Part shown: positions 1 through 50,933 of the stretch, in pieces
Layout: the number at the start of each line of letters is the position of its first letter
Numbering within the stretch: the first letter of the stretch is position 1
Assembly: GCA_003137095.1 (NCBI GenBank)
Contig: PLET01000042.1
Location: 22,833-73,765, forward strand
Direction: 5' to 3'
Length of the DNA stretch: 50,933 bases
Source: Gammaproteobacteria bacterium
GTDB taxonomy: Bacteria > Pseudomonadota > Gammaproteobacteria > Steroidobacterales > Steroidobacteraceae
Position numbers and translations under genes: made by a program
The notes under the pieces: generated by a model
What the model saw: the letters and a program-made list of their open reading frames with translations, nothing else
The model's database searches: none
What the model was told of the DNA's origin: nothing

Positions 1-3000
1 GGCGTGGACGCCGCAGCCGGCAGCTCCACCGGCTGGGTGATGGCCAGCGGCTGGGTGATGTCGGGTGAGGGCGTCTGCGGCGGCGCGGCGGGCGCCGCCG
101 TCGCGGCTTCCGGCCCCGCCATCAGCATCCGCAGCTGCGCCAGAATGCCGGTGGCCGGCGGCGGCCGCACCCCGTCGCTCACGATGTCGCGCATGCGTCC
201 CAGTTCATCGAGGCTGGCCTGCAGCAGCGCATGCGCCCGATCATCTCCCGGTACCGCGCCGGATTCGATCTGGATCACCAGCGACTCGAGCTCGTGACTC
301 AGGTCGCCCATGGCGCTGATGCCCGCCATCCGCGCGCCGCCCTTCAGGGTGTGCAGCTGGCGCTGCAGGTCGGCCACCCGCTCCTTGTCGTGACGGTTAA
401 GATTCCAGGCAGTCAGCGAGTTTTCGGCGGCCTCCAGCAGCTCGGTGGCTTCCTCGCTGTAGATATTGGCGATCTCCAGGTCAAACTCGTCGTCCGGCGG
501 CGCCACCGACAATGCCGGCATCATGCCGGACATCGCATTCGCGTCGGCGGTGTGCGCCAGCGCGGCATCGAGTTCGGACTCCAGCGCCTGCAGCCTGGCC
601 AGCAGCGACGGCTGCTCCGGGAAGAAGGCCGAGTTCTCGTCGATGTGGGACACTACGTTTTCGATGGCGCCGACCGCCTGCGAGAGCGTCGCCAGCCCGT
701 CATCGGACAGGCCCTGGCCGCTGTCGAACACTTTGCGCATGTAGCGGTTCAACGGCTCCGTGATGCGCACGCCCTGGCGCGCTTCGGCCATCTTCGAGCT
801 GCCGCTCAAGGTGTGAATGGCGCGGTACACGCTCTCCGGCAGGGGATGCGGTGCGGCCTGTCCGGCACGCTTGCGCAGGTAATCGCGTATTTCGGTCAAG
901 TGACTCGCAGTCTCCTTGCTGTAGATGTCGTGCAGCACCGGATCCATGGCGGATGGTGCCGCCAGGCGCAGATCCGGTGGCGGCTGGATCTGAGTTACAG
1001 GCGGCGGCTGCACCTGGGGTACGGGCGGCGGCTGCACCTGGGGTACGGGCGCCGGCTGCACCTGGGGTACGGGCGCCGGCTGCACCTCGGGCACGGGTGC
1101 CGGCGGGACCGGCGCGGCCTGCGGCGGCGCAGGTGTCGGGAGCGGGGCCGGCCTGACCGCTGCTCGCGGCGGCGGCGAGGCGATCGGCGCCAGGGTGGTG
1201 GTGTGCCCGGAACGATCCTCCGGCGCCACGTGCCGCAGCGCGGCCTGTTCCGGATCGAGACCCTCCGCATAGGCATTGGCGCGCGCCATGAGCGAATCCA
1301 CGCGCATCGGCAGCGGCCGCCCGGTCTCGAGCTTTTCGACCAGCGGCGGCAGTGCGGCGACCGCCGAACGCAGCAGCGTCATCATCCCCGGCGTGCGGGT
1401 CAGCGTTTTGTCGAGCAGCCGGTTGAGCAGATTCTCCATGGACCAGGCGAATTCGCCGATCAGGTTCGCGCCGACCATGCGGCCGCTGCCCTTCAGGGTG
1501 TGAAAGCTGCGCCGCAGTGTGGCGAGCGACTCCAGGTCCATGGGATTCTGGTCCCACAGCGGAAAGCTCATGCCGATCGAGGCGATCTCTTCCTTCGCTT
1601 CTTCGATGAACAATTCCAGGAGCTGCGGATCGGGCGGAGCGGCGAACGGCCCGGCGATCGGCTGGGTGGCGCCGTGCGCGCTCCTGGCCCGCTCCAGGGC
1701 CGCGGCCCGCTCGGCCACCGCCGACACGTGCCGCTCGAGCACCTGGGTGACGCCCGCCTCGGCGGCGGGCGCCAGCGAGGGCACGCGCAGCGGCTTTTCC
1801 ACCTTGAGCGCGTTGATGCAGATCTCGGCGTTGTCGAGCATGTACCACGGATCGTTGCGGCCGCTCTGCAAAGTCTCCATGTAGTATTCGATGCTGACGA
1901 TGGCATCGGCCACGCGCTCCAGACGCAGCGCATCCGGCGGCGGCGCGCCGGGTTCCACCAGCGTGCGGATGTGCGCGCCGATGGCATCCATCAGCTCCAC
2001 GGCCCGGCCCTTGCCGAGCATCAGCAGTCCCGCGGTGATCCCGCGCAGCAGCTGCGGCACGTTGTCGAGTCCCTGCGGCGGATAGTCCCCGGCCTTGTGC
2101 ACGGCGGCCGATACGGCATCCTTGATGCGCGCCAGATTGACGATGCATTCGCGCAGCACCGCTTCGCTCACCAGGCGGAACTCGGCGTCCTCGTCGGCGG
2201 GCGGATCGGCCTGTTCGTCGCTGCGCTGTGCGGGCAGGATCAGGCGCACCAGCTGATCGTCGAGGCTGTCCTCGACCGACAACAGCACGCCGGCCACCTT
2301 GACGAGCGCCTCCTCGGACGGGGTTTTGCCCATCGAGAGCATTTCCGACAGATCGGTGACCTCCTGCTGCACCCGCTGGCGCAGTGCGCCCAGGCCGAGC
2401 ACCCCCAGGGTGTCGCTGATCTTCTTCAGCAGATCGAGCTGCGGCGCGAGCTCATCGATGCGACCGCCGCCGCGGCGCACGAAAATGTCGAGCACGTCCT
2501 TCACCTTGGACAGATCCTCCTTGATGGCGCTTGCGACCGTGTGCATCAGTTTGACGCTGGGCGCGGACAGGCTTTCGCGCTCGTGCTCGATGGAATCGTC
2601 GACGGGCAGCAGCTCCGACAGCCGGAACGAGGCGCGCACCGAGCCGATGCGGCCGCCCTCGGTGGTGGCGCGCGCCACGTAATACAGCAGATTGTTGAGC
2701 AGATCGATGGGCGGGTTCTCGCAATAGCGGGTCTCGCCGATCTCGTACAGGGTCTTGATCTGCCGGTCGGCCTGCCCGAGCAGGCGCTTGAGGGTGGCGC
2801 TGCCCGGCAGTCCGTTCGCGCGCAGCGCCTCGATCACCGCGCCCGTGACCCACCAGAACTGAAATACCGGCTGGGTGGTCGCGACTTGCTCGAGCTTTTC
2901 GGCCACCTTTCCCATGATGTCGAGATTCTGATCGACGCGCTCGCCGCGGATGTAGCCCAGGAGGCCGACCTGAAACCGGGGCCGCAGGCGCCGCGCCCAT

Positions 3001-3497
3001 TGCGTGACGGTGATGGGTGCTTCGCCCGCCTGCAGCGACCGCGGCTGCGGCGACTGGTTGGACTTCAGATTGAGCAGCAGCAGCGTGCCTTCGGAGAGCA
3101 GCGGGCTGCCGCGCACCGAGCGCAGGTCGTTGAGCAGCGGCAGCAGCACCAGGGCCAGATCCCGGCCGCCCGAGAGCACCCTCTCGAGATAGGTCGGCAG
3201 CTGCACCATGGCGCGCATCAGCGCGTCCAGGCCGTCGAGCTGGCGCTTCTGATCGCCGCTGGCGTCGATCAGATAACGCGTGACGTGCTCCATCTCCTCG
3301 GTGAGCAGCGCGGCACCGTACACCTCGACCAGGCGCAGCACCCCGTGCGCGACATGCAGGTGGTCAGCGCACTTTTCGAGCAGATCCCGCTGTTCGGGAC
3401 GTTCCGCATAGGCCTCGAGCGATTCGCGTGCGTCGGCGAGCGTGATCGCCAGTTCCTTGGCGACCAGATGCAATGTTTGGGAGCTGATGTCGGTCAT
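1..3497 (-). CDS. chpA: ChpA-type chemotaxis histidine kinase, N-terminal part (cut by window edge)
   Basis: Hybrid CheA-like kinase that would phosphorylate PilG and PilH to control type IV pilus extension and retraction. 1165 codons are visible from ATG 3497; the kinase, CheW-like and receiver parts must lie beyond base 1. Three clear histidine-phosphotransfer (Hpt) signatures are seen: FHTLKGSGRM (His about 666), IHTLSGSSKM (about 895) and LHTLKGGARM (about 1049). A diverged Hpt-like stretch lies near residue 47. A Pro/Val/Gln-rich linker made by 24-bp tandem repeats separates the first two. The start lies 27 bases after the pilJ stop, so it is probably the last or next-to-last gene of the pil-chp operon. 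Multiple Hpt domains and operon position make the assignment secure; the C-terminal architecture is unseen. Confidence 0.93.
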   Translation of the reverse strand, partial: MTDISSQTLHLVAKELAITLADARESLEAYAERPEQRDLLEKCADHLHVAHGVLRLVEVYGAALLTEEMEHVTRYLIDASGDQKRQLDGLDALMRAMVQLPTYLERVLSGGRDLALVLLPLLNDLRSVRGSPLLSEGTLLLLNLKSNQSPQPRSLQAGEAPITVTQWARRLRPRFQVGLLGYIRGERVDQNLDIMGKVAEKLEQVATTQPVFQFWWVTGAVIEALRANGLPGSATLKRLLGQADRQIKTLYEIGETRYCENPPIDLLNNLLYYVARATTEGGRIGSVRASFRLSELLPVDDSIEHERESLSAPSVKLMHTVASAIKEDLSKVKDVLDIFVRRGGGRIDELAPQLDLLKKISDTLGVLGLGALRQRVQQEVTDLSEMLSMGKTPSEEALVKVAGVLLSVEDSLDDQLVRLILPAQRSDEQADPPADEDAEFRLVSEAVLRECIVNLARIKDAVSAAVHKAGDYPPQGLDNVPQLLRGITAGLLMLGKGRAVELMDAIGAHIRTLVEPGAPPPDALRLERVADAIVSIEYYMETLQSGRNDPWYMLDNAEICINALKVEKPLRVPSLAPAAEAGVTQVLERHVSAVAERAAALERARSAHGATQPIAGPFAAPPDPQLLELFIEEAKEEIASIGMSFPLWDQNPMDLESLATLRRSFHTLKGSGRMVGANLIGEFAWSMENLLNRLLDKTLTRTPGMMTLLRSAVAALPPLVEKLETGRPLPMRVDSLMARANAYAEGLDPEQAALRHVAPEDRSGHTTTLAPIASPPPRAAVRPAPLPTPAPPQAAPVPPAPVPEVQPAPVPQVQPAPVPQVQPPPVPQVQPPPVTQIQPPPDLRLAAPSAMDPVLHDIYSKETASHLTEIRDYLRKRAGQAAPHPLPESVYRAIHTLSGSSKMAEARQGVRITEPLNRYMRKVFDSGQGLSDDGLATLSQAVGAIENVVSHIDENSAFFPEQPSLLARLQALESELDAALAHTADANAMSGMMPALSVAPPDDEFDLEIANIYSEEATELLEAAENSLTAWNLNRHDKERVADLQRQLHTLKGGARMAGISAMGDLSHELESLVIQIESGAVPGDDRAHALLQASLDELGRMRDIVSDGVRPPPATGILAQLRMLMAGPEAATAAPAAPPQTPSPDITQPLAITQPVELPAAAST
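982..1101. repeat. 24-bp tandem repeats in the chpA linker
   Basis: Five consecutive 24-bp units: 982-1005 (degenerate), 1006-1029, 1030-1053, 1054-1077 and 1078-1101 (slightly diverged). Units 2 to 4 differ only at the last codons. Read on the minus strand they encode an octapeptide of the type PVPQVQPA/P, giving a proline-rich spacer between Hpt domains. The number of units may vary between strains. Confidence 0.9.
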
Positions 3498-3524
3498 GCT
3501 TGGCAATGGGCGGGCATGCCGTCC

Positions 3525-5630
3525 TCACGCGCCTAGGCCGCTGACCTTGCGCACCGGGGGGGATTTTCCGCCGGCGGGATTGCCGCTGCCCGCATTGACC
3601 GGCTCCTTGAGCGCGGGCAGACGGGTCGAGGAGGCGGCGCTCAGCGTGGTCGTGCCGCCGCCGAAATCGGGCAGCCGGAAGCCGGCGACCGATTTGCGCA
3701 ACTGCGCCGCCAGGGCCGCCAATTTGCCGATCGAGGTGGACGTTGCGGCGGAGCTATCGGCGGTCTGCGTGGAGATCTCGCGCACCACCTGCATGTTGCG
3801 CGAGATGTTGCCCGAGGCCACCGCCTGCTGGCGTGCGCTCGCCGAGATGTTCTGCACCAGGTTGGCGATCTGGTTGGAGACCTGTTCGATCTCCTCGAGC
3901 GCGGCACCGGCGTTCTCCGCCAGCAGCGCGCCGCCGACGACGTCGGTGGTGCTGCGCTCCATCGACACGACGGCCTCGTTGGTGTCGGTCTGAATGGTCC
4001 GCACCAGCACCTCGATCTGCTTGGTGGCGTTGGCCGCGCGCTCGGCGAGCCGCTGCACTTCGTCCGCGACCACCGCGAAGCCGCGTCCCGCCTCACCCGC
4101 CATGGACGCCTGGATCGAGGCGTTGAGCGCGAGGATGTTGGTCTGTTCGGCGATGTCGTTGATCAGCTCGACGATGTTGCCGATCTCCTGCGAGCTCTCG
4201 CCGAGCCGCTTGATGCGCTTGCTGGTTTCCTGGATGGTCTCGCGGATGGCATTCATGCCGTCGATGGTGCGGCGCACGGCGTCGCCGCCCTTGTGCGCGA
4301 TGTCCACCGAATGGCGCGCGACGTCGGAGCAGCGCTCGGAATTCCCGGACACCTCCTCGATCGACGAGGCCATGTCGGCCATCGAATCGCTGGCGGCGGT
4401 GATCTGCCGCGACTGCGCGCCGCTGGCCTTGGCCATATGGGCCGCCGCCGCCTGCGTCTGTTTGGTGGCTCCGTCGAGCTGTATCGCGCTGTCATTGATG
4501 GTGGTGACCAGTTCGCGCAGCGCCTCGACGGCATAGTTGATCGAATCGGCGATCGCCCCGGTGATGTCCTCGGTGACCGTTGCCTGCACGGTCAGGTCAC
4601 CGTCCGCAAGACTCGACAGCTCATCCAGCAGCCGCATGATGGCCTCCTGGTTGCGCTCGTTCTCGCGCACACGCAGCTCCGCCGTGCGGCGCACGTTGAC
4701 CGAATTGCGGTACACCCAGGCGAGCACCAGCAGCGTCAGCAGCGCGAGTCCCAGGCAGCCCAGTATCCACGGCGTGTAGCTGCGGCCGGTGTCGGCCGGT
4801 GCGGCCGCGCGGTCGCCCAGTTCTGCCGTGAGCTTGGCGGCGGCCGAGGGCAGCAGGCGTGCGGCGGCCTGCGCCTTCGACAGGGGTTCGGCGGCACCGA
4901 TGGCCTTGCGCACACTGGCCGCAAACTCCAGGTTGCGCTGCACGAGGATCTTCAGGTGCTTTTCAGCGTCCGCGCCGGTGACGCGCGACAGGGCCAGCCC
5001 CGAGTCCTCCCCGGACAGCCCGCGCATGACCTGGTTGAGGAATTCCAGGCTGTCGGCGAGCCGCTGCGCGGCGGGAGCGGCGTCGTTCACTCCCGATGAC
5101 AGGCCGTTCAGATCCTGCTGGATGCGCTGGATGGTCAGCTCGAAGCGCTCCAGATAACGGCTCATGCCCTCGAGCTTCTGCACCCCCACCGCGCTCGCCA
5201 GATCGCCGAGTTCGGACAGCAGCTTCGGTGCCGTTTCGCGCACCTCCAGGCCGGCCTCCTGAATGGCGGCCACCGCCGCGCGCGCGTCGCCGACCGTGGT
5301 TGCGGCGTCGCTCAACCGGCGCCAATTCGAATCGGCGAGGTCGGTACCCGGGTGCATGTCCGCGCGCAGCGCCTTCAGCTGCGCCATGCTCTTGGCGAGC
5401 GTGTCGAAGGTGCTCGGGTTGCCGCGCAGGGCGTTTTGCGCCTCGTAGGGGATTCGCTGGGCGACGAAGCTGAACTGTTCGACGGTGGGGCCTGCCGGCG
5501 GGGCCGTGCGCGTCATGAGCGTCAAGGCGGCGGCAATCCCCAGAAACAGCACGATGATGGAGACCAGCGCCGGCGGCAGCAGCGCCCCCAGGCCGGTATT
5601 CTTCTCCGTTCGTGTCGTGTCGTCTTTCAA
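3525..5630 (-). CDS. pilJ: PilJ, type IV pilus methyl-accepting chemoreceptor
   Basis: Inner-membrane chemoreceptor that feeds the ChpA kinase. 701 aa, against about 680 in Pseudomonas. A first membrane helix lies at residues ~15-35 (PPALVSIIVLFLGI) and a second at ~300-320 (WILGCLGLALLTLLVLAW), with a periplasmic sensor domain between them. The cytoplasmic signalling domain carries the MCP hairpin motif NILALNASIQA and AGRGFAVVADEVQRLAER. I chose the TTG start at 5630 because it overlaps the pilI stop by four bases (TTGA); upstream in-frame ATGs would read far into pilI. The first residues (LKDDTTRTEKN) are then followed directly by the first helix. The start codon is the only uncertain point. 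Confidence 0.93.
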   Translation of the reverse strand: MKDDTTRTEKNTGLGALLPPALVSIIVLFLGIAAALTLMTRTAPPAGPTVEQFSFVAQRIPYEAQNALRGNPSTFDTLAKSMAQLKALRADMHPGTDLADSNWRRLSDAATTVGDARAAVAAIQEAGLEVRETAPKLLSELGDLASAVGVQKLEGMSRYLERFELTIQRIQQDLNGLSSGVNDAAPAAQRLADSLEFLNQVMRGLSGEDSGLALSRVTGADAEKHLKILVQRNLEFAASVRKAIGAAEPLSKAQAAARLLPSAAAKLTAELGDRAAAPADTGRSYTPWILGCLGLALLTLLVLAWVYRNSVNVRRTAELRVRENERNQEAIMRLLDELSSLADGDLTVQATVTEDITGAIADSINYAVEALRELVTTINDSAIQLDGATKQTQAAAAHMAKASGAQSRQITAASDSMADMASSIEEVSGNSERCSDVARHSVDIAHKGGDAVRRTIDGMNAIRETIQETSKRIKRLGESSQEIGNIVELINDIAEQTNILALNASIQASMAGEAGRGFAVVADEVQRLAERAANATKQIEVLVRTIQTDTNEAVVSMERSTTDVVGGALLAENAGAALEEIEQVSNQIANLVQNISASARQQAVASGNISRNMQVVREISTQTADSSAATSTSIGKLAALAAQLRKSVAGFRLPDFGGGTTTLSAASSTRLPALKEPVNAGSGNPAGGKSPPVRKVSGLGA

Positions 5631-6205
5631 CTCGCCGCCTGCATGAATCCCTGGCTCTCGACCAAACTCTTCAAGCTCAACACCGGCCACACCTCGCCGC
5701 CGCGGCGAAACGCGCCGGCCAGGTAATGTTCGCATCGAATCACCGTGGGCGGCACATCGGCGTTGAATTCGCGATCCGCGAAGCGGCGAAACCCCAGCAC
5801 CTCGTCGACCACCAGGCCCGCGGGGATGTCGCGGTGGTTGACCACGATCACCCGGGTGTTGCGGCCGGCGGCGGTGACACCGCTGCCGAGAAACTGCCGC
5901 AAATCCAGCATCGGCAAGAGCTGCCCGCGCACGTTCGCCAGACCCTTCACCCACGCCTTGGCGCCTGGAATGCGCGTTACCGCGGCCGGATAGCCCAGCA
6001 CCTCGCGCGTCTCCTGGCGCGCCACCAGAAAAGTCTCCCCGCCCATGCGAAACGCGACCCCCACCCACTCGCGGCCGGCAGCGGCGTCCGGCTCGCTGCC
6101 GGCGGCCACGCTCCGGCTGCGCTTTTCCAGCTCCTTGAGCAGTTCGAACGGCCGGTCGCGCAGGCTGCGCAGGCTGTCCTTGGATCCGCTGTCGGCGCTC
6201 GTCAT
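5627..6205 (-). CDS. pilI: PilI, CheW-like adaptor
   Basis: 192-aa CheW-domain protein that couples the PilJ receptor to the ChpA kinase. The CheW fold is recognised in GVAFRMGGETFLVAR, VKGLANVRGQLLPMLDL and VVDEVLGFRR. ATG 6205 overlaps the pilH stop (ATGA), and its own stop overlaps the pilJ TTG, so the three genes are translationally coupled. A longer frame upstream reads into pilH and is not needed. Confidence 0.93.
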   Translation of the reverse strand: MTSADSGSKDSLRSLRDRPFELLKELEKRSRSVAAGSEPDAAAGREWVGVAFRMGGETFLVARQETREVLGYPAAVTRIPGAKAWVKGLANVRGQLLPMLDLRQFLGSGVTAAGRNTRVIVVNHRDIPAGLVVDEVLGFRRFADREFNADVPPTVIRCEHYLAGAFRRGGEVWPVLSLKSLVESQGFMQAAS

Positions 6206-6567
6206 ATGGCGAGGGCGGCCGTCGCCTTGTCGACCAGAGCCTGGGCGGACACCGGTTTGACCAGATAATCCACCGCCCCCTGGCGCAAGCCCCACACCCG
6301 ATCCGTTTCCTGACCCTTGGTGGTCACCATGATGATGGGAATCTGGCTGGTCTGCGGATCCTTGGCCAGCGCCCGGGTCGCCTGATAGCCGTTGACCCCG
6401 GGCATGACAATGTCCATGAAGATCAGGTCCGGCTTCATCTCCTTCGCCTTGCGGATGCCTTCGGCGCCGTTCTCGGCGGCCGCGGTCTTGAAGCCGTGTT
6501 TCTCCAGGGCCTTCTGCATCACGAATACTTCGGTGGGTGAATCGTCGACAATAAGAATCAATGCCAT
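6202..6567 (-). CDS. pilH: PilH, CheY-like response regulator
   Basis: Single-domain receiver (121 aa) that, with PilG, is phosphorylated by ChpA; PilH is associated with retraction in Pseudomonas. Receiver signatures: ILIVDDS at the N-terminus, phospho-acceptor Asp in LIFMDIVMPG (about residue 52), VTTKG and the conserved Lys in YLVKPV. Two starts are possible. ATG 6585 overlaps the pilG stop (ATGA), but ATG 6567 aligns with PilH homologues and has a GGAG Shine-Dalgarno nine bases upstream, lying in the pilG-pilH junction. I prefer 6567. Confidence 0.92.
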   Translation of the reverse strand: MALILIVDDSPTEVFVMQKALEKHGFKTAAAENGAEGIRKAKEMKPDLIFMDIVMPGVNGYQATRALAKDPQTSQIPIIMVTTKGQETDRVWGLRQGAVDYLVKPVSAQALVDKATAALAI

Positions 6568-6581
6568 GCGCGGATTCTCCG

Positions 6582-6986
6582 TCATTTGCCCACGTGCGCC
6601 TCGATGGCGCCCAGCAGTTCGTCCTTGGTGAAGGGTTTGGTCAGATAATGTTCCGAGCCCACGATGCGGCCGCGCGCACGGTCGAAAAGACCGTCCTTGC
6701 TCGACAGCATGATCACCGGGATCTGCTTGAACACCTTGTTGTGCTTGATCAGTGAACAGGTCTGATAGCCGTCCAGCCGAGGCATCATGATGTCCACGAA
6801 AACGATGTCCGGCTGGTGATCGGCGATCTTCGACAGCGCGTCGAAGCCGTCGATCGCCGTGAACACCTCGCAGCCCTCCTTGGTGAGCAGCGTCTCGGCC
6901 GTGCGGCGGATGGTTTTGCTGTCGTCGATGACCAGCACCTTCAAGCCCGTGAGCTTGGCTTTGTCGTTCGTGATCGCGCTCTCCAT
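6582..6986 (-). CDS. pilG: PilG, CheY-like response regulator
   Basis: 134-aa single receiver domain, first gene of the pil-chp operon. In Pseudomonas PilG promotes pilus extension and cAMP signalling. Visible motifs: VLVIDDSKTIRRTAE, acceptor Asp in IVFVDIMMPRLDG, SSKDG and Lys in YLTKPF. ATG 6986 is preceded by an AAGGAC ribosome-binding sequence. It diverges from gshB, the same arrangement as in pseudomonads. Confidence 0.94.
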   Translation of the reverse strand: MESAITNDKAKLTGLKVLVIDDSKTIRRTAETLLTKEGCEVFTAIDGFDALSKIADHQPDIVFVDIMMPRLDGYQTCSLIKHNKVFKQIPVIMLSSKDGLFDRARGRIVGSEHYLTKPFTKDELLGAIEAHVGK

Positions 6987-7007
6987 CGACCCGTCCTTCT
7001 AAGGCTC

Positions 7008-7013
7008 GTATTA
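7008..7013 (-). promoter_or_regulatory. pilG: possible -10 box for the pil-chp operon
   Basis: Reading the minus strand, TAATAC lies about 22 bases before the pilG ATG and would give a leader of roughly 15 nt. The hexamer 17 bases upstream (TTCCAG) is a poor -35. Supported only by position and similarity. Confidence 0.3.
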
Positions 7014-7180
7014 GCCGGGTGCTGTATGTGCTGGAATCCTGTGGCTTTTTAACATATCCATGCGTTGCAAGCCACGGCAAGCCCTCCACATTTCGACCCA
7101 AGCGAGCGCAAACGACGGAGGCCTGGTTCACAGTTCTCAGAGGTCGCTGCTGCGGCACGGGCTTGCGCTAGACTGCGACG

Positions 7181-7204
7181 CGCCGCCGGCTTTTCGAGGC
7201 GGCG
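7181..7204 (+). promoter_or_regulatory. gshB: hairpin next to the gshB ribosome-binding site
   Basis: CGCCGCC (7181-7187) is perfectly complementary to GGCGGCG (7198-7204) with a 10-nt loop. The stem ends directly against the AAGGAA Shine-Dalgarno at 7205-7210. A -10-like TAGACT at 7169-7174 would place the transcript 5' end close to the foot of the stem. It may protect the 5' end or modulate initiation. Confidence 0.45.
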
Positions 7205-7215
7205 AAGGAACCCGC

Positions 7216-8178
7216 ATGTCTTCCGGACTACGTCTCGTCGTGATCATGGACCCCATCGAGGCGATCAAGCCGGCCAAGGACAGCACCCTGGCGATGCTGT
7301 TGGCGGCACAGGAGCGCGGCTGGCAGCTGCATTATGCGGAACAGCGCCATCTATGGCTGCGCGACGGGGTGGCCCACGCGCGCCTGGCGCCGCTCGCGGT
7401 GTACGACGACACCGCGCACTGGTTCGAGCGCGGCGCGCCGGTCGCTGCCCCATTGGGCGATTACGACGTCATTCTGATGCGCAAGGATCCGCCGTTCGAC
7501 ATGGAGTACATCTACACCACGTATGTGCTGGATCGCGCCCGCGAGCAGGGTGCGCTGGTGGTGAACCACCCGCAGGGACTGCGCGATATGAACGAGAAGG
7601 TCTACACCGCGTGGTTTCCACAATGCTGTGCACCGACCCTGATCACCCGCGACATGCACGACATGAGCGAGTTCCTGCGCGAACACGGCAGGGCGGTCTG
7701 CAAGCCGCTGCACGGCATGGGCGGCCGCTCCATATTCGTCCTGGAGAGCGGCGATAAGAACCGCAACGTGGTATTTGAAACCCTCACCGACTACGGCACC
7801 CGCTTCGCCATCGTGCAGCGCTATCTGCCGGAGATCGTCAGTGCGGGGGACTGCCGGATCATCCTGGTGAACGGCGATCCGGTGCCATTCGCGCTCAAGC
7901 GCGTGCCCAGCGGCGATGACAACCGCGGCAATCTGGCCGCGGGGGCCCGCGCCGAAAGCCGCCCGCTCAACGAGCGTGACCGCTGGTTGTGCGCGCAAAT
8001 GGGGCCGAAGCTGCGCGCAGCGGGCATGATTTTCGTCGGAATCGACGTCATCGGCGATTATGTCACCGAGATCAACGTCACCAGTCCGACCGGCATCCGC
8101 GAACTAAACAAGCAAAACGGTGTCGACATTGGTGGCATGCTGATGGACGCCATCGTGGACATCCTGGGCGGATCGTGA
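7216..8178 (+). CDS. gshB: glutathione synthetase
   Basis: ATP-grasp ligase joining gamma-glutamylcysteine and glycine, the last step of glutathione synthesis, in the cytoplasm. 320 aa against about 316 in E. coli. Recognisable blocks: MDPIEAIKPAKDSTLAML at the N-terminus, DVILMRKDPPFDMEYIYTTY, VVNHPQGLRDMNEK, KPLHGMGG and the C-terminal FVGIDVIGDYVTEINVTSPT. ATG 7216 was chosen because of AAGGAA just upstream and agreement with the family N-terminus. First gene of a tightly overlapping plus-strand run; the stop overlaps the next start (GTGA). Confidence 0.96.
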   Translation: MSSGLRLVVIMDPIEAIKPAKDSTLAMLLAAQERGWQLHYAEQRHLWLRDGVAHARLAPLAVYDDTAHWFERGAPVAAPLGDYDVILMRKDPPFDMEYIYTTYVLDRAREQGALVVNHPQGLRDMNEKVYTAWFPQCCAPTLITRDMHDMSEFLREHGRAVCKPLHGMGGRSIFVLESGDKNRNVVFETLTDYGTRFAIVQRYLPEIVSAGDCRIILVNGDPVPFALKRVPSGDDNRGNLAAGARAESRPLNERDRWLCAQMGPKLRAAGMIFVGIDVIGDYVTEINVTSPTGIRELNKQNGVDIGGMLMDAIVDILGGS

Positions 8179-9092
8179 CTCCGGATCTGATCAAGGCCGC
8201 ACTGCCGCCGGTCTCCGACCGGTTGTTGACCACCTGCTTCCTCGCGTTGCTGCTGCATGGCATCCTCATCCTGGGCATCACCTTCAGTCCGCCGCGCGCT
8301 GCCGGCGGCGATGGGCCGCCCGCCCTGGAGGTCATTTTGGTGAACGACCAGGTTCCGGCGGCGCAGGACAATCACAACGCCCGCTATCTGGCCGAGCGCA
8401 GCCAGCACGGCTCCGGCAACACGCCGCGGGACGAACGCGCCCTGATCCCGAAATCCTCCGCGCTGGCGCTCGACCGACTCGGCGTCGCCAGCGGCGACGG
8501 GGTGGCCGCGCAGCACGACGCCGCCGGCGAGGGCGATGAGGAAATGCTCACGACCCGCTGGCCGGCGGTGAGAATCCAGTACTTCGCGGGCCCCCAAGTG
8601 CCCCACGACACGCCCCAGCTGCCGCTGCTGCTCGAGAAAAAGCCGGATTTGGGCATGACCCCCAACGATGACGGCGTGGCTTTGCGCCTGCGTGGCGAGA
8701 CGAAGGATCAGTTGTGGATCTCCGCCGACACCCGGCAATCCGATCTGGCCGTGTATCTGGACGCGTGGCGACGTAAAGTGGAGCGCGTGGGAACGATGAA
8801 CTTTCCGGACGCGGCGCGCCGCGCGAAACTCTCCGGCACGCCGGTGCTCGAGGTCACGGTGGCCGCCGACGGTAGGCTGACGGACGCAGTTGTGCGCCGC
8901 AGCAGCGGACACCCCGAAATCGACGAGGCTGCCATCCGGATCTTGCGGCTGGCCGCGCCATTCGAACCCTTTCCCCGCGAACTCGGCGCCACGCACGACG
9001 AAATGCGCATCGCCTACGAATGGCAATTCCTGGATGGCGCCGCGCAGGGACCCGGCGTTTTCATTGCGGCACCGGAGGCGGTGGATCCATGA
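8175..9092 (+). CDS. TonB-family energy-transducing protein
   Basis: 305 aa. An N-terminal membrane helix (residues ~15-35, TCFLALLLHGILILGITF) is followed by a long periplasmic linker and a C-terminal TonB domain (residues ~215-300, with PVLEVTVAADGRLTDAVV and the final AYEWQF). TonB proteins use ExbB/ExbD energy to open outer-membrane receptors. No exbBD is adjacent. The position between gshB and yqgE matches the tonB-like gene found there in pseudomonads. GTG 8175 overlaps the gshB stop by four bases. The linker is unusually poor in Pro/Lys repeats for a TonB. The partner receptors are unknown. Confidence 0.85.
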   Translation: MTPDLIKAALPPVSDRLLTTCFLALLLHGILILGITFSPPRAAGGDGPPALEVILVNDQVPAAQDNHNARYLAERSQHGSGNTPRDERALIPKSSALALDRLGVASGDGVAAQHDAAGEGDEEMLTTRWPAVRIQYFAGPQVPHDTPQLPLLLEKKPDLGMTPNDDGVALRLRGETKDQLWISADTRQSDLAVYLDAWRRKVERVGTMNFPDAARRAKLSGTPVLEVTVAADGRLTDAVVRRSSGHPEIDEAAIRILRLAAPFEPFPRELGATHDEMRIAYEWQFLDGAAQGPGVFIAAPEAVDP

Positions 9093-9102
9093 TGCCGGCA
9101 TC

Positions 9103-9666
9103 GTGAGCGAATCGGGCTATCTGACCAACCAGCTGCTGATCGCCATGCCCTCGATGGCGGATCCGAATTTTTCCCAGTCCGTGGCGCTGATCTGCGATCA
9201 CAGCTCGCACGGTGCGCTCGGCCTGATCCTCAACAAACCGCTGCCCATGCGCATGGGCGAGATCTTCGAGCAGCTGGAGATCAGCATCGCCCAAGGGCCG
9301 CTGCGCGAGCGCGAGGTGCTGCGCGGCGGACCGGTTCAGACCGATCGCGGCTTCGTGGTGCATCCGGCCGGCGGAACCTGGGAATCCACCCTCAAGGTGT
9401 CCGACGCCATCCACGTGACCACCTCGCGCGACATCCTGGCGGCCATGGCCCGCGGCGAAGGTCCGACCGAGGCGGTGGTGGCGCTCGGCTATGCGGGCTG
9501 GGGAGAAGGCCAGCTGGAGGACGAGATCCGCGCGAATGCGTGGCTGTCCGCGCCGGTCGACTCGGCCATCATTTTCGATCTGCCGTTCGAGTCGCGCTGG
9601 GAGGCCGCGGCCCGCCTGCTCGGTGTCGAGCTGTCGCGCATCAGCGCGATCAGCGGCAACGCCTGA
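9103..9666 (+). CDS. yqgE: YqgE/AlgH family protein
   Basis: 187 aa, a conserved cytoplasmic protein of uncertain biochemical role (AlgH was linked to alginate control in Pseudomonas). The family N-terminus LTNQLLIAMPSMADPNFSQS and blocks HGALGLILNKPLP, VLRGGPVQTDRGFVVH and GYAGWGEGQLEDEI are clear. GTG 9103 is the only start in frame that matches the family; ATGs just upstream are in another frame. It lies ten bases after the TonB-like gene and its stop overlaps ruvX (TGATG). Confidence 0.93.
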   Translation: MSESGYLTNQLLIAMPSMADPNFSQSVALICDHSSHGALGLILNKPLPMRMGEIFEQLEISIAQGPLREREVLRGGPVQTDRGFVVHPAGGTWESTLKVSDAIHVTTSRDILAAMARGEGPTEAVVALGYAGWGEGQLEDEIRANAWLSAPVDSAIIFDLPFESRWEAAARLLGVELSRISAISGNA

Positions 9667-10109
9667 TGGCCGCCGCCCCGGCGCCACGGCTCATTCTGGC
9701 TTTTGATCTCGGACTGCGGCGCATCGGCGTGGCGCACGGCGACACCCTGACGCGCACGGCCGCGGCGCTCGCGACCCTGCACGGCGGCCCGCAAGGGCCG
9801 CCGTGGGACATGATTCATTCCTTGGTGCGCGATTGGCAGCCCACCCTGGCGGTGGTCGGCCTGCCGTATAATGCCGACGGCTCCGAGAGCGCCATGTCGG
9901 CGGCGGCACGCGGCTTCGCGGCCGAGCTGACCCGCCGCTGCGCCCTGCCCGTGACGCTTGTCGATGAACGCTTTTCGTCGCTGGAAGCGCAGGCGAGGCT
10001 GCGGGAGGCGCGCGAATCCGGGCTGCGCAAGCGGCGGGTGGCCAAGGCCGACGTCGACGGCGCCGCCGCCTGCGTGATCTTGGAGCGCTGGTTCAGTGGA
10101 TCAACCTGA
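9666..10109 (+). CDS. ruvX: RuvX/YqgF RNase H-fold nuclease
   Basis: 147 aa. This family is implicated in 5'-end processing of pre-16S rRNA and annotated as a putative Holliday-junction resolvase. RNase H-fold signatures: LILAFDLGLRRIGVA at the N-terminus, VVGLPYNADGSES, the acidic VDERFSS and a C-terminal KADVDGAAACVILE. ATG 9666 overlaps the yqgE stop by one base. The yqgE-ruvX pair is conserved across gammaproteobacteria. Confidence 0.94.
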   Translation: MAAAPAPRLILAFDLGLRRIGVAHGDTLTRTAAALATLHGGPQGPPWDMIHSLVRDWQPTLAVVGLPYNADGSESAMSAAARGFAAELTRRCALPVTLVDERFSSLEAQARLREARESGLRKRRVAKADVDGAAACVILERWFSGST

Positions 10110-10116
10110 GGCGCAC

Positions 10117-11081
<965 letters not shown>

Positions 11082-11085
<4 letters not shown>

Positions 11086-12029
11086 GCCTCGCGCCCGACA
11101 CGGCCGGCGGCGGCGCGGTGGCGCCGGCGGCGCATCGCGGGACGATATTCGTCGAGGACGATGCCGTGGTGCTGCGGCAGACCGCGTTCGCGGCCGGCCA
11201 GTTCATCATCCGCATCCAGGCGCCGCGCTGCGCCGCGGCCGCCATGCCCGGATCGTTCGCGCATGTGCGCTGCGACGAGTCGCTGCCCATGCGCCGGCCG
11301 CTGTCCATCATGCGCGCCCATGCCGCCGAGGGCTGGATCGAGATCCTGTACAAGGTCCACGGCCACGGCCTCGAGCTGCTGTCGCGGCGCAAGCCGGGCG
11401 AACACCTGGCGCTCATGGGGCCGATCGGCGTCGGCTTCAGCCTGCACGCCGGCCGGCCCCGCGGCCTGTTGATCGGCGGCGGCGTCGGCATTCCGCCCAT
11501 GGTGTTTCTCGCCGAGACGCTGGCGGGCCGCGCACCCTGGCGGCCGCTGGCGCTGTTCGGTTCGGAGATTCCCTTCCCGTTCAAGTCCCGGCCCTCCACC
11601 ATCCTGGTGCCGGGAATGCCGGCGGGTGCGATCGCTTCCATGCCCCTGCTCGAGGAATGGGGCGTCGCCAGCCGCCTGGCGAGCTGCGCGGGCTACGCCG
11701 GCTGCTACGACGGCTTCGTCACCGCACTCGCGGCCGACTATCTGCTTACGCTGAATGCCGCGGCGCTCGCCGAGGTGGAGCTGTTCGCCTGCGGCCCGAC
11801 GCCGATGCTGCAAGCGACCGCACGGCTCGCACGGCAGTTCAAGGTCCCCGCGCAGGTGTGCCTGGAGGAGTTCATGGCCTGCGCGGTGGGCGGCTGCGCC
11901 GGTTGCGCCGTGGCGGTGCACACGCCCGCCGGGCCGGCCATGAAGCGCGTCTGCGTGGACGGTCCGGTGTTCGACGCGGCCGCGGTGTTCTTTGCCGGAC
12001 CCGGCTCAGCGGACGGCGAGCAGGAATAG
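11082..12029 (+). CDS. PyrK-like dihydroorotate dehydrogenase electron-transfer subunit
   Basis: 315 aa, ferredoxin-reductase fold with a C-terminal [2Fe-2S] domain. Seen: FAD-binding RRPLSI, NAD-binding GLLIGGGVGIPPMVF, and four cysteines at 267, 272, 275 and 291 (C-x4-C-x2-C-x15-C) followed by VDGPVF. That spacing and ending are typical of PyrK, which passes electrons from PyrD class 1B to NAD. GTG 11082 overlaps the pyrB stop by four bases, so it is coupled to pyrimidine synthesis. No pyrD lies in the window. Its 3' end overlaps tam tail-to-tail by 24 bp. It could serve another oxidoreductase. Confidence 0.82.
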
Positions 12030-12776
12030 CCGCGGGAAGGGCAGCAGCACGCCGCCACCGGGCAGCGGCGGCAGTATGCGCCGCACGCCGGCGAGGTAGC
12101 GCTCGAGATAGGCGCCCCGCTCAGCCTGCTCGAGAGGCTCGAGGAAGGGCCGCAGCCCGCTGCCCTTGAACCAGTCGACCACGTCGCCGGGGCCGCCTGC
12201 GAGCGCGTGAAAATAGGTGGTGCGCCAGATCTCCACCTGCGTGCACCGCACCCGCAGCATCGCGTAATAGCCCTCGGCGGTGGCCGGCGCCGTGCGCTGC
12301 CGCGCGGCGCCGGCGAGCTTGGCCGCCCATGGTCCGTCGAGCGCGATGTCGCGCATCAGCCGCTGCACCGGCTCATCCAGATTGTCGGGCATCTGCACGG
12401 CGAGGCAGCCGCCCGGCGCGAGCCTGCCGGTGAGCGCCGGCAGCAAGGTGGCATGGTCCGGCAGCCACTGCAGCACGGCGTTGGCAAGCAGCAGGTCGAA
12501 CGGTCCGGGGTCGCCCCAGGATTCGAGGTCTGCCAGTTCAAAACGCAGTCCGGGCAGGCGGCTGCGGGCCGCTTCGATCATGTCGGGCGAGCTGTCCAAG
12601 CCGGCCACCGCGGCGCCGGGAAAGCGCGCGGCCAGAAGCTCGGTGGAATTGCCCGGACCGCAGCCGAGATCCATGGCGTTGCGCACGGCGATGGGCGGCA
12701 ACGCCGCCAGCAGATCGCGGATCGGGCGGTTGCGCTCAGCCTCGAACAGAGAATATTGTGCCGCCGACCACGTCAT
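12006..12776 (-). CDS. tam: trans-aconitate 2-methyltransferase
   Basis: 256 aa, against 252 in E. coli. SAM-dependent enzyme methylating trans-aconitate, an inhibitor by-product of the citric acid cycle, in the cytoplasm. Class I methyltransferase motif DLGCGPGNSTELL, acidic GLDSSPDMIEAA, LLANAVLQWLPDH and MPDNLDEP, then IWRTTYFH and the terminal LPFPRLFL, all in the order of E. coli Tam. ATG 12776 overlaps the psd stop (ATGA), so the two genes form one minus-strand unit. Confidence 0.93.
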   Translation of the reverse strand: MTWSAAQYSLFEAERNRPIRDLLAALPPIAVRNAMDLGCGPGNSTELLAARFPGAAVAGLDSSPDMIEAARSRLPGLRFELADLESWGDPGPFDLLLANAVLQWLPDHATLLPALTGRLAPGGCLAVQMPDNLDEPVQRLMRDIALDGPWAAKLAGAARQRTAPATAEGYYAMLRVRCTQVEIWRTTYFHALAGGPGDVVDWFKGSGLRPFLEPLEQAERGAYLERYLAGVRRILPPLPGGGVLLPFPRLFLLAVR

Positions 12777-13693
12777 CGACTAAAACCCCCGCGCCAGGCG
12801 TCGCCCCAGGCGTCGCCGGAAGCGCCCGCCGGCAATTGCATCAATCCGCGTCCCATGTTGATGCGGGTGCCCGGCAGCCCGCTGCACAGTGACACGCCGG
12901 CGGGTGCGAACACAATGACGGTGGAACCGTGCTCGAACCAGCCGAGCTCCTCGCCCTTGCACGCCGCGACGTCGCAGGGGATCACGTGCGGCCCCCGATA
13001 GCGCAGATGCAGCCGCACGTCCAGAAAGCGCAGACGGATGCTGGCCACCAGGATGGCCGCCACCGGCACCAGGGTGATCAGGCGGCCGCAGGCCAGCCGG
13101 CAGCGGATGATGGCGCGTTCGTTCTTGCAGAACAGCCGCTCGATCCGCTGCAGGGCGATCGGATTGACATTCCAGGTGTCGCCGGAGATGTAGTTGACCT
13201 GTTCGATGCGGCAGTCGGCCGGCGCATGAAACCGATGGTACATGCCCGAGGTCAACCTCAGGGTCGCATAGCTGCCGCCGCGGTAATATCGTACCAGCGC
13301 CGCGTCCCCCAGCAGATCCATCAAGGGATAGGGAAATCCCTTGGCCTGCAGCACCGCGCCCTCGGTCACCGTGCCGCAGGCACCCACGATCGCATCGCAG
13401 GGACTCGCGAGCAGCGCCGGATCCCGGTCGATGGGCCGCGCGCCCTCGGCCAGTTCGCGGGTGAAGCAGTCGTGCAGGCTCGAGAAGCGTGCCCGCCGGG
13501 AATCGCTCAGATCCAGTTCGGTGAACAGCCGCCACACCGCGATGCCGGCGCGGCACAGCCACGGCTGCTCCAGCCGGCTGAGCCACCCCATGAGTCGCGT
13601 CAGCGCGCGCCGCGGGATGCGGTTGGTCAGCAGGAAATTCAGGTCCTCCTGCAGCAGCCGCAGGATCGCCGGGCGCCGCGTCCGCCCGGTCAT
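12773..13693 (-). CDS. psd: phosphatidylserine decarboxylase proenzyme
   Basis: Membrane-associated pyruvoyl enzyme converting phosphatidylserine to phosphatidylethanolamine. 306 aa. Family blocks: FTRELAEGARPID, SPCDAIVGACGTV, QAKGFPYPLMDLLG, YHRFHAPADCRIE and GDTWNVNP. The C-terminal self-cleavage site reads HGST, where most homologues have LGST; Gly-Ser, between which cleavage occurs, is kept. A TTG at 13714 could add seven residues; I used ATG 13693. Tam follows with overlapping codons, and only 44 bp separate psd from the divergent aminotransferase. Confidence 0.92.
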   Translation of the reverse strand: MTGRTRRPAILRLLQEDLNFLLTNRIPRRALTRLMGWLSRLEQPWLCRAGIAVWRLFTELDLSDSRRARFSSLHDCFTRELAEGARPIDRDPALLASPCDAIVGACGTVTEGAVLQAKGFPYPLMDLLGDAALVRYYRGGSYATLRLTSGMYHRFHAPADCRIEQVNYISGDTWNVNPIALQRIERLFCKNERAIIRCRLACGRLITLVPVAAILVASIRLRFLDVRLHLRYRGPHVIPCDVAACKGEELGWFEHGSTVIVFAPAGVSLCSGLPGTRINMGRGLMQLPAGASGDAWGDAWRGGFSR

Positions 13694-13737
13694 CGAAGTG
13701 TCATCGCCATGCAATACAGTGGCCGCCGAGGAAACAG

Positions 13738-15438
13738 GTGAGCACGTCCCCGATCATCGCGGTATTGGCGTCCGTCCTGGGCGCTGCCGCCCTGGTGTTC
13801 ATGCTGCGCGCACTGAGGTTGCGGCTGCAGCTGTCGGCTGCCAAACATCGATCGCTCGCCGGGCACTCGCGCATGGCACGGCGCGTTGCGCGGCTGGTCC
13901 CGTACTACGAATACGGCGAGGCGGAATTCTTCCGGGCGGATGCCGCACCGGAGGAGGTCGCGGCGGCGCGGCGGACCGGCTTCATGCGCCTGGCCGCGCT
14001 GTATGCCGGTCGCTTCGCCGGCAGCGCGGCGCTCACCGCCGAGGCTGCGGACGGCATCTCCGACCTGCAATTCACCTCCCGCTACCGCGTGCCGTTCCAA
14101 TTCAGCCGTCATGTCCGCGAGCATCTGCAGGGCGGCGCCTTCGTCGCCGCCTCCGCCGGGGTGGAAGTGGTGGATCTCGACGGCAACCGGTTCTACGATC
14201 TGACCGGCTCCTACGGCGTCAACGTCTTCGGCTACGATTTCTACAAGGACTGCATCGCCCGCGGCGCAGAGCGCGTGCGCGATCTGGGCCCGGTGCTCGG
14301 CGCCTATCATCCGCTGGTCGCCGGCAATGCGCGCCGGCTGCTCGAGATATCCGGCATGCAGGAGGTCTCGTTCCACATGTCCGGCACCGAGGCCGTGATG
14401 CAGGCGGTGCGCCTCGCGCGCTATCATACCGGCCGCCGCCATTTGGTGCGCTTCTGCGGCGCCTACCACGGCTGGTGGGGCGACGTGCAGCCGGGTGTCG
14501 GCAATCCGCAGACCGCCCGCGACACCTACACCCTGAAGGACATGGACCAGGCCGCGCTGCGGGTGCTGCACGGCCGGCGCGACATCGCCTGCGTGCTGGT
14601 CAATCCCCTGCAGGCCCTGCATCCGAATCATGGCGCCCCGGGCGATTCCACCCTGGTCGACAGCGGGCGCGGCGCGCATTTCGACCGCGAAGCCTATGCC
14701 GTGTGGCTGCGCAAGCTGCGCGCCGCGTGCACGGCGCGCAATATCGTGCTGATATTCGACGAGGTGTTCGTCGGCTTTCGCCTCGCGGCGGGCGGCGCCC
14801 AGGAGTTCTTCGGCGTGCGCGCCGACATGGTCACCTACGGCAAGACCGTCGCCGGCGGACTGCCGGTCGGCGTGCTGTGCGGATCGCACGCCAACATGCG
14901 GCGATATCGCGAGGACCGGCCGGCCGACGTGTGCTTCGCGCGCGGCACCTTCAATGCACATCCTTATGTGATGGGTGCAATGGCCGAATTCCTCGGGCGT
15001 CTCGAGACTGCCGCGGTGCGCGCGCTGTATGCGGATCAGGACGCGCTGTGGAACGCGCGTGCCGCCTCGCTCAATGCGCGCCTGCGCGATGCCGGGCTGC
15101 CGCTGCGGCTGGCCAACCTGTGCTCGATCTGGACCATCGACTACCTCAATCCGTCCCGGTACAACTGGATGCTGCAATATTATCTGCGGGCGGCCGGCCT
15201 CGCCCTCAGCTGGGTGGGGACCGGCCGCCTGATCTTCAGCCTCAATTTCACCGACGCCGATTTCGCCGCGGTCGCCGACCGGATCGTGTCGGCGGCTCTC
15301 GCCATGCAGCGCGACGGCTGGTGGTGGGCACCGCCCGCGCTCACCAACCGTTCCATCCGGCGGCGCGTGCTCATGGAGATGATTCAGGCGCGCTGCTCGC
15401 CGCCCATCGGATCGATGAGTTCACCGCGCAGCAGGTGA
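13738..15438 (+). CDS. membrane-anchored class III aminotransferase (GSA-like)
   Basis: 566 aa PLP enzyme. An N-terminal membrane helix (residues ~5-22) is followed by a linker and a fold-type I class III aminotransferase domain (~120-540). Seen: HMSGTEAVMQAVRLAR, FCGAYHGWW, acidic IFDEVFVGFR and the PLP lysine in TYGKTVAGGLPVG (Lys369). It resembles glutamate-1-semialdehyde aminomutase and the aminotransferase domains embedded in lipopeptide and polyketide synthases. The membrane anchor is not normal for a heme-pathway enzyme. GTG 13738 has GAGG upstream. Neighbours are psd/tam and membrane genes, suggesting a lipid-linked substrate (inference). The 3' end overlaps the next gene antisense by 55 bp. 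Confidence 0.85.
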   Translation: MSTSPIIAVLASVLGAAALVFMLRALRLRLQLSAAKHRSLAGHSRMARRVARLVPYYEYGEAEFFRADAAPEEVAAARRTGFMRLAALYAGRFAGSAALTAEAADGISDLQFTSRYRVPFQFSRHVREHLQGGAFVAASAGVEVVDLDGNRFYDLTGSYGVNVFGYDFYKDCIARGAERVRDLGPVLGAYHPLVAGNARRLLEISGMQEVSFHMSGTEAVMQAVRLARYHTGRRHLVRFCGAYHGWWGDVQPGVGNPQTARDTYTLKDMDQAALRVLHGRRDIACVLVNPLQALHPNHGAPGDSTLVDSGRGAHFDREAYAVWLRKLRAACTARNIVLIFDEVFVGFRLAAGGAQEFFGVRADMVTYGKTVAGGLPVGVLCGSHANMRRYREDRPADVCFARGTFNAHPYVMGAMAEFLGRLETAAVRALYADQDALWNARAASLNARLRDAGLPLRLANLCSIWTIDYLNPSRYNWMLQYYLRAAGLALSWVGTGRLIFSLNFTDADFAAVADRIVSAALAMQRDGWWWAPPALTNRSIRRRVLMEMIQARCSPPIGSMSSPRSR

Positions 15439-15992
15439 AGCGGCGCCTTGCAGTAGAGCTTCACGTCGTGGAACGGGTCGGTGATGATCTTGGTCAGCCA
15501 CACCAGTCCGGTCTGCACGTCCTTGATGAAGAACAACTGCACGGTGCGGAACAGCAGGCCCCCGCAGCCGATGATCAGCCATATGAGGCCCATGTGCCGC
15601 ACGAACTGTGCGCCGTCCGCGTGCGGCGCGAACATGCCGAAGAACGTCGGGTCGAGCCACAGTACCGCGGGCGAAGCCGCCCAGACGGCGAGCAGCACGA
15701 TCTTGCGGCGCAGGTTGTAGCCGACCTTGATCTGCTCCTTGTACTCGTGCGTCGCCTGATTGACAGCGTCATAACCCTTGGGCTCGAAGAAGAAATGCCC
15801 GGCCTGGCGGCTGACCATGGCCACCAGCCAGGCGATCAGCGCGGCGGCCGCGGGGTTGCTGAACACCATCGCGTACGCGGCCAGGAAGCTCAATGCGCTG
15901 AGCAGGTGCAGTGACTGGTTGATCCGGCTGTGATGATAGTAACGATGGTCATCCCAACGTTGGGTCTGGAGCATTCGCCAAAAGCTGTGCAT
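15384..15992 (-). CDS. multi-pass membrane protein of unknown function
   Basis: 202 aa. Hydrophobic stretches lie at residues ~28-60, ~98-118 and ~130-155. A His-rich N-terminal region (DDHRYYHHSRINQSLH), the motif RQAGHFFFEPKGYD and a VNQATHEYKEQIKVGYN segment suggest metal-binding histidines near the membrane face. The spacing of the His and Glu residues loosely recalls Mpo1/DUF962 lipid-metabolism proteins, but I cannot confirm this. ATG 15992 has AGGA six bases upstream. It converges with and overlaps the aminotransferase by 55 bp. Confidence 0.75.
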   Translation of the reverse strand: MHSFWRMLQTQRWDDHRYYHHSRINQSLHLLSALSFLAAYAMVFSNPAAAALIAWLVAMVSRQAGHFFFEPKGYDAVNQATHEYKEQIKVGYNLRRKIVLLAVWAASPAVLWLDPTFFGMFAPHADGAQFVRHMGLIWLIIGCGGLLFRTVQLFFIKDVQTGLVWLTKIITDPFHDVKLYCKAPLHLLRGELIDPMGGEQRA

Positions 15993-16133
15993 GGGGGTTC
16001 CTGGGGTGGGTTGAGAAATCGTGCATGAAGCAAATATAGGATTTCCATTGCAGGCGCATGACAGCGCGCGCCGTTTCTTGCGGCCGCATGCCCCGTTCAT
16101 CGAATCTTCATGCACCGCTGTCACAGTGCGCCG

Positions 16134-17195
16134 ATGAGAATCGCCATCGTCACGGACGCCTGGCACCCGCAGACCAACGGCGTGGTGAACACGCTGTCGC
16201 AGACCGCCGCCTGGCTCGGACGCTTCGGGCACTGCGTGAGCATGGTCACGCCGCAGGATTTCCGCAGCATCCCCTGCCCGACCTATCCGGAGATACGGCT
16301 GTCGCTGCGGCCCTACGGCCCGCTGCGCGGGCGGCTGCTCGAGTTCGCTCCGCAGGCGCTGCACATCGCCACCGAAGGGCCGCTCGGACTTGCGGCGCGG
16401 CGATTCTGCAGGCGCCATGGCTGGCGCTTCACGACCTCCTATCACACCCAGTTCCCGCAATACCTGCGGGCGCGATTTCCGATCCCGGTCGTGCTTTCCT
16501 ACCGGCTGCTGCGCTGGTTTCACGGCGCAGCGGCGCGCTGCATGGTGAGCACCCCGAGCGTGCGGCGCCAGCTCGCGGCGCGCGGCTTCGACAACCTGGC
16601 GGTGTGGCGACGTGGGGTGGATACGGAGCTGTTCAGGCCGCGCGGCAAGGAGTTCCTGTCATTGCCGCGGCCCGTGGCGGCCTATGTCGGGCGCCTGGCG
16701 GTGGAGAAGAACATCGACGCCTTCCTCGCGATGCCCTGGAGCGGCAGCAAGCTGGTGATCGGCGACGGTCCGGAGCGGGCGCGCCTCGAGGCGCAATATC
16801 CGCGGGCATGTTACGCGGGCTTCCGCTTCGGCGAGGACCTCGCCGCGCACCTGGCCGCGGCCGACGTCATGGTGTTTCCGAGCCTGACCGACACCTTCGG
16901 GCTGGTGAATCTCGAAGCGCTGGCGTGCGGCGTGCCGGTGGCCGCCTTTCCCGTGGCCGGACCGATCGATGTGATACGCGACGGTGTGACCGGCGCGCTC
17001 GATGAGGATCTGGCAAGCGCGGCGCGGCGCGCACTGGCGCTCGAAGCCGGCGCGTGCCGGCAGTACGCCATGGGCTTCGGCTGGGAGACGTGTACGCGTG
17101 AATTCGAGGGCAATCTCGTGCCCTGCCGGGCCGGGCAGTCCGAGCCGGTCGAAGCGCCGGGGCTGCCGGTCCCGGGAAGCCTCAGCCGAAGTTGA
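16134..17195 (+). CDS. GT4-family glycosyltransferase
   Basis: 353 aa, GT-B fold. N-terminal MRIAIVTDAWHPQTNGVVN matches the mannosyltransferase/sulfoquinovosyltransferase-like GT4 group; TTSYHTQFPQYL, YVGRLAVEKNID and the nucleotide-sugar-binding FPSLTDTFGLVNLEALACG are clear. Likely transfers a sugar to a lipid or glycan acceptor at the inner membrane; the donor and acceptor cannot be read from sequence. ATG 16134 fits the family start; an ATG at 16110 would add eight residues. Its end overlaps the third retraction ATPase tail-to-tail by 14 bp. Confidence 0.9.
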   Translation: MRIAIVTDAWHPQTNGVVNTLSQTAAWLGRFGHCVSMVTPQDFRSIPCPTYPEIRLSLRPYGPLRGRLLEFAPQALHIATEGPLGLAARRFCRRHGWRFTTSYHTQFPQYLRARFPIPVVLSYRLLRWFHGAAARCMVSTPSVRRQLAARGFDNLAVWRRGVDTELFRPRGKEFLSLPRPVAAYVGRLAVEKNIDAFLAMPWSGSKLVIGDGPERARLEAQYPRACYAGFRFGEDLAAHLAAADVMVFPSLTDTFGLVNLEALACGVPVAAFPVAGPIDVIRDGVTGALDEDLASAARRALALEAGACRQYAMGFGWETCTREFEGNLVPCRAGQSEPVEAPGLPVPGSLSRS

Positions 17196-18264
17196 TCTTG
17201 GCCTCGAGATTGGTGCGCGAATCGGCGCTCGCCAGCGCCTCCTCGAGATCGATGCGTCCCTCGCGCACCAGGTTGTACAGCGAGCTGTCGAAGCTCAGCA
17301 TGCCGCGCTCGGTGCCGGTGCGGATCGCCTCCTTGACGCCGATCACGTCGCCCTTCTTGATCAGCTCGGATATGTGGGGCGTGTTGACCATGACCTCGGA
17401 CGCCGCCACGCGCAGTCCGCTCTTCGCGGATACCAGACGCTGCGAGAGGATGGCGCGCAGGTATTGCGACAGATCCAGAAAGATCTGGTTGTGCTGGTCG
17501 CGCGGAAACATGTTGATGATGCGGTCCAGTGTCTCGGCGCAGTTGTTGGCATGCAGTGTCGATATGCACAGGTGTCCCGTGCCGGCAAGCGCGATGGCCG
17601 CCTCCATGGTCTCTCGGTCGCGTATCTCGCCGATCAACACCACATCCGGCGCCGCGCGCACCGCGCCGCGCAGCGCACGTGCGAAGGATTTCGTGTCCAG
17701 TCCCACTTCGCGCTGATTGACGATGGATTTCTTGTTGGAATGCAGGAATTCGATCGGATCCTCGATGGTCAAAATGTGATCCGAGGAGATTTCGTTGCGG
17801 TAATTGATCATCGCCGCCAGGGTCGTCGACTTGCCCGCGCCGGCGGCGCCGACCATCAGTATCAGTCCGCGCTTGAGCATCACCAGATCCTTCATGATCT
17901 CCGGCATGCCGAGATCCTCGAGCCGGGGCATCTCCGCGGTGATGTAGCGCAGCACCATGGCCGGGTAGCCGCGCTGGTAGAACACGTTGACGCGGAAGCG
18001 GCCGAGGCCGGGCTCGGAGATCGCGAAGTCTATCTCCAGCTCCTCCGTGAAGTGGTCGATCTGGTCCTGGGTCATCAGCCCGAGCGCGGCCTGGCGCACG
18101 GTTTCGGGGCTCAGGATCTGCTTGTTGACGGGAAAGATCTTGCCCTCGATCTTGATCTTCACGGGCGCATTGCAGGTGAAAAACAGGTCGGATGCTTTTC
18201 TCTCCACCATGAGTTTGAAAAGCGGCTTGGTGTTCATCACCTGCGCTGTGGCGACGGATGACAT
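17182..18264 (-). CDS. second PilU-like pilus retraction ATPase
   Basis: 360 aa hexameric secretion-type ATPase of the PilT/PilU family. Walker A GAAGAGKST at residues 139-147, Asp box TIEDPIEF, Walker B VVLIGEIRDRETM and His box STLHANN are all present, so it looks functional. QRGYPAMVLR, RIINMFP and LSQYLRAILSQRL resemble PilU more than PilT. It follows pilU by 11 bp, in a three-gene unit with pilT. The start could be Met10. It may tune retraction or serve a second pilus; no pilin genes are nearby. Confidence 0.9.
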   Translation of the reverse strand: MSSVATAQVMNTKPLFKLMVERKASDLFFTCNAPVKIKIEGKIFPVNKQILSPETVRQAALGLMTQDQIDHFTEELEIDFAISEPGLGRFRVNVFYQRGYPAMVLRYITAEMPRLEDLGMPEIMKDLVMLKRGLILMVGAAGAGKSTTLAAMINYRNEISSDHILTIEDPIEFLHSNKKSIVNQREVGLDTKSFARALRGAVRAAPDVVLIGEIRDRETMEAAIALAGTGHLCISTLHANNCAETLDRIINMFPRDQHNQIFLDLSQYLRAILSQRLVSAKSGLRVAASEVMVNTPHISELIKKGDVIGVKEAIRTGTERGMLSFDSSLYNLVREGRIDLEEALASADSRTNLEAKINFG

Positions 18265-18275
18265 CAGCGGGACCC

Positions 18276-19433
18276 CTAAAAGACCTGGCCTTCTTCTTCC
18301 TCGACGATGCGCAGGTTCTGGCCCGCCGCCTCCGGATTCTTCATTTCGCGCTTGCTCTCGAGCTTGACGCGCAGGCGCAGCTCGTTTTTCGAATCCGCAT
18401 TGCGCAGCGCATCCTCGTAGGATACCAGCCCCTGTTCATAGAGTTCGAACAGAGCTTGGTCGAAGGTCTTCATACCGAGCCGGTTCGAACGCGCCATCAC
18501 GTCCTTGATCTTGTTGACCTCGCCCTTGAAGATCAGATCCGATATCAGCGGCGATGCCAGCATGATCTCCATGGCCGCGATCCGCCCGCTGCCCGATTCC
18601 CGCGGAATCAGCCGCTGCGAGATGAGCGCTCGGATGTTCAACGACAGATCCATCAGCAACTGCTCGCGCCGCTCCTCGGGGAAGAAGTTGATGATGCGGT
18701 CGAGCGCCTGGTTGGAGCTGTTGGCATGCAGCGTGGCCAGAACGAGATGGCCCGTTTCGGCGAATTGGATGCCGTATTCCATGATCTCGCGGTCGCGAAT
18801 TTCGCCGATCAGAATCACGTCGGGAGCCTGGCGCAGCGTGTTCTTGAGCGCCAGATGCCAGCTGTCGCAATCGACACCGACCTCGCGATGGGTGATCACG
18901 CAGCCCTTGTGCGCGTGCACGTATTCCACCGGATCCTCGATGGTGACGATGTGGCCGCGGGTCTTCTCGTTGCGGTAGCCGACCATCGCCGCGAGCGAGG
19001 TGGATTTGCCCGAGCCGGTGCCGCCCACCAGAATCACGAAGCCGCGCTTGGAGAGCACCACGTCCTTGAGAATCGGCGGCAGCTCGAGCTCCTCGAGCGT
19101 CGGTATCTTGGCGTTGATGGTTCTGAGCACCGCTCCGGTGTATCCCTGCTGGACGAAGGCGCTCACCCGGAAGCGTCCGATGCCGGGGGGGGCAATGGCG
19201 AAATTGCACTCCTTGGTGGAGTCGAATTCCTTGGTCTGGCGGTCGTTCATGATCGCCCGCACCATGGTGGCGCTCTGTTCCGGGCTGAGTGTGCGGTCCG
19301 ATTGCGGCCGGATCTCGCCGTCGACCTTGATCGCCGGCGGAAAGCCCGCGGTGATGAACAGGTCCGAGCCCTTCTTTTCGACCATCCGCCGCAGCAGATC
19401 CTGCATGAGGCGGATTGCTTGTTCGCGTTCCAT
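18276..19433 (-). CDS. pilU: PilU, type IV pilus retraction ATPase
   Basis: 385 aa, close to Pseudomonas PilU (382). Works with PilT as an accessory retraction motor on the cytoplasmic face. Walker A GGTGSGKST at residues 137-145, Asp box TIEDPVEY, Walker B ILIGEIRDREIM, His box TLHANSSNQA, and a charged C-terminal tail (ESKREMKNPEAAG) typical of PilU. Its ATG follows the pilT TAA with no gap (TAAATG), which implies coupled translation. Confidence 0.94.
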   Translation of the reverse strand: MEREQAIRLMQDLLRRMVEKKGSDLFITAGFPPAIKVDGEIRPQSDRTLSPEQSATMVRAIMNDRQTKEFDSTKECNFAIAPPGIGRFRVSAFVQQGYTGAVLRTINAKIPTLEELELPPILKDVVLSKRGFVILVGGTGSGKSTSLAAMVGYRNEKTRGHIVTIEDPVEYVHAHKGCVITHREVGVDCDSWHLALKNTLRQAPDVILIGEIRDREIMEYGIQFAETGHLVLATLHANSSNQALDRIINFFPEERREQLLMDLSLNIRALISQRLIPRESGSGRIAAMEIMLASPLISDLIFKGEVNKIKDVMARSNRLGMKTFDQALFELYEQGLVSYEDALRNADSKNELRLRVKLESKREMKNPEAAGQNLRIVEEEEGQVF

Positions 19434-20474
19434 TTAGATGCTGTCCTTGTTTTGAGCCTTGAAGCGCGCTTCCTCGCGGCTGACCAGCCCCTTTTGCACC
19501 ATGTCCTGCAGACACTGATCGAGGGTCTGCATGCCCTGGCTTTGGCCGGTCTGGATGGCCGAATACATTTGAGCGATCTTGCCCTCGCGGATCAAGTTGC
19601 GTATGGCAGGCGTGCCGATCATGATTTCGTGCGCCGCAATGCGGCCGCCGCCGACCTTTTTCATCAGCGTCTGGGAGATGACGGCGCGCAGGCTCTCCGA
19701 CAGCATGGCGCGCACCATTTCCTTCTCGGCGGCCGGAAACACGTCCACGATGCGATCGATGGTCTTGGCGGCCGAGCTCGTGTGCAGGGTGCCGAACACC
19801 AGGTGCCCGGTTTCGGCCGCGGTCAAAGCCAGGCGGATGGTCTCCAGATCGCGCATTTCGCCCACCAGCACCACGTCCGGATCCTCGCGCAGCGCCGAAC
19901 GCAGCGCCTCGCTGAAGCCGAGCGTGTCGCGATGCACCTCACGCTGATTGACCAGGCAGCGCTTGCTCTCGTGCACGAACTCGATCGGATCTTCGATGGT
20001 GATGATGTGATCCGGACGGTTGTCGTTGCAATGGTTGACCATGCCCGCGAGCGTGGTCGACTTGCCGGAGCCGGTCGGGCCGGTGACCAGTACCAGCCCC
20101 CGCGGAAGCATGCACAAGTCCTTGAAAGTCTTGGGGGCGTTCAGTTCGTCCAGGGACAGGATGGCCGTGGGAATGTTGCGGAATACCGCGCCCGCGCCGC
20201 GATTCTGGTTGAATGCGTTGACGCGGAATCGCGCGAGCTTGGGAATTTCGAATGAAAAATCGGTTTCGAAGAACTCCTCGAACGCCTTGCGCTGCTTGTC
20301 ATTCATGATGTCGTACACCATGCTGTGCACTTCCTTGTGCACGAGCGCCGGCATGTTGATGCGCTTGATGTCGCCGTCCACGCGGATCATCGGCGCGACA
20401 CCCGCCGAAAGATGCAGGTCCGACGCATTGTTCTTCACCGCAAAAGCGAGAAGCTGCGCAATATCAACCGCCAT
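19434..20474 (-). CDS. pilT: PilT, type IV pilus retraction ATPase
   Basis: 346 aa (Pseudomonas 344). Hexameric motor that depolymerises the pilus. Walker A GPTGSGKST at residues 132-140, Asp box TIEDPIEFVHES, Walker B VVLVGEMRDLETI, His box GTLHTSSAAKTIDRI and the conserved C-terminal AIRNLIREGKIAQMYS. ATG 20474 has a good AGGAG Shine-Dalgarno. It diverges from yggS with about 60 bp between them, as in other gammaproteobacteria. Confidence 0.96.
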   Translation of the reverse strand: MAVDIAQLLAFAVKNNASDLHLSAGVAPMIRVDGDIKRINMPALVHKEVHSMVYDIMNDKQRKAFEEFFETDFSFEIPKLARFRVNAFNQNRGAGAVFRNIPTAILSLDELNAPKTFKDLCMLPRGLVLVTGPTGSGKSTTLAGMVNHCNDNRPDHIITIEDPIEFVHESKRCLVNQREVHRDTLGFSEALRSALREDPDVVLVGEMRDLETIRLALTAAETGHLVFGTLHTSSAAKTIDRIVDVFPAAEKEMVRAMLSESLRAVISQTLMKKVGGGRIAAHEIMIGTPAIRNLIREGKIAQMYSAIQTGQSQGMQTLDQCLQDMVQKGLVSREEARFKAQNKDSI

Positions 20475-20536
20475 TCACGGCTCCTAATTCCAGGCCCCGG
20501 CCACCAGCAGTATATAAGAGGGTGTCGCCATTCAAT

Positions 20537-21229
20537 ATGTTAATTGGTCCGCAGAATTTGGCGGTTCACGTGAACCACGTCCGGTCTCGGATACGCACTT
20601 CGGCCCTGGCGGCCGGCCGCGACCCTGCATCGGTCACGCTGGTTGCCGTCAGCAAGTCGCAGTCTGCCGCAGCCATGCGGTCCGCCGCCGCTGCCGGCGT
20701 CACGGATTTCGGCGAAAACTACCTGCAGGAAGCCCTGCCGAAGATGGACGCGCTAGCCGACCTGAAGCTGCACTGGCATTTCATCGGCGCTTTGCAGTCG
20801 AACAAGACCCGCGTGGTCGCCGAGCGCTTCGATTGGGTCCACAGCGTCGACCGGCCCTTGCTGGCGCGGCGCCTGTCCGAGCAGCGTCCCTTCCACGCGC
20901 CGCCGTTGAATCTGTGCATCCAGGTGATGCTGGTGCCGGAGCCGGGCAAGCGCGGCGTCGATCCCTCGCAGCTCGCCGCTCTGGCCGGCGCCATCCGCGG
21001 CCTGCCGCGGCTGCGGCTGCGCGGGCTGATGTGCATGCCGCCCCCGCAGCCGGATGCCGCGGCGCAACGCGCCGTGTTTGCCCGCCTGCGCGACCTGCGA
21101 CAGGCGCTGAATGTGGACGGGCTCGGCCTCGATACACTGTCGATGGGAATGAGCGCGGATTTCGAGTCCGCGATCGCCGCGGGCGCGACACTGGTGCGCA
21201 TCGGCAGCGCGCTGTTCGGCCCGCGCTGA
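20537..21229 (+). CDS. yggS: YggS, pyridoxal-phosphate homeostasis protein
   Basis: 230-aa PLP-binding protein (PLPBP/COG0325) that buffers pyridoxal phosphate; no catalytic reaction is established. Alanine-racemase-like barrel with VTLVAVSKSQ (PLP lysine), DFGENYLQEALPKM, LHWHFIGALQSNKTR, LRLRGLMCMPP and the phosphate-binding end LSMGMSADFESAI. Two starts fit: ATG 20537, or GTG 20522 which adds five residues. Neither has a good ribosome-binding site at normal spacing. proC follows 22 bases later. Confidence 0.93.
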   Translation: MLIGPQNLAVHVNHVRSRIRTSALAAGRDPASVTLVAVSKSQSAAAMRSAAAAGVTDFGENYLQEALPKMDALADLKLHWHFIGALQSNKTRVVAERFDWVHSVDRPLLARRLSEQRPFHAPPLNLCIQVMLVPEPGKRGVDPSQLAALAGAIRGLPRLRLRGLMCMPPPQPDAAAQRAVFARLRDLRQALNVDGLGLDTLSMGMSADFESAIAAGATLVRIGSALFGPR

Positions 21230-21251
21230 CGGCATCACGCACGGAGCGCCC

Positions 21252-22082
21252 ATGAACAACATACGCAAACTGGCATTCATCGGCGGTGGCAACATGGCGG
21301 CCGCCCTGATCGGCGGCCTCATCAAGCGCGGGCTGCCCGCCGGCAACGTCGTGGTCGCCGATCCCAGCCCGGATCAGCTGCAGCGCCTGACCGCACAATT
21401 TCGCATCAGGACTGCCGCGGACAACGCGCTCGCCGTGAGCGGCGCCGAGGTCGTGGTGCTCGCCGTGAAACCGCAGCAAATGCGCGCCGTGGCCGCAGGA
21501 TTGGCTGCGCATCTCGGCGGGCAGCCGCCGCTGGTCATCTCGGTGGCCGCGGGCATCCCCCACGCCGCGCTCGCGCGCTGGTTCGGGCCGCGGGTCGCGG
21601 TTGTGCGCACCATGCCGAACCGTCCGGCCTTGAACGGCTTCGGCGCCACGGGTCTTTATGCGCCGCCGAGCGTCGGCGCCGCCCAGCGCGCGCTCGCGGA
21701 GTCCATCATGGCCGCCGTGAGCGCCACCGTGTGGGTGGAGCACGAATCACAGATGGATACCGTCACCGCGCTGTCCGGCAGCGGTCCCGCCTATTTCTTC
21801 CTGTTCATGGAGGCGCTCGAAGCCGCCGCCCACGAGCGCGGCCTGCCGGACGAGGTCGCTCATCGTCTCACGCTGGAAACGGCGTATGGCGCCGCCCAGA
21901 TGGCGCGCCAATCCACCGAATCGCTGGCGACCCTGCGCGAGCAGGTGACGTCCAAGGGCGGCACCACGGCAGCGGCCCTGGAGGTCCTGGATGCGGCGGG
22001 GCTTCGTGCTATCGTTGCGCACGCCGTGGCGGCGGCCGATCGCCGTTCCGCCGAACTCGGCGCGGAATACGGCGCACTGTAG
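21252..22082 (+). CDS. proC: pyrroline-5-carboxylate reductase
   Basis: 276 aa. NAD(P)H-dependent final step of proline synthesis. N-terminal Rossmann signature FIGGGNMAAALIGGL, VVLAVKPQQM, RTMPNRPAL, and the C-terminal dimer domain with TALSGSGPAYFFLFMEAL and TSKGGTTAAALEVL. The yggS-proC-yggT order is a conserved gammaproteobacterial cluster. Confidence 0.96.
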   Translation: MNNIRKLAFIGGGNMAAALIGGLIKRGLPAGNVVVADPSPDQLQRLTAQFRIRTAADNALAVSGAEVVVLAVKPQQMRAVAAGLAAHLGGQPPLVISVAAGIPHAALARWFGPRVAVVRTMPNRPALNGFGATGLYAPPSVGAAQRALAESIMAAVSATVWVEHESQMDTVTALSGSGPAYFFLFMEALEAAAHERGLPDEVAHRLTLETAYGAAQMARQSTESLATLREQVTSKGGTTAAALEVLDAAGLRAIVAHAVAAADRRSAELGAEYGAL

Positions 22083-22120
22083 GGAGCCTGTCGCTCCGCG
22101 CCGCAGCGAGGCTTCTCAAG

Positions 22121-22648
22121 ATGGATGCGATCCGGTACATCGTCGACACGCTGCTGTGGCTGCTGACGCTCGCTTTCGTGCTGCGCCTGCTGTTCCAGCG
22201 GGTGCGCGCCGATTTTCGCGACCCGATGGCCGATGCCATCGTGCGCGTCACCAATTGGCTGATACTGCCGCTGCGGCGCGTGCTGCCGCCGGTGGGCAAG
22301 CTCGACACCGCCACGCTGGTCGCGGTGCTGCTGATGGCGGCGGCGCGCACCGCTGCGCTGTTCGGCCTCTCGGGCCTGAGCTTCGCCGATCCGCTGGCGT
22401 TCCTGCGCGTCACGGTCGTCGATCTCCTCGATATGGTGCTGCGGATCTACCTGTTCGCACTGCTGGTCTACTGGTTGACCAGCTTCATCGCGCCCGGCGG
22501 CTACGCACCGGGGGTGCGTCTGCTGGCGCAGCTCTGCGAACCGGTGCTCAAGCCGGTGCGCCGGCTGATCCCGCCCATCGGGCAGGTCGATTTTTCGGTG
22601 TTGTGGGTCTGCATCGCCATCGGCGCGCTGCTGGTGCTGCTGCATTGA
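22121..22648 (+). CDS. yggT: YggT family membrane protein
   Basis: 175 aa with two YggT repeats, each with a pair of membrane helices. Each repeat ends in a conserved Pro/Arg loop: PLRRVLPPVGKLD in the first and PVRRLIPPIGQVDFS in the second. Reported links to osmotic-shock tolerance and membrane integrity remain loose. ATG 22121 follows proC by 38 bp. Confidence 0.93.
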   Translation: MDAIRYIVDTLLWLLTLAFVLRLLFQRVRADFRDPMADAIVRVTNWLILPLRRVLPPVGKLDTATLVAVLLMAAARTAALFGLSGLSFADPLAFLRVTVVDLLDMVLRIYLFALLVYWLTSFIAPGGYAPGVRLLAQLCEPVLKPVRRLIPPIGQVDFSVLWVCIAIGALLVLLH

Positions 22649-22782
22649 GCGGCACGTTGTCAGGAACGGCAACAATGTGCGCTACGTTGCTGAAATCACT
22701 GCGGCCGGCGTCGAGCGCTGGTCGCAGGCGTCTGCATTCGGCGACGGATGCGCGCGGCGCACGTCGCGTGCGAGGCGCGGAG

Positions 22783-22798
22783 GCCTGAAAATTCAGGC
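22783..22798. promoter_or_regulatory. perfect inverted repeat between yggT and the HU-like gene
   Basis: GCCTGAA (22783-22789), two A, then TTCAGGC (22792-22798). It lies about 35 bp upstream of the proposed promoter of the HU-like gene and 135 bp after yggT. It could be an operator or a weak stem-loop. The rest of 22649-22933 shows no gene. Confidence 0.4.
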
Positions 22799-22833
22799 TC
22801 GCGCGCACTCCCCGCGTGCAACTTTTTTTGAAA

Positions 22834-22863
22834 TTGCGCTAAACATCGGCTTTTTTCTATGTT
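22834..22863 (+). promoter_or_regulatory. possible sigma-70 promoter for the HU-like gene
   Basis: TTGCGC (22834-22839), an 18-bp spacer and TATGTT (22858-22863), inside an AT-rich stretch with T runs that contrasts with the surrounding GC-rich DNA. The leader would be about 65 nt. Similarity to consensus is moderate. Confidence 0.4.
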
Positions 22864-22933
22864 ATTTTCGGCGCCGAGTTGAATTTGTCAGAATTTAAAG
22901 TACAAGATCGCAACCCGCAGTAGGAGATTCAAT

Positions 22934-23245
22934 ATGGCGAAAAAGAATGCAGCACCGACCAAGTCCGAAATACTCGCCGGCATTTCGAAGGAAACGGAGC
23001 TTTCCAAGAAGCAGGTCGGAGCCGTGTTGGAATCACTCTCCGCCGCAATCAAGAAGAGCCTGCGCAGTCACGGCATTTTCACCCTTCCCGGTCTGCTCAA
23101 GATGAAGGTTGTGAAGAAGCCCGCCACCAAGGCGCGCGAGGGAATCAATCCCTTCAACGGCGAGAAGATGCTGTTCAAAGCCAAACCGGCGAGCAAGAAG
23201 GTCCGCATCGCGGCGCTCAAGACGCTGAAGGAATTCGTGAACTAA
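22934..23245 (+). CDS. HU-family DNA-binding protein
   Basis: 103 aa, basic. Helical N-terminal half (TKSEILAGISKETELSKKQV) and the HU/IHF arm and tail in diverged form (REGINPFNGEKMLFKAKP, VRIAALKTLKEF). It dimerises and bends DNA as a nucleoid protein. Longer than canonical HU (~90 aa), with a Lys-rich N-terminal extension, so it is a paralogue rather than HupA/B itself. TAGGAG lies six bases before ATG 22934. Its stop overlaps the convergent hydrolase by four bases. Confidence 0.9.
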   Translation: MAKKNAAPTKSEILAGISKETELSKKQVGAVLESLSAAIKKSLRSHGIFTLPGLLKMKVVKKPATKAREGINPFNGEKMLFKAKPASKKVRIAALKTLKEFVN

Positions 23246-23913
23246 CCGGCTTCCTGTCCGGTGCGGTTGGCATCCTGCCGGCCGCTCCGGATCTCGCCGA
23301 TCACGGCGTCGGAGAGTTCCTGCAGGCGGCCGTGGAAAAAGTGCCCGACGCCGGGCAGAACCACCAGATGGGGCCGCGGCATCAGACCCTCTGCCCAGTG
23401 GATGACGCCGGCGGCATCGACCAGCTCGTCCGCATCCCCTTGCACGATGAGCCACGGGCACGCGGGCGGAGACAGATCCGAGAAATCGAAGCGCTGCAGC
23501 GGCGGCGCCACGGTGATCAGCCGCTCGAGTGGGCGCTGCCGGGCAAGGCGCAGCGCGACGTAGGCACCGAAGGAAAAGCCGGCGACGACCAGGCGCCCAC
23601 CCGGCCAGCGGCGGGCACCCCAATCGGCGACCGCCGCGGCGTCGTCGGTTTCGCCACGACCCTCGTCATAGACACCGGCGCTCGCTCCCACACCGCGAAA
23701 ATTGAAGCGCAGGGTCGGCATGCCGGCCGCCTGCAGGGCCCGCGCCAGAGTCGTCACCACCTTGTTGTGCATGGTGCCCCCGTACAGGGGATGGGGGTGG
23801 CAGATGACCGCGTAGCTCGCGCACTGCGCGGCCGAGTCGGACTGCGGTTCCTGCGCGGCTTCGAGATCGCCGGCGGGACCCGGTATCCGCAATGTCATCG
23901 GCGCCAAGGTCAT
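23242..23913 (-). CDS. alpha/beta hydrolase
   Basis: 223 aa cytoplasmic alpha/beta-fold hydrolase. Blocks typical of the small dienelactone-hydrolase-like group: VICHPHPLYGGTMHNKVV, LRFNFRGVGASAG, nucleophile elbow VAGFSFGAYVALRLA (Ser), acid in QGDADELVD and histidine in LPGVGHFFHG, so the triad is complete. The substrate is unknown. Starts at 23943, 23913 and 23898 are all possible; 23913 is a compromise. Confidence 0.85.
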   Translation of the reverse strand: MTLAPMTLRIPGPAGDLEAAQEPQSDSAAQCASYAVICHPHPLYGGTMHNKVVTTLARALQAAGMPTLRFNFRGVGASAGVYDEGRGETDDAAAVADWGARRWPGGRLVVAGFSFGAYVALRLARQRPLERLITVAPPLQRFDFSDLSPPACPWLIVQGDADELVDAAGVIHWAEGLMPRPHLVVLPGVGHFFHGRLQELSDAVIGEIRSGRQDANRTGQEAG

Positions 23914-23971
23914 CGCCGGGATTATGCCGCCACCGGGGGGCATGTCGCCACCGCGGCGGGCGGGTGGATTT

Positions 23972-24220
23972 CTAGAGCGCGGCTTCGGCTTCGGTGCGGC
24001 GCTTGACCGAGAGCGCCGCGGCCGCCAGCGTCACGGCTGTGCAGGTCATCAGCAGCACGGGCGCCGCACCCCGCAGCAGCGCCACCACGAACAATCCGGC
24101 CGCGGCGGCGCTGGCGAGCAGCACGGCGATCTTGGTCGCCGATCCGAGCCACCACTGCCTGCAGGCGGCGAGCGCATCGTCGCATTCATCGATGGCTTGT
24201 AGAACTCTTTCCATGCGCAT
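23972..24220 (-). CDS. small two-helix membrane protein, unknown
   Basis: 82 aa. Two hydrophobic helices at residues ~29-49 (IAVLLASAAAAGLFVVALL) and ~52-68 (APVLLMTCTAVTLAAAAL) with charged ends. No family recognised. Met3 is an alternative start. It diverges from the ParA-like gene, with 109 bp between them. Confidence 0.6.
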   Translation of the reverse strand: MRMERVLQAIDECDDALAACRQWWLGSATKIAVLLASAAAAGLFVVALLRGAAPVLLMTCTAVTLAAAALSVKRRTEAEAAL

Positions 24221-24329
24221 CAGTCTAGTCGCGCCACCGCGCGATGAACGTGAGTCGCCTCACAACTGCAACGATTGCCGCCGGGCCGCCCCTTGCCACG
24301 CCGGCGTGCGCTGCGTACGCTTTATGGTA

Positions 24330-25028
24330 ATGCAGCGAATTCTCATTCTGAATCCGAAGGGCGGCTCGGGCAAAACGACGATCGCCACGAATCTCGCCGG
24401 ATATTTTGCGAGTCTCGGCGACCGCCCCATGTTGTCCGACGGCGACCCTCAGGGTTCGAGCAGCCGCTGGTTGAAGAAGCGCCGCCCCGAGCAGGCCCAC
24501 ATCCACGGCGTCACCACGTTCGATCGCAATGTGCGCGTCACACGCTCCTGGCAGCTGCGCGTCCCGGAGGACGCCGCACACGTGGTCATGGACACGCCGG
24601 CGGCGGTGCCGCCCCGGGATTTTCCCGAACTGACGCGCAGCGCCGACGCCATCATCGTGCCGGTGCTGCCTTCGGACATCGACATCCATTCGTTTTCGCG
24701 CTGCATCTCCGACCTTTTGCTGGTCGCAAAGATACGCCGGGAGGAAAACAGCATCGGCGTGGTCGCCAACCGGGTGAAGCGCAATACCACCGTCTACCAG
24801 AAGCTGATGCGCTTTCTGGACACCCTGCGCATTCCGGTCATTGCGACTCTTCGCGATTCGCAGAATTACCTGCGCGCGGCGGAATTCGGTCTCGGGCTGC
24901 ACGAGATGAAGCGCCAGATGGTGGCGCAGGATGTCGAGGACTGGAAGCCCATGCTCGCATGGTTGAGGGCGAAGGAGCCGCTCCGGCAGCCTTTGAGTGG
25001 CTTGAATCAGCTGTCCGAGATTGCGTGA
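24330..25028 (+). CDS. orphan ParA/MinD-family ATPase
   Basis: 232 aa. Deviant Walker A with signature lysine at the N-terminus (NPKGGSGKTTIATNLAG), SDGDPQGSS, Walker B VVMDTPAA and a C-terminal ATPase fold. ParA-type ATPases position DNA or protein cargo. No parB, parS-like gene or chemotaxis cargo adjoins it, so this is an orphan. An ATG six bases earlier (24324) is possible. The nearest genes are a two-helix membrane protein and a 77-aa unknown. Confidence 0.9.
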   Translation: MQRILILNPKGGSGKTTIATNLAGYFASLGDRPMLSDGDPQGSSSRWLKKRRPEQAHIHGVTTFDRNVRVTRSWQLRVPEDAAHVVMDTPAAVPPRDFPELTRSADAIIVPVLPSDIDIHSFSRCISDLLLVAKIRREENSIGVVANRVKRNTTVYQKLMRFLDTLRIPVIATLRDSQNYLRAAEFGLGLHEMKRQMVAQDVEDWKPMLAWLRAKEPLRQPLSGLNQLSEIA

Positions 25029-25049
25029 GCGCGCGGCCGGGCGGCCTGG

Positions 25050-25283
25050 TTATTTCTTCTCGTCGAAGGACCCGCGGATTTTTTCCGCCCAATTCTTGTA
25101 GCTGTGCCAGCTGTACAGGCTGTTGGTGATGGCCGAGTGGCGTCCGCCGGGCTTCTCGCTGCGCTTGAGCAGATTGGCGTACGCCTCGCGGGATCCCGCG
25201 GTGGTCGGCTTCGGGGCAGTTTCCGCACGCGTACCACGGCGTTCCGCTCCGGAATATCGACCATGATGTTTGCTGTCGGTCAT
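25050..25283 (-). CDS. small unknown protein (77 aa)
   Basis: Hydrophilic, basic protein with a Gly/Arg-rich N-terminal half (HHGRYSGAERRG) and an aromatic patch SLYSWHSYKNWAEKIRGSF near the C-terminus. GAGG lies upstream of ATG 25283. It converges on the ParA-like gene, 21 bp away. No family recognised. It is probably expressed because of the good ribosome-binding site and balanced composition. Confidence 0.55.
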   Translation of the reverse strand: MTDSKHHGRYSGAERRGTRAETAPKPTTAGSREAYANLLKRSEKPGGRHSAITNSLYSWHSYKNWAEKIRGSFDEKK

Positions 25284-25420
25284 CACCTATGCCTCGTTCG
25301 ATGTTGGTGACAGTACGTCCCGCGCACCGTCATCGACAGGAACTGTGTCACAAGCGAACCGGCGCCGTCCCGGCCGTGCCGCGAGCGTGGGATACGCATC
25401 TCACGCATTGTCGCGGTAAG

Positions 25421-26128
25421 TTAAATGACCTGTTTTTTTTCAGCGCGCCAGGCGTCGAACAGCGGCTCGAGTTCGTCGAGAGAACGGGCCAGCGCGGCGG
25501 GTAGTGAAGTCGTGTAGGTGTCGAGAATCGCGATCGCGTTTCTCGCAGGATCGGTGCGCGTCGCCGCGCCCAGGCGCTTCGCAATTCCGCGATTCACGAC
25601 GTGCAGATTCTCATACAGCGCCTTGAGCGCGTCGTACGCGGGCTCGTCGCTCTCGCCCATCAGCTCGCGCGCGAGCAGATACATGCTCACGCTGCGGTAC
25701 ACGGTTTCCGTTTCGCTCGCGAACGGCAGGTGGAAGCGCGCCATGGGGCGCAGATGATCCGTCCATGGACAGCCGGCGGTCGCCATGATCAGGCCGAGCA
25801 CGGAGACCATGGCGTGCTGCGCCGAGGTTTCGACGTGAATGGTGCGCTCCGCCTGCGTCACCGTGACCGCAACGGTGTCGAACGAGACCAGCGATTTCAG
25901 CTGCTCGATCGGGCCGACCATCTGCAGCGCCGCCGGACAATGCGGCTGCTGCGCGGCGCTCAGCGGACAATTGGCGCATTGGCAGAATTCCAGCTCGGCC
26001 CAGAACGGCGCGACCGGCGGAACCGCATTGGCCAGGCGGAAATCGCGCGCGTCGAACCGGAAATCCATCGCACGCTTGGTTCCGTCCGGCAGGTCGAAGA
26101 CGTAGCGGATCGATTGCGCTGTGTTCAC
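25421..26128 (-). CDS. unknown protein with CxCxxC...C motif
   Basis: 235 aa soluble protein. A four-cysteine cluster near residues 49-63 (FCQCANCPL, then HCPA) looks like a small metal site. The remainder is mixed helix and strand, with MVSVLGLIMATAGCPWTDHLRPM in the middle containing a further Cys. Function unknown. GTG 26128 overlaps the ppnN stop by four bases (GTGA), so it is the third gene of the ldt-ppnN operon and could be an accessory to one of them. The C-terminus contains a run of eight A in DNA (AEKKQVI), a site prone to slippage. Confidence 0.8.
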   Translation of the reverse strand: MNTAQSIRYVFDLPDGTKRAMDFRFDARDFRLANAVPPVAPFWAELEFCQCANCPLSAAQQPHCPAALQMVGPIEQLKSLVSFDTVAVTVTQAERTIHVETSAQHAMVSVLGLIMATAGCPWTDHLRPMARFHLPFASETETVYRSVSMYLLARELMGESDEPAYDALKALYENLHVVNRGIAKRLGAATRTDPARNAIAILDTYTTSLPAALARSLDELEPLFDAWRAEKKQVI

Positions 26129-27483
26129 GCGACGAGCCGGTAGCAGGGGACGTATTCGGCTCCGGCGAGTTTCATGCGCCGCTGCGCGACGAAGGAGCGC
26201 AGCAGCTCGTCCAGCGGCTCCATGATCGACGGATCCCCGGTCAGTTCGAACGGGCCATGGCGCTCGATGGCGCTCACCCCGTATTCCTTGACGTTGCCGG
26301 CGACGATTCCAGAAAAGGCGCGGCGCAGATCCGCCGCTCGTTGATGGATCGGCCGGTCATGCGACAGGCGCAGCGCACGCATCGATTCGTGGCTGACTTC
26401 GAACGGCAGCTGGAACTCCAGTGGAATCCGGAGCAGCCAGTTGTAGCTGTAGGAATCGCTCTTTGCGCGGCGATAGTCGCGGATCAGCTTCAGACCCTGC
26501 ACCAGCTCTCGGGCCACGCCGGGTGCGTCGTCGATGATGATCTTGTAGCGCATTTGTGCCGCTGCGCCGAGCGTTGCGCCGACGAAGCGGTGTATCTGCT
26601 GAAAATATTCGATGCTGTCCGCCGGGCCGGTGAACACCACCGGAAGCGGCAGATCCTGATTGGCGGGGTCGAGCAGGATGCCGAGCAGATACAGGATCTC
26701 TTCGGCGGTGCCCGCCCCGCCCGGAAATATCACGATGCCGTGGGCGAGGCGCACGAAGGCCTCGAGGCGCTTTTCGATGTCCGGCATGATCACCAGCTGG
26801 CTGACGATCGGATTCGGCGGCTCGGCTGCGATGATGCCCGGTTCGGTGACGCCCAGATAGCGCCCGTTGACGATGCGCTGCTTGGAGTGCCCGATGGCGG
26901 CGCCCTTCATCGGACCCTTCATGGCGCCCGGACCGCAGCCGGTACAAACATCCAGCCCGCGCAGCCCGAGCTCATAGCCGACTTTCTTGGTGTAGTCGTA
27001 TTCGACGCGGCCGATGGAGTGCCCGCCCCAGCAGACGACGAGATTCGGCCGCATCTGCAATTCCAGCACCCGTGCATTGCGCAGTATGTGAAACACGGCA
27101 TTGGTGATGCTGGAGGAGGACTTCAGGTCGAAGCGGCCGCCCTCCATGATCTCCGTCGAGATGAACACCACATCGCGCAGCACCGCGAACAGGTGCTCCT
27201 TCAATCCCTTGATCATCTCGCCGTCCACGAAAGCCGAGGCCGGCGCGTTCTTGATCTCCAGCTTGATGCCCCAGGGCTGGCGCACGATGCGCAGATCGAA
27301 ATCGCGGTACTTCTCGAAGATCCGCCGGGAATCATCGACGTCGCCGCCCGAGTTGAGGACGGCGAGCGCGCATTTGCGGAACAGCGGGTACAGGCCACCC
27401 TGGCTGGAATCGGCCAGCCTCTCGATCTCCTGCTGCGACAGTTGTTCGAGGCTGCCCTTGGGACCGACGCGCGCATCCACCAT
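26125..27483 (-). CDS. ppnN: PpnN-type nucleotide 5'-monophosphate nucleosidase (LOG family)
   Basis: 452 aa, E. coli PpnN 454. Cleaves the N-glycosidic bond of purine and pyrimidine monophosphates; the E. coli enzyme is regulated by (p)ppGpp. LOG signature PGGAGTAEE, plus FVDGEMIKGLKEHLFAVLRD near the N-terminus and CTGCGPGAMKGPMKGA. ATG 27483 fits the homologue's length; GTG 27510 adds nine residues. Follows the L,D-transpeptidase by 36 bases and is coupled to the Cys-motif protein. Confidence 0.93.
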   Translation of the reverse strand: MVDARVGPKGSLEQLSQQEIERLADSSQGGLYPLFRKCALAVLNSGGDVDDSRRIFEKYRDFDLRIVRQPWGIKLEIKNAPASAFVDGEMIKGLKEHLFAVLRDVVFISTEIMEGGRFDLKSSSSITNAVFHILRNARVLELQMRPNLVVCWGGHSIGRVEYDYTKKVGYELGLRGLDVCTGCGPGAMKGPMKGAAIGHSKQRIVNGRYLGVTEPGIIAAEPPNPIVSQLVIMPDIEKRLEAFVRLAHGIVIFPGGAGTAEEILYLLGILLDPANQDLPLPVVFTGPADSIEYFQQIHRFVGATLGAAAQMRYKIIIDDAPGVARELVQGLKLIRDYRRAKSDSYSYNWLLRIPLEFQLPFEVSHESMRALRLSHDRPIHQRAADLRRAFSGIVAGNVKEYGVSAIERHGPFELTGDPSIMEPLDELLRSFVAQRRMKLAGAEYVPCYRLVA

Positions 27484-27519
27484 GTCACTCGATAGAATCG
27501 TGGTTTCCACGGGGCACCG

Positions 27520-28068
27520 TCAGGGACGAATTTCGATCGGGGTATTGTCTTGTGTGCGCAGCCAAACCTCGACCATGTCGGAATTGGACAGGGCGATGCA
27601 GCCGTCGGTCCAGTCGTTTGACGCGTAATATTCTGGCGAATGCTTGGGCGCATTGGGCCAGCCGTGGATCATGATCGCACCTCCCGGAGCCCAGCCCTTC
27701 TTGTGCGCCCGCTGTTCGTCTTCCTTGTTCGGATAGGATACCTGGATGGCGAGAAAGTACTCGCTGCGGGTATTGCGCCGCGCCAGGCTGTAACGTCCCT
27801 CCGGCGTGCGGAAATCGTGCTCGCGCTCCTTCTGGCCGATCGGATTCAATCCCAGGGCCACCCGATACGCCCCCAGCAGCCGGCTGCCGTTGTACAGGTA
27901 CAGCTTGTGCTGCGATTTGACGACGACGACGCGGTCTGCGGCCGCGATCTCCCCCGCGACCGCGGCGCCGGGCTCGCCGGCCGCGGCAATGATCACCGAT
28001 GCGCCGAGCGCCAGCAGCGCACGGACGGCGCGGCGTTTCGCCGGGCAGGGTGGATTTCGATTTGACAT
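27520..28068 (-). CDS. L,D-transpeptidase (YkuD family)
   Basis: 182 aa. Exported enzyme making meso-DAP cross-links or attaching proteins to peptidoglycan. Signal peptide at residues ~1-35 (AVRALLALGASVIIAAAG). The YkuD domain follows, with RTPEGRYSL, IMIHGWPN and catalytic WTDGCIALSN. ATG 28068 lies only eight bases from a perfect TATAAT (28076-28081 on this strand), so the transcript may begin at or next to the start codon. First gene of ldt-ppnN-unknown. Confidence 0.9.
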   Translation of the reverse strand: MSNRNPPCPAKRRAVRALLALGASVIIAAAGEPGAAVAGEIAAADRVVVVKSQHKLYLYNGSRLLGAYRVALGLNPIGQKEREHDFRTPEGRYSLARRNTRSEYFLAIQVSYPNKEDEQRAHKKGWAPGGAIMIHGWPNAPKHSPEYYASNDWTDGCIALSNSDMVEVWLRTQDNTPIEIRP

Positions 28069-28075
28069 TGGCAAA

Positions 28076-28081
28076 ATTATA
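28076..28081 (-). promoter_or_regulatory. TATAAT -10 box immediately upstream of the L,D-transpeptidase
   Basis: Exact TATAAT on the minus strand, ending seven bases before ATG 28068, which would make a leaderless or near-leaderless mRNA. The expected -35 position holds ATCCTC, a poor match. Confidence 0.45.
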
Positions 28082-28138
28082 CCGTGAAGCGCGGCCGGGA
28101 GGATCTGCCGTGGCTCACGTCCCGGCTATACTGGCCGC

Positions 28139-28702
28139 ATGCGTTCATGGCGAATCTTGCTGGGCATGGCCGCCGGCCTCGCGCTGGGCTGCGCCGGCCA
28201 ATCGCAGAAGACCGTCGAGGTGCTCGACCCGCGTACCGGCGTTACCGTGGGCGTACTGGACGATCCCATCGAGTTCGTGCAGCTCTCCGGGGTGGCATTC
28301 GGCAAGCGCTCGAATTTCGCCTATCTCGGACCGGTCGAATGGAATCGCATGGGCAGCTACAGCTATGGACTGTGGGTTCACATCGCCCCCGGCAACGACG
28401 TGCAACCCGCCGATATTCGCGCGCCCGCGGCACTCAGCTTGCTGCTCGATGACGGCCCCATGGTGCTCACGCCGATCGATCCGCCGGCCCTGGTCGGCGA
28501 CGCGTATCGTCCCGTGGTCTCGTGGGGACAAACGGCATATTTCGCGCTCACGGTGCCCGGACTGAAGCGGCTGGCCGCGAGCCGCCGGCTCGATCTGCAA
28601 TGCCGTGCCGTCGGCGGCGGCGACATCGCGATGCTGCCCTCCCACGATACCCGCGCGGCGCTCGATCGGTACGTGCGGGCGCGCGGTCTCATCGGCGATT
28701 GA
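28139..28702 (+). CDS. exported protein of unknown function, possible lipoprotein
   Basis: 187 aa. N-terminal signal peptide RILLGMAAGLALGCAG ends in an imperfect lipobox (ALGC, Cys18), so lipid attachment is plausible but unproved. The mature part is beta-rich with no catalytic motif seen (YLGPVEWNRMGSYSYGLWVH). TATACT lies at 28127-28132, seven bases before the ATG, and no Shine-Dalgarno is visible. It overlaps the MltD-type gene end-to-end by 14 bp. Confidence 0.75.
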   Translation: MRSWRILLGMAAGLALGCAGQSQKTVEVLDPRTGVTVGVLDDPIEFVQLSGVAFGKRSNFAYLGPVEWNRMGSYSYGLWVHIAPGNDVQPADIRAPAALSLLLDDGPMVLTPIDPPALVGDAYRPVVSWGQTAYFALTVPGLKRLAASRRLDLQCRAVGGGDIAMLPSHDTRAALDRYVRARGLIGD

Positions 28703-30944
28703 TGGCGACGACCTTGGGCAGCACGATCGGCGTGCCCGACCGCACTTCGTTGAAATCCACGTCCGGATTGTATTGCGCCACCAGCCAGATCGGCAGATCG
28801 GCGTGCGTTTGCGCGATGCTCCACAGCGTTTCGCCGCGCTTGACGGCGTAGCTGTCCGTACTGGCGATGCGGTGCAAGGCGAAGAAAGCCTCCTGCAGGC
28901 TCTGATGATAGGCGCGCCGCGCGGTCTGCACCTGCGCGGCGGACACCCTCGACAGATCCAGGGTGACCCTTCGGCCGAGGGCCACCATGGCTCCCTTGAG
29001 GTGATTGAGCGCCCGCAGCCGCGCCACGCTCACGCCGCACCAATCGGCGAAATATCCGAGCGTCTCGGCCGGCTGCACCACCACCGTGCCATCGCCGCCG
29101 ACGCTGTAATCCAATGTGTCGGTGCTGCCCGCCGGGGCCGCCGCCGGTGCCAGTGCGGCGCTCTGCGGCTGCCAGTCGAACTCCGCCTCATGCACGCCCC
29201 GCCGGGTGCGCGCAGGCAGGGAGGCCTCGATGGGCGGCGCGCCGCGCGGCAGCTGGGGCAACTCGGACCACTGGGGCGATTGGGGTGACCGAGGCGACGC
29301 TGCGCGCGCGGCGCTTGCGCCAGCCGCCGGCGGCGCCTCCCCGGCTGACTGCCCGGCCGGCGGCGGCTCGTCGAGCGCTTCCGGCGCATCAATCTGCCGG
29401 TACCCGAAGGCGTGCAGGTACGCAGCGGCCGGCGGACGCGGCGGCAATGAGGCATCGAGAGGCGGGGGCGTGCGCATCGCCAACAGCGGGACTGGCGGCG
29501 CGGCGCTATCGGATGGCGCGCGGTCGGCGGCCGGGTTTGGCGCGGCAGGTGACGTGATGGCGGTGGGCGGTGCGCGGGTGGTGGACGGCGTCAGGTCCGC
29601 GCCCAGCCCCTGTCCGGCGCGCGACAGCGGCAGCGGCAACGCCAGCGTCTCGCCACGCTGCACGGTGGCCGTGCTCCGCATGCCGTTGGCCGCGAGCAGG
29701 CGGCTCAAGCTCACGCCGATCCTGGACGCGACGACCGCCAGCGTCTCGCCGCGCCGCATGCGATGGCTGCCGTCGTTGCGCTGCGCGAGATACCGCTGGC
29801 TCGCGGGCAGCCGCGACCACGCGGCCGCGAGTTCGGCCGGGGCCGGCGCCGCTCCCGGCAGGCGCAGCGCATAGCCCCGCGGCACGAAGCGTGCGCCGCT
29901 CCAGATGGGCGGGCGCAGCGCCGGGTTCAGCACCTTGAGCGCCCCCAGGTCGACCCTGAAGGCCCTGGCCAGCGCCTCCACGGGAATGTAGTCGGGCAGT
30001 TCGGTGGTCCAGCTCTCGGTGTTCGGCAGGCGCACGATCGGCCCGAAGTAACCGTCGGCGCGGCGGTCGATCTCGAGCGCGGCCAGGAACGCCACGTAGA
30101 AATTGCGTGAGGCGAAGCCGAAGTTGGGTCCTTGATAGCGCCGCAGGATGGTGGCGATGTTGCTGGTGCCAAGTTCGTCCTGGGCGCGGCGCAGGCCGCC
30201 GGGTCCGTGATTGTAGGCCGTGACCGCGAGCGGCCAGCTGCCGAGCAGCCGGTAGTTGTAGAGCATGAGATTGGCGGCCGCCTCGGTGGCGCTGTACGGA
30301 TCCAGCCGCTGATCGACCAGGGAGTCGACGCGCATGAAGCGGCGTGCGGTCGAGGGCATGAACTGCCACAGGCCGGCGGCGCCTACGCGTGAATAGGCCG
30401 CGGTATCGAACGAGGATTCGACGTGCGGCAACGCCGCGATCTCCTCCGGCACGCCGAGATCGCGCAAGCTGCGGGCAATGTGCGTCTCCCAGGCGGCCGC
30501 GCGCTGCAGACCTTCGTGAAACCGGTCGGCCTGTCCCAGCTGAAAGCGGATGCGCGTGATCGCGTCGCGAAAGTCCGCGGCCGATGCCTGTTCGCCGAAG
30601 GCGTGCCGGATGCGCCGCTCGTGCGCGTTGCCGGGCTCCCCGCCCGCCGCGAAGCGGCGCAGCAGTTCGACGTAGCGCGCCTTGGCTTCCGTCACCCGCT
30701 TCTCGCGCAGCTGCGGGGCGAGGTCGGCGTCGAAATGCAGAACCTCGTACACCAGTCCGAGATGGCGGTCGTCGTGCAGCAGCCCCGCGCCCGTTCCCAC
30801 CTCGGTGTAGACCCGTATCCAGAAGCGCACGTCCGGCTCCAGTTCCGTCGGATACACGAAGGGACTGCTCGCAGGCGCCCCGGGCGGCGGTGGCATTTGC
30901 ACCGGATCGGCCGCCCGCGCCGGCGGCGCGAGCAGCGCGATCAC
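28689..30944 (-). CDS. mltD: MltD-type membrane-bound lytic murein transglycosylase with LysM domains
   Basis: 751 aa. Cleaves peptidoglycan glycan strands with 1,6-anhydro ends. SLT domain ~165-300 with catalytic Glu176 (HVESSFD), GAAGLWQFMPSTAR and AVTAYNHGPGG. LysM repeats lie at ~390-435, ~610-660 and ~700-745 (YAVKRGETLWSIAQ); a Pro/Ala-rich linker separates the first two. The only conventional start in frame, GTG 30944, leaves a short signal peptide (IALLAPPARA) without a basic n-region. In-frame sense codons extend upstream without ATG, GTG or TTG, so the true start may be a rare codon. Confidence 0.9.
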   Translation of the reverse strand: MIALLAPPARAADPVQMPPPPGAPASSPFVYPTELEPDVRFWIRVYTEVGTGAGLLHDDRHLGLVYEVLHFDADLAPQLREKRVTEAKARYVELLRRFAAGGEPGNAHERRIRHAFGEQASAADFRDAITRIRFQLGQADRFHEGLQRAAAWETHIARSLRDLGVPEEIAALPHVESSFDTAAYSRVGAAGLWQFMPSTARRFMRVDSLVDQRLDPYSATEAAANLMLYNYRLLGSWPLAVTAYNHGPGGLRRAQDELGTSNIATILRRYQGPNFGFASRNFYVAFLAALEIDRRADGYFGPIVRLPNTESWTTELPDYIPVEALARAFRVDLGALKVLNPALRPPIWSGARFVPRGYALRLPGAAPAPAELAAAWSRLPASQRYLAQRNDGSHRMRRGETLAVVASRIGVSLSRLLAANGMRSTATVQRGETLALPLPLSRAGQGLGADLTPSTTRAPPTAITSPAAPNPAADRAPSDSAAPPVPLLAMRTPPPLDASLPPRPPAAAYLHAFGYRQIDAPEALDEPPPAGQSAGEAPPAAGASAARAASPRSPQSPQWSELPQLPRGAPPIEASLPARTRRGVHEAEFDWQPQSAALAPAAAPAGSTDTLDYSVGGDGTVVVQPAETLGYFADWCGVSVARLRALNHLKGAMVALGRRVTLDLSRVSAAQVQTARRAYHQSLQEAFFALHRIASTDSYAVKRGETLWSIAQTHADLPIWLVAQYNPDVDFNEVRSGTPIVLPKVVAINRR

Positions 30945-31017
30945 CGCCGCGGTCGCAAGATATCGCGTCGCGGCTATGTTGATCGCAATGCCGGTGACCT
31001 GGCGCGTGATCCGACGC

Positions 31018-31722
31018 CTATCCGCATTTCGAGTCGCCGCAGTTCAGGCAGGTATGGCAGCCGTCCATCATGACCACCGCGGCCGTGCTGCATTTCGCGC
31101 ACAGCTGCGCGCCTTCGGGAAAATGCGATTTGGAGAACGCATCCGTCTGCTTGGCGCGTGCCTCGAACTCGGCGCGCTTTTCCTGAACCATCTTGAGCTG
31201 GTGCACGTCCAGTTCGGGCTTCTTCAGCAGGCCGATGGATTGCAGGTGGCGCTCGATGACGTAGCCAAGCTCCGCGATGGTCGAGGGCATGAACTTGCCC
31301 CCCGGCTGCCAGTAGCCGCCCTTCGGATCGAACACCGCCTTGAGCTCATCGACCAGGAACGTGGTGTCACCACCCTTGCGGAACACCGCCGAGATGACGC
31401 GGGTGAGCGCCACGATCCATTGAAAATGGTCGAGATTCTTCGAATTGATGAACACCTCGAACGGCCGCCGCTGCTCGTGCGGCGTGCCCTCGTTGAGCAC
31501 GATGTCATTGATGGTCACGTACATCGCGTGATCCGAGACCGGGGTCTTGATCTTGTAGGTCGAGCCGATCAGCACTTCCGGCCGCTCGAGCTTCTCGTGC
31601 ATCCAGATGACGTTGTCCTGCGTCTTCAGGGCCTCCTTGGGCGCAGCCGCGGCGGCGTCCTTGATCTCCGGCTTGAGCACCCGGTACTTGGTGATCTTCT
31701 TGTCTATCTTGATTTTTGCCAT
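31018..31722 (-). CDS. nrdJb: NrdJb, class II ribonucleotide reductase C-terminal subunit
   Basis: 234 aa. Split C-terminal part of the B12-dependent class II reductase, carrying the TSCPD-type region (STIAELGYVIERHLQ, GGDTTFLVDELKAVFD) and a cysteine-rich tail with four CxxC-like pairs (CAKC, CHTC, CGDSKC) that probably passes electrons or binds zinc. ATG 31722 starts two bases after the nrdJa stop. A separate nrdJb gene is known in pseudomonads. Confidence 0.9.
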   Translation of the reverse strand: MAKIKIDKKITKYRVLKPEIKDAAAAAPKEALKTQDNVIWMHEKLERPEVLIGSTYKIKTPVSDHAMYVTINDIVLNEGTPHEQRRPFEVFINSKNLDHFQWIVALTRVISAVFRKGGDTTFLVDELKAVFDPKGGYWQPGGKFMPSTIAELGYVIERHLQSIGLLKKPELDVHQLKMVQEKRAEFEARAKQTDAFSKSHFPEGAQLCAKCSTAAVVMMDGCHTCLNCGDSKCG

Positions 31723-31724
31723 GA

Positions 31725-33872
31725 TCAAAATTTCCCGTAATAACCTTCTTTGAGCGCGTCGTAGAGATTCGCGGCGGTGTGCATCTCGCCGTCGTATTCG
31801 ATCTCCTGATCACCTTTCGCCTCGACTTCGGTGCCGTCCGCCAGCGTGAACACATAGGTCGTGTTCTTCAGGTCCTCCTCCTTGACCAGCACGCCCTGGA
31901 AGGCCTCCGGATTGAAGCGGAACGTCGTGCATCCCTTGAGCCCCTGTTCGTGGGCGTACAGATAGATGTCCTTGAAGTCCTCGTACTTGTAGTCGGTCGG
32001 CACGTTCGCCGTCTTCGAGATGGACGAGTCGACCCACAGCTGCGCAGCCGCCTGGATGTCGACGTGCTCTTTCGGGCCGATGTCGTCCGCCGATATGAAG
32101 TAATCCGGCAGCTTTTCCGCCGGATTCTGCGAATTCGGCATGGCGCGGGGGTTCACCAGCTCACGGTACGCGAGAAGTTCGAACGAGAATACGTCCACCT
32201 TCTCCTTCGACTTCTTGCCCTCGCGGATCACATTGCGGAAATAGTGGTGTGCGAACGAGGGTTCGATGCCGTTGGAGGCATTGTTGGCGAGCGACAGGGA
32301 TATCGTGCCGGTGGGCGCGATCGAGGTGTGATGCGTGAAGCGCGCGCCGATTTCGGCCAGTTCGTCGACCAATTCCGGCGATGCCTCGGCGATTCTCTGC
32401 ATGTAGCGGCTGTAGCGCGCGTGCAGGACGCGGCCGGGCACCCGTGCGCCGACCCGCCAGCCGTCCTTGACCATTTCGGGGCGCTTGCGCAGCATTTCGC
32501 GCGTGACCGTGAACTCCTCGCTCATGATCGGCGCCGGGCCCTTCTCGCGCGCCAGATCGAGCGCCGCTTCCCAGCCGGCCACCGCCATCTCACGCGAAAC
32601 GTTCTGCGAGAACGCCACCGATTTCTTGGAGCCGTATTTCATGCACAGCATCGTGATGGTCGATCCGAGACCCAGGAAGCCCATGCCATGGCGGCGCTTG
32701 CGCAATATTTCATTGCGCTGCGGCTCCAGCGGCAGGCCGTTGATCTCGACCACGTTGTCGAGCATGCGCGTGAACACCTTCACCACCTTGCGGTAGGTCT
32801 CCCAGTCGAAGCGCGCGCTCTCGGTGAAAGGATCGACGACGAACTTGGTGAGATTCACCGAGCCCAGCAGGCAGGATCCGTAGGGCGGCAACGGCTGTTC
32901 GCCGCATGGATTGGTGGCGCGGATGTTCTCCGCCCACCAGTTGTTGTTCATCTCGTTGACCTTGTCGACCAGGATGAATCCCGGCTCGGCGAAATCGTAG
33001 GTCGACGACATGATCAGATCCCACATGCGCCGCGCGGGCAGGGTCTTGTAGATCTTGCAGGCGACCAGCCCCTCCTCGTTGGCCACGTAGCCGTCGGTAT
33101 GGGGCCACTCGCGCCACACGAATTTGCCCTCGTCGGACAGATCGGGGGATTCGCTTTCGAACTCCTTGATGCCGAGGGGGAACGCCAGCTTCCAATCGCC
33201 GTCGCTTCTGACCACCCGCATGAATTCATCGGTGATGAGCAGGGACAGATTGAACTGCCGCAGCCGGCCGTTCTCCCGCTTGGCGCGGATGAACTCGAGC
33301 ACGTCGGGGTGGCCGATGTCGAAGGTGCCCATCTGGGCGCCGCGCCGGCCGCCCGCCGAGGACACGGTGAAGCACATCTTGTCGTAGATATCCATGAAGG
33401 ACAGCGGACCGGAGGTGTACGCGCCGGCGCCCGACACATAGGCGCCGCGCGGCCGCAGCGTCGAGAACTCGTAACCGATGCCGCAGCCCGCCTTGAGCGT
33501 GAGTCCGGCTTCGTGGACCTTGTTCAGGATGTCGTGCATCGAATCGCGGATCGTGCCGGACACCGTGCAATTGATGGTCGATGTGGCGGGCTTGTGTTCG
33601 AGCGCGCCGGCATTCGAGGTGACGCGGCCCGCCGGAATCGCACCATGGCGCAGCGCCCAGAGGAACGAATCGTTCCACTGCTCCCGGCATTCTTCCGGCT
33701 CGACGTCCGCGAGCGCGCGCGCGACCCGCTTGTAGGTGTCGTCCATCGACTGATCGATGGGCGTACCGTCCTTGGCGGTCAGGCGGTATTTCTTGTCCCA
33801 GATGTCGAAGGAGGCCTCCTGGAAGGGAATGCTGCCGACATCTTTTGACTGAAGCTTGACCACCGTGTTCAT
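31725..33872 (-). CDS. nrdJa: NrdJa, adenosylcobalamin-dependent ribonucleotide reductase catalytic subunit
   Basis: 715 aa. Makes deoxyribonucleotides in an oxygen-independent way using adenosylcobalamin. Family blocks: GRVTSNAGALEHKPATSTIN, GCGIGYEFSTLRPRG, SAGGRRGAQMG, NLSLLITDEFM, the active-site ATNPCGEQPLPPYGSCLLG, and SIAPTGTISLSLANNASNGI. ATG 33872. Paired with nrdJb. No nrdA/B or nrdD genes are present here. A cobalamin riboswitch was looked for upstream and not found. Confidence 0.95.
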   Translation of the reverse strand: MNTVVKLQSKDVGSIPFQEASFDIWDKKYRLTAKDGTPIDQSMDDTYKRVARALADVEPEECREQWNDSFLWALRHGAIPAGRVTSNAGALEHKPATSTINCTVSGTIRDSMHDILNKVHEAGLTLKAGCGIGYEFSTLRPRGAYVSGAGAYTSGPLSFMDIYDKMCFTVSSAGGRRGAQMGTFDIGHPDVLEFIRAKRENGRLRQFNLSLLITDEFMRVVRSDGDWKLAFPLGIKEFESESPDLSDEGKFVWREWPHTDGYVANEEGLVACKIYKTLPARRMWDLIMSSTYDFAEPGFILVDKVNEMNNNWWAENIRATNPCGEQPLPPYGSCLLGSVNLTKFVVDPFTESARFDWETYRKVVKVFTRMLDNVVEINGLPLEPQRNEILRKRRHGMGFLGLGSTITMLCMKYGSKKSVAFSQNVSREMAVAGWEAALDLAREKGPAPIMSEEFTVTREMLRKRPEMVKDGWRVGARVPGRVLHARYSRYMQRIAEASPELVDELAEIGARFTHHTSIAPTGTISLSLANNASNGIEPSFAHHYFRNVIREGKKSKEKVDVFSFELLAYRELVNPRAMPNSQNPAEKLPDYFISADDIGPKEHVDIQAAAQLWVDSSISKTANVPTDYKYEDFKDIYLYAHEQGLKGCTTFRFNPEAFQGVLVKEEDLKNTTYVFTLADGTEVEAKGDQEIEYDGEMHTAANLYDALKEGYYGKF

Positions 33873-33889
33873 GGGTACGAAACCGCTCC

Positions 33890-33918
33890 GTTATACTTTG
33901 TCCCGACTTGATCCCGAC
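33890..33918 (-). promoter_or_regulatory. nrdJa: nrdJa promoter region with 11-bp spaced direct repeats
   Basis: On the minus strand a -10-like TATAAC (33895-33890) lies 17 bases before the ATG. Just upstream, GTCGGGA occurs twice (33918-33912 and 33907-33901) separated by four bases, an 11-bp period that places both on one DNA face. No consensus -35 at 17 bp; TTGTCG lies at 19 bp spacing. No NrdR-box pair was recognised. Confidence 0.4.
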
Positions 33919-34279
33919 AAAACAGAAATGGCCGCAAAACCGCGCAGGTCCGCAATCGATCGATCGAGTTTTGAATTGAACCTGAGGGGGAACTAACGCG
34001 AGAGCCAACCACTACATCTTGTGCCTATGGTGAAAGGTTAAGACTTGGCGGCGACCACCGTCAAGATATTTCTCTGCCAATTTAGTCGATAAAAATATTA
34101 TATTTTTCAATGAATTATAAAAATATCTAGATAAATCACCTGATTGCACTTTGCGAGCCCTAGGTCAAGAGTAATTTCCGGACATCGCAAGATCTTGTGT
34201 TTCCACACCGCATCCACATTATGTCGCATTGACGGGCTCGCCCGATCGGTACTGCGTCACGGAATCGCCGCAACTCGCC

Positions 34280-34305
34280 GTTGAAATCCGCCGCCCCAAC
34301 CCTAT
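34280..34305 (+). promoter_or_regulatory. sigma-32-like heat-shock promoter
   Basis: GTTGAA (34280-34285), 14-bp spacer, CCCTAT (34300-34305) followed by TT: one mismatch each to CTTGAA and CCCCAT, at the spacing typical of RpoH promoters. It sits 118 bp before the Hsp20 gene. Confidence 0.6.
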
Positions 34306-34324
34306 TTCGTGTGCATGGAAAAAA

Positions 34325-34350
34325 ATGCCGTGAGCACCGCTGCACGGCAT
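34325..34350 (+). promoter_or_regulatory. hairpin in the hsp20 leader
   Basis: ATGCCGTG (34325-34332) pairs perfectly with CACGGCAT (34343-34350), loop 10 nt, near the 5' end of the predicted leader. The AAGGAG ribosome-binding site (about 34413) lies further down in a U-rich context. A weaker TGGAT/ATCCA pairing brackets the region just before it. A temperature-sensing leader is possible but unproved. Confidence 0.5.
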
Positions 34351-34423
34351 CTTCAGAAATGATTTTTTGCGGATTTTCGGTTGGATTTTTCAATTTACAC
34401 ATCCATTTTTAAGGAGACAGTCC

Positions 34424-34855
34424 ATGACAGTCGTACGTTATGAGCCCTGGGCGCTGGTCAGCCGTCTGCAGAAGGACATCGATCGCTTGTTCGGCGCGCC
34501 GCAGACCACTGCCACCGATTCCGGCGCCTGGCTGCCGCCCGCCGACATCCATGAAGAGGCCAATCAATTCGTGCTGCACGTCGATCTGCCCGGAGTCGAT
34601 CCGAAGGCCGTCGAGATCACCTCCGAACAGGGCGTGCTCAGTATCCGCGGACAGCGCGATGAGACCCGGCGCGAGGCGCGCGAAGGCTATCGGCGCGTCG
34701 AGCGGGTCAGCGGTGAATTTCTGCGCCGCTTCAGCCTGCCGGAGTCCGCCGATGCCCAGAACATCAAGGCGAAGTCCGTCCATGGCGTGCTCGAGGTCGT
34801 GATCCCCAAACTGGCGCAGGTCCAGCCCCTCAAGATCACCGTCGAAGCGGCCTGA
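34424..34855 (+). CDS. Hsp20 family small heat-shock protein
   Basis: 143-aa ATP-independent holdase. The alpha-crystallin domain (residues ~38-135) is complete: ADIHEEANQFVLHVDLPGV, RGQRDE, VERVSGEFLRRFSLPE, and the GVLEVVIPK strand at the end; a short IxI-like C-terminal tail follows. ATG 34424 has AAGGAG upstream; in-frame codons before it are leader. Preceded by a sigma-32-type promoter, and followed by degQ, another protein-quality-control gene. Confidence 0.95.
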   Translation: MTVVRYEPWALVSRLQKDIDRLFGAPQTTATDSGAWLPPADIHEEANQFVLHVDLPGVDPKAVEITSEQGVLSIRGQRDETRREAREGYRRVERVSGEFLRRFSLPESADAQNIKAKSVHGVLEVVIPKLAQVQPLKITVEAA

Positions 34856-34909
34856 CGGCCCGCGGGCGGCGGCGCGGTCTTTGCGTGTAAGATCGCGGGT
34901 CTGAATCGG

Positions 34910-34945
34910 GGGTGGCGGGGTCGGACGGGTCCGACCACGCCACCC
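34910..34945 (+). terminator. strong hairpin between hsp20 and degQ
   Basis: GGGTGGCG (34910-34917) pairs with CGCCACCC (34938-34945). After a G/A mismatch, GGTCGGAC (34919-34926) pairs with GTCCGACC (34929-34936), so the stem is about 17 bp. Only TT follows, so it is not a classical intrinsic terminator. It may be a weak terminator, a processing site, or a structure that stabilises the upstream transcript. Confidence 0.5.
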
Positions 34946-34991
34946 TTGTCCCGGCGAGACATCAAGATAGTTCCACTCCAAAGGACCGCGC

Positions 34992-36362
34992 ATGAATCTG
35001 CGTAATCAGTTTGCCGCCATTGCGCTGGCGTTGGCCTTTTTCTCCCAGTCCGTGGTTCCGGCGCACGCAGCGCTGCCCGCGGTCCTGGATGCGGCACCGC
35101 TGCCGTCGTTGGCGCCCATGGTCAAGCGCGTCTCGCCGTCCGTGGTCAATATAGCCACCCGCGGCACCATCAAGGAGCAGCAGGGACAGCGCAACCCGCT
35201 GTTGGATGATCCTTTCTTCCGGCGCTTCTTCGACGTGCCGCCGGATTCCGGGCCGCGCGAGCGGCAGTTCCAGAGCGCAGGCTCCGGCGTCATCGTCGAT
35301 TCCAAGAACGGCTACATCATCACCAATCATCACGTCGTCGAGAACGCCAGCGAGATAACCATCACGCTGCTCGACAACCGCAGTTTCACTGCCAAGGTCA
35401 TCGGCACCGACGAAGGCTCCGACATCGCCGTGCTGCAGGCCAAGCAGCCGAATCTCGTGGCCATGTCGCTCGGCGATTCGGCCAAGCTCGAGGTCGGCGA
35501 TTACGTGGTGGCCATCGGCAATCCGTTCGGTCTGCAGCATACGGTGACCGCGGGCATCGTCAGCGCCCTCGGCCGCTCAGGAATCAATCCGGAGGGTTAC
35601 GAGGACTTCATCCAAACCGACGCCTCCATCAATCCCGGCAATTCCGGCGGAGCGCTCGTCAACCTGCGCGGCGAGCTGGTCGGCATCAACTCGGCCATCC
35701 TGTCGCGCAGCGGCGGCAACATCGGCATCGGCTTCGCGATTCCGGTCAACATGGTCAAGGGCGTGATGGACCAGCTGATCAAGTACGGCGAAGTCAAGCG
35801 CGGCGTGCTCGGCGTCAACATCTACGACGTCACGCCGGACATCGCCAAGGAGTATGGCCTGTCCGAATCCAGCGGCGCGCTGGTCGCCGGCGTCGTGCAG
35901 GGCTCCTCCGCCGAACGTGCCGGCGTCAAGACCGGCGACATCATCACCACCGTCAACGGCGTGACCATGAAGGGCGCGGGTGAGCTGCGCAACGCCATCG
36001 GCATGATGCGCGTCGGCGACAAGGTCGAGATCGGCCTGCTGCGTGACGGCAAACCGCGCAAGGTCATCGCGCTGATCGCGGAGCGCAATGACACCGAGAC
36101 GGCGAATGCCGCCGAGATCAACAAGGGGCTCGAAGGCGCGGAGCTGGTCGATGCCGCCGACGGCGGCGGCGTGCTGGTCAAGGCCGTGCAGGAAGGCAGC
36201 CCGTCGGCGCAGGCGGGGCTGCGCGCCAATGACACCATCATCGCCGTCGGCCGCACTCCGGTCGCCAGCACCAAGGCGCTGCGTGAAATCGCCAAGGGCG
36301 CCAACGTGCTGGTCTTGAACGTACGCCGCGGCTCCAACCTGCTGCTCATCCCGATACGCTGA
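34992..36362 (+). CDS. degQ: DegQ/DegP-type periplasmic serine protease
   Basis: 456 aa (E. coli DegQ 455). Signal peptide ~1-26 (ALALAFFSQSVVPAHA). Trypsin-like domain with His114 (TNHHVV), Asp144 (GSDIAVL) and Ser218 (GNSGGAL), then two PDZ domains (~260-350 and ~370-450). Degrades or refolds damaged periplasmic proteins. AAAGGA precedes ATG 34992. The SDR gene begins four bases after the stop. Confidence 0.95.
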   Translation: MNLRNQFAAIALALAFFSQSVVPAHAALPAVLDAAPLPSLAPMVKRVSPSVVNIATRGTIKEQQGQRNPLLDDPFFRRFFDVPPDSGPRERQFQSAGSGVIVDSKNGYIITNHHVVENASEITITLLDNRSFTAKVIGTDEGSDIAVLQAKQPNLVAMSLGDSAKLEVGDYVVAIGNPFGLQHTVTAGIVSALGRSGINPEGYEDFIQTDASINPGNSGGALVNLRGELVGINSAILSRSGGNIGIGFAIPVNMVKGVMDQLIKYGEVKRGVLGVNIYDVTPDIAKEYGLSESSGALVAGVVQGSSAERAGVKTGDIITTVNGVTMKGAGELRNAIGMMRVGDKVEIGLLRDGKPRKVIALIAERNDTETANAAEINKGLEGAELVDAADGGGVLVKAVQEGSPSAQAGLRANDTIIAVGRTPVASTKALREIAKGANVLVLNVRRGSNLLLIPIR

Positions 36363-36366
36363 CGCC

Positions 36367-37350
36367 ATGCGGCCGATGTCGATCTGCGTGCTCGGCGGCA
36401 GCGGCTTCCTGGGAACCAGGCTGGTCTGCCGGCTGATCAAGGATGGCCATCGCGTCACCGTGCTGTCGCGCGACCGCGAACAGCACAAGCACATGCTGGT
36501 GCTGCCCGGTCTCGCGCTCGAGAATTGCGACGTGTATGACCCGGCCGAACTGGCCGAGCGCTTCCGTGGCCAGGACGTGGTCATCAATCTGATCGGCATC
36601 CTGAACGAGCGCGGATTCGGTGGCGGCGGTTTTCGCCGCGCGCACACCGAATTGACTCAGGGTGCCCTGCGGGCCGCCAAATCCGCCGGCGTCGCGCGCT
36701 TTCTGCAGATGTCGGCGCTCAACGCCGCCCCCGACGCACCCAGCCATTATCTACGTTCCAAGGGCGCGGCCGAGCGCCTGTTGCACGAATCGGGGAGTTC
36801 GCCCGGCTGGACCATTTTTCAGCCGTCCGTGATTTTCGGACCCGGCGATTCATTCCTCAACCGCTTCGTGTCGCTGCTCGCGGCGGTGCCCTGGGTGTTT
36901 CCGCTGGCCAAGCCGCGCGCCCGCTTGCAGCCCGTGTACATCGACGATGTGGTGGAGGCCATGGTCCGCTGCCTGGCGCGCGCGGACAGCATCGGCCGCA
37001 CCTATCAATTGGGCGGTCCGAGAGACTATTCGCTGAGAGACATCGTCGCCTGGCTGGCCGCGCTCACCGGCCGCCGCCGGCTCATCATCGGCCTGCCGGA
37101 CTTCGTCTCGCGGCTGCAGGCGCTGGTCATGGACTTCGTTCCCGGCCGTCCGTTTTCCACCGACAATTACCGTTCGCTCGGCATCGACAGCGTCTGCACC
37201 AGCGATGGCCTCGCAGCGCTCGGCATCGCGCCGCAATCGATGGAGTCCGCCGCCGCCCTGTACCTCGGGGCTTTCGAGGACAACGCGCGCCTCAGCCGCT
37301 GCCGCGCCGCCGCGGGCCGCGCCGGCCGTACCGGTCCCGGCCGGCCTTAG
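36367..37350 (+). CDS. NDUFA9-like atypical SDR (NAD(P)-binding)
   Basis: 327 aa. Rossmann N-terminus ICVLGGSGFLGTRLVCRLI, VINLIGILNERG, LQMSALNA, YLRSKGAAERLL (YxxxK-like Lys but with no catalytic Tyr pattern) and FQPSVIFGPGDSFLNRF. Matches the complex I NDUFA9-like, quinone- or lipid-associated SDR group; the enzymatic role in bacteria is not known. Four bases after degQ, so co-transcribed. The C-terminus is Arg/Ala/Gly-rich (RAAAGRAGRTGPGRP) and ends in a duplicated stop-codon region. Confidence 0.88.
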   Translation: MRPMSICVLGGSGFLGTRLVCRLIKDGHRVTVLSRDREQHKHMLVLPGLALENCDVYDPAELAERFRGQDVVINLIGILNERGFGGGGFRRAHTELTQGALRAAKSAGVARFLQMSALNAAPDAPSHYLRSKGAAERLLHESGSSPGWTIFQPSVIFGPGDSFLNRFVSLLAAVPWVFPLAKPRARLQPVYIDDVVEAMVRCLARADSIGRTYQLGGPRDYSLRDIVAWLAALTGRRRLIIGLPDFVSRLQALVMDFVPGRPFSTDNYRSLGIDSVCTSDGLAALGIAPQSMESAAALYLGAFEDNARLSRCRAAAGRAGRTGPGRP

Positions 37351-37374
37351 CGGCCCGGCCGCCTTAGCGGCCCG
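37345..37374. repeat. direct repeat around two convergent stop codons
   Basis: CCTTAGCGGCCCG occurs at 37345-37357 and again at 37362-37374. The first copy holds the TAG of the plus-strand SDR gene; the second holds the TAA (read on minus) of the aminopeptidase gene. A 17-bp duplication probably created or moved one of the stop codons. Confidence 0.7.
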
Positions 37375-38431
37375 CCCGGATATTGCTGCGGGCGCATACG
37401 GCGGCGTCGCGCCGCGCGGATTCCAGCTTGGCGAGCTCGCGAACCTGCCGGAAGAATGCCTGGAGATTCCCGCCGGCGCCTGCCAGGAGCCGCGCGAATC
37501 CCGGCACGCAGCGCCGGTAGGTCGACACCGACACCAGGTTCGCGTTGTTCAAGTCTTCGTCGAACCATCCTTGATACGGCGCGCGGCCGCCCCAACCGGC
37601 CCGCAGGTCGGCGTAGGCCGAGCGCAGCGCCGCAAATGCTGCATGCTTGTGCTCGCGCATCTGCGCCGGCGCGAGCCGTGAGGCATAGACGCTGCGCAGT
37701 TGTTCGCGGGTGCGGCCCAGGAGTTCGAGAACCTGCTGCGCGCGGGACTGCTGTAGCGTGTAATCGGCCAGGTCCTTCTCCCGCCCCGTCTTCAGCAGCC
37801 AGCGGCGGACCCCCTCCTCTTCCACGAAAGTGGCCAGCGCCTCGTTGAACGAGGAATCGTTCTTGACGTACACGAGCTGATGCGTGAGTTCATGAAAGAT
37901 GATCGAGGCGAGTTCCACGTCGTTCCAGCCGAGCATGGTGTTGAGTATGGGATCGTTGAAGTGGCCGAGCGTGGAGTAGGCCGCCACCCCGCCGAGCGCG
38001 ACATCCAGACCGCGGGCGCGCAGCCTGGTCGCGTAGGCGCGGGCGTTGCGCTCGGCAAAGTATCCGCGGTAGACGACGCAGCCGACGATCGGATAGCACC
38101 ACTGCTTCGCGTCGACGGAGAATTCGGGGGCGGCGAACACGTTCCAAACCACGTAGCTCCTGCCCAGGTCCGCGTAGCTGCGATAGCTGCCGTTGTCCGG
38201 CAGGCCGAGATCGCTGATGGCGAAGTCGCGGATCGCGGTCACCTGTTCGAGCTGCTTGCGCACCGCCGGCTGCGTCGCGGGCGCGGCGATCACGCGCGCG
38301 ATCGGCACGCGCCTGGACATCAGATCGAGCTGACCGCCCGCGCTCTGCAGCCAGTAGCAGCCGCCGCTCGAGGCGGCCGCTGCGACCATCAGGGCGGCGC
38401 GGGCCGCCGGCGCGATGCTGCTACTATTCAC
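37364..38431 (-). CDS. predicted aminopeptidase lipoprotein (PF10023-type)
   Basis: 355 aa. Lipobox SSGGC with Cys25 after a short signal peptide, so an inner- or outer-membrane lipoprotein. Zinc-peptidase motif HELTH at 180-184 and a downstream Glu in [12 protein letters not shown]. Matches the uncharacterised 'predicted aminopeptidase' family in length. GTG 38431 starts two bases from the divergent cca ATG; Met15 is an alternative but would shorten the signal peptide. Confidence 0.88.
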
Positions 38432-38433
38432 CC

Positions 38434-39660
38434 ATGCAAGTGTATCTGGTTGGCGGTGCCGTCCGGGACGCGCTGCTCGGTGTGCCGGTCAGGGAACGCG
38501 ATTGGGTGGTGGTGGGGGCAACCCGCGAGGAGCTGCTGGCCGGCGGCTACCGCGAGGTGGGCCGCGACTTTCCCGTGTTCCTGCACCCCGAGACCCACGA
38601 GGAATACGCGCTCGCACGCCTGGAGCGCAAAGTCGCACCCGGCTATCGCGGCTTCGCGGTGGAATTCGGCCCCGGGGTGACCCTCGAGGAGGATCTCGCG
38701 CGGCGCGACCTGACCATCAACGCCATGGCGCGCTCCGGCGACGGTGCCCTTATCGATCCCTACGGCGGCGCCGCCGATATCGAGGCGCGGCTGCTGCGCC
38801 ACGTTTCGCCCGCCTTCGCCGAGGATCCGGTGCGCGTGCTGCGGGCTGCGCGATTCGCAGCGCGATTCGCGCCACTGGGTTTTCGCATCGCGCCGGAAAC
38901 GCTCGCCTTGATGCGCGCCATGGTCGAGCGGCACGAGATCGATGCGCTGGTGGCCGAACGCGTCTGGCAGGAGACGGACAAGGCACTGCGCGAGACGGCG
39001 GCCTCGGAATATTTCCGCGTGCTGCGCGGCTGCGGGGCCCTGCGGGTGATTTTTCCGGAAATCGACGCGCTTTTCGGCGTGCCGCAGCCGGTCGAGTGGC
39101 ACCCGGAGATCGACACCGGCGTGCACGTGCTCATGGTGCTGGATCAGGCGGTCGCGCTCGGCGCCGATGCGGCGGTCCGCTTCGCCGCCCTGGTGCACGA
39201 TCTCGGCAAGGGCGCGACGCCGCGCGCGGAATGGCCCGGCCATCGCGGCCACGAGGAGCGCAGCGTCGCGCTCATCGAGACGCTCGCGGCACGCCTGCGC
39301 GTCCCCACCGCTTATCGCGAACTGGCGCTCATCGTCGCCCGCGATCACGGTCTGGTCCATCGCGCCCTCGAACTGCGGCCCGGCACCATCGTCGAAATGT
39401 TCGAGAGAGTGGACGCCTTCCGCCGCCCCGACCGCTTTGCCGACATGCTGCTCGCCTGCGAGGCCGATTACCGCGGACGCGCGGGATTGCAGGCGCGCCC
39501 CTATCCGCAGCGCCCCTGGCTGCAGGCGGCGCGCGATGCCGCGGCCGCGGTCAGGCCGGCGCCCGGCGATCTCGCCTCGGGCAGCGGAGTGAAGATCGCC
39601 GCCGGGCTGCGCCGTGCGCGCAGCGCCGCCATCGCCGCCATCGCCGCACCCAAACCCTGA
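38434..39660 (+). CDS. cca: CCA tRNA nucleotidyltransferase
   Basis: 408 aa (E. coli 412). Adds or repairs the 3' CCA of tRNA. N-terminal [16 protein letters not shown] with [12 protein letters not shown] matches E. coli residue for residue in layout; [22 protein letters not shown], and an HD phosphohydrolase domain ([10 protein letters not shown]). ATG 38434 is therefore certain, yet no Shine-Dalgarno is present, and a -10-like TACTAT at 38422-38427 ends six bases upstream. Confidence 0.95.
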
Positions 39661-40872
39661 TCACAGCACGTGGCGCAGATCGCGCAGCGCGAAGCCGCCG
39701 AGCGCTGCCCGCATGCCGCGCGTCCAGGCCATGGCCTTGAAGCGCTCGCCCATTTCGCCCGGCAGCATGAGTCGGCGCGCCTCGTTCGCCAGGCGCGCGA
39801 ACCGGTTTTCGTCGGACTGCGCCAGCGCCAGCATTTCCTGGTCCACCCCCAGGCCCGCCAGGAAGTAGGTTTGGGTGGTGAAACCCGCCACCTCGAACCC
39901 GGCGCCGGCGGCCGCCAGCGCCAGTGCGGTGAAATCAACCCAGGCCGTGATGTCCTCGAGGCCGGGCAACCGCAGCGGATCAGCGTGCGCGCGGTGGCGG
40001 AAATGGCACAGCAGCGTGCCGTCGTGCCGTTCTGGCAGATAATAGTGCGCCCGCGGCAGGCCATAATCGAACCACAGCACGGCTCCCGCCGCGAGCGGCC
40101 GGGTCACGGCGGCGGTCCACGCGGCGAGCCGCGGACAGTATTCCGACAAATAGCCGTCCGGCCACTCGCCGGCGCCGGCCGCCGCGGCCGCGCGCGCGAG
40201 GACGTCAACGGCACCGGCCATGTCACGGCCGGCGTCGCGCGCCGCCCAGATGAAGCGGTCGCCATCGACGGCGACGCCCAATTCCTCCACCCGCGAGCGC
40301 CGGCGGCGAAACCGCGCCACCGGCAGCGCATCCAGCACCTCGTTGGCGAGGATGACGCCGTCGAAGGGCTGCACCGGCGGGGCATCGAGCCACATCACCC
40401 GTCCCATGAGATGCGGCAGCCGCTCGCCCAGCAGACGGCGCTGACGCTCGCGCAGATCCGCGCTGATCTCGAGTATCCAATAATGCTCGGGCAGTTCGCC
40501 GGAGCGTTCGAGCCGCCCGAGAACGTCGGCCGCCAGACGGCCGCTGCCCGCACCGATCTCGAGGATGCCGCCCCGCCCCACCGCAGCGAGCACCTCGGCG
40601 CACTGGCGCGCGACGCAGGCGCCGAACAGCGCCGAAATCTCAGGCGCCGTGGTGAAATCGCCGCCGCCGCCGAACTTGTGGGCGCCGGCGCTGTAATAGC
40701 CGAGGCCCGGCGCATACAGCGCGACGTCCATGAAGCGCTCGAAGCTCAGCCAGCCGCCGGCGGCGAGGATCTCGGCCGCAATGTGGCCGTGCACGCGCGC
40801 GGCATGTTCGGCCTCCGCCGCCGCCAGCTGCGGTTCACGCTGCCCGGACATTCCGGTATCGTTGCTTCGCAT
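39661..40872 (-). CDS. MidA/NDUFAF7-type SAM-dependent methyltransferase
   Basis: 403 aa. Homologue of the mitochondrial complex I assembly arginine methyltransferase; the bacterial role is less clear. Seen: GYYSAGAHKFGGGGDFTTAPEIS (split family block), EIGAGSGRLAADVLG SAM site, ILANEVLDALPVARF, and WFDYGLPRAHYY. Stop at 39661 abuts the cca stop. ATG 40872 shares the palindrome CATG with the divergent SDR start; ATG 40851 gives a start 21 bases further in. Confidence 0.9.
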   Translation of the reverse strand: MRSNDTGMSGQREPQLAAAEAEHAARVHGHIAAEILAAGGWLSFERFMDVALYAPGLGYYSAGAHKFGGGGDFTTAPEISALFGACVARQCAEVLAAVGRGGILEIGAGSGRLAADVLGRLERSGELPEHYWILEISADLRERQRRLLGERLPHLMGRVMWLDAPPVQPFDGVILANEVLDALPVARFRRRRSRVEELGVAVDGDRFIWAARDAGRDMAGAVDVLARAAAAAGAGEWPDGYLSEYCPRLAAWTAAVTRPLAAGAVLWFDYGLPRAHYYLPERHDGTLLCHFRHRAHADPLRLPGLEDITAWVDFTALALAAAGAGFEVAGFTTQTYFLAGLGVDQEMLALAQSDENRFARLANEARRLMLPGEMGERFKAMAWTRGMRAALGGFALRDLRHVL

Positions 40873-41626
40873 GACGTCCAGTATCGCCGTGTCCACGCTC
40901 GATGGGCAGGTTGCGTTGATCACGGGCGGCTCGCGGCGCGTCGGGGCCGCAGTGGCGCGCGCGCTGCACGCCGCCGGCGCCAATCTGCTCATTCATCATC
41001 GCACCTCGGCCGCCGCGGCGCAGGCTCTGGCGGATGAGCTCAATGGTACACGCCCGGACTCCGCCGCCGTGCATGCCGCGGACCTCTTGGAGGGCGGCGC
41101 GGCGCCGGGCCTCATCGGTGCCGCCCTCGCGGCGTTCGGCCGTCTCGACATCCTGATCAACAATGCCTCGAGCTTTTATCCCACCCCGGTCGGCCGGATC
41201 ACCCCTGCGCAATGGGATGATCTGATCGGCAGTAATCTGAAGGCCCCGCTGTTCCTGTCGCAGGCGGCCGTCCCGCCGCTGCGCGCCGGCCGCGGACTCA
41301 TCATCAACATGCTGGACATCCACGCATTCCGGCCGCTCAAGCTTCATCCGGTGTATTGCGTGGCCAAGGCCGGACTCGCCATGCTCACCCGCTCGCTCGC
41401 GCGTGAGCTCGGCCCGGATATCCGCGTCAACGGCATCGCGCCCGGACCGGTCATGTGGCCCGAGGCGGGAATCGATGAATCACTCAAGCATGAAATCATC
41501 GCCCAGACCGCGCTCAAGCGGCAGGGCACCCCGCAGGACATTGCACGCACGGCGCTGTTCCTGGCGAAGGACGCACCCTACATCACCGGCCAGATCATTG
41601 CCGTGGACGGCGGACGCAGCATCTGA
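40871..41626 (+). CDS. FolM-like pteridine reductase (SDR)
   Basis: 251 aa classical SDR. NADP site ALITGGSRRVGAAVARAL, the RRVG form typical of pteridine reductases; NNASSFYPTPVG, catalytic YCVAKAG (Tyr-x3-Lys), and PGPVMWPE. Reduces dihydromonapterin or dihydrofolate-like pteridines in FolM/PTR1. ATG 40871 overlaps the MidA-like ATG on the other strand. The -10-like TATCGT lies eight bases upstream, again with no Shine-Dalgarno. A GTG 18 bases downstream is an alternative. Confidence 0.9.
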   Translation: MTSSIAVSTLDGQVALITGGSRRVGAAVARALHAAGANLLIHHRTSAAAAQALADELNGTRPDSAAVHAADLLEGGAAPGLIGAALAAFGRLDILINNASSFYPTPVGRITPAQWDDLIGSNLKAPLFLSQAAVPPLRAGRGLIINMLDIHAFRPLKLHPVYCVAKAGLAMLTRSLARELGPDIRVNGIAPGPVMWPEAGIDESLKHEIIAQTALKRQGTPQDIARTALFLAKDAPYITGQIIAVDGGRSI

Positions 41627-41651
41627 AGCGCAGGCCGCCCCGCATCCCGCT

Positions 41652-42959
41652 CTAAGGCGGCGGCTCGCCGGCAGCCGCATCGCCGGCCGTCGCATCGCCG
41701 GGCGGCGGCGGTGCGGATCCGCCCCTCTCCGGCGGCTCGCGGTGATAGGGCAGCCAGGCATAAATTTCCGGCGAGGTCTGCGGGTAGGCGAGGAACTCCT
41801 CGCGCGACTCGACCACGCGATCGGCCCTTCTGCGGCTGCGCCGCCACAGCGCGAACAGTGTGAAGGCGAGCGTGAGCACGAACACGTACACGAAGAAGGC
41901 GCCCGGCACGACCTGCATCACGAGGGTGCCGGTGGTCGGGCCGATCGCGGCGCCGAGCGCCCACACGAACAGCAGCGTCGAGGACAGCGCGACGTACTCG
42001 GTGACGACGGCGCGGTCGTTCGCATGGGCGACGCCCACCGCATACAGGCTCTCGGCGAGGCCGCCGAACGCGGCGAACAGCACGGCGAGCAGCACGAAAG
42101 ACGTGTGCCGGTCGGCCGCCACCAGCGCGGCCGCCACCAGGAGTATGGCGGTTCCGAGTCCGATGAGGGCATACAGCCGGTCGACCTTGTCCGAGACATA
42201 GCCGATCGGCCATTGCAGCACCAGTCCGCCGAGCGAGACGCAGGCCATCAGCAGCACGATGCGCGGCTGGTCTAAGCCGATGCGCTCGCTGAACAGCGGA
42301 CCGACCGTCGTGAACGCCGTCAAGATCAGGCCGTTGAGGAGGCAGGCCAGCACCGAGACCGGGGACGTGCGCAGCGCCTTCAGTATCTCGAGCCGCACGC
42401 GCTGCGGCATGACCGGCGCGCGCACGTTGATGGCGACCATGGGCACCAGCGCCAGGGTGGTGGCGATGCCGGCGATGAACAGGAATTCCGGACCGCGCAC
42501 CTGAAGGTTGCGGCTGAGGAGCTGCCCCACCCCGAAGAACAACCCATAGACCAGCACGTAGATGGTCAGTATCCGGCCGCGCTGCTCGTTCGGCACCAGC
42601 GCGTTGAGCCAGCTCTCGACGATGATCGCGAGGCCGGCGGCGTTCGCGCCGATCATGAATCGCAGCACCACCAGGGTTTCGAGGCCGTCCGCAAAGTGCA
42701 GCCCCAGAATCGCCACCGCCTTGAGTCCCGCGAAGGTCGCATACGCGCGCTCGAGACCGACGGGCGCAATGAGCTTGTGTGCATACAGACAGCCGATCAG
42801 GAAACCGAGCGCCTCCGCCGTCGCGATCACGCCGATTACTCCGGGTGAGAAGCCCATCGCCAGGAACCGCAGCGGCAGCAGCGAGCCCATGACGCCGGCG
42901 CCGATCATGATCAACGCGGTGCTGACGAGGGGCGGCGCGACGCGCCACGGGATGGCCAT
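41652..42959 (-). CDS. YcaD-like MFS transporter
   Basis: 435 aa with about 12 membrane helices. ESWLNALVPNEQRGRIL and LQWPIGYVSDKVDRL are characteristic of the YcaD branch of the major facilitator family. Substrate unknown. The C-terminal ~50 residues (from about residue 385) form a hydrophilic tail with Pro/Gly/Ala repeats. ATG 42959 diverges from the basic-protein gene; the shared promoter region is decorated with repeats. Confidence 0.88.
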   Translation of the reverse strand: MAIPWRVAPPLVSTALIMIGAGVMGSLLPLRFLAMGFSPGVIGVIATAEALGFLIGCLYAHKLIAPVGLERAYATFAGLKAVAILGLHFADGLETLVVLRFMIGANAAGLAIIVESWLNALVPNEQRGRILTIYVLVYGLFFGVGQLLSRNLQVRGPEFLFIAGIATTLALVPMVAINVRAPVMPQRVRLEILKALRTSPVSVLACLLNGLILTAFTTVGPLFSERIGLDQPRIVLLMACVSLGGLVLQWPIGYVSDKVDRLYALIGLGTAILLVAAALVAADRHTSFVLLAVLFAAFGGLAESLYAVGVAHANDRAVVTEYVALSSTLLFVWALGAAIGPTTGTLVMQVVPGAFFVYVFVLTLAFTLFALWRRSRRRADRVVESREEFLAYPQTSPEIYAWLPYHREPPERGGSAPPPPGDATAGDAAAGEPPP

Positions 42960-42967
42960 GACGCATG

Positions 42968-43036
42968 TCCTTGCCGGGGAGGTTGAGTTGCTGGCCGGTA
43001 AAAGTTGAGTTCCTTGCCGGGCAGGCTATATTAGCC
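42968..43036. promoter_or_regulatory. repeat-bearing promoter of the basic protein/thioredoxin operon
   Basis: Two 17-bp direct repeats of the form GTTGAGTTsCTkGCCGG lie at 42982-42998 and 43004-43020, 22 bp apart, with a half copy TCCTTGCCGGG at 42968-42978. TTGAGT (43005-43010), a 16-bp spacer and TATATT (43027-43032) make a plausible sigma-70 promoter. The -10 sits inside an inverted repeat GGCTA-TAT-TAGCC (43024-43036). Repeats and palindrome at these positions suggest a transcription-factor-controlled promoter. Confidence 0.6.
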
Positions 43037-43083
43037 GAATCATCGTCGATCGGATTTTCAATCGGTGCGGGAAGGAGTTGAAC

Positions 43084-43296
43084 ATGGCGGCCAAGCATTT
43101 CAAGAAAGGTCTCGACGGTCGGCAGCGTGACAAGGGCGGCGGCATCCGGCACAAGCGCGGCGACACGCAAGTAAAGACGCTGCGCAAGGAATACGGCGCG
43201 CATTTTCTCGCCGAGTTTCGTCCGAATACGCGGCTCGATGCGGTGCTGAAAAAGAAAGGCGTTGACAGCCTGCACCAGCTGCTGAAGAAAAAATGA
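43084..43296 (+). CDS. small basic protein of unknown function (70 aa)
   Basis: Lys/Arg/His-rich (AAKHFKKGLDGRQRDKGG at the N-terminus, VLKKKGVDSLHQLLKKK at the C-terminus). RGDTQVKTLRKEYG and FLAEFRPNTRLD recur, as far as I recall, in small proteins of related bacteria, but no function is established. AAGGAG lies six bases before ATG 43084. Its stop overlaps the next ATG (ATGA), coupling it to the thioredoxin-like gene. Confidence 0.75.
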   Translation: MAAKHFKKGLDGRQRDKGGGIRHKRGDTQVKTLRKEYGAHFLAEFRPNTRLDAVLKKKGVDSLHQLLKKK

Positions 43297-43763
43297 GATA
43301 CGCACTGCTGCCGGCGCTCGCCCTGACGCTGTGTGCGATCTGCGTCGCGCCCGCCGGGGCGGCCGGGCGGCACATCTATCCCGCCCCCGAGCTCGCGGCC
43401 GCGGATCTCGCCGCCGGATTGCAGACCGCCGCCGCCGGCCACAAGCGCGTGCTGGTCGACTTCGGCGGCGACTGGTGCACGGATTGCCAGGTGCTCGATC
43501 TGTATCTGCACGACGACGCCAACGCAGCGCTGCTCGCGGCCAACTATGTGCTGGTGCACGTCAACGTCGGAAGGATGCTCGAACGCAACCTCGACATCGC
43601 CGAGAAGCTGGAGATTCCCTTGAAAAAAGGCGTCCCGGCGCTGGCCGTCCTCGAGCCGGACGGCAGGATCGTCTACAGCCAGAAATCCGGCGAGTTCGAG
43701 GCCATGAGGCACATGGAGTCGGCCGCCGTCACCGGGTTCCTGACGCAGTGGAGGCCGCGCTAG
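43293..43763 (+). CDS. periplasmic thioredoxin-like protein
   Basis: 156 aa. Signal peptide ~1-24 (LLPALALTLCAICVAPAGA). Thioredoxin fold with redox motif DWCTDC (Cys62, Cys65), then FLKKGVPALAVLEPDG-like strand (cis-Pro region). DsbD-gamma-like or thiol-disulfide reductase role is likely; no DsbD transmembrane part is fused here. Co-expressed with the 70-aa basic protein. Confidence 0.88.
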   Translation: MRYALLPALALTLCAICVAPAGAAGRHIYPAPELAAADLAAGLQTAAAGHKRVLVDFGGDWCTDCQVLDLYLHDDANAALLAANYVLVHVNVGRMLERNLDIAEKLEIPLKKGVPALAVLEPDGRIVYSQKSGEFEAMRHMESAAVTGFLTQWRPR

Positions 43764-43864
43764 CGGCGCGCGGCTCCGATGAAAATCGGGGCAGGCCGTG
43801 ACGGGCCAATCGGCGCACGGGTCCTCCCGTCGAGCACCGGCCGGCAATATCGCCTGATTGCGCC

Positions 43865-45337
43865 TCAGGGCCGCCGGGTGCGCAGCAATTCGCGCGCGCG
43901 TCCGATGTCGGGCGCAAGCGGACGATCGTCGCGATAATGCGCGGCCCGCGTGCGCACGGCGCGCCACAGCCGCACGGTGGCGGGTGCCGGCGCCGGCCCC
44001 GTCTGCAGGTCATACGCCTGCGCCGCCGCGAGCAATTCGATGGCGAGCACGGTTTCGGCGTTGTCGATGATGTGCAGCAGTTTCAATGCCGCCGGCGTGG
44101 CATGCGCGAGGTGATCTTCCTGCAGACCCGAGGTGACGCCGCCGTCGAGGCTCGCCGGCGCGGCCAGGCGGCGATTTTCGGCCACCAGCGAGACCGCCGT
44201 GTACTGTGCCAGCATGAAGCCCGACGCCGCCGCGCCGTCCGCGAGGAAGGCCGGCAGATTGCTCACCAGCGGATTGACCAGCCGGTCGATGCGCCGCTCC
44301 GCCATCGCCGCCAATTGCGCGACCGCCGTTCCGAGCGCATCGGCGCTCAGGCCGATCGCCGTGCCCACCGCGTGTGCTTCGGATATCACCCGCGGCGCCT
44401 GCGGGGTGCCGAGGACGACGGGATTGTCGCTCACCGAGGCAAGCTCTCGGTCCAGCACGGCCTCGCAGACCTCGAATACGTCGCGTACCGCGCCGTGTAC
44501 CTGGGGAATGGCGCGCAGGCTGAGCGCGTCCTGGGTGCGGCGACCCGCGCCCGCCGCCAGCAGCGCGCTGCCCTCGAGCAGCGCGCGCAATCCGGCGCCG
44601 ACCCGCGCAACCCCGGGCGATGACCGCAGCGCAAGCGCCTCGGCGTCGAACGCGGCCGGCTGGCGGTGCAGGTTTTCGACGGTCATGGCCGCGACGCCAT
44701 CGGCCCATTCCAGGAGCCGCTCCAGGCGCAGCAGCGCCACCGTGAACAGGCCGGTCGCGCAGGGCGTGCCATTGACCAGGCTGAGGCCCTCCTTGGCCTC
44801 CAGCAGCAGCGGCTCGAGCCCGATCGCGCGCAGCGCCTCGAGCGCCGGGCAGCGCTCGCCGCGCACGCGCGCGTGTCCCGCTCCCAACAGCACCGACGCA
44901 ATGTGCGCCATGTGGCTCAGATACCCCACCGAGCCGCCCGCCGGCACCTCCGGCACGCAATCCCGGTTGAGCAGTGCGATCAGCGCCTCCACCACCTCAA
45001 GACGCACGCCCGAGTAGCCGTGCGCCAGGTTGTTGACGGCGGCCGCGATGATGGCCCGGGTCTCGAGTACGCCGAGCAGCGGCCCCGCGCCGGCGGCGTG
45101 GCTCATCACGATGTTGTGCGACAGCTGCTGCTGATGCGATCGATCCACGATCACCTCGCACAGGGCGCCCACGCCGGTGTTGACCCCGTAGGCGCGGATC
45201 CCCCGCTCGACGATCGATTCCACCAGGGAGCGCGCGTGCCGGATGCGGCTCTCGGCCCGCGCCGAGAGCGCAACTGCACTGCCCTCGGCGATTGCGCCGG
45301 CCTCGCGCCAGGCGAAGGTGGTGTCGAGCGTGATCAC
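43865..45337 (-). CDS. histidine ammonia-lyase-like protein lacking the MIO motif
   Basis: 490 aa aromatic-amino-acid lyase fold. AYGVNTGVG (Tyr), LVNGTPCATG (Asn), LVAENRR (Glu) and GLQEDHLAH follow the family order. But the Ala-Ser-Gly that cyclises into the MIO electrophile is absent: after GSVG (residues 135-138) comes YLSHMAH, three residues shorter than usual. The active-site Tyr of QDPYSLR is also Leu here (QDALSLR). So it is unlikely to be a normal deaminase. GTG 45337 overlaps the ABC ATPase stop (GTGA), so it belongs to the amino-acid transporter operon. Confidence 0.88.
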   Translation of the reverse strand: MITLDTTFAWREAGAIAEGSAVALSARAESRIRHARSLVESIVERGIRAYGVNTGVGALCEVIVDRSHQQQLSHNIVMSHAAGAGPLLGVLETRAIIAAAVNNLAHGYSGVRLEVVEALIALLNRDCVPEVPAGGSVGYLSHMAHIASVLLGAGHARVRGERCPALEALRAIGLEPLLLEAKEGLSLVNGTPCATGLFTVALLRLERLLEWADGVAAMTVENLHRQPAAFDAEALALRSSPGVARVGAGLRALLEGSALLAAGAGRRTQDALSLRAIPQVHGAVRDVFEVCEAVLDRELASVSDNPVVLGTPQAPRVISEAHAVGTAIGLSADALGTAVAQLAAMAERRIDRLVNPLVSNLPAFLADGAAASGFMLAQYTAVSLVAENRRLAAPASLDGGVTSGLQEDHLAHATPAALKLLHIIDNAETVLAIELLAAAQAYDLQTGPAPAPATVRLWRAVRTRAAHYRDDRPLAPDIGRARELLRTRRP

Positions 45338-46092
45338 CGGTGTCCGGAGATGAATTGGCGGAACCGCTCCGTCGGCGGGTCCCGAAACAGCTCATCGGGC
45401 GGCCCCTCGGCCTCCACCTGACCCCGGTGCAGGAACATGACCCGGTTCGACACGCTGCGCGCAAAGCTCATTTCATGCGTGACCACCAGCATGGTGCGGC
45501 CCTCCTCGGCCAGCGCGCGCATCACCCGCAGCACGTCGCCCACCAATTCGGGGTCGAGCGCCGAGGTCGGTTCGTCGAACAGCAGCGCCTGCGGGCGCAT
45601 CGCCAGCGCGCGCGCGATCGCCGCACGCTGTTGCTGGCCACCGGACAGGTGCGCCGGATAATGATCACGCTTGTCCGCGATGCCGACCTTTTCCAGGAGC
45701 GCCTCGGCCTCGGCAATGCACTCGGCGCGGGCGCGCTTCTGCACGTGCACGGGTCCTTCGATCAGGTTCTCCAGTATCGTCAGGTGCGACCACAGATTGA
45801 AGCTTTGAAACACCATGGCGAGCTCGCCGCGCATGCGGTCGATCTGGCGCCGCAGGCGCGTGGAGCGCGCCGCGCGGCCGGCCCCGAGCACGATGCGCTC
45901 GCCGGCAACGGTGATCTCGCCCGCATCCGGCGTCTCCAGCAGGTTTATGCAGCGCAAAAAGGTGCTCTTGCCCGAACCGCTCGAGCCCAGGATCGAGATC
46001 ACGTCGCCACGGTTCGCCGCCACCGAGACCCCCTTGAGCACCTCCTGCTGGCCAAAGCGCTTGTGGATGTTCCTGGCGCTCACGATGTTCAT
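45334..46092 (-). CDS. polar amino-acid ABC transporter ATPase (HisP/GlnQ-like)
   Basis: 252 aa. Walker A GSSGSGKST, Q-loop FQSFNLWSHL, signature LSGGQQQR, Walker B ALLFDEPTSALD and the switch His in VVTHEM. The long insertion after Walker A and VFQSFNLWSH place it in the HisP group. ATG 46092 overlaps the permease stop (ATGA). It energises import by the two permeases upstream. Confidence 0.95.
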   Translation of the reverse strand: MNIVSARNIHKRFGQQEVLKGVSVAANRGDVISILGSSGSGKSTFLRCINLLETPDAGEITVAGERIVLGAGRAARSTRLRRQIDRMRGELAMVFQSFNLWSHLTILENLIEGPVHVQKRARAECIAEAEALLEKVGIADKRDHYPAHLSGGQQQRAAIARALAMRPQALLFDEPTSALDPELVGDVLRVMRALAEEGRTMLVVTHEMSFARSVSNRVMFLHRGQVEAEGPPDELFRDPPTERFRQFISGHR

Positions 46093-46823
46093 GGCGCGGC
46101 CGCCCCGGCCCGCCTCGCGGCCGGCGCCGCTGCGCGCAGCTGCGGCGACAGGCGGTATTCGAGCACGGCGATCAGGCGCAGGATCGCGAAATTCAGCAAC
46201 AGATAGATGGCCGCGGCGCACATGAACACCTCCAGGGTCTTGTAGGTCGTGGAAATGATGCGCAGCGCGACGCCGGTGACCTCCCAGACGGTGACCAGGC
46301 TGGCCAGTGACGTCGACTTCACCATCAGCACGATCTCGGTCGAATACGCCGGCAGCGCCTGGCGCAAAGCGAGCGGTGCGATGATCCGCCGCAGCAGCAG
46401 CCAGCCGGACATGCCGCAGGCGCGCCCGGCCTCGATCTGCTGCACCGGCACCGCGAGCAGCGCGCCGCGGAAGATTTCCGCGGTGTACGCCGCCGTGCAC
46501 AACGCGAGCGCGATGACCGCACAGGCGAACGGATTGCGCAGCACCGGCCACAGCATGCCGTGTCGCACGGCGGGAAACTGCGCGAGGCCGTAGAACACCA
46601 GGAACATCTGGATCAGCAGCGGCGAGCCGCGGAATACGAACACGTAGGCGCGCACCAGTCGCGCGATCCACGGCGCCCCGCGCAGGCGTACCCAGGTCAG
46701 GCCCGCGGCGAGCACGCCGCCGAGCGCAATGGAGGCCAAAAACAGCCCGAGAGTGACCGGCAGCGCCGCCAGCAGCTCACCCAGGGTGGCGGCGAGGAAG
46801 CCGAATTCGCCGGCGGACGGCAA
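46089..46823 (-). CDS. polar amino-acid ABC transporter permease (HisM-like)
   Basis: 244 aa with five helices. EAGRACGMSGWLLLRRIIAP is the EAA loop contacting the ATPase; FRGSPLLIQMFLVFYG is the HisM/HisQ signature. TTG 46823 directly follows the stop of the fused SBP-permease gene (TGATTG) and I see no better start. Confidence 0.9.
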   Translation of the reverse strand: MPSAGEFGFLAATLGELLAALPVTLGLFLASIALGGVLAAGLTWVRLRGAPWIARLVRAYVFVFRGSPLLIQMFLVFYGLAQFPAVRHGMLWPVLRNPFACAVIALALCTAAYTAEIFRGALLAVPVQQIEAGRACGMSGWLLLRRIIAPLALRQALPAYSTEIVLMVKSTSLASLVTVWEVTGVALRIISTTYKTLEVFMCAAAIYLLLNFAILRLIAVLEYRLSPQLRAAAPAARRAGAAAP

Positions 46824-48533
46824 TCAGATCCCGCCCGGGGAGGCGCGCAGGGTCCTGCCGACGCGCAGCTCCGCGTGTTCGAACGCCCGGCCGGAAAGTC
46901 CCGTCATCGCCAGGTACAGCGCGCCGCCCACCAGATAGAACAAAAAATAGCGGTGGGTGGAGCCGGCGCCCACCTCCGTGGTGCGCATGATCTCGGCCAC
47001 GCCGGTGACCGAGATCAACGCCGAATCCTTGAGCGTCAGCTGCACCACGTTGCCCAATCCCGGCAGCGCGAACCTCAGTACCTGGGGCACCACGATGCGC
47101 CGCAGCCGCATCGCGGTGCGCATGCCGATCGAGCGAGCCGCCTCGATTTCGCCGCGGGATATGGCGAGATAGCCACCGCGATACACCTCGGCCTGGTAGG
47201 CCCCCGAAATCACCCCGACGGCCAGGATGCCGGCCGCCAGCGACGGCATCCCGGCGACTGTGCCGGCGCCCAGCGCCAGGGCGACGCGTGTCACCAGGGT
47301 CGAGCCGCCGAAGAAAATCAGGTAGATGACCAGCAGTTCGGGAACGCCGCGAAACAGGGTGGAATAAATCTCACCGGCCCCGCGCAGCGCCGCGTTGCCG
47401 GAGAGCCGCGCCGCGGCGATCAGGCCGCCCAGCACGGCGCCCACGCCGAGCGCCGCCGCCGTCACCACGGCCGTCATGAGTGCCGAGAGCAACAGGGCGC
47501 GGCCCCAGCCGCCGGCGCCGAACCCGAAGATCTGCAGGACATCCGGCAGTGCCTCGCCCGGCGCAGCATGTCCGGACACACCATCGCCGGGCGGCGCTTC
47601 GGCCGGCTGCGCGCCGCCGCGCGGCGCGGCGGGCTCGCCACTGCCCACGGCGGCGGCCGGCGGCAGCTGATACGGCGTGACGTCGATCTTGAGCCATTTC
47701 TCGCTCAAGCGCCTGACGGTGCCGTCGGCGATGGCGGCGGCCACGGCCGCGTCGAATGCCGCCTTCAATTGCACGTCGTCGCGGCGAAAGCCGAAGCCCT
47801 CGCCCTCCCCCCAGATGGCTCCGCCGATCAACGGGCCGCTGAGCGTCAGTTCGCGCTCATCCGCGTTGGCGAGAGCGGTCTTGAAATAAGTGGCATCGTC
47901 GAATGCCACGTCGGCCCGCCCGGCGAGCACGTCCAGATCGTGCTCGGCCGAGGACTTGTATTCGCGCACCGTCGCGATGTCGCCGAAATTCAGGTAGATG
48001 AAGCGCGCGTAGATCGAGGCCGCCTGGATCGCAATGGTCCTGCCGCGCAGGGCGGCGCGTAGTTCCTGTACGGCCGGATCGTCGGGTGCGCTTTCCCGGC
48101 TCAAGGAGAGCGTGCGGCCGGACAGCGGCAGTCGCCCCAGCGCCGAGCCGCGCAAGGCCACGAAGGTCGCGGCGGTCCGCGCATACGGCCGCGAAAAGGC
48201 GAGGATGAGCCTGCGCTCCTCGGTGATCGACAGGGCGTCCATCAGCACGTCGACCTTGCCGGCCTGCAGGCTGGCGATCATGCCGTTCCAATCCTGCGCG
48301 ACCAGCCGGCACTCGAGGCGCATGCGCGTGCACAGATCATGGACGAGTTCCACCTCGAAGCCGTCCAGCACGCCGTCCGCACGGGTCAGATTCCAGGGGG
48401 CGTAGTCGCCCTCGGTCGCGATGATGACGGCGCGCCCGCCCTGCCCCTGCGCGCAGAACGGCAGGAGGCCGGCCAGGGCGAGCATCAGGCAAGCCGCCGC
48501 ACCCGCTGCGGTCGATGTGGTGCGTCGCGGCAA
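46824..48533 (-). CDS. fused amino-acid binding protein and ABC permease (HisJ-HisQ type)
   Basis: 569 aa. Signal peptide at 1-31 (CLMLALAGLLPFCAQG), then a type 3 solute-binding domain ~35-265 (ATEGDYAPWNLT, DWNGMIASLQAGKVDVLMDA, FGFRRDD), a Pro/Gly/Ala linker ~275-320, then a permease domain with about five helices and EAA loop EAARSIGMRTAMRLRRIVVP. Binding protein and permease are usually separate genes. TTG 48533 fits the signal peptide with GAGAG upstream; TTG 48584 would lie upstream of a probable promoter. Confidence 0.9.
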   Translation of the reverse strand: MPRRTTSTAAGAAACLMLALAGLLPFCAQGQGGRAVIIATEGDYAPWNLTRADGVLDGFEVELVHDLCTRMRLECRLVAQDWNGMIASLQAGKVDVLMDALSITEERRLILAFSRPYARTAATFVALRGSALGRLPLSGRTLSLSRESAPDDPAVQELRAALRGRTIAIQAASIYARFIYLNFGDIATVREYKSSAEHDLDVLAGRADVAFDDATYFKTALANADERELTLSGPLIGGAIWGEGEGFGFRRDDVQLKAAFDAAVAAAIADGTVRRLSEKWLKIDVTPYQLPPAAAVGSGEPAAPRGGAQPAEAPPGDGVSGHAAPGEALPDVLQIFGFGAGGWGRALLLSALMTAVVTAAALGVGAVLGGLIAAARLSGNAALRGAGEIYSTLFRGVPELLVIYLIFFGGSTLVTRVALALGAGTVAGMPSLAAGILAVGVISGAYQAEVYRGGYLAISRGEIEAARSIGMRTAMRLRRIVVPQVLRFALPGLGNVVQLTLKDSALISVTGVAEIMRTTEVGAGSTHRYFLFYLVGGALYLAMTGLSGRAFEHAELRVGRTLRASPGGI

Positions 48534-48561
48534 GCAACTCTCGATTGAAGACGGGACGGTC

Positions 48562-48567
48562 AGTATA
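48562..48567 (-). promoter_or_regulatory. -10 box of the amino-acid transporter operon
   Basis: TATACT preceded by TT on the minus strand, 28 bases upstream of TTG 48533. No good -35 at 16-18 bp. The position argues against the longer start at 48584. Confidence 0.4.
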
Positions 48568-48599
48568 AACCGCCGGCCCGCCAACGCGCCGCCGCGGCT

Positions 48600-49796
48600 T
48601 CAGTCCTCGTGCCGATTGCCGAGGAAGGTCAGGAGGAACACCGCCGAGCCCGCGGTGAACACCACCGGCAGCATGGCCGTGAGCACTTGCGCCGCCGACC
48701 AGCCGGCCAGGCGCATCTGTCCGGCCATCAGCGGTCCGATGATCGACCCGAAGCGCCCGACGGCCACCGCCGCGCCGGCGCCTGCCGCGCGCATCTGCGC
48801 CGGATACAGCAGCGGCGTCAAACCGTACAGGGAGAATTGCGCACCCAGCACCAGAAAGCCCGCCGCCGCGCACAGCACCACGATCAGATGAATCGGGCTG
48901 GCCAACCCCAGGGCGAACACCACCGCCGTCAGCGCGCCGTAGGTCATGAACAGTGCCCAGCGAAAGCCGATGCGGTCGACCACCCAGCCGAGCACCAGGG
49001 CGCCGACGATGCCGGTGAGATTGAAGGCCAGCGCCGCCGACGCGCCGTCGCCGGGCGAGAATCCCTTGGCGACCACCAAGCTCGGCAGCCAATTGAGCAT
49101 CAAGTACAGGAACAGGATGGTCAGCAGGCTGGCGAGCCACAGCAGCACGGTGGGCGCCGCCTGACCCTTGCCGAACAACGCCGTGTGAATCCGATGGGTA
49201 GCGGCAGGCGCCCGCGCCGGCCGGGTCTCCGCCAGCAGGAACACGATCAGCGGCACCACCGCCAGCGGCAGCGCGCCGCCGATGGCGAATATCACGCGCC
49301 AGTCGACATGATTGCCCATGAGCTTCGCCAGCAAGGCGACGGCGGCGCCTCCCGCCGGCAATCCGCAGAAGATCGCGCTGGTGGTCGCCGCGCGGCGCCG
49401 CGGCGGGCTGATCTCGCTGGCGATCGCGATCAGGTTCGGCAGCGCCCCGCCGAAGCCCAAGCCGGTGACGAATCGCGCCACCAGCAGCACCGAGTAGTCG
49501 TGGCACAGTGCCGTCCACAGGGAGCACACGCCGAAGCCGATCACCGACGCGAGCAGTACCGGCTTGCGTCCGACGCGGTCCGACAGCCAGCCGCCCGCGA
49601 ATGCACCCAGCACCAGTCCTACCATCGCCGCGCTCGCGACCCATCCCTGCTGGCCGCCGTTCATTCCCAGGGCGTGAATCAGTTGCGGCGCCGACACCCC
49701 GAAGGCTTGGATGTCGAATCCCTCGAGCGCGGTGATGACGCAGCAAACGGCGATGGTGCCGCCCACCCGGGAATGTCCGGCATCTGTGTTTTGCAT
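48600..49796 (-). CDS. AAHS-family MFS transporter
   Basis: 398 aa, about 12 helices. N-terminal helix ITALEGFDIQAFGVSAP carries the Asp-rich motif of aromatic acid:H+ symporters; GGWLSDRVGRKPVL is the MFS loop 2-3 signature. Probably imports an aromatic or related acid by proton symport. ATG 49796 has AGGAG upstream. It lies behind the amino-acid transporter operon on the same strand; no catabolic genes are near. Confidence 0.88.
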   Translation of the reverse strand: MQNTDAGHSRVGGTIAVCCVITALEGFDIQAFGVSAPQLIHALGMNGGQQGWVASAAMVGLVLGAFAGGWLSDRVGRKPVLLASVIGFGVCSLWTALCHDYSVLLVARFVTGLGFGGALPNLIAIASEISPPRRRAATTSAIFCGLPAGGAAVALLAKLMGNHVDWRVIFAIGGALPLAVVPLIVFLLAETRPARAPAATHRIHTALFGKGQAAPTVLLWLASLLTILFLYLMLNWLPSLVVAKGFSPGDGASAALAFNLTGIVGALVLGWVVDRIGFRWALFMTYGALTAVVFALGLASPIHLIVVLCAAAGFLVLGAQFSLYGLTPLLYPAQMRAAGAGAAVAVGRFGSIIGPLMAGQMRLAGWSAAQVLTAMLPVVFTAGSAVFLLTFLGNRHED

Positions 49797-49928
49797 CAAG
49801 GCTCCTGGGGCGCACACGGCCTGCGCAGGTGATCGGCAGCGGCACCGCAAACTTCAATGCCTCCGCGCCTCAATTCCAATGTTCCCCAGCCGATATCCAC
49901 TGGGTCGGATTACGCGCTGGGCGGCAAG

Positions 49929-50933
49929 ATGCAGGTTTCCTACCATGATTGGCTGATCCCACTATCGGTTGCCGGTATGGCGCTGCTCGTCACGGCATTG
50001 GTCCGCGCGCGCGCGAAGGCCAGGCGTTTGGCAGGCATGAACGCCGATCTGACACTGCAGGCTGTCAAGAACCGGGACGCGCTTTCGGATCTGGCGCGCT
50101 CCGAAGCGCAGCTGCGGGCCCGTGAAGCGCTGCTGCGCATCAGCAGCCGGGTGAGCGGCGTGGGCGGCTGGATTCTGGATACCACCAGGGAATCGCTATT
50201 GTGGTCGCCCGAGGTGTACAGACTGCATCAGCTGCCCTTGGACACCGTGATCACCCCGAAGGTGGCCATGGACTACATCGCACCGGAAAGCCGTCCCGCC
50301 TTGTTGGCCGCCCGGGATCGGCTGCTCGAAACCGGCCAGCCCTTCGATGTGCAGGTGGCCTACCACACCGCCTCCGGGGAGCCGCGCTGGGCACGCTTCA
50401 GCGCGGAGCGGGAGACCCGGTCCGACGGCTTCGTCATCGCCGGCTCCTTTCAGGACATCACCGAGCAAAAGAAGGACCAGGACCTGCGTGCCGCGCAGGA
50501 AGCCAGGACGCGCCAGAGCGAGGAGCGTCTGCGCCAGATCGCCGACAGCGTGCCGGCGATGATCGCCTATTGGGACCGGAATCTCATCTGCGGCTTTGCC
50601 AATCAGGCGCATTTTGCCTGGTTCCGGCTGTCCAGCGAGCAAATGATCGGCAAGTCCTTCGCGGAACTGTTTGGCCGGGTGCTCAACGCGGAAAAGCTCG
50701 CGCGCGTGCATGCGGCGCTACGCGGCGAACGCCAGAGCTTCGATCAGAGCTTCAATGCCGACGGGCGCTTCGTGCACGCCCTCGGCGAATACATTCCGCA
50801 TCTCGTCGATGGCAAGGTGGTCGGGTTCTACTCCCACATCGTCGACATCACCGAACGCAAGCTCGCCGAGGAGCGCCTGACACGGCAGGAGGCCATGTTG
50901 GCCGCCACCAGCCGCCTGGGCGGGGTGGGCGGG
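49929..50933 (+). CDS. multi-PAS sensory protein, N-terminal part (cut by window edge)
   Basis: 335 codons to the window end, no stop. One membrane helix (~8-26, LIPLSVAGMALLVTALVRA), a short coiled coil (~35-65), then PAS/PAC repeats: first ~70-190 (VGGWILDTTRESLLWSPEVY, FQDITEQKKD) and second ~205-310 (SVPAMIAYWDRN, HIVDITERKLAEE). A third starts at the end (LGGVGG, like SGVGGW of the first). The output domain (histidine kinase or diguanylate cyclase) lies outside. ATG 49857 is in frame and would add 24 residues. Confidence 0.85.
   Translation, partial: MQVSYHDWLIPLSVAGMALLVTALVRARAKARRLAGMNADLTLQAVKNRDALSDLARSEAQLRAREALLRISSRVSGVGGWILDTTRESLLWSPEVYRLHQLPLDTVITPKVAMDYIAPESRPALLAARDRLLETGQPFDVQVAYHTASGEPRWARFSAERETRSDGFVIAGSFQDITEQKKDQDLRAAQEARTRQSEERLRQIADSVPAMIAYWDRNLICGFANQAHFAWFRLSSEQMIGKSFAELFGRVLNAEKLARVHAALRGERQSFDQSFNADGRFVHALGEYIPHLVDGKVVGFYSHIVDITERKLAEERLTRQEAMLAATSRLGGVGG

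Follow-up and report, generated by a model that had tools for sequence, protein, structure and literature searches.

The MIO group of histidine ammonia-lyase (HutH, EC 4.3.1.3) is the known electrophile for histidine deamination. Ergothionase has the same fold, lacks MIO and eliminates trimethylamine from ergothioneine; a trimethylammonium group cannot lose its charge and departs as a neutral amine, so that the MIO electrophile is not needed. In Pseudomonas fluorescens SBW25, according to the passages covered of a review (PMC8871633), the genes are ordered hutU-hutTu-hutXWV-hutH1-hutH, HutXWV has a part in histidine uptake and hutH1 is dispensable for growth on histidine. These passages term HutH1 a histidase and make no mention of a missing MIO.

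The window, the whole stretch of 50,933 nucleotides of gammaproteobacterial DNA analyzed here, encodes a protein, referred to as HX, that is about 40% identical to HutH and has the fold and six pocket residues in common with the P. putida enzyme (1b8f). Its gene and those upstream of it are as follows.

43865..45337, minus strand: MIO-less histidine ammonia-lyase homologue (HX), 490 aa, GTG start, single open frame
44909..44935, minus strand: former MIO site, G135-M143, GSVGYLSHM (Ala-Ser-Gly deleted, Asp replaced by Tyr)
44522..44524, minus strand: Leu272 codon, at the catalytic Tyr280 position of HutH (calculated from the reading frame)
45334..46107, minus strand: ABC importer ATPase, PAAT/HisP-like (PF00005)
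46089..46823, minus strand: ABC importer permease (PF00528), ArtM/HisM-like, below cut-offs
46824..48584, minus strand: fused substrate-binding protein and permease (SBP_bac_3 at residues 53-299, permease at 384-559)
48600..49850, minus strand: MFS transporter, MhpT-like (PF07690)

HX matches PF00221 over residues 15-462 with 469.6 bits (cut-off 27.3) and falls under the NCBIfam hutH equivalog cut-off (459.9 vs 539.15 bits). The top NCBIfam match of the ATPase is HisP (333 bits, under the cut-off of 466), and the protein is 71% identical to a P. xenovorans homologue. The nearest PDB entries to the substrate-binding part of the fused protein are octopine- and nopaline-binding proteins. The fused frame is listed with a TTG start and its true start is uncertain. 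The HX and ATPase genes overlap by four bases (45334-45337), as the original prediction had it. The importer operon, within the range 43865-48533 given by that prediction, also stands, but its beginning probably lies one gene earlier: the MFS gene (NF008586, 389.8 bits, cut-off 410) lies upstream, separated from the SBP-permease frame by only 15 bases, and by this spacing is probably the first gene of the operon. The window locus does not have the Pseudomonas arrangement described above, and in this genome HX lies on a different contig from hutU, hutI, hutF and HutH.

The codons GGC TCG GTG GGG TAT CTG AGC CAC ATG read G135 S V G Y139 L S H142 M. Together with the alignment to HutH they bear out the earlier claim of a homologue devoid of Ala-Ser-Gly (GSVG-YLSHMAH), in which the Asp that follows the tripeptide in HutH is replaced by Tyr. 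The catalytic Tyr of QDPYSLR, also said to be missing, is indeed Leu272 in the HX sequence QDALSLR, and F329 is lost as well (ISGGNFHAE to ISEAHAVGT). Formation of MIO from another tripeptide is unlikely judging by the sequence, because no X-Ser-Gly is left at the site. Among 149 aligned PF00221 rows, 103 carry GS[VA]GY[LI] with the identical three-residue gap, 43 carry GASGD and three from the window's own genome (L003-L005) have neither form. The 103 clade rows come from alpha-, beta- and gammaproteobacteria and comprise the window's HX, 80 loci and 22 members from a search of 398 genomes. The 80 loci are a biased sample, being the best 80 of 247 candidates and seeded partly with YLSHMAHI; the search of the 398 genomes with the whole protein is the unbiased counterpart. 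In it Ala-Ser-Gly is absent from all 22 other matches at 47-67% reported identity, and present in all seven inspected matches at 41-43% identity (L147-L153). A sequencing error or frameshift hiding the tripeptide is ruled out in practice, the site being common to 103 of 103 clade rows.

Relative to a canonical set of 41 of the 43 GASGD rows, chosen for QDPY, the clade has gained new invariant residues: Y139, H142 and the Leu at the Tyr280 position (L272) are each at 100% in the 103 rows. Y50, H80, N189, Q269, R275 and E407 fall within the list of residues invariant at 98% in the same rows, and presumably correspond to Y53, H83, N195, Q277, R283 and E414 of HutH, which we take to be substrate-handling pocket residues. 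A pocket kept while MIO and Tyr280 are gone is consistent with a non-catalytic binder or regulator, one that acts as a sensor of imported histidine or urocanate, or joins HutH in mixed tetramers and tunes it or the importer. The invariant residues that are new at the MIO site speak instead for a selected replacement, and with the gene context described below they make such a role unlikely.

In a tree that leaves aside the T. denticola ergothionase, the 37 sampled HX rows form one clade (support 98/96) separate from canonical HutH. The dN/dS of HX is 0.07-0.14 in eight of eight pairs and somewhat lower, 0.03-0.07, in three canonical pairs; a pseudogene is ruled out, as there is no relaxed selection. 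The PF00221 fold is retained in an AlphaFold2 monomer model of HX (mean pLDDT 92.2), which aligns with P. putida HAL (1b8f) at a TM of 0.92 and with ergothionase (6s7j) at 0.90. Three chains of the tetramer are required to build an active site. Of the 398 genomes, which represent one draw at phylum level, 23 contain the clade. When GSVGYL[ST]HM was searched as a DNA pattern, which would miss variant members (GSAGY, YIVHG), only the window's own genome matched among 274 genomes of another draw at class level, and this low count stands against calling the clade widespread in that draw. One member (L172) passes the NCBIfam hutH cut-off though MIO-less (544.9 vs 539.15 bits), another (L146) is below it at 494.3 bits, and plasmid genes of Rhizobium and Burkholderia that are 60-67% identical to HX, and presumably members by this identity, are annotated as histidine ammonia-lyase. 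The open-licence literature searched contained no MIO-less histidase or histidase pseudoenzyme, and a hercynine lyase did not appear in the titles or opening abstract lines of the matches listed.

The coupling to an importer noticed in the window is right and general: 95 of 101 HX loci have an importer directly upstream. These are polar-amino-acid ABC importers (PAAT) at 84 loci, OpuAC/glycine-betaine-type ABC importers of the OpuA/ProU kind at nine and BCCT carriers at two; the remaining six have none of the three types. Further OpuAC-type loci are L215 and L216, and BCCT carriers occur in six further f171 clusters. The window importer differs from the OpuA/ProU and BCCT types in being a polar-amino-acid importer whose SBP resembles opine-binding proteins. 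An Asp is conserved in all 21 aligned rows of PAAT binding proteins, presumably at the position where amino-acid SBPs bind the alpha-ammonium group. The OpuAC binding proteins (13 sequences from 11 loci) have eight invariant Trp; within the main matched stretch, five of them align with Trp residues of the glycine-betaine/proline-labelled binding protein 7yle. The earlier view that HX is for the imported amino acid may be too narrow: betaine-type importers in several lineages point to a quaternary-ammonium histidine. Against hercynine (histidine betaine) as the substrate, most of the importers, that of the window included, are of the PAAT type and can carry ordinary amino acids; the Asp of the PAAT binding proteins and the part of HutXWV in histidine uptake also count against it. 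With tblastn, using reference transporters taken from HX loci, an importer was found within 5 kb at 28 of 33 HX clusters and at none of 20 clusters with canonical HutH in genomes that lack HX. This control missed two cases: in L309, which has canonical HutH and no HX, all parts of an OpuAC-type ABC importer lie 3 to 6.6 kb from HutH, and in L323 an NMT1-type ABC importer adjoins HutH. The odds of the hercynine reading are therefore lowered slightly.

Hut genes occur in the examined flanking DNA of 34 of 101 HX loci, and in L073, L215, L216 and L220 HX stands directly before hutU. Four loci (L172, L176, L177 and L178) have a gene order identical to that given for Pseudomonas in the passages covered of the review, and HutH1 is taken as a member of the HX clade by this gene order. 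Four genomes (G597, G990, G1087 and G1024) have hutF facing hutU-BCCT-HX-hutI, plus hutC and hutD. No canonical HutH was found in these genomes, estimated to be 99-100% complete; their other PF00221 genes are PAL/TAL-like, with one ergothionase-like gene in G597. Since they combine this cluster with the absence of canonical HutH, HX is probably the source of urocanate there. Of the two hut clusters in another genome, G1010, the first contains HutH and the second HX. Of the options first proposed for HX, namely binding, regulation or altered chemistry, the last is thus favoured and the other two in pure form are weakened, as the four near-complete genomes have no HutH to regulate and G1010 keeps the two proteins in separate clusters. 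The tandem arrangement of HX and canonical HutH in L134 and L138-L141 speaks for a binder or regulator.

HX might simply substitute for HutH as a MIO-free histidine ammonia-lyase with another mechanism, given that it occupies the HutH slot before hutU, that it is the sole HutH-type gene of some hut clusters and that the pocket is conserved. This is improbable: of the 35 HX genomes examined, 31 also possess canonical HutH (27 of 28 in one set, and four of seven further f171 genomes), betaine-type carriers adjoin HX, and MIO is the recognized electrophile for the reaction. As HX is conserved, linked to importers and within a hut cluster in many genomes, it probably feeds the histidine-breakdown pathway from another compound, perhaps a trimethylated histidine. 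In L040 the genes that follow it encode LysR, a methyltransferase of the MttB family and a DAO-GCV_T protein.

T. denticola ergothionase (6s7j) resembles HX in having the PF00221 fold without Ala-Ser-Gly and Leu at the Tyr280 position (QDPLSFR). This common pattern of a MIO-less trimethylamine lyase suggests that HX could itself be a proteobacterial ergothionase converting ergothioneine to thiourocanate, possibly the enzyme of Burkholderia sp. HME13. Such an activity is reported in Burkholderia in the part covered of PMC13405746, and most of the best 80 of 247 loci are from Paraburkholderia, Burkholderia or Caballeronia. The identification is nonetheless quite improbable, as ordinary hutU and hutI adjoin HX in many loci and the HX cluster of G597 holds a different PF00221 gene (L183:5013-6545) whose best PDB match is 6s7j at 268 bits. 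The two proteins are 25% identical in the structural alignment, the deletion at the site is shorter in ergothionase (SSIGEGDITTLSH), and by reading of the alignment ergothionase has lost the N195 equivalent that HX retains. Because HX is also nearer to histidases (7tqr, 283 bits; 1b8f, 267.2 bits) than to ergothionase (160.3 bits), the two sequences may have lost MIO separately. A lyase in L160 considered as a Burkholderia-type ergothionase was ruled out, its MIO site being normal.

The reading favoured here, whose chance is put at a little under even, is that HX is an active MIO-independent lyase. The importer would bring in a quaternary-ammonium histidine, most likely hercynine, from which HX would eliminate trimethylamine without MIO, and the urocanate formed would pass to HutU. 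By analogy, MIO-less ergothionase with its shared fold would be the precedent for such a reaction. Besides the importer types and the greater sequence distance from ergothionase, the points that weigh against it are the six loci without any of the three importer types, the restriction of hut genes to 34 of 101 flanks, the separate contig of the window's HX and the canonical HutH of 31 of 35 HX genomes. We infer from this evidence that HX is an enzyme, that urocanate is its product and that hercynine is its substrate. Somewhat more tentatively, a proteobacterial clade annotated as histidase may form a second entrance to histidine degradation, cleaving histidine betaine without MIO into urocanate and trimethylamine, with importer families exchanged upstream.

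Members of the HX clade carry the name histidine ammonia-lyase despite the missing catalytic group, and caution is due with predictions of histidine degradation and results of hut knock-outs in which they are counted. If the proposed function is true, it would give bacteria a route for histidine betaine into central metabolism and an added source of trimethylamine. It would also account for the dispensability of HutH1 in Pseudomonas, and a family defined by MIO would have a second enzyme that works without it.

HX, the MIO-less histidine ammonia-lyase homologue of the window, is encoded by one open frame:

43865-45337, minus strand: HX, 490 codons, GTG start

Pfam assigns it to PF00221 with 469.6 bits. 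Where canonical HutH, whose Ala-Ser-Gly forms MIO, has GSVGASGDLAPLAH, HX reads GSVGYLSHMAH, with Ala-Ser-Gly deleted and the next Asp replaced by Tyr. QDPYSLR of HutH is QDALSLR in HX, and the F329 stretch is changed too. Translation and alignment of the site with HutH bear out the original prediction that both the tripeptide and the QDPYSLR Tyr are missing, and the predicted four-base overlap with the ATPase gene is also real. Six residues of the HutH pocket (Y53, H83, N195, Q277, R283, E414) are all invariant in the alignment across HX and its MIO-less relatives (the clade). Clade-conserved positions unlike HutH include Y139, H142, L272, H281, R285 and Y379, the canonical side of this comparison being 41 rows chosen for QDPY. 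From these residues the active site is read as rebuilt, rather than decayed. An AlphaFold2 model (input alignment of 44 sequences, seven of them canonical HutH) has a mean pLDDT of 92.2, and 74 in the block with the MIO loop. Comparison of the model with HutH agreed with the fold first proposed, the nearest solved structure being P. putida HAL (TM 0.92); T. denticola ergothionase scores TM 0.90.

The site reads GSVGYLSHMAHI in 80/80 loci, a sample that is biased because the best 80 of 247 candidates were kept and YLSHMAHI was among the seeds. The unbiased test was a protein search with HX of 398 genomes of the phylum, which gave some match in 169. Among the matches listed there is a gap in identity: 23, counting the own gene, reach at least 47%, and no other exceeds 43%. 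Ala-Ser-Gly is absent from all 22 others of the upper group; it is present in 7/7 inspected at 41-43%. The clade occurs in 8 of 337 genomes around G543 (all eight read GS[VA]GY; G543 and G309 were already among the 398-genome matches) and in 9 of 121 genomes of f171, the family containing G597, of which G597 and G344 were known before. All eight f171 loci inspected (L252-L259) have GSVGYL[TA]H. Against a wide occurrence, a search with the site DNA pattern through a different draw of the class, 274 genomes, matched no genome but the own one. The 149 aligned rows comprise 103 MIO-less of HX type, 43 with GASGD and three of another kind. Clade support is 98/96 in a 59-row tree sampling 37 clade rows. 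The clade is under purifying selection, with dN/dS of 0.07-0.14 (eight pairs), somewhat above the 0.03-0.07 of three canonical pairs.

A gene of HX type is already known as Pseudomonas HutH1. The MIO-less Pseudomonas-type member at L172:9154-10662(+) passes NCBIfam NF006871 and TIGR01225, scoring 544.9 against the NCBI hutH equivalog cut-off of 539.15; it would therefore be named histidine ammonia-lyase, and automatic annotation hides it. Ergothionase is likewise a MIO-less lyase, but is not the nearest relative of HX. The own genome (G000) carries three more PF00221 genes without Ala-Ser-Gly, L003 and L004 (G000:C105) and L005 (G000:C80), reading G[TA][LVI]GE-[GA]D. The nearest PDB entry to L003 is ergothionase 6s7j (143.6 bits vs 88.6 for the next), and TonB-dependent receptors and an MFS gene lie near L003 and L004. 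Two hut clusters hold a further altered form:

L183:5013-6545, minus strand: MIO-altered PF00221 protein, GSLGAADLAQL / QDPLSYR, hut cluster of G597
L280:17083-18615, plus strand: MIO-altered PF00221 protein, GSLGAADLAQL / QDPLSYR, hut cluster of G1010

The L183 copy also matches 6s7j best (268 bits). A second hut-like operon in Caballeronia, L160:5172-13308(+), contains a divergent urocanase (41%), an amidohydrolase, a HutH-like lyase (50%) with a normal MIO site and a polar-amino-acid ABC (PAAT) importer.

The operon order in the window is probably MFS, fused substrate-binding protein-permease, permease, ATPase, HX. The fusion is one 586-codon frame at 46824-48584(-); its two parts are separate genes in the relatives examined, e.g. 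L025 and L042. Transporters and hut genes were mapped by tblastn in 101 loci (the biased 80, 20 further and the window), with reference genes identified from Pfam. The predicted coupling to an importer holds widely, a same-strand importer lying within 4.5 kb upstream of HX in 95/101 loci: PAAT in 84, glycine-betaine-type ABC (OpuAC type) in nine and the betaine-type carrier BCCT in two. None of these was found within that distance in L006-L008, L040, L170 and L181. L006, L007 and L008 are the nearest relatives by identity (68-69%); no importer adjoins HX in them, and they share two flanking gene families (39661-, 40730+) with the window. The OpuAC binding proteins near HX keep eight invariant Trp, and the PAAT binding proteins have Asp in 21/21 rows at what is presumably the ammonium site.

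A control by tblastn, with transporters drawn from clade loci, found no PAAT, OpuAC-type or BCCT importer within 5 kb of canonical HutH in 20 clade-free genomes. Around the clade the same test gave an importer in 28 of 33 (PAAT 9, OpuAC type 11, BCCT 8), leaving out L219 (stretch already included) and L280 (HutH cluster of G1010). The contrast is suggestive only, because the test misses transporters that have diverged. One control locus, L309, carries at 13539-17076(+) a complete OpuAC-type importer whose ATPase has a CBS domain, and the canonical HutH of this locus ends at 10.5 kb, which weakens the control; a protein search did not find HX in that genome. In control L323 an NMT1-type ABC importer immediately precedes HutH.

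Hut genes lie near HX in 34/101 loci (tblastn, within the flank examined). The Pseudomonas-type order (L172, L176-L178) is hutU, NCS1 permease, OpuAC-type ABC, HX, HutH, hutI, hutG; in L171, L174 and L175 HutH is on the opposite side of hutU. Caballeronia L073 and L076 have HX flanked by a PAAT importer and hutU-hutD-hutI-hutF-hutG, and in the genome of L073 (G297) canonical HutH is on a different contig. A PF00221 scan found canonical HutH in 27/28 clade genomes, the exception being G597; overall the figure is 31/35. Among the biased-sample genomes, 30 of 80 were scanned, and in 30/30 the best PF00221 match was not HX but a protein with GASGD. In G289 and G301 the best match is PAL/TAL-like and HutH occurs in fragments only. 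Of the 31 genomes checked for urocanase, the own one among them, 30 have it; it was not found in G289. Canonical HutH is absent from the PF00221 genes examined in G597, G990, G1087 and G1024 (one genus; estimated 99-100% complete), whose other PF00221 genes have GSVGASGDLTPLSY with QDRYSLR and are PAL/TAL-like, apart from the additional ergothionase-like gene of G597. Here hutF faces hutU-BCCT-HX-hutI, with hutC and hutD; hutG is present in L183 and L278 and was not found in the other two stretches, L276 and L277. G1010, of the same genus as G597, has two hut clusters (L279, L280), one with HX and one with canonical HutH, and three other new f171 clade genomes (G1077, G1017, G1085) retain canonical HutH.

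Standing in place of HutH within a hut cluster, HX would most simply yield urocanate. Histidine itself as its substrate would be odd, because HutH coexists with HX in most clade genomes and HutH1 is reportedly dispensable for growth on histidine (PMC8871633). Trimethylated histidine is instead indicated by several things together: betaine-type importers beside HX in several lineages, the neighbours in L040 and L168, and the precedent of ergothionase as a MIO-less trimethylamine lyase (PMC13405746). Downstream of HX in L040:8573-12711(+), from an uncultured proteobacterium, are an MttB-family methyltransferase and a DAO-GCV_T protein; in L168 a DAO-family gene follows HX directly. The L040 MttB-family protein falls under the trimethylamine model's cut-off (303 vs 525 bits), which counts against trimethylated histidine. 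Also against it are the amino-acid type of most importers, the histidine uptake ascribed to HutXWV (PMC8871633), the conserved PAAT Asp and the fact that HX has a nearer relative than ergothionase. With the supporting context set against these points, HX may be a hercynine (histidine betaine) lyase, at a little under an even chance.

Within the literature searched, including PMC8871633, PMC8069873, PMC9732360, PMC11089744, PMC12143400, PMC12772324, PMC13405746 and PMC4586437, it appears to be new that HutH1-type proteins make up a single MIO-less clade, that importers are exchangeable within it and that its members can occupy hut clusters without HutH. We propose, somewhat more tentatively than the lyase assignment, that the clade may be a second entrance to histidine degradation, converting histidine betaine to urocanate and trimethylamine without MIO.
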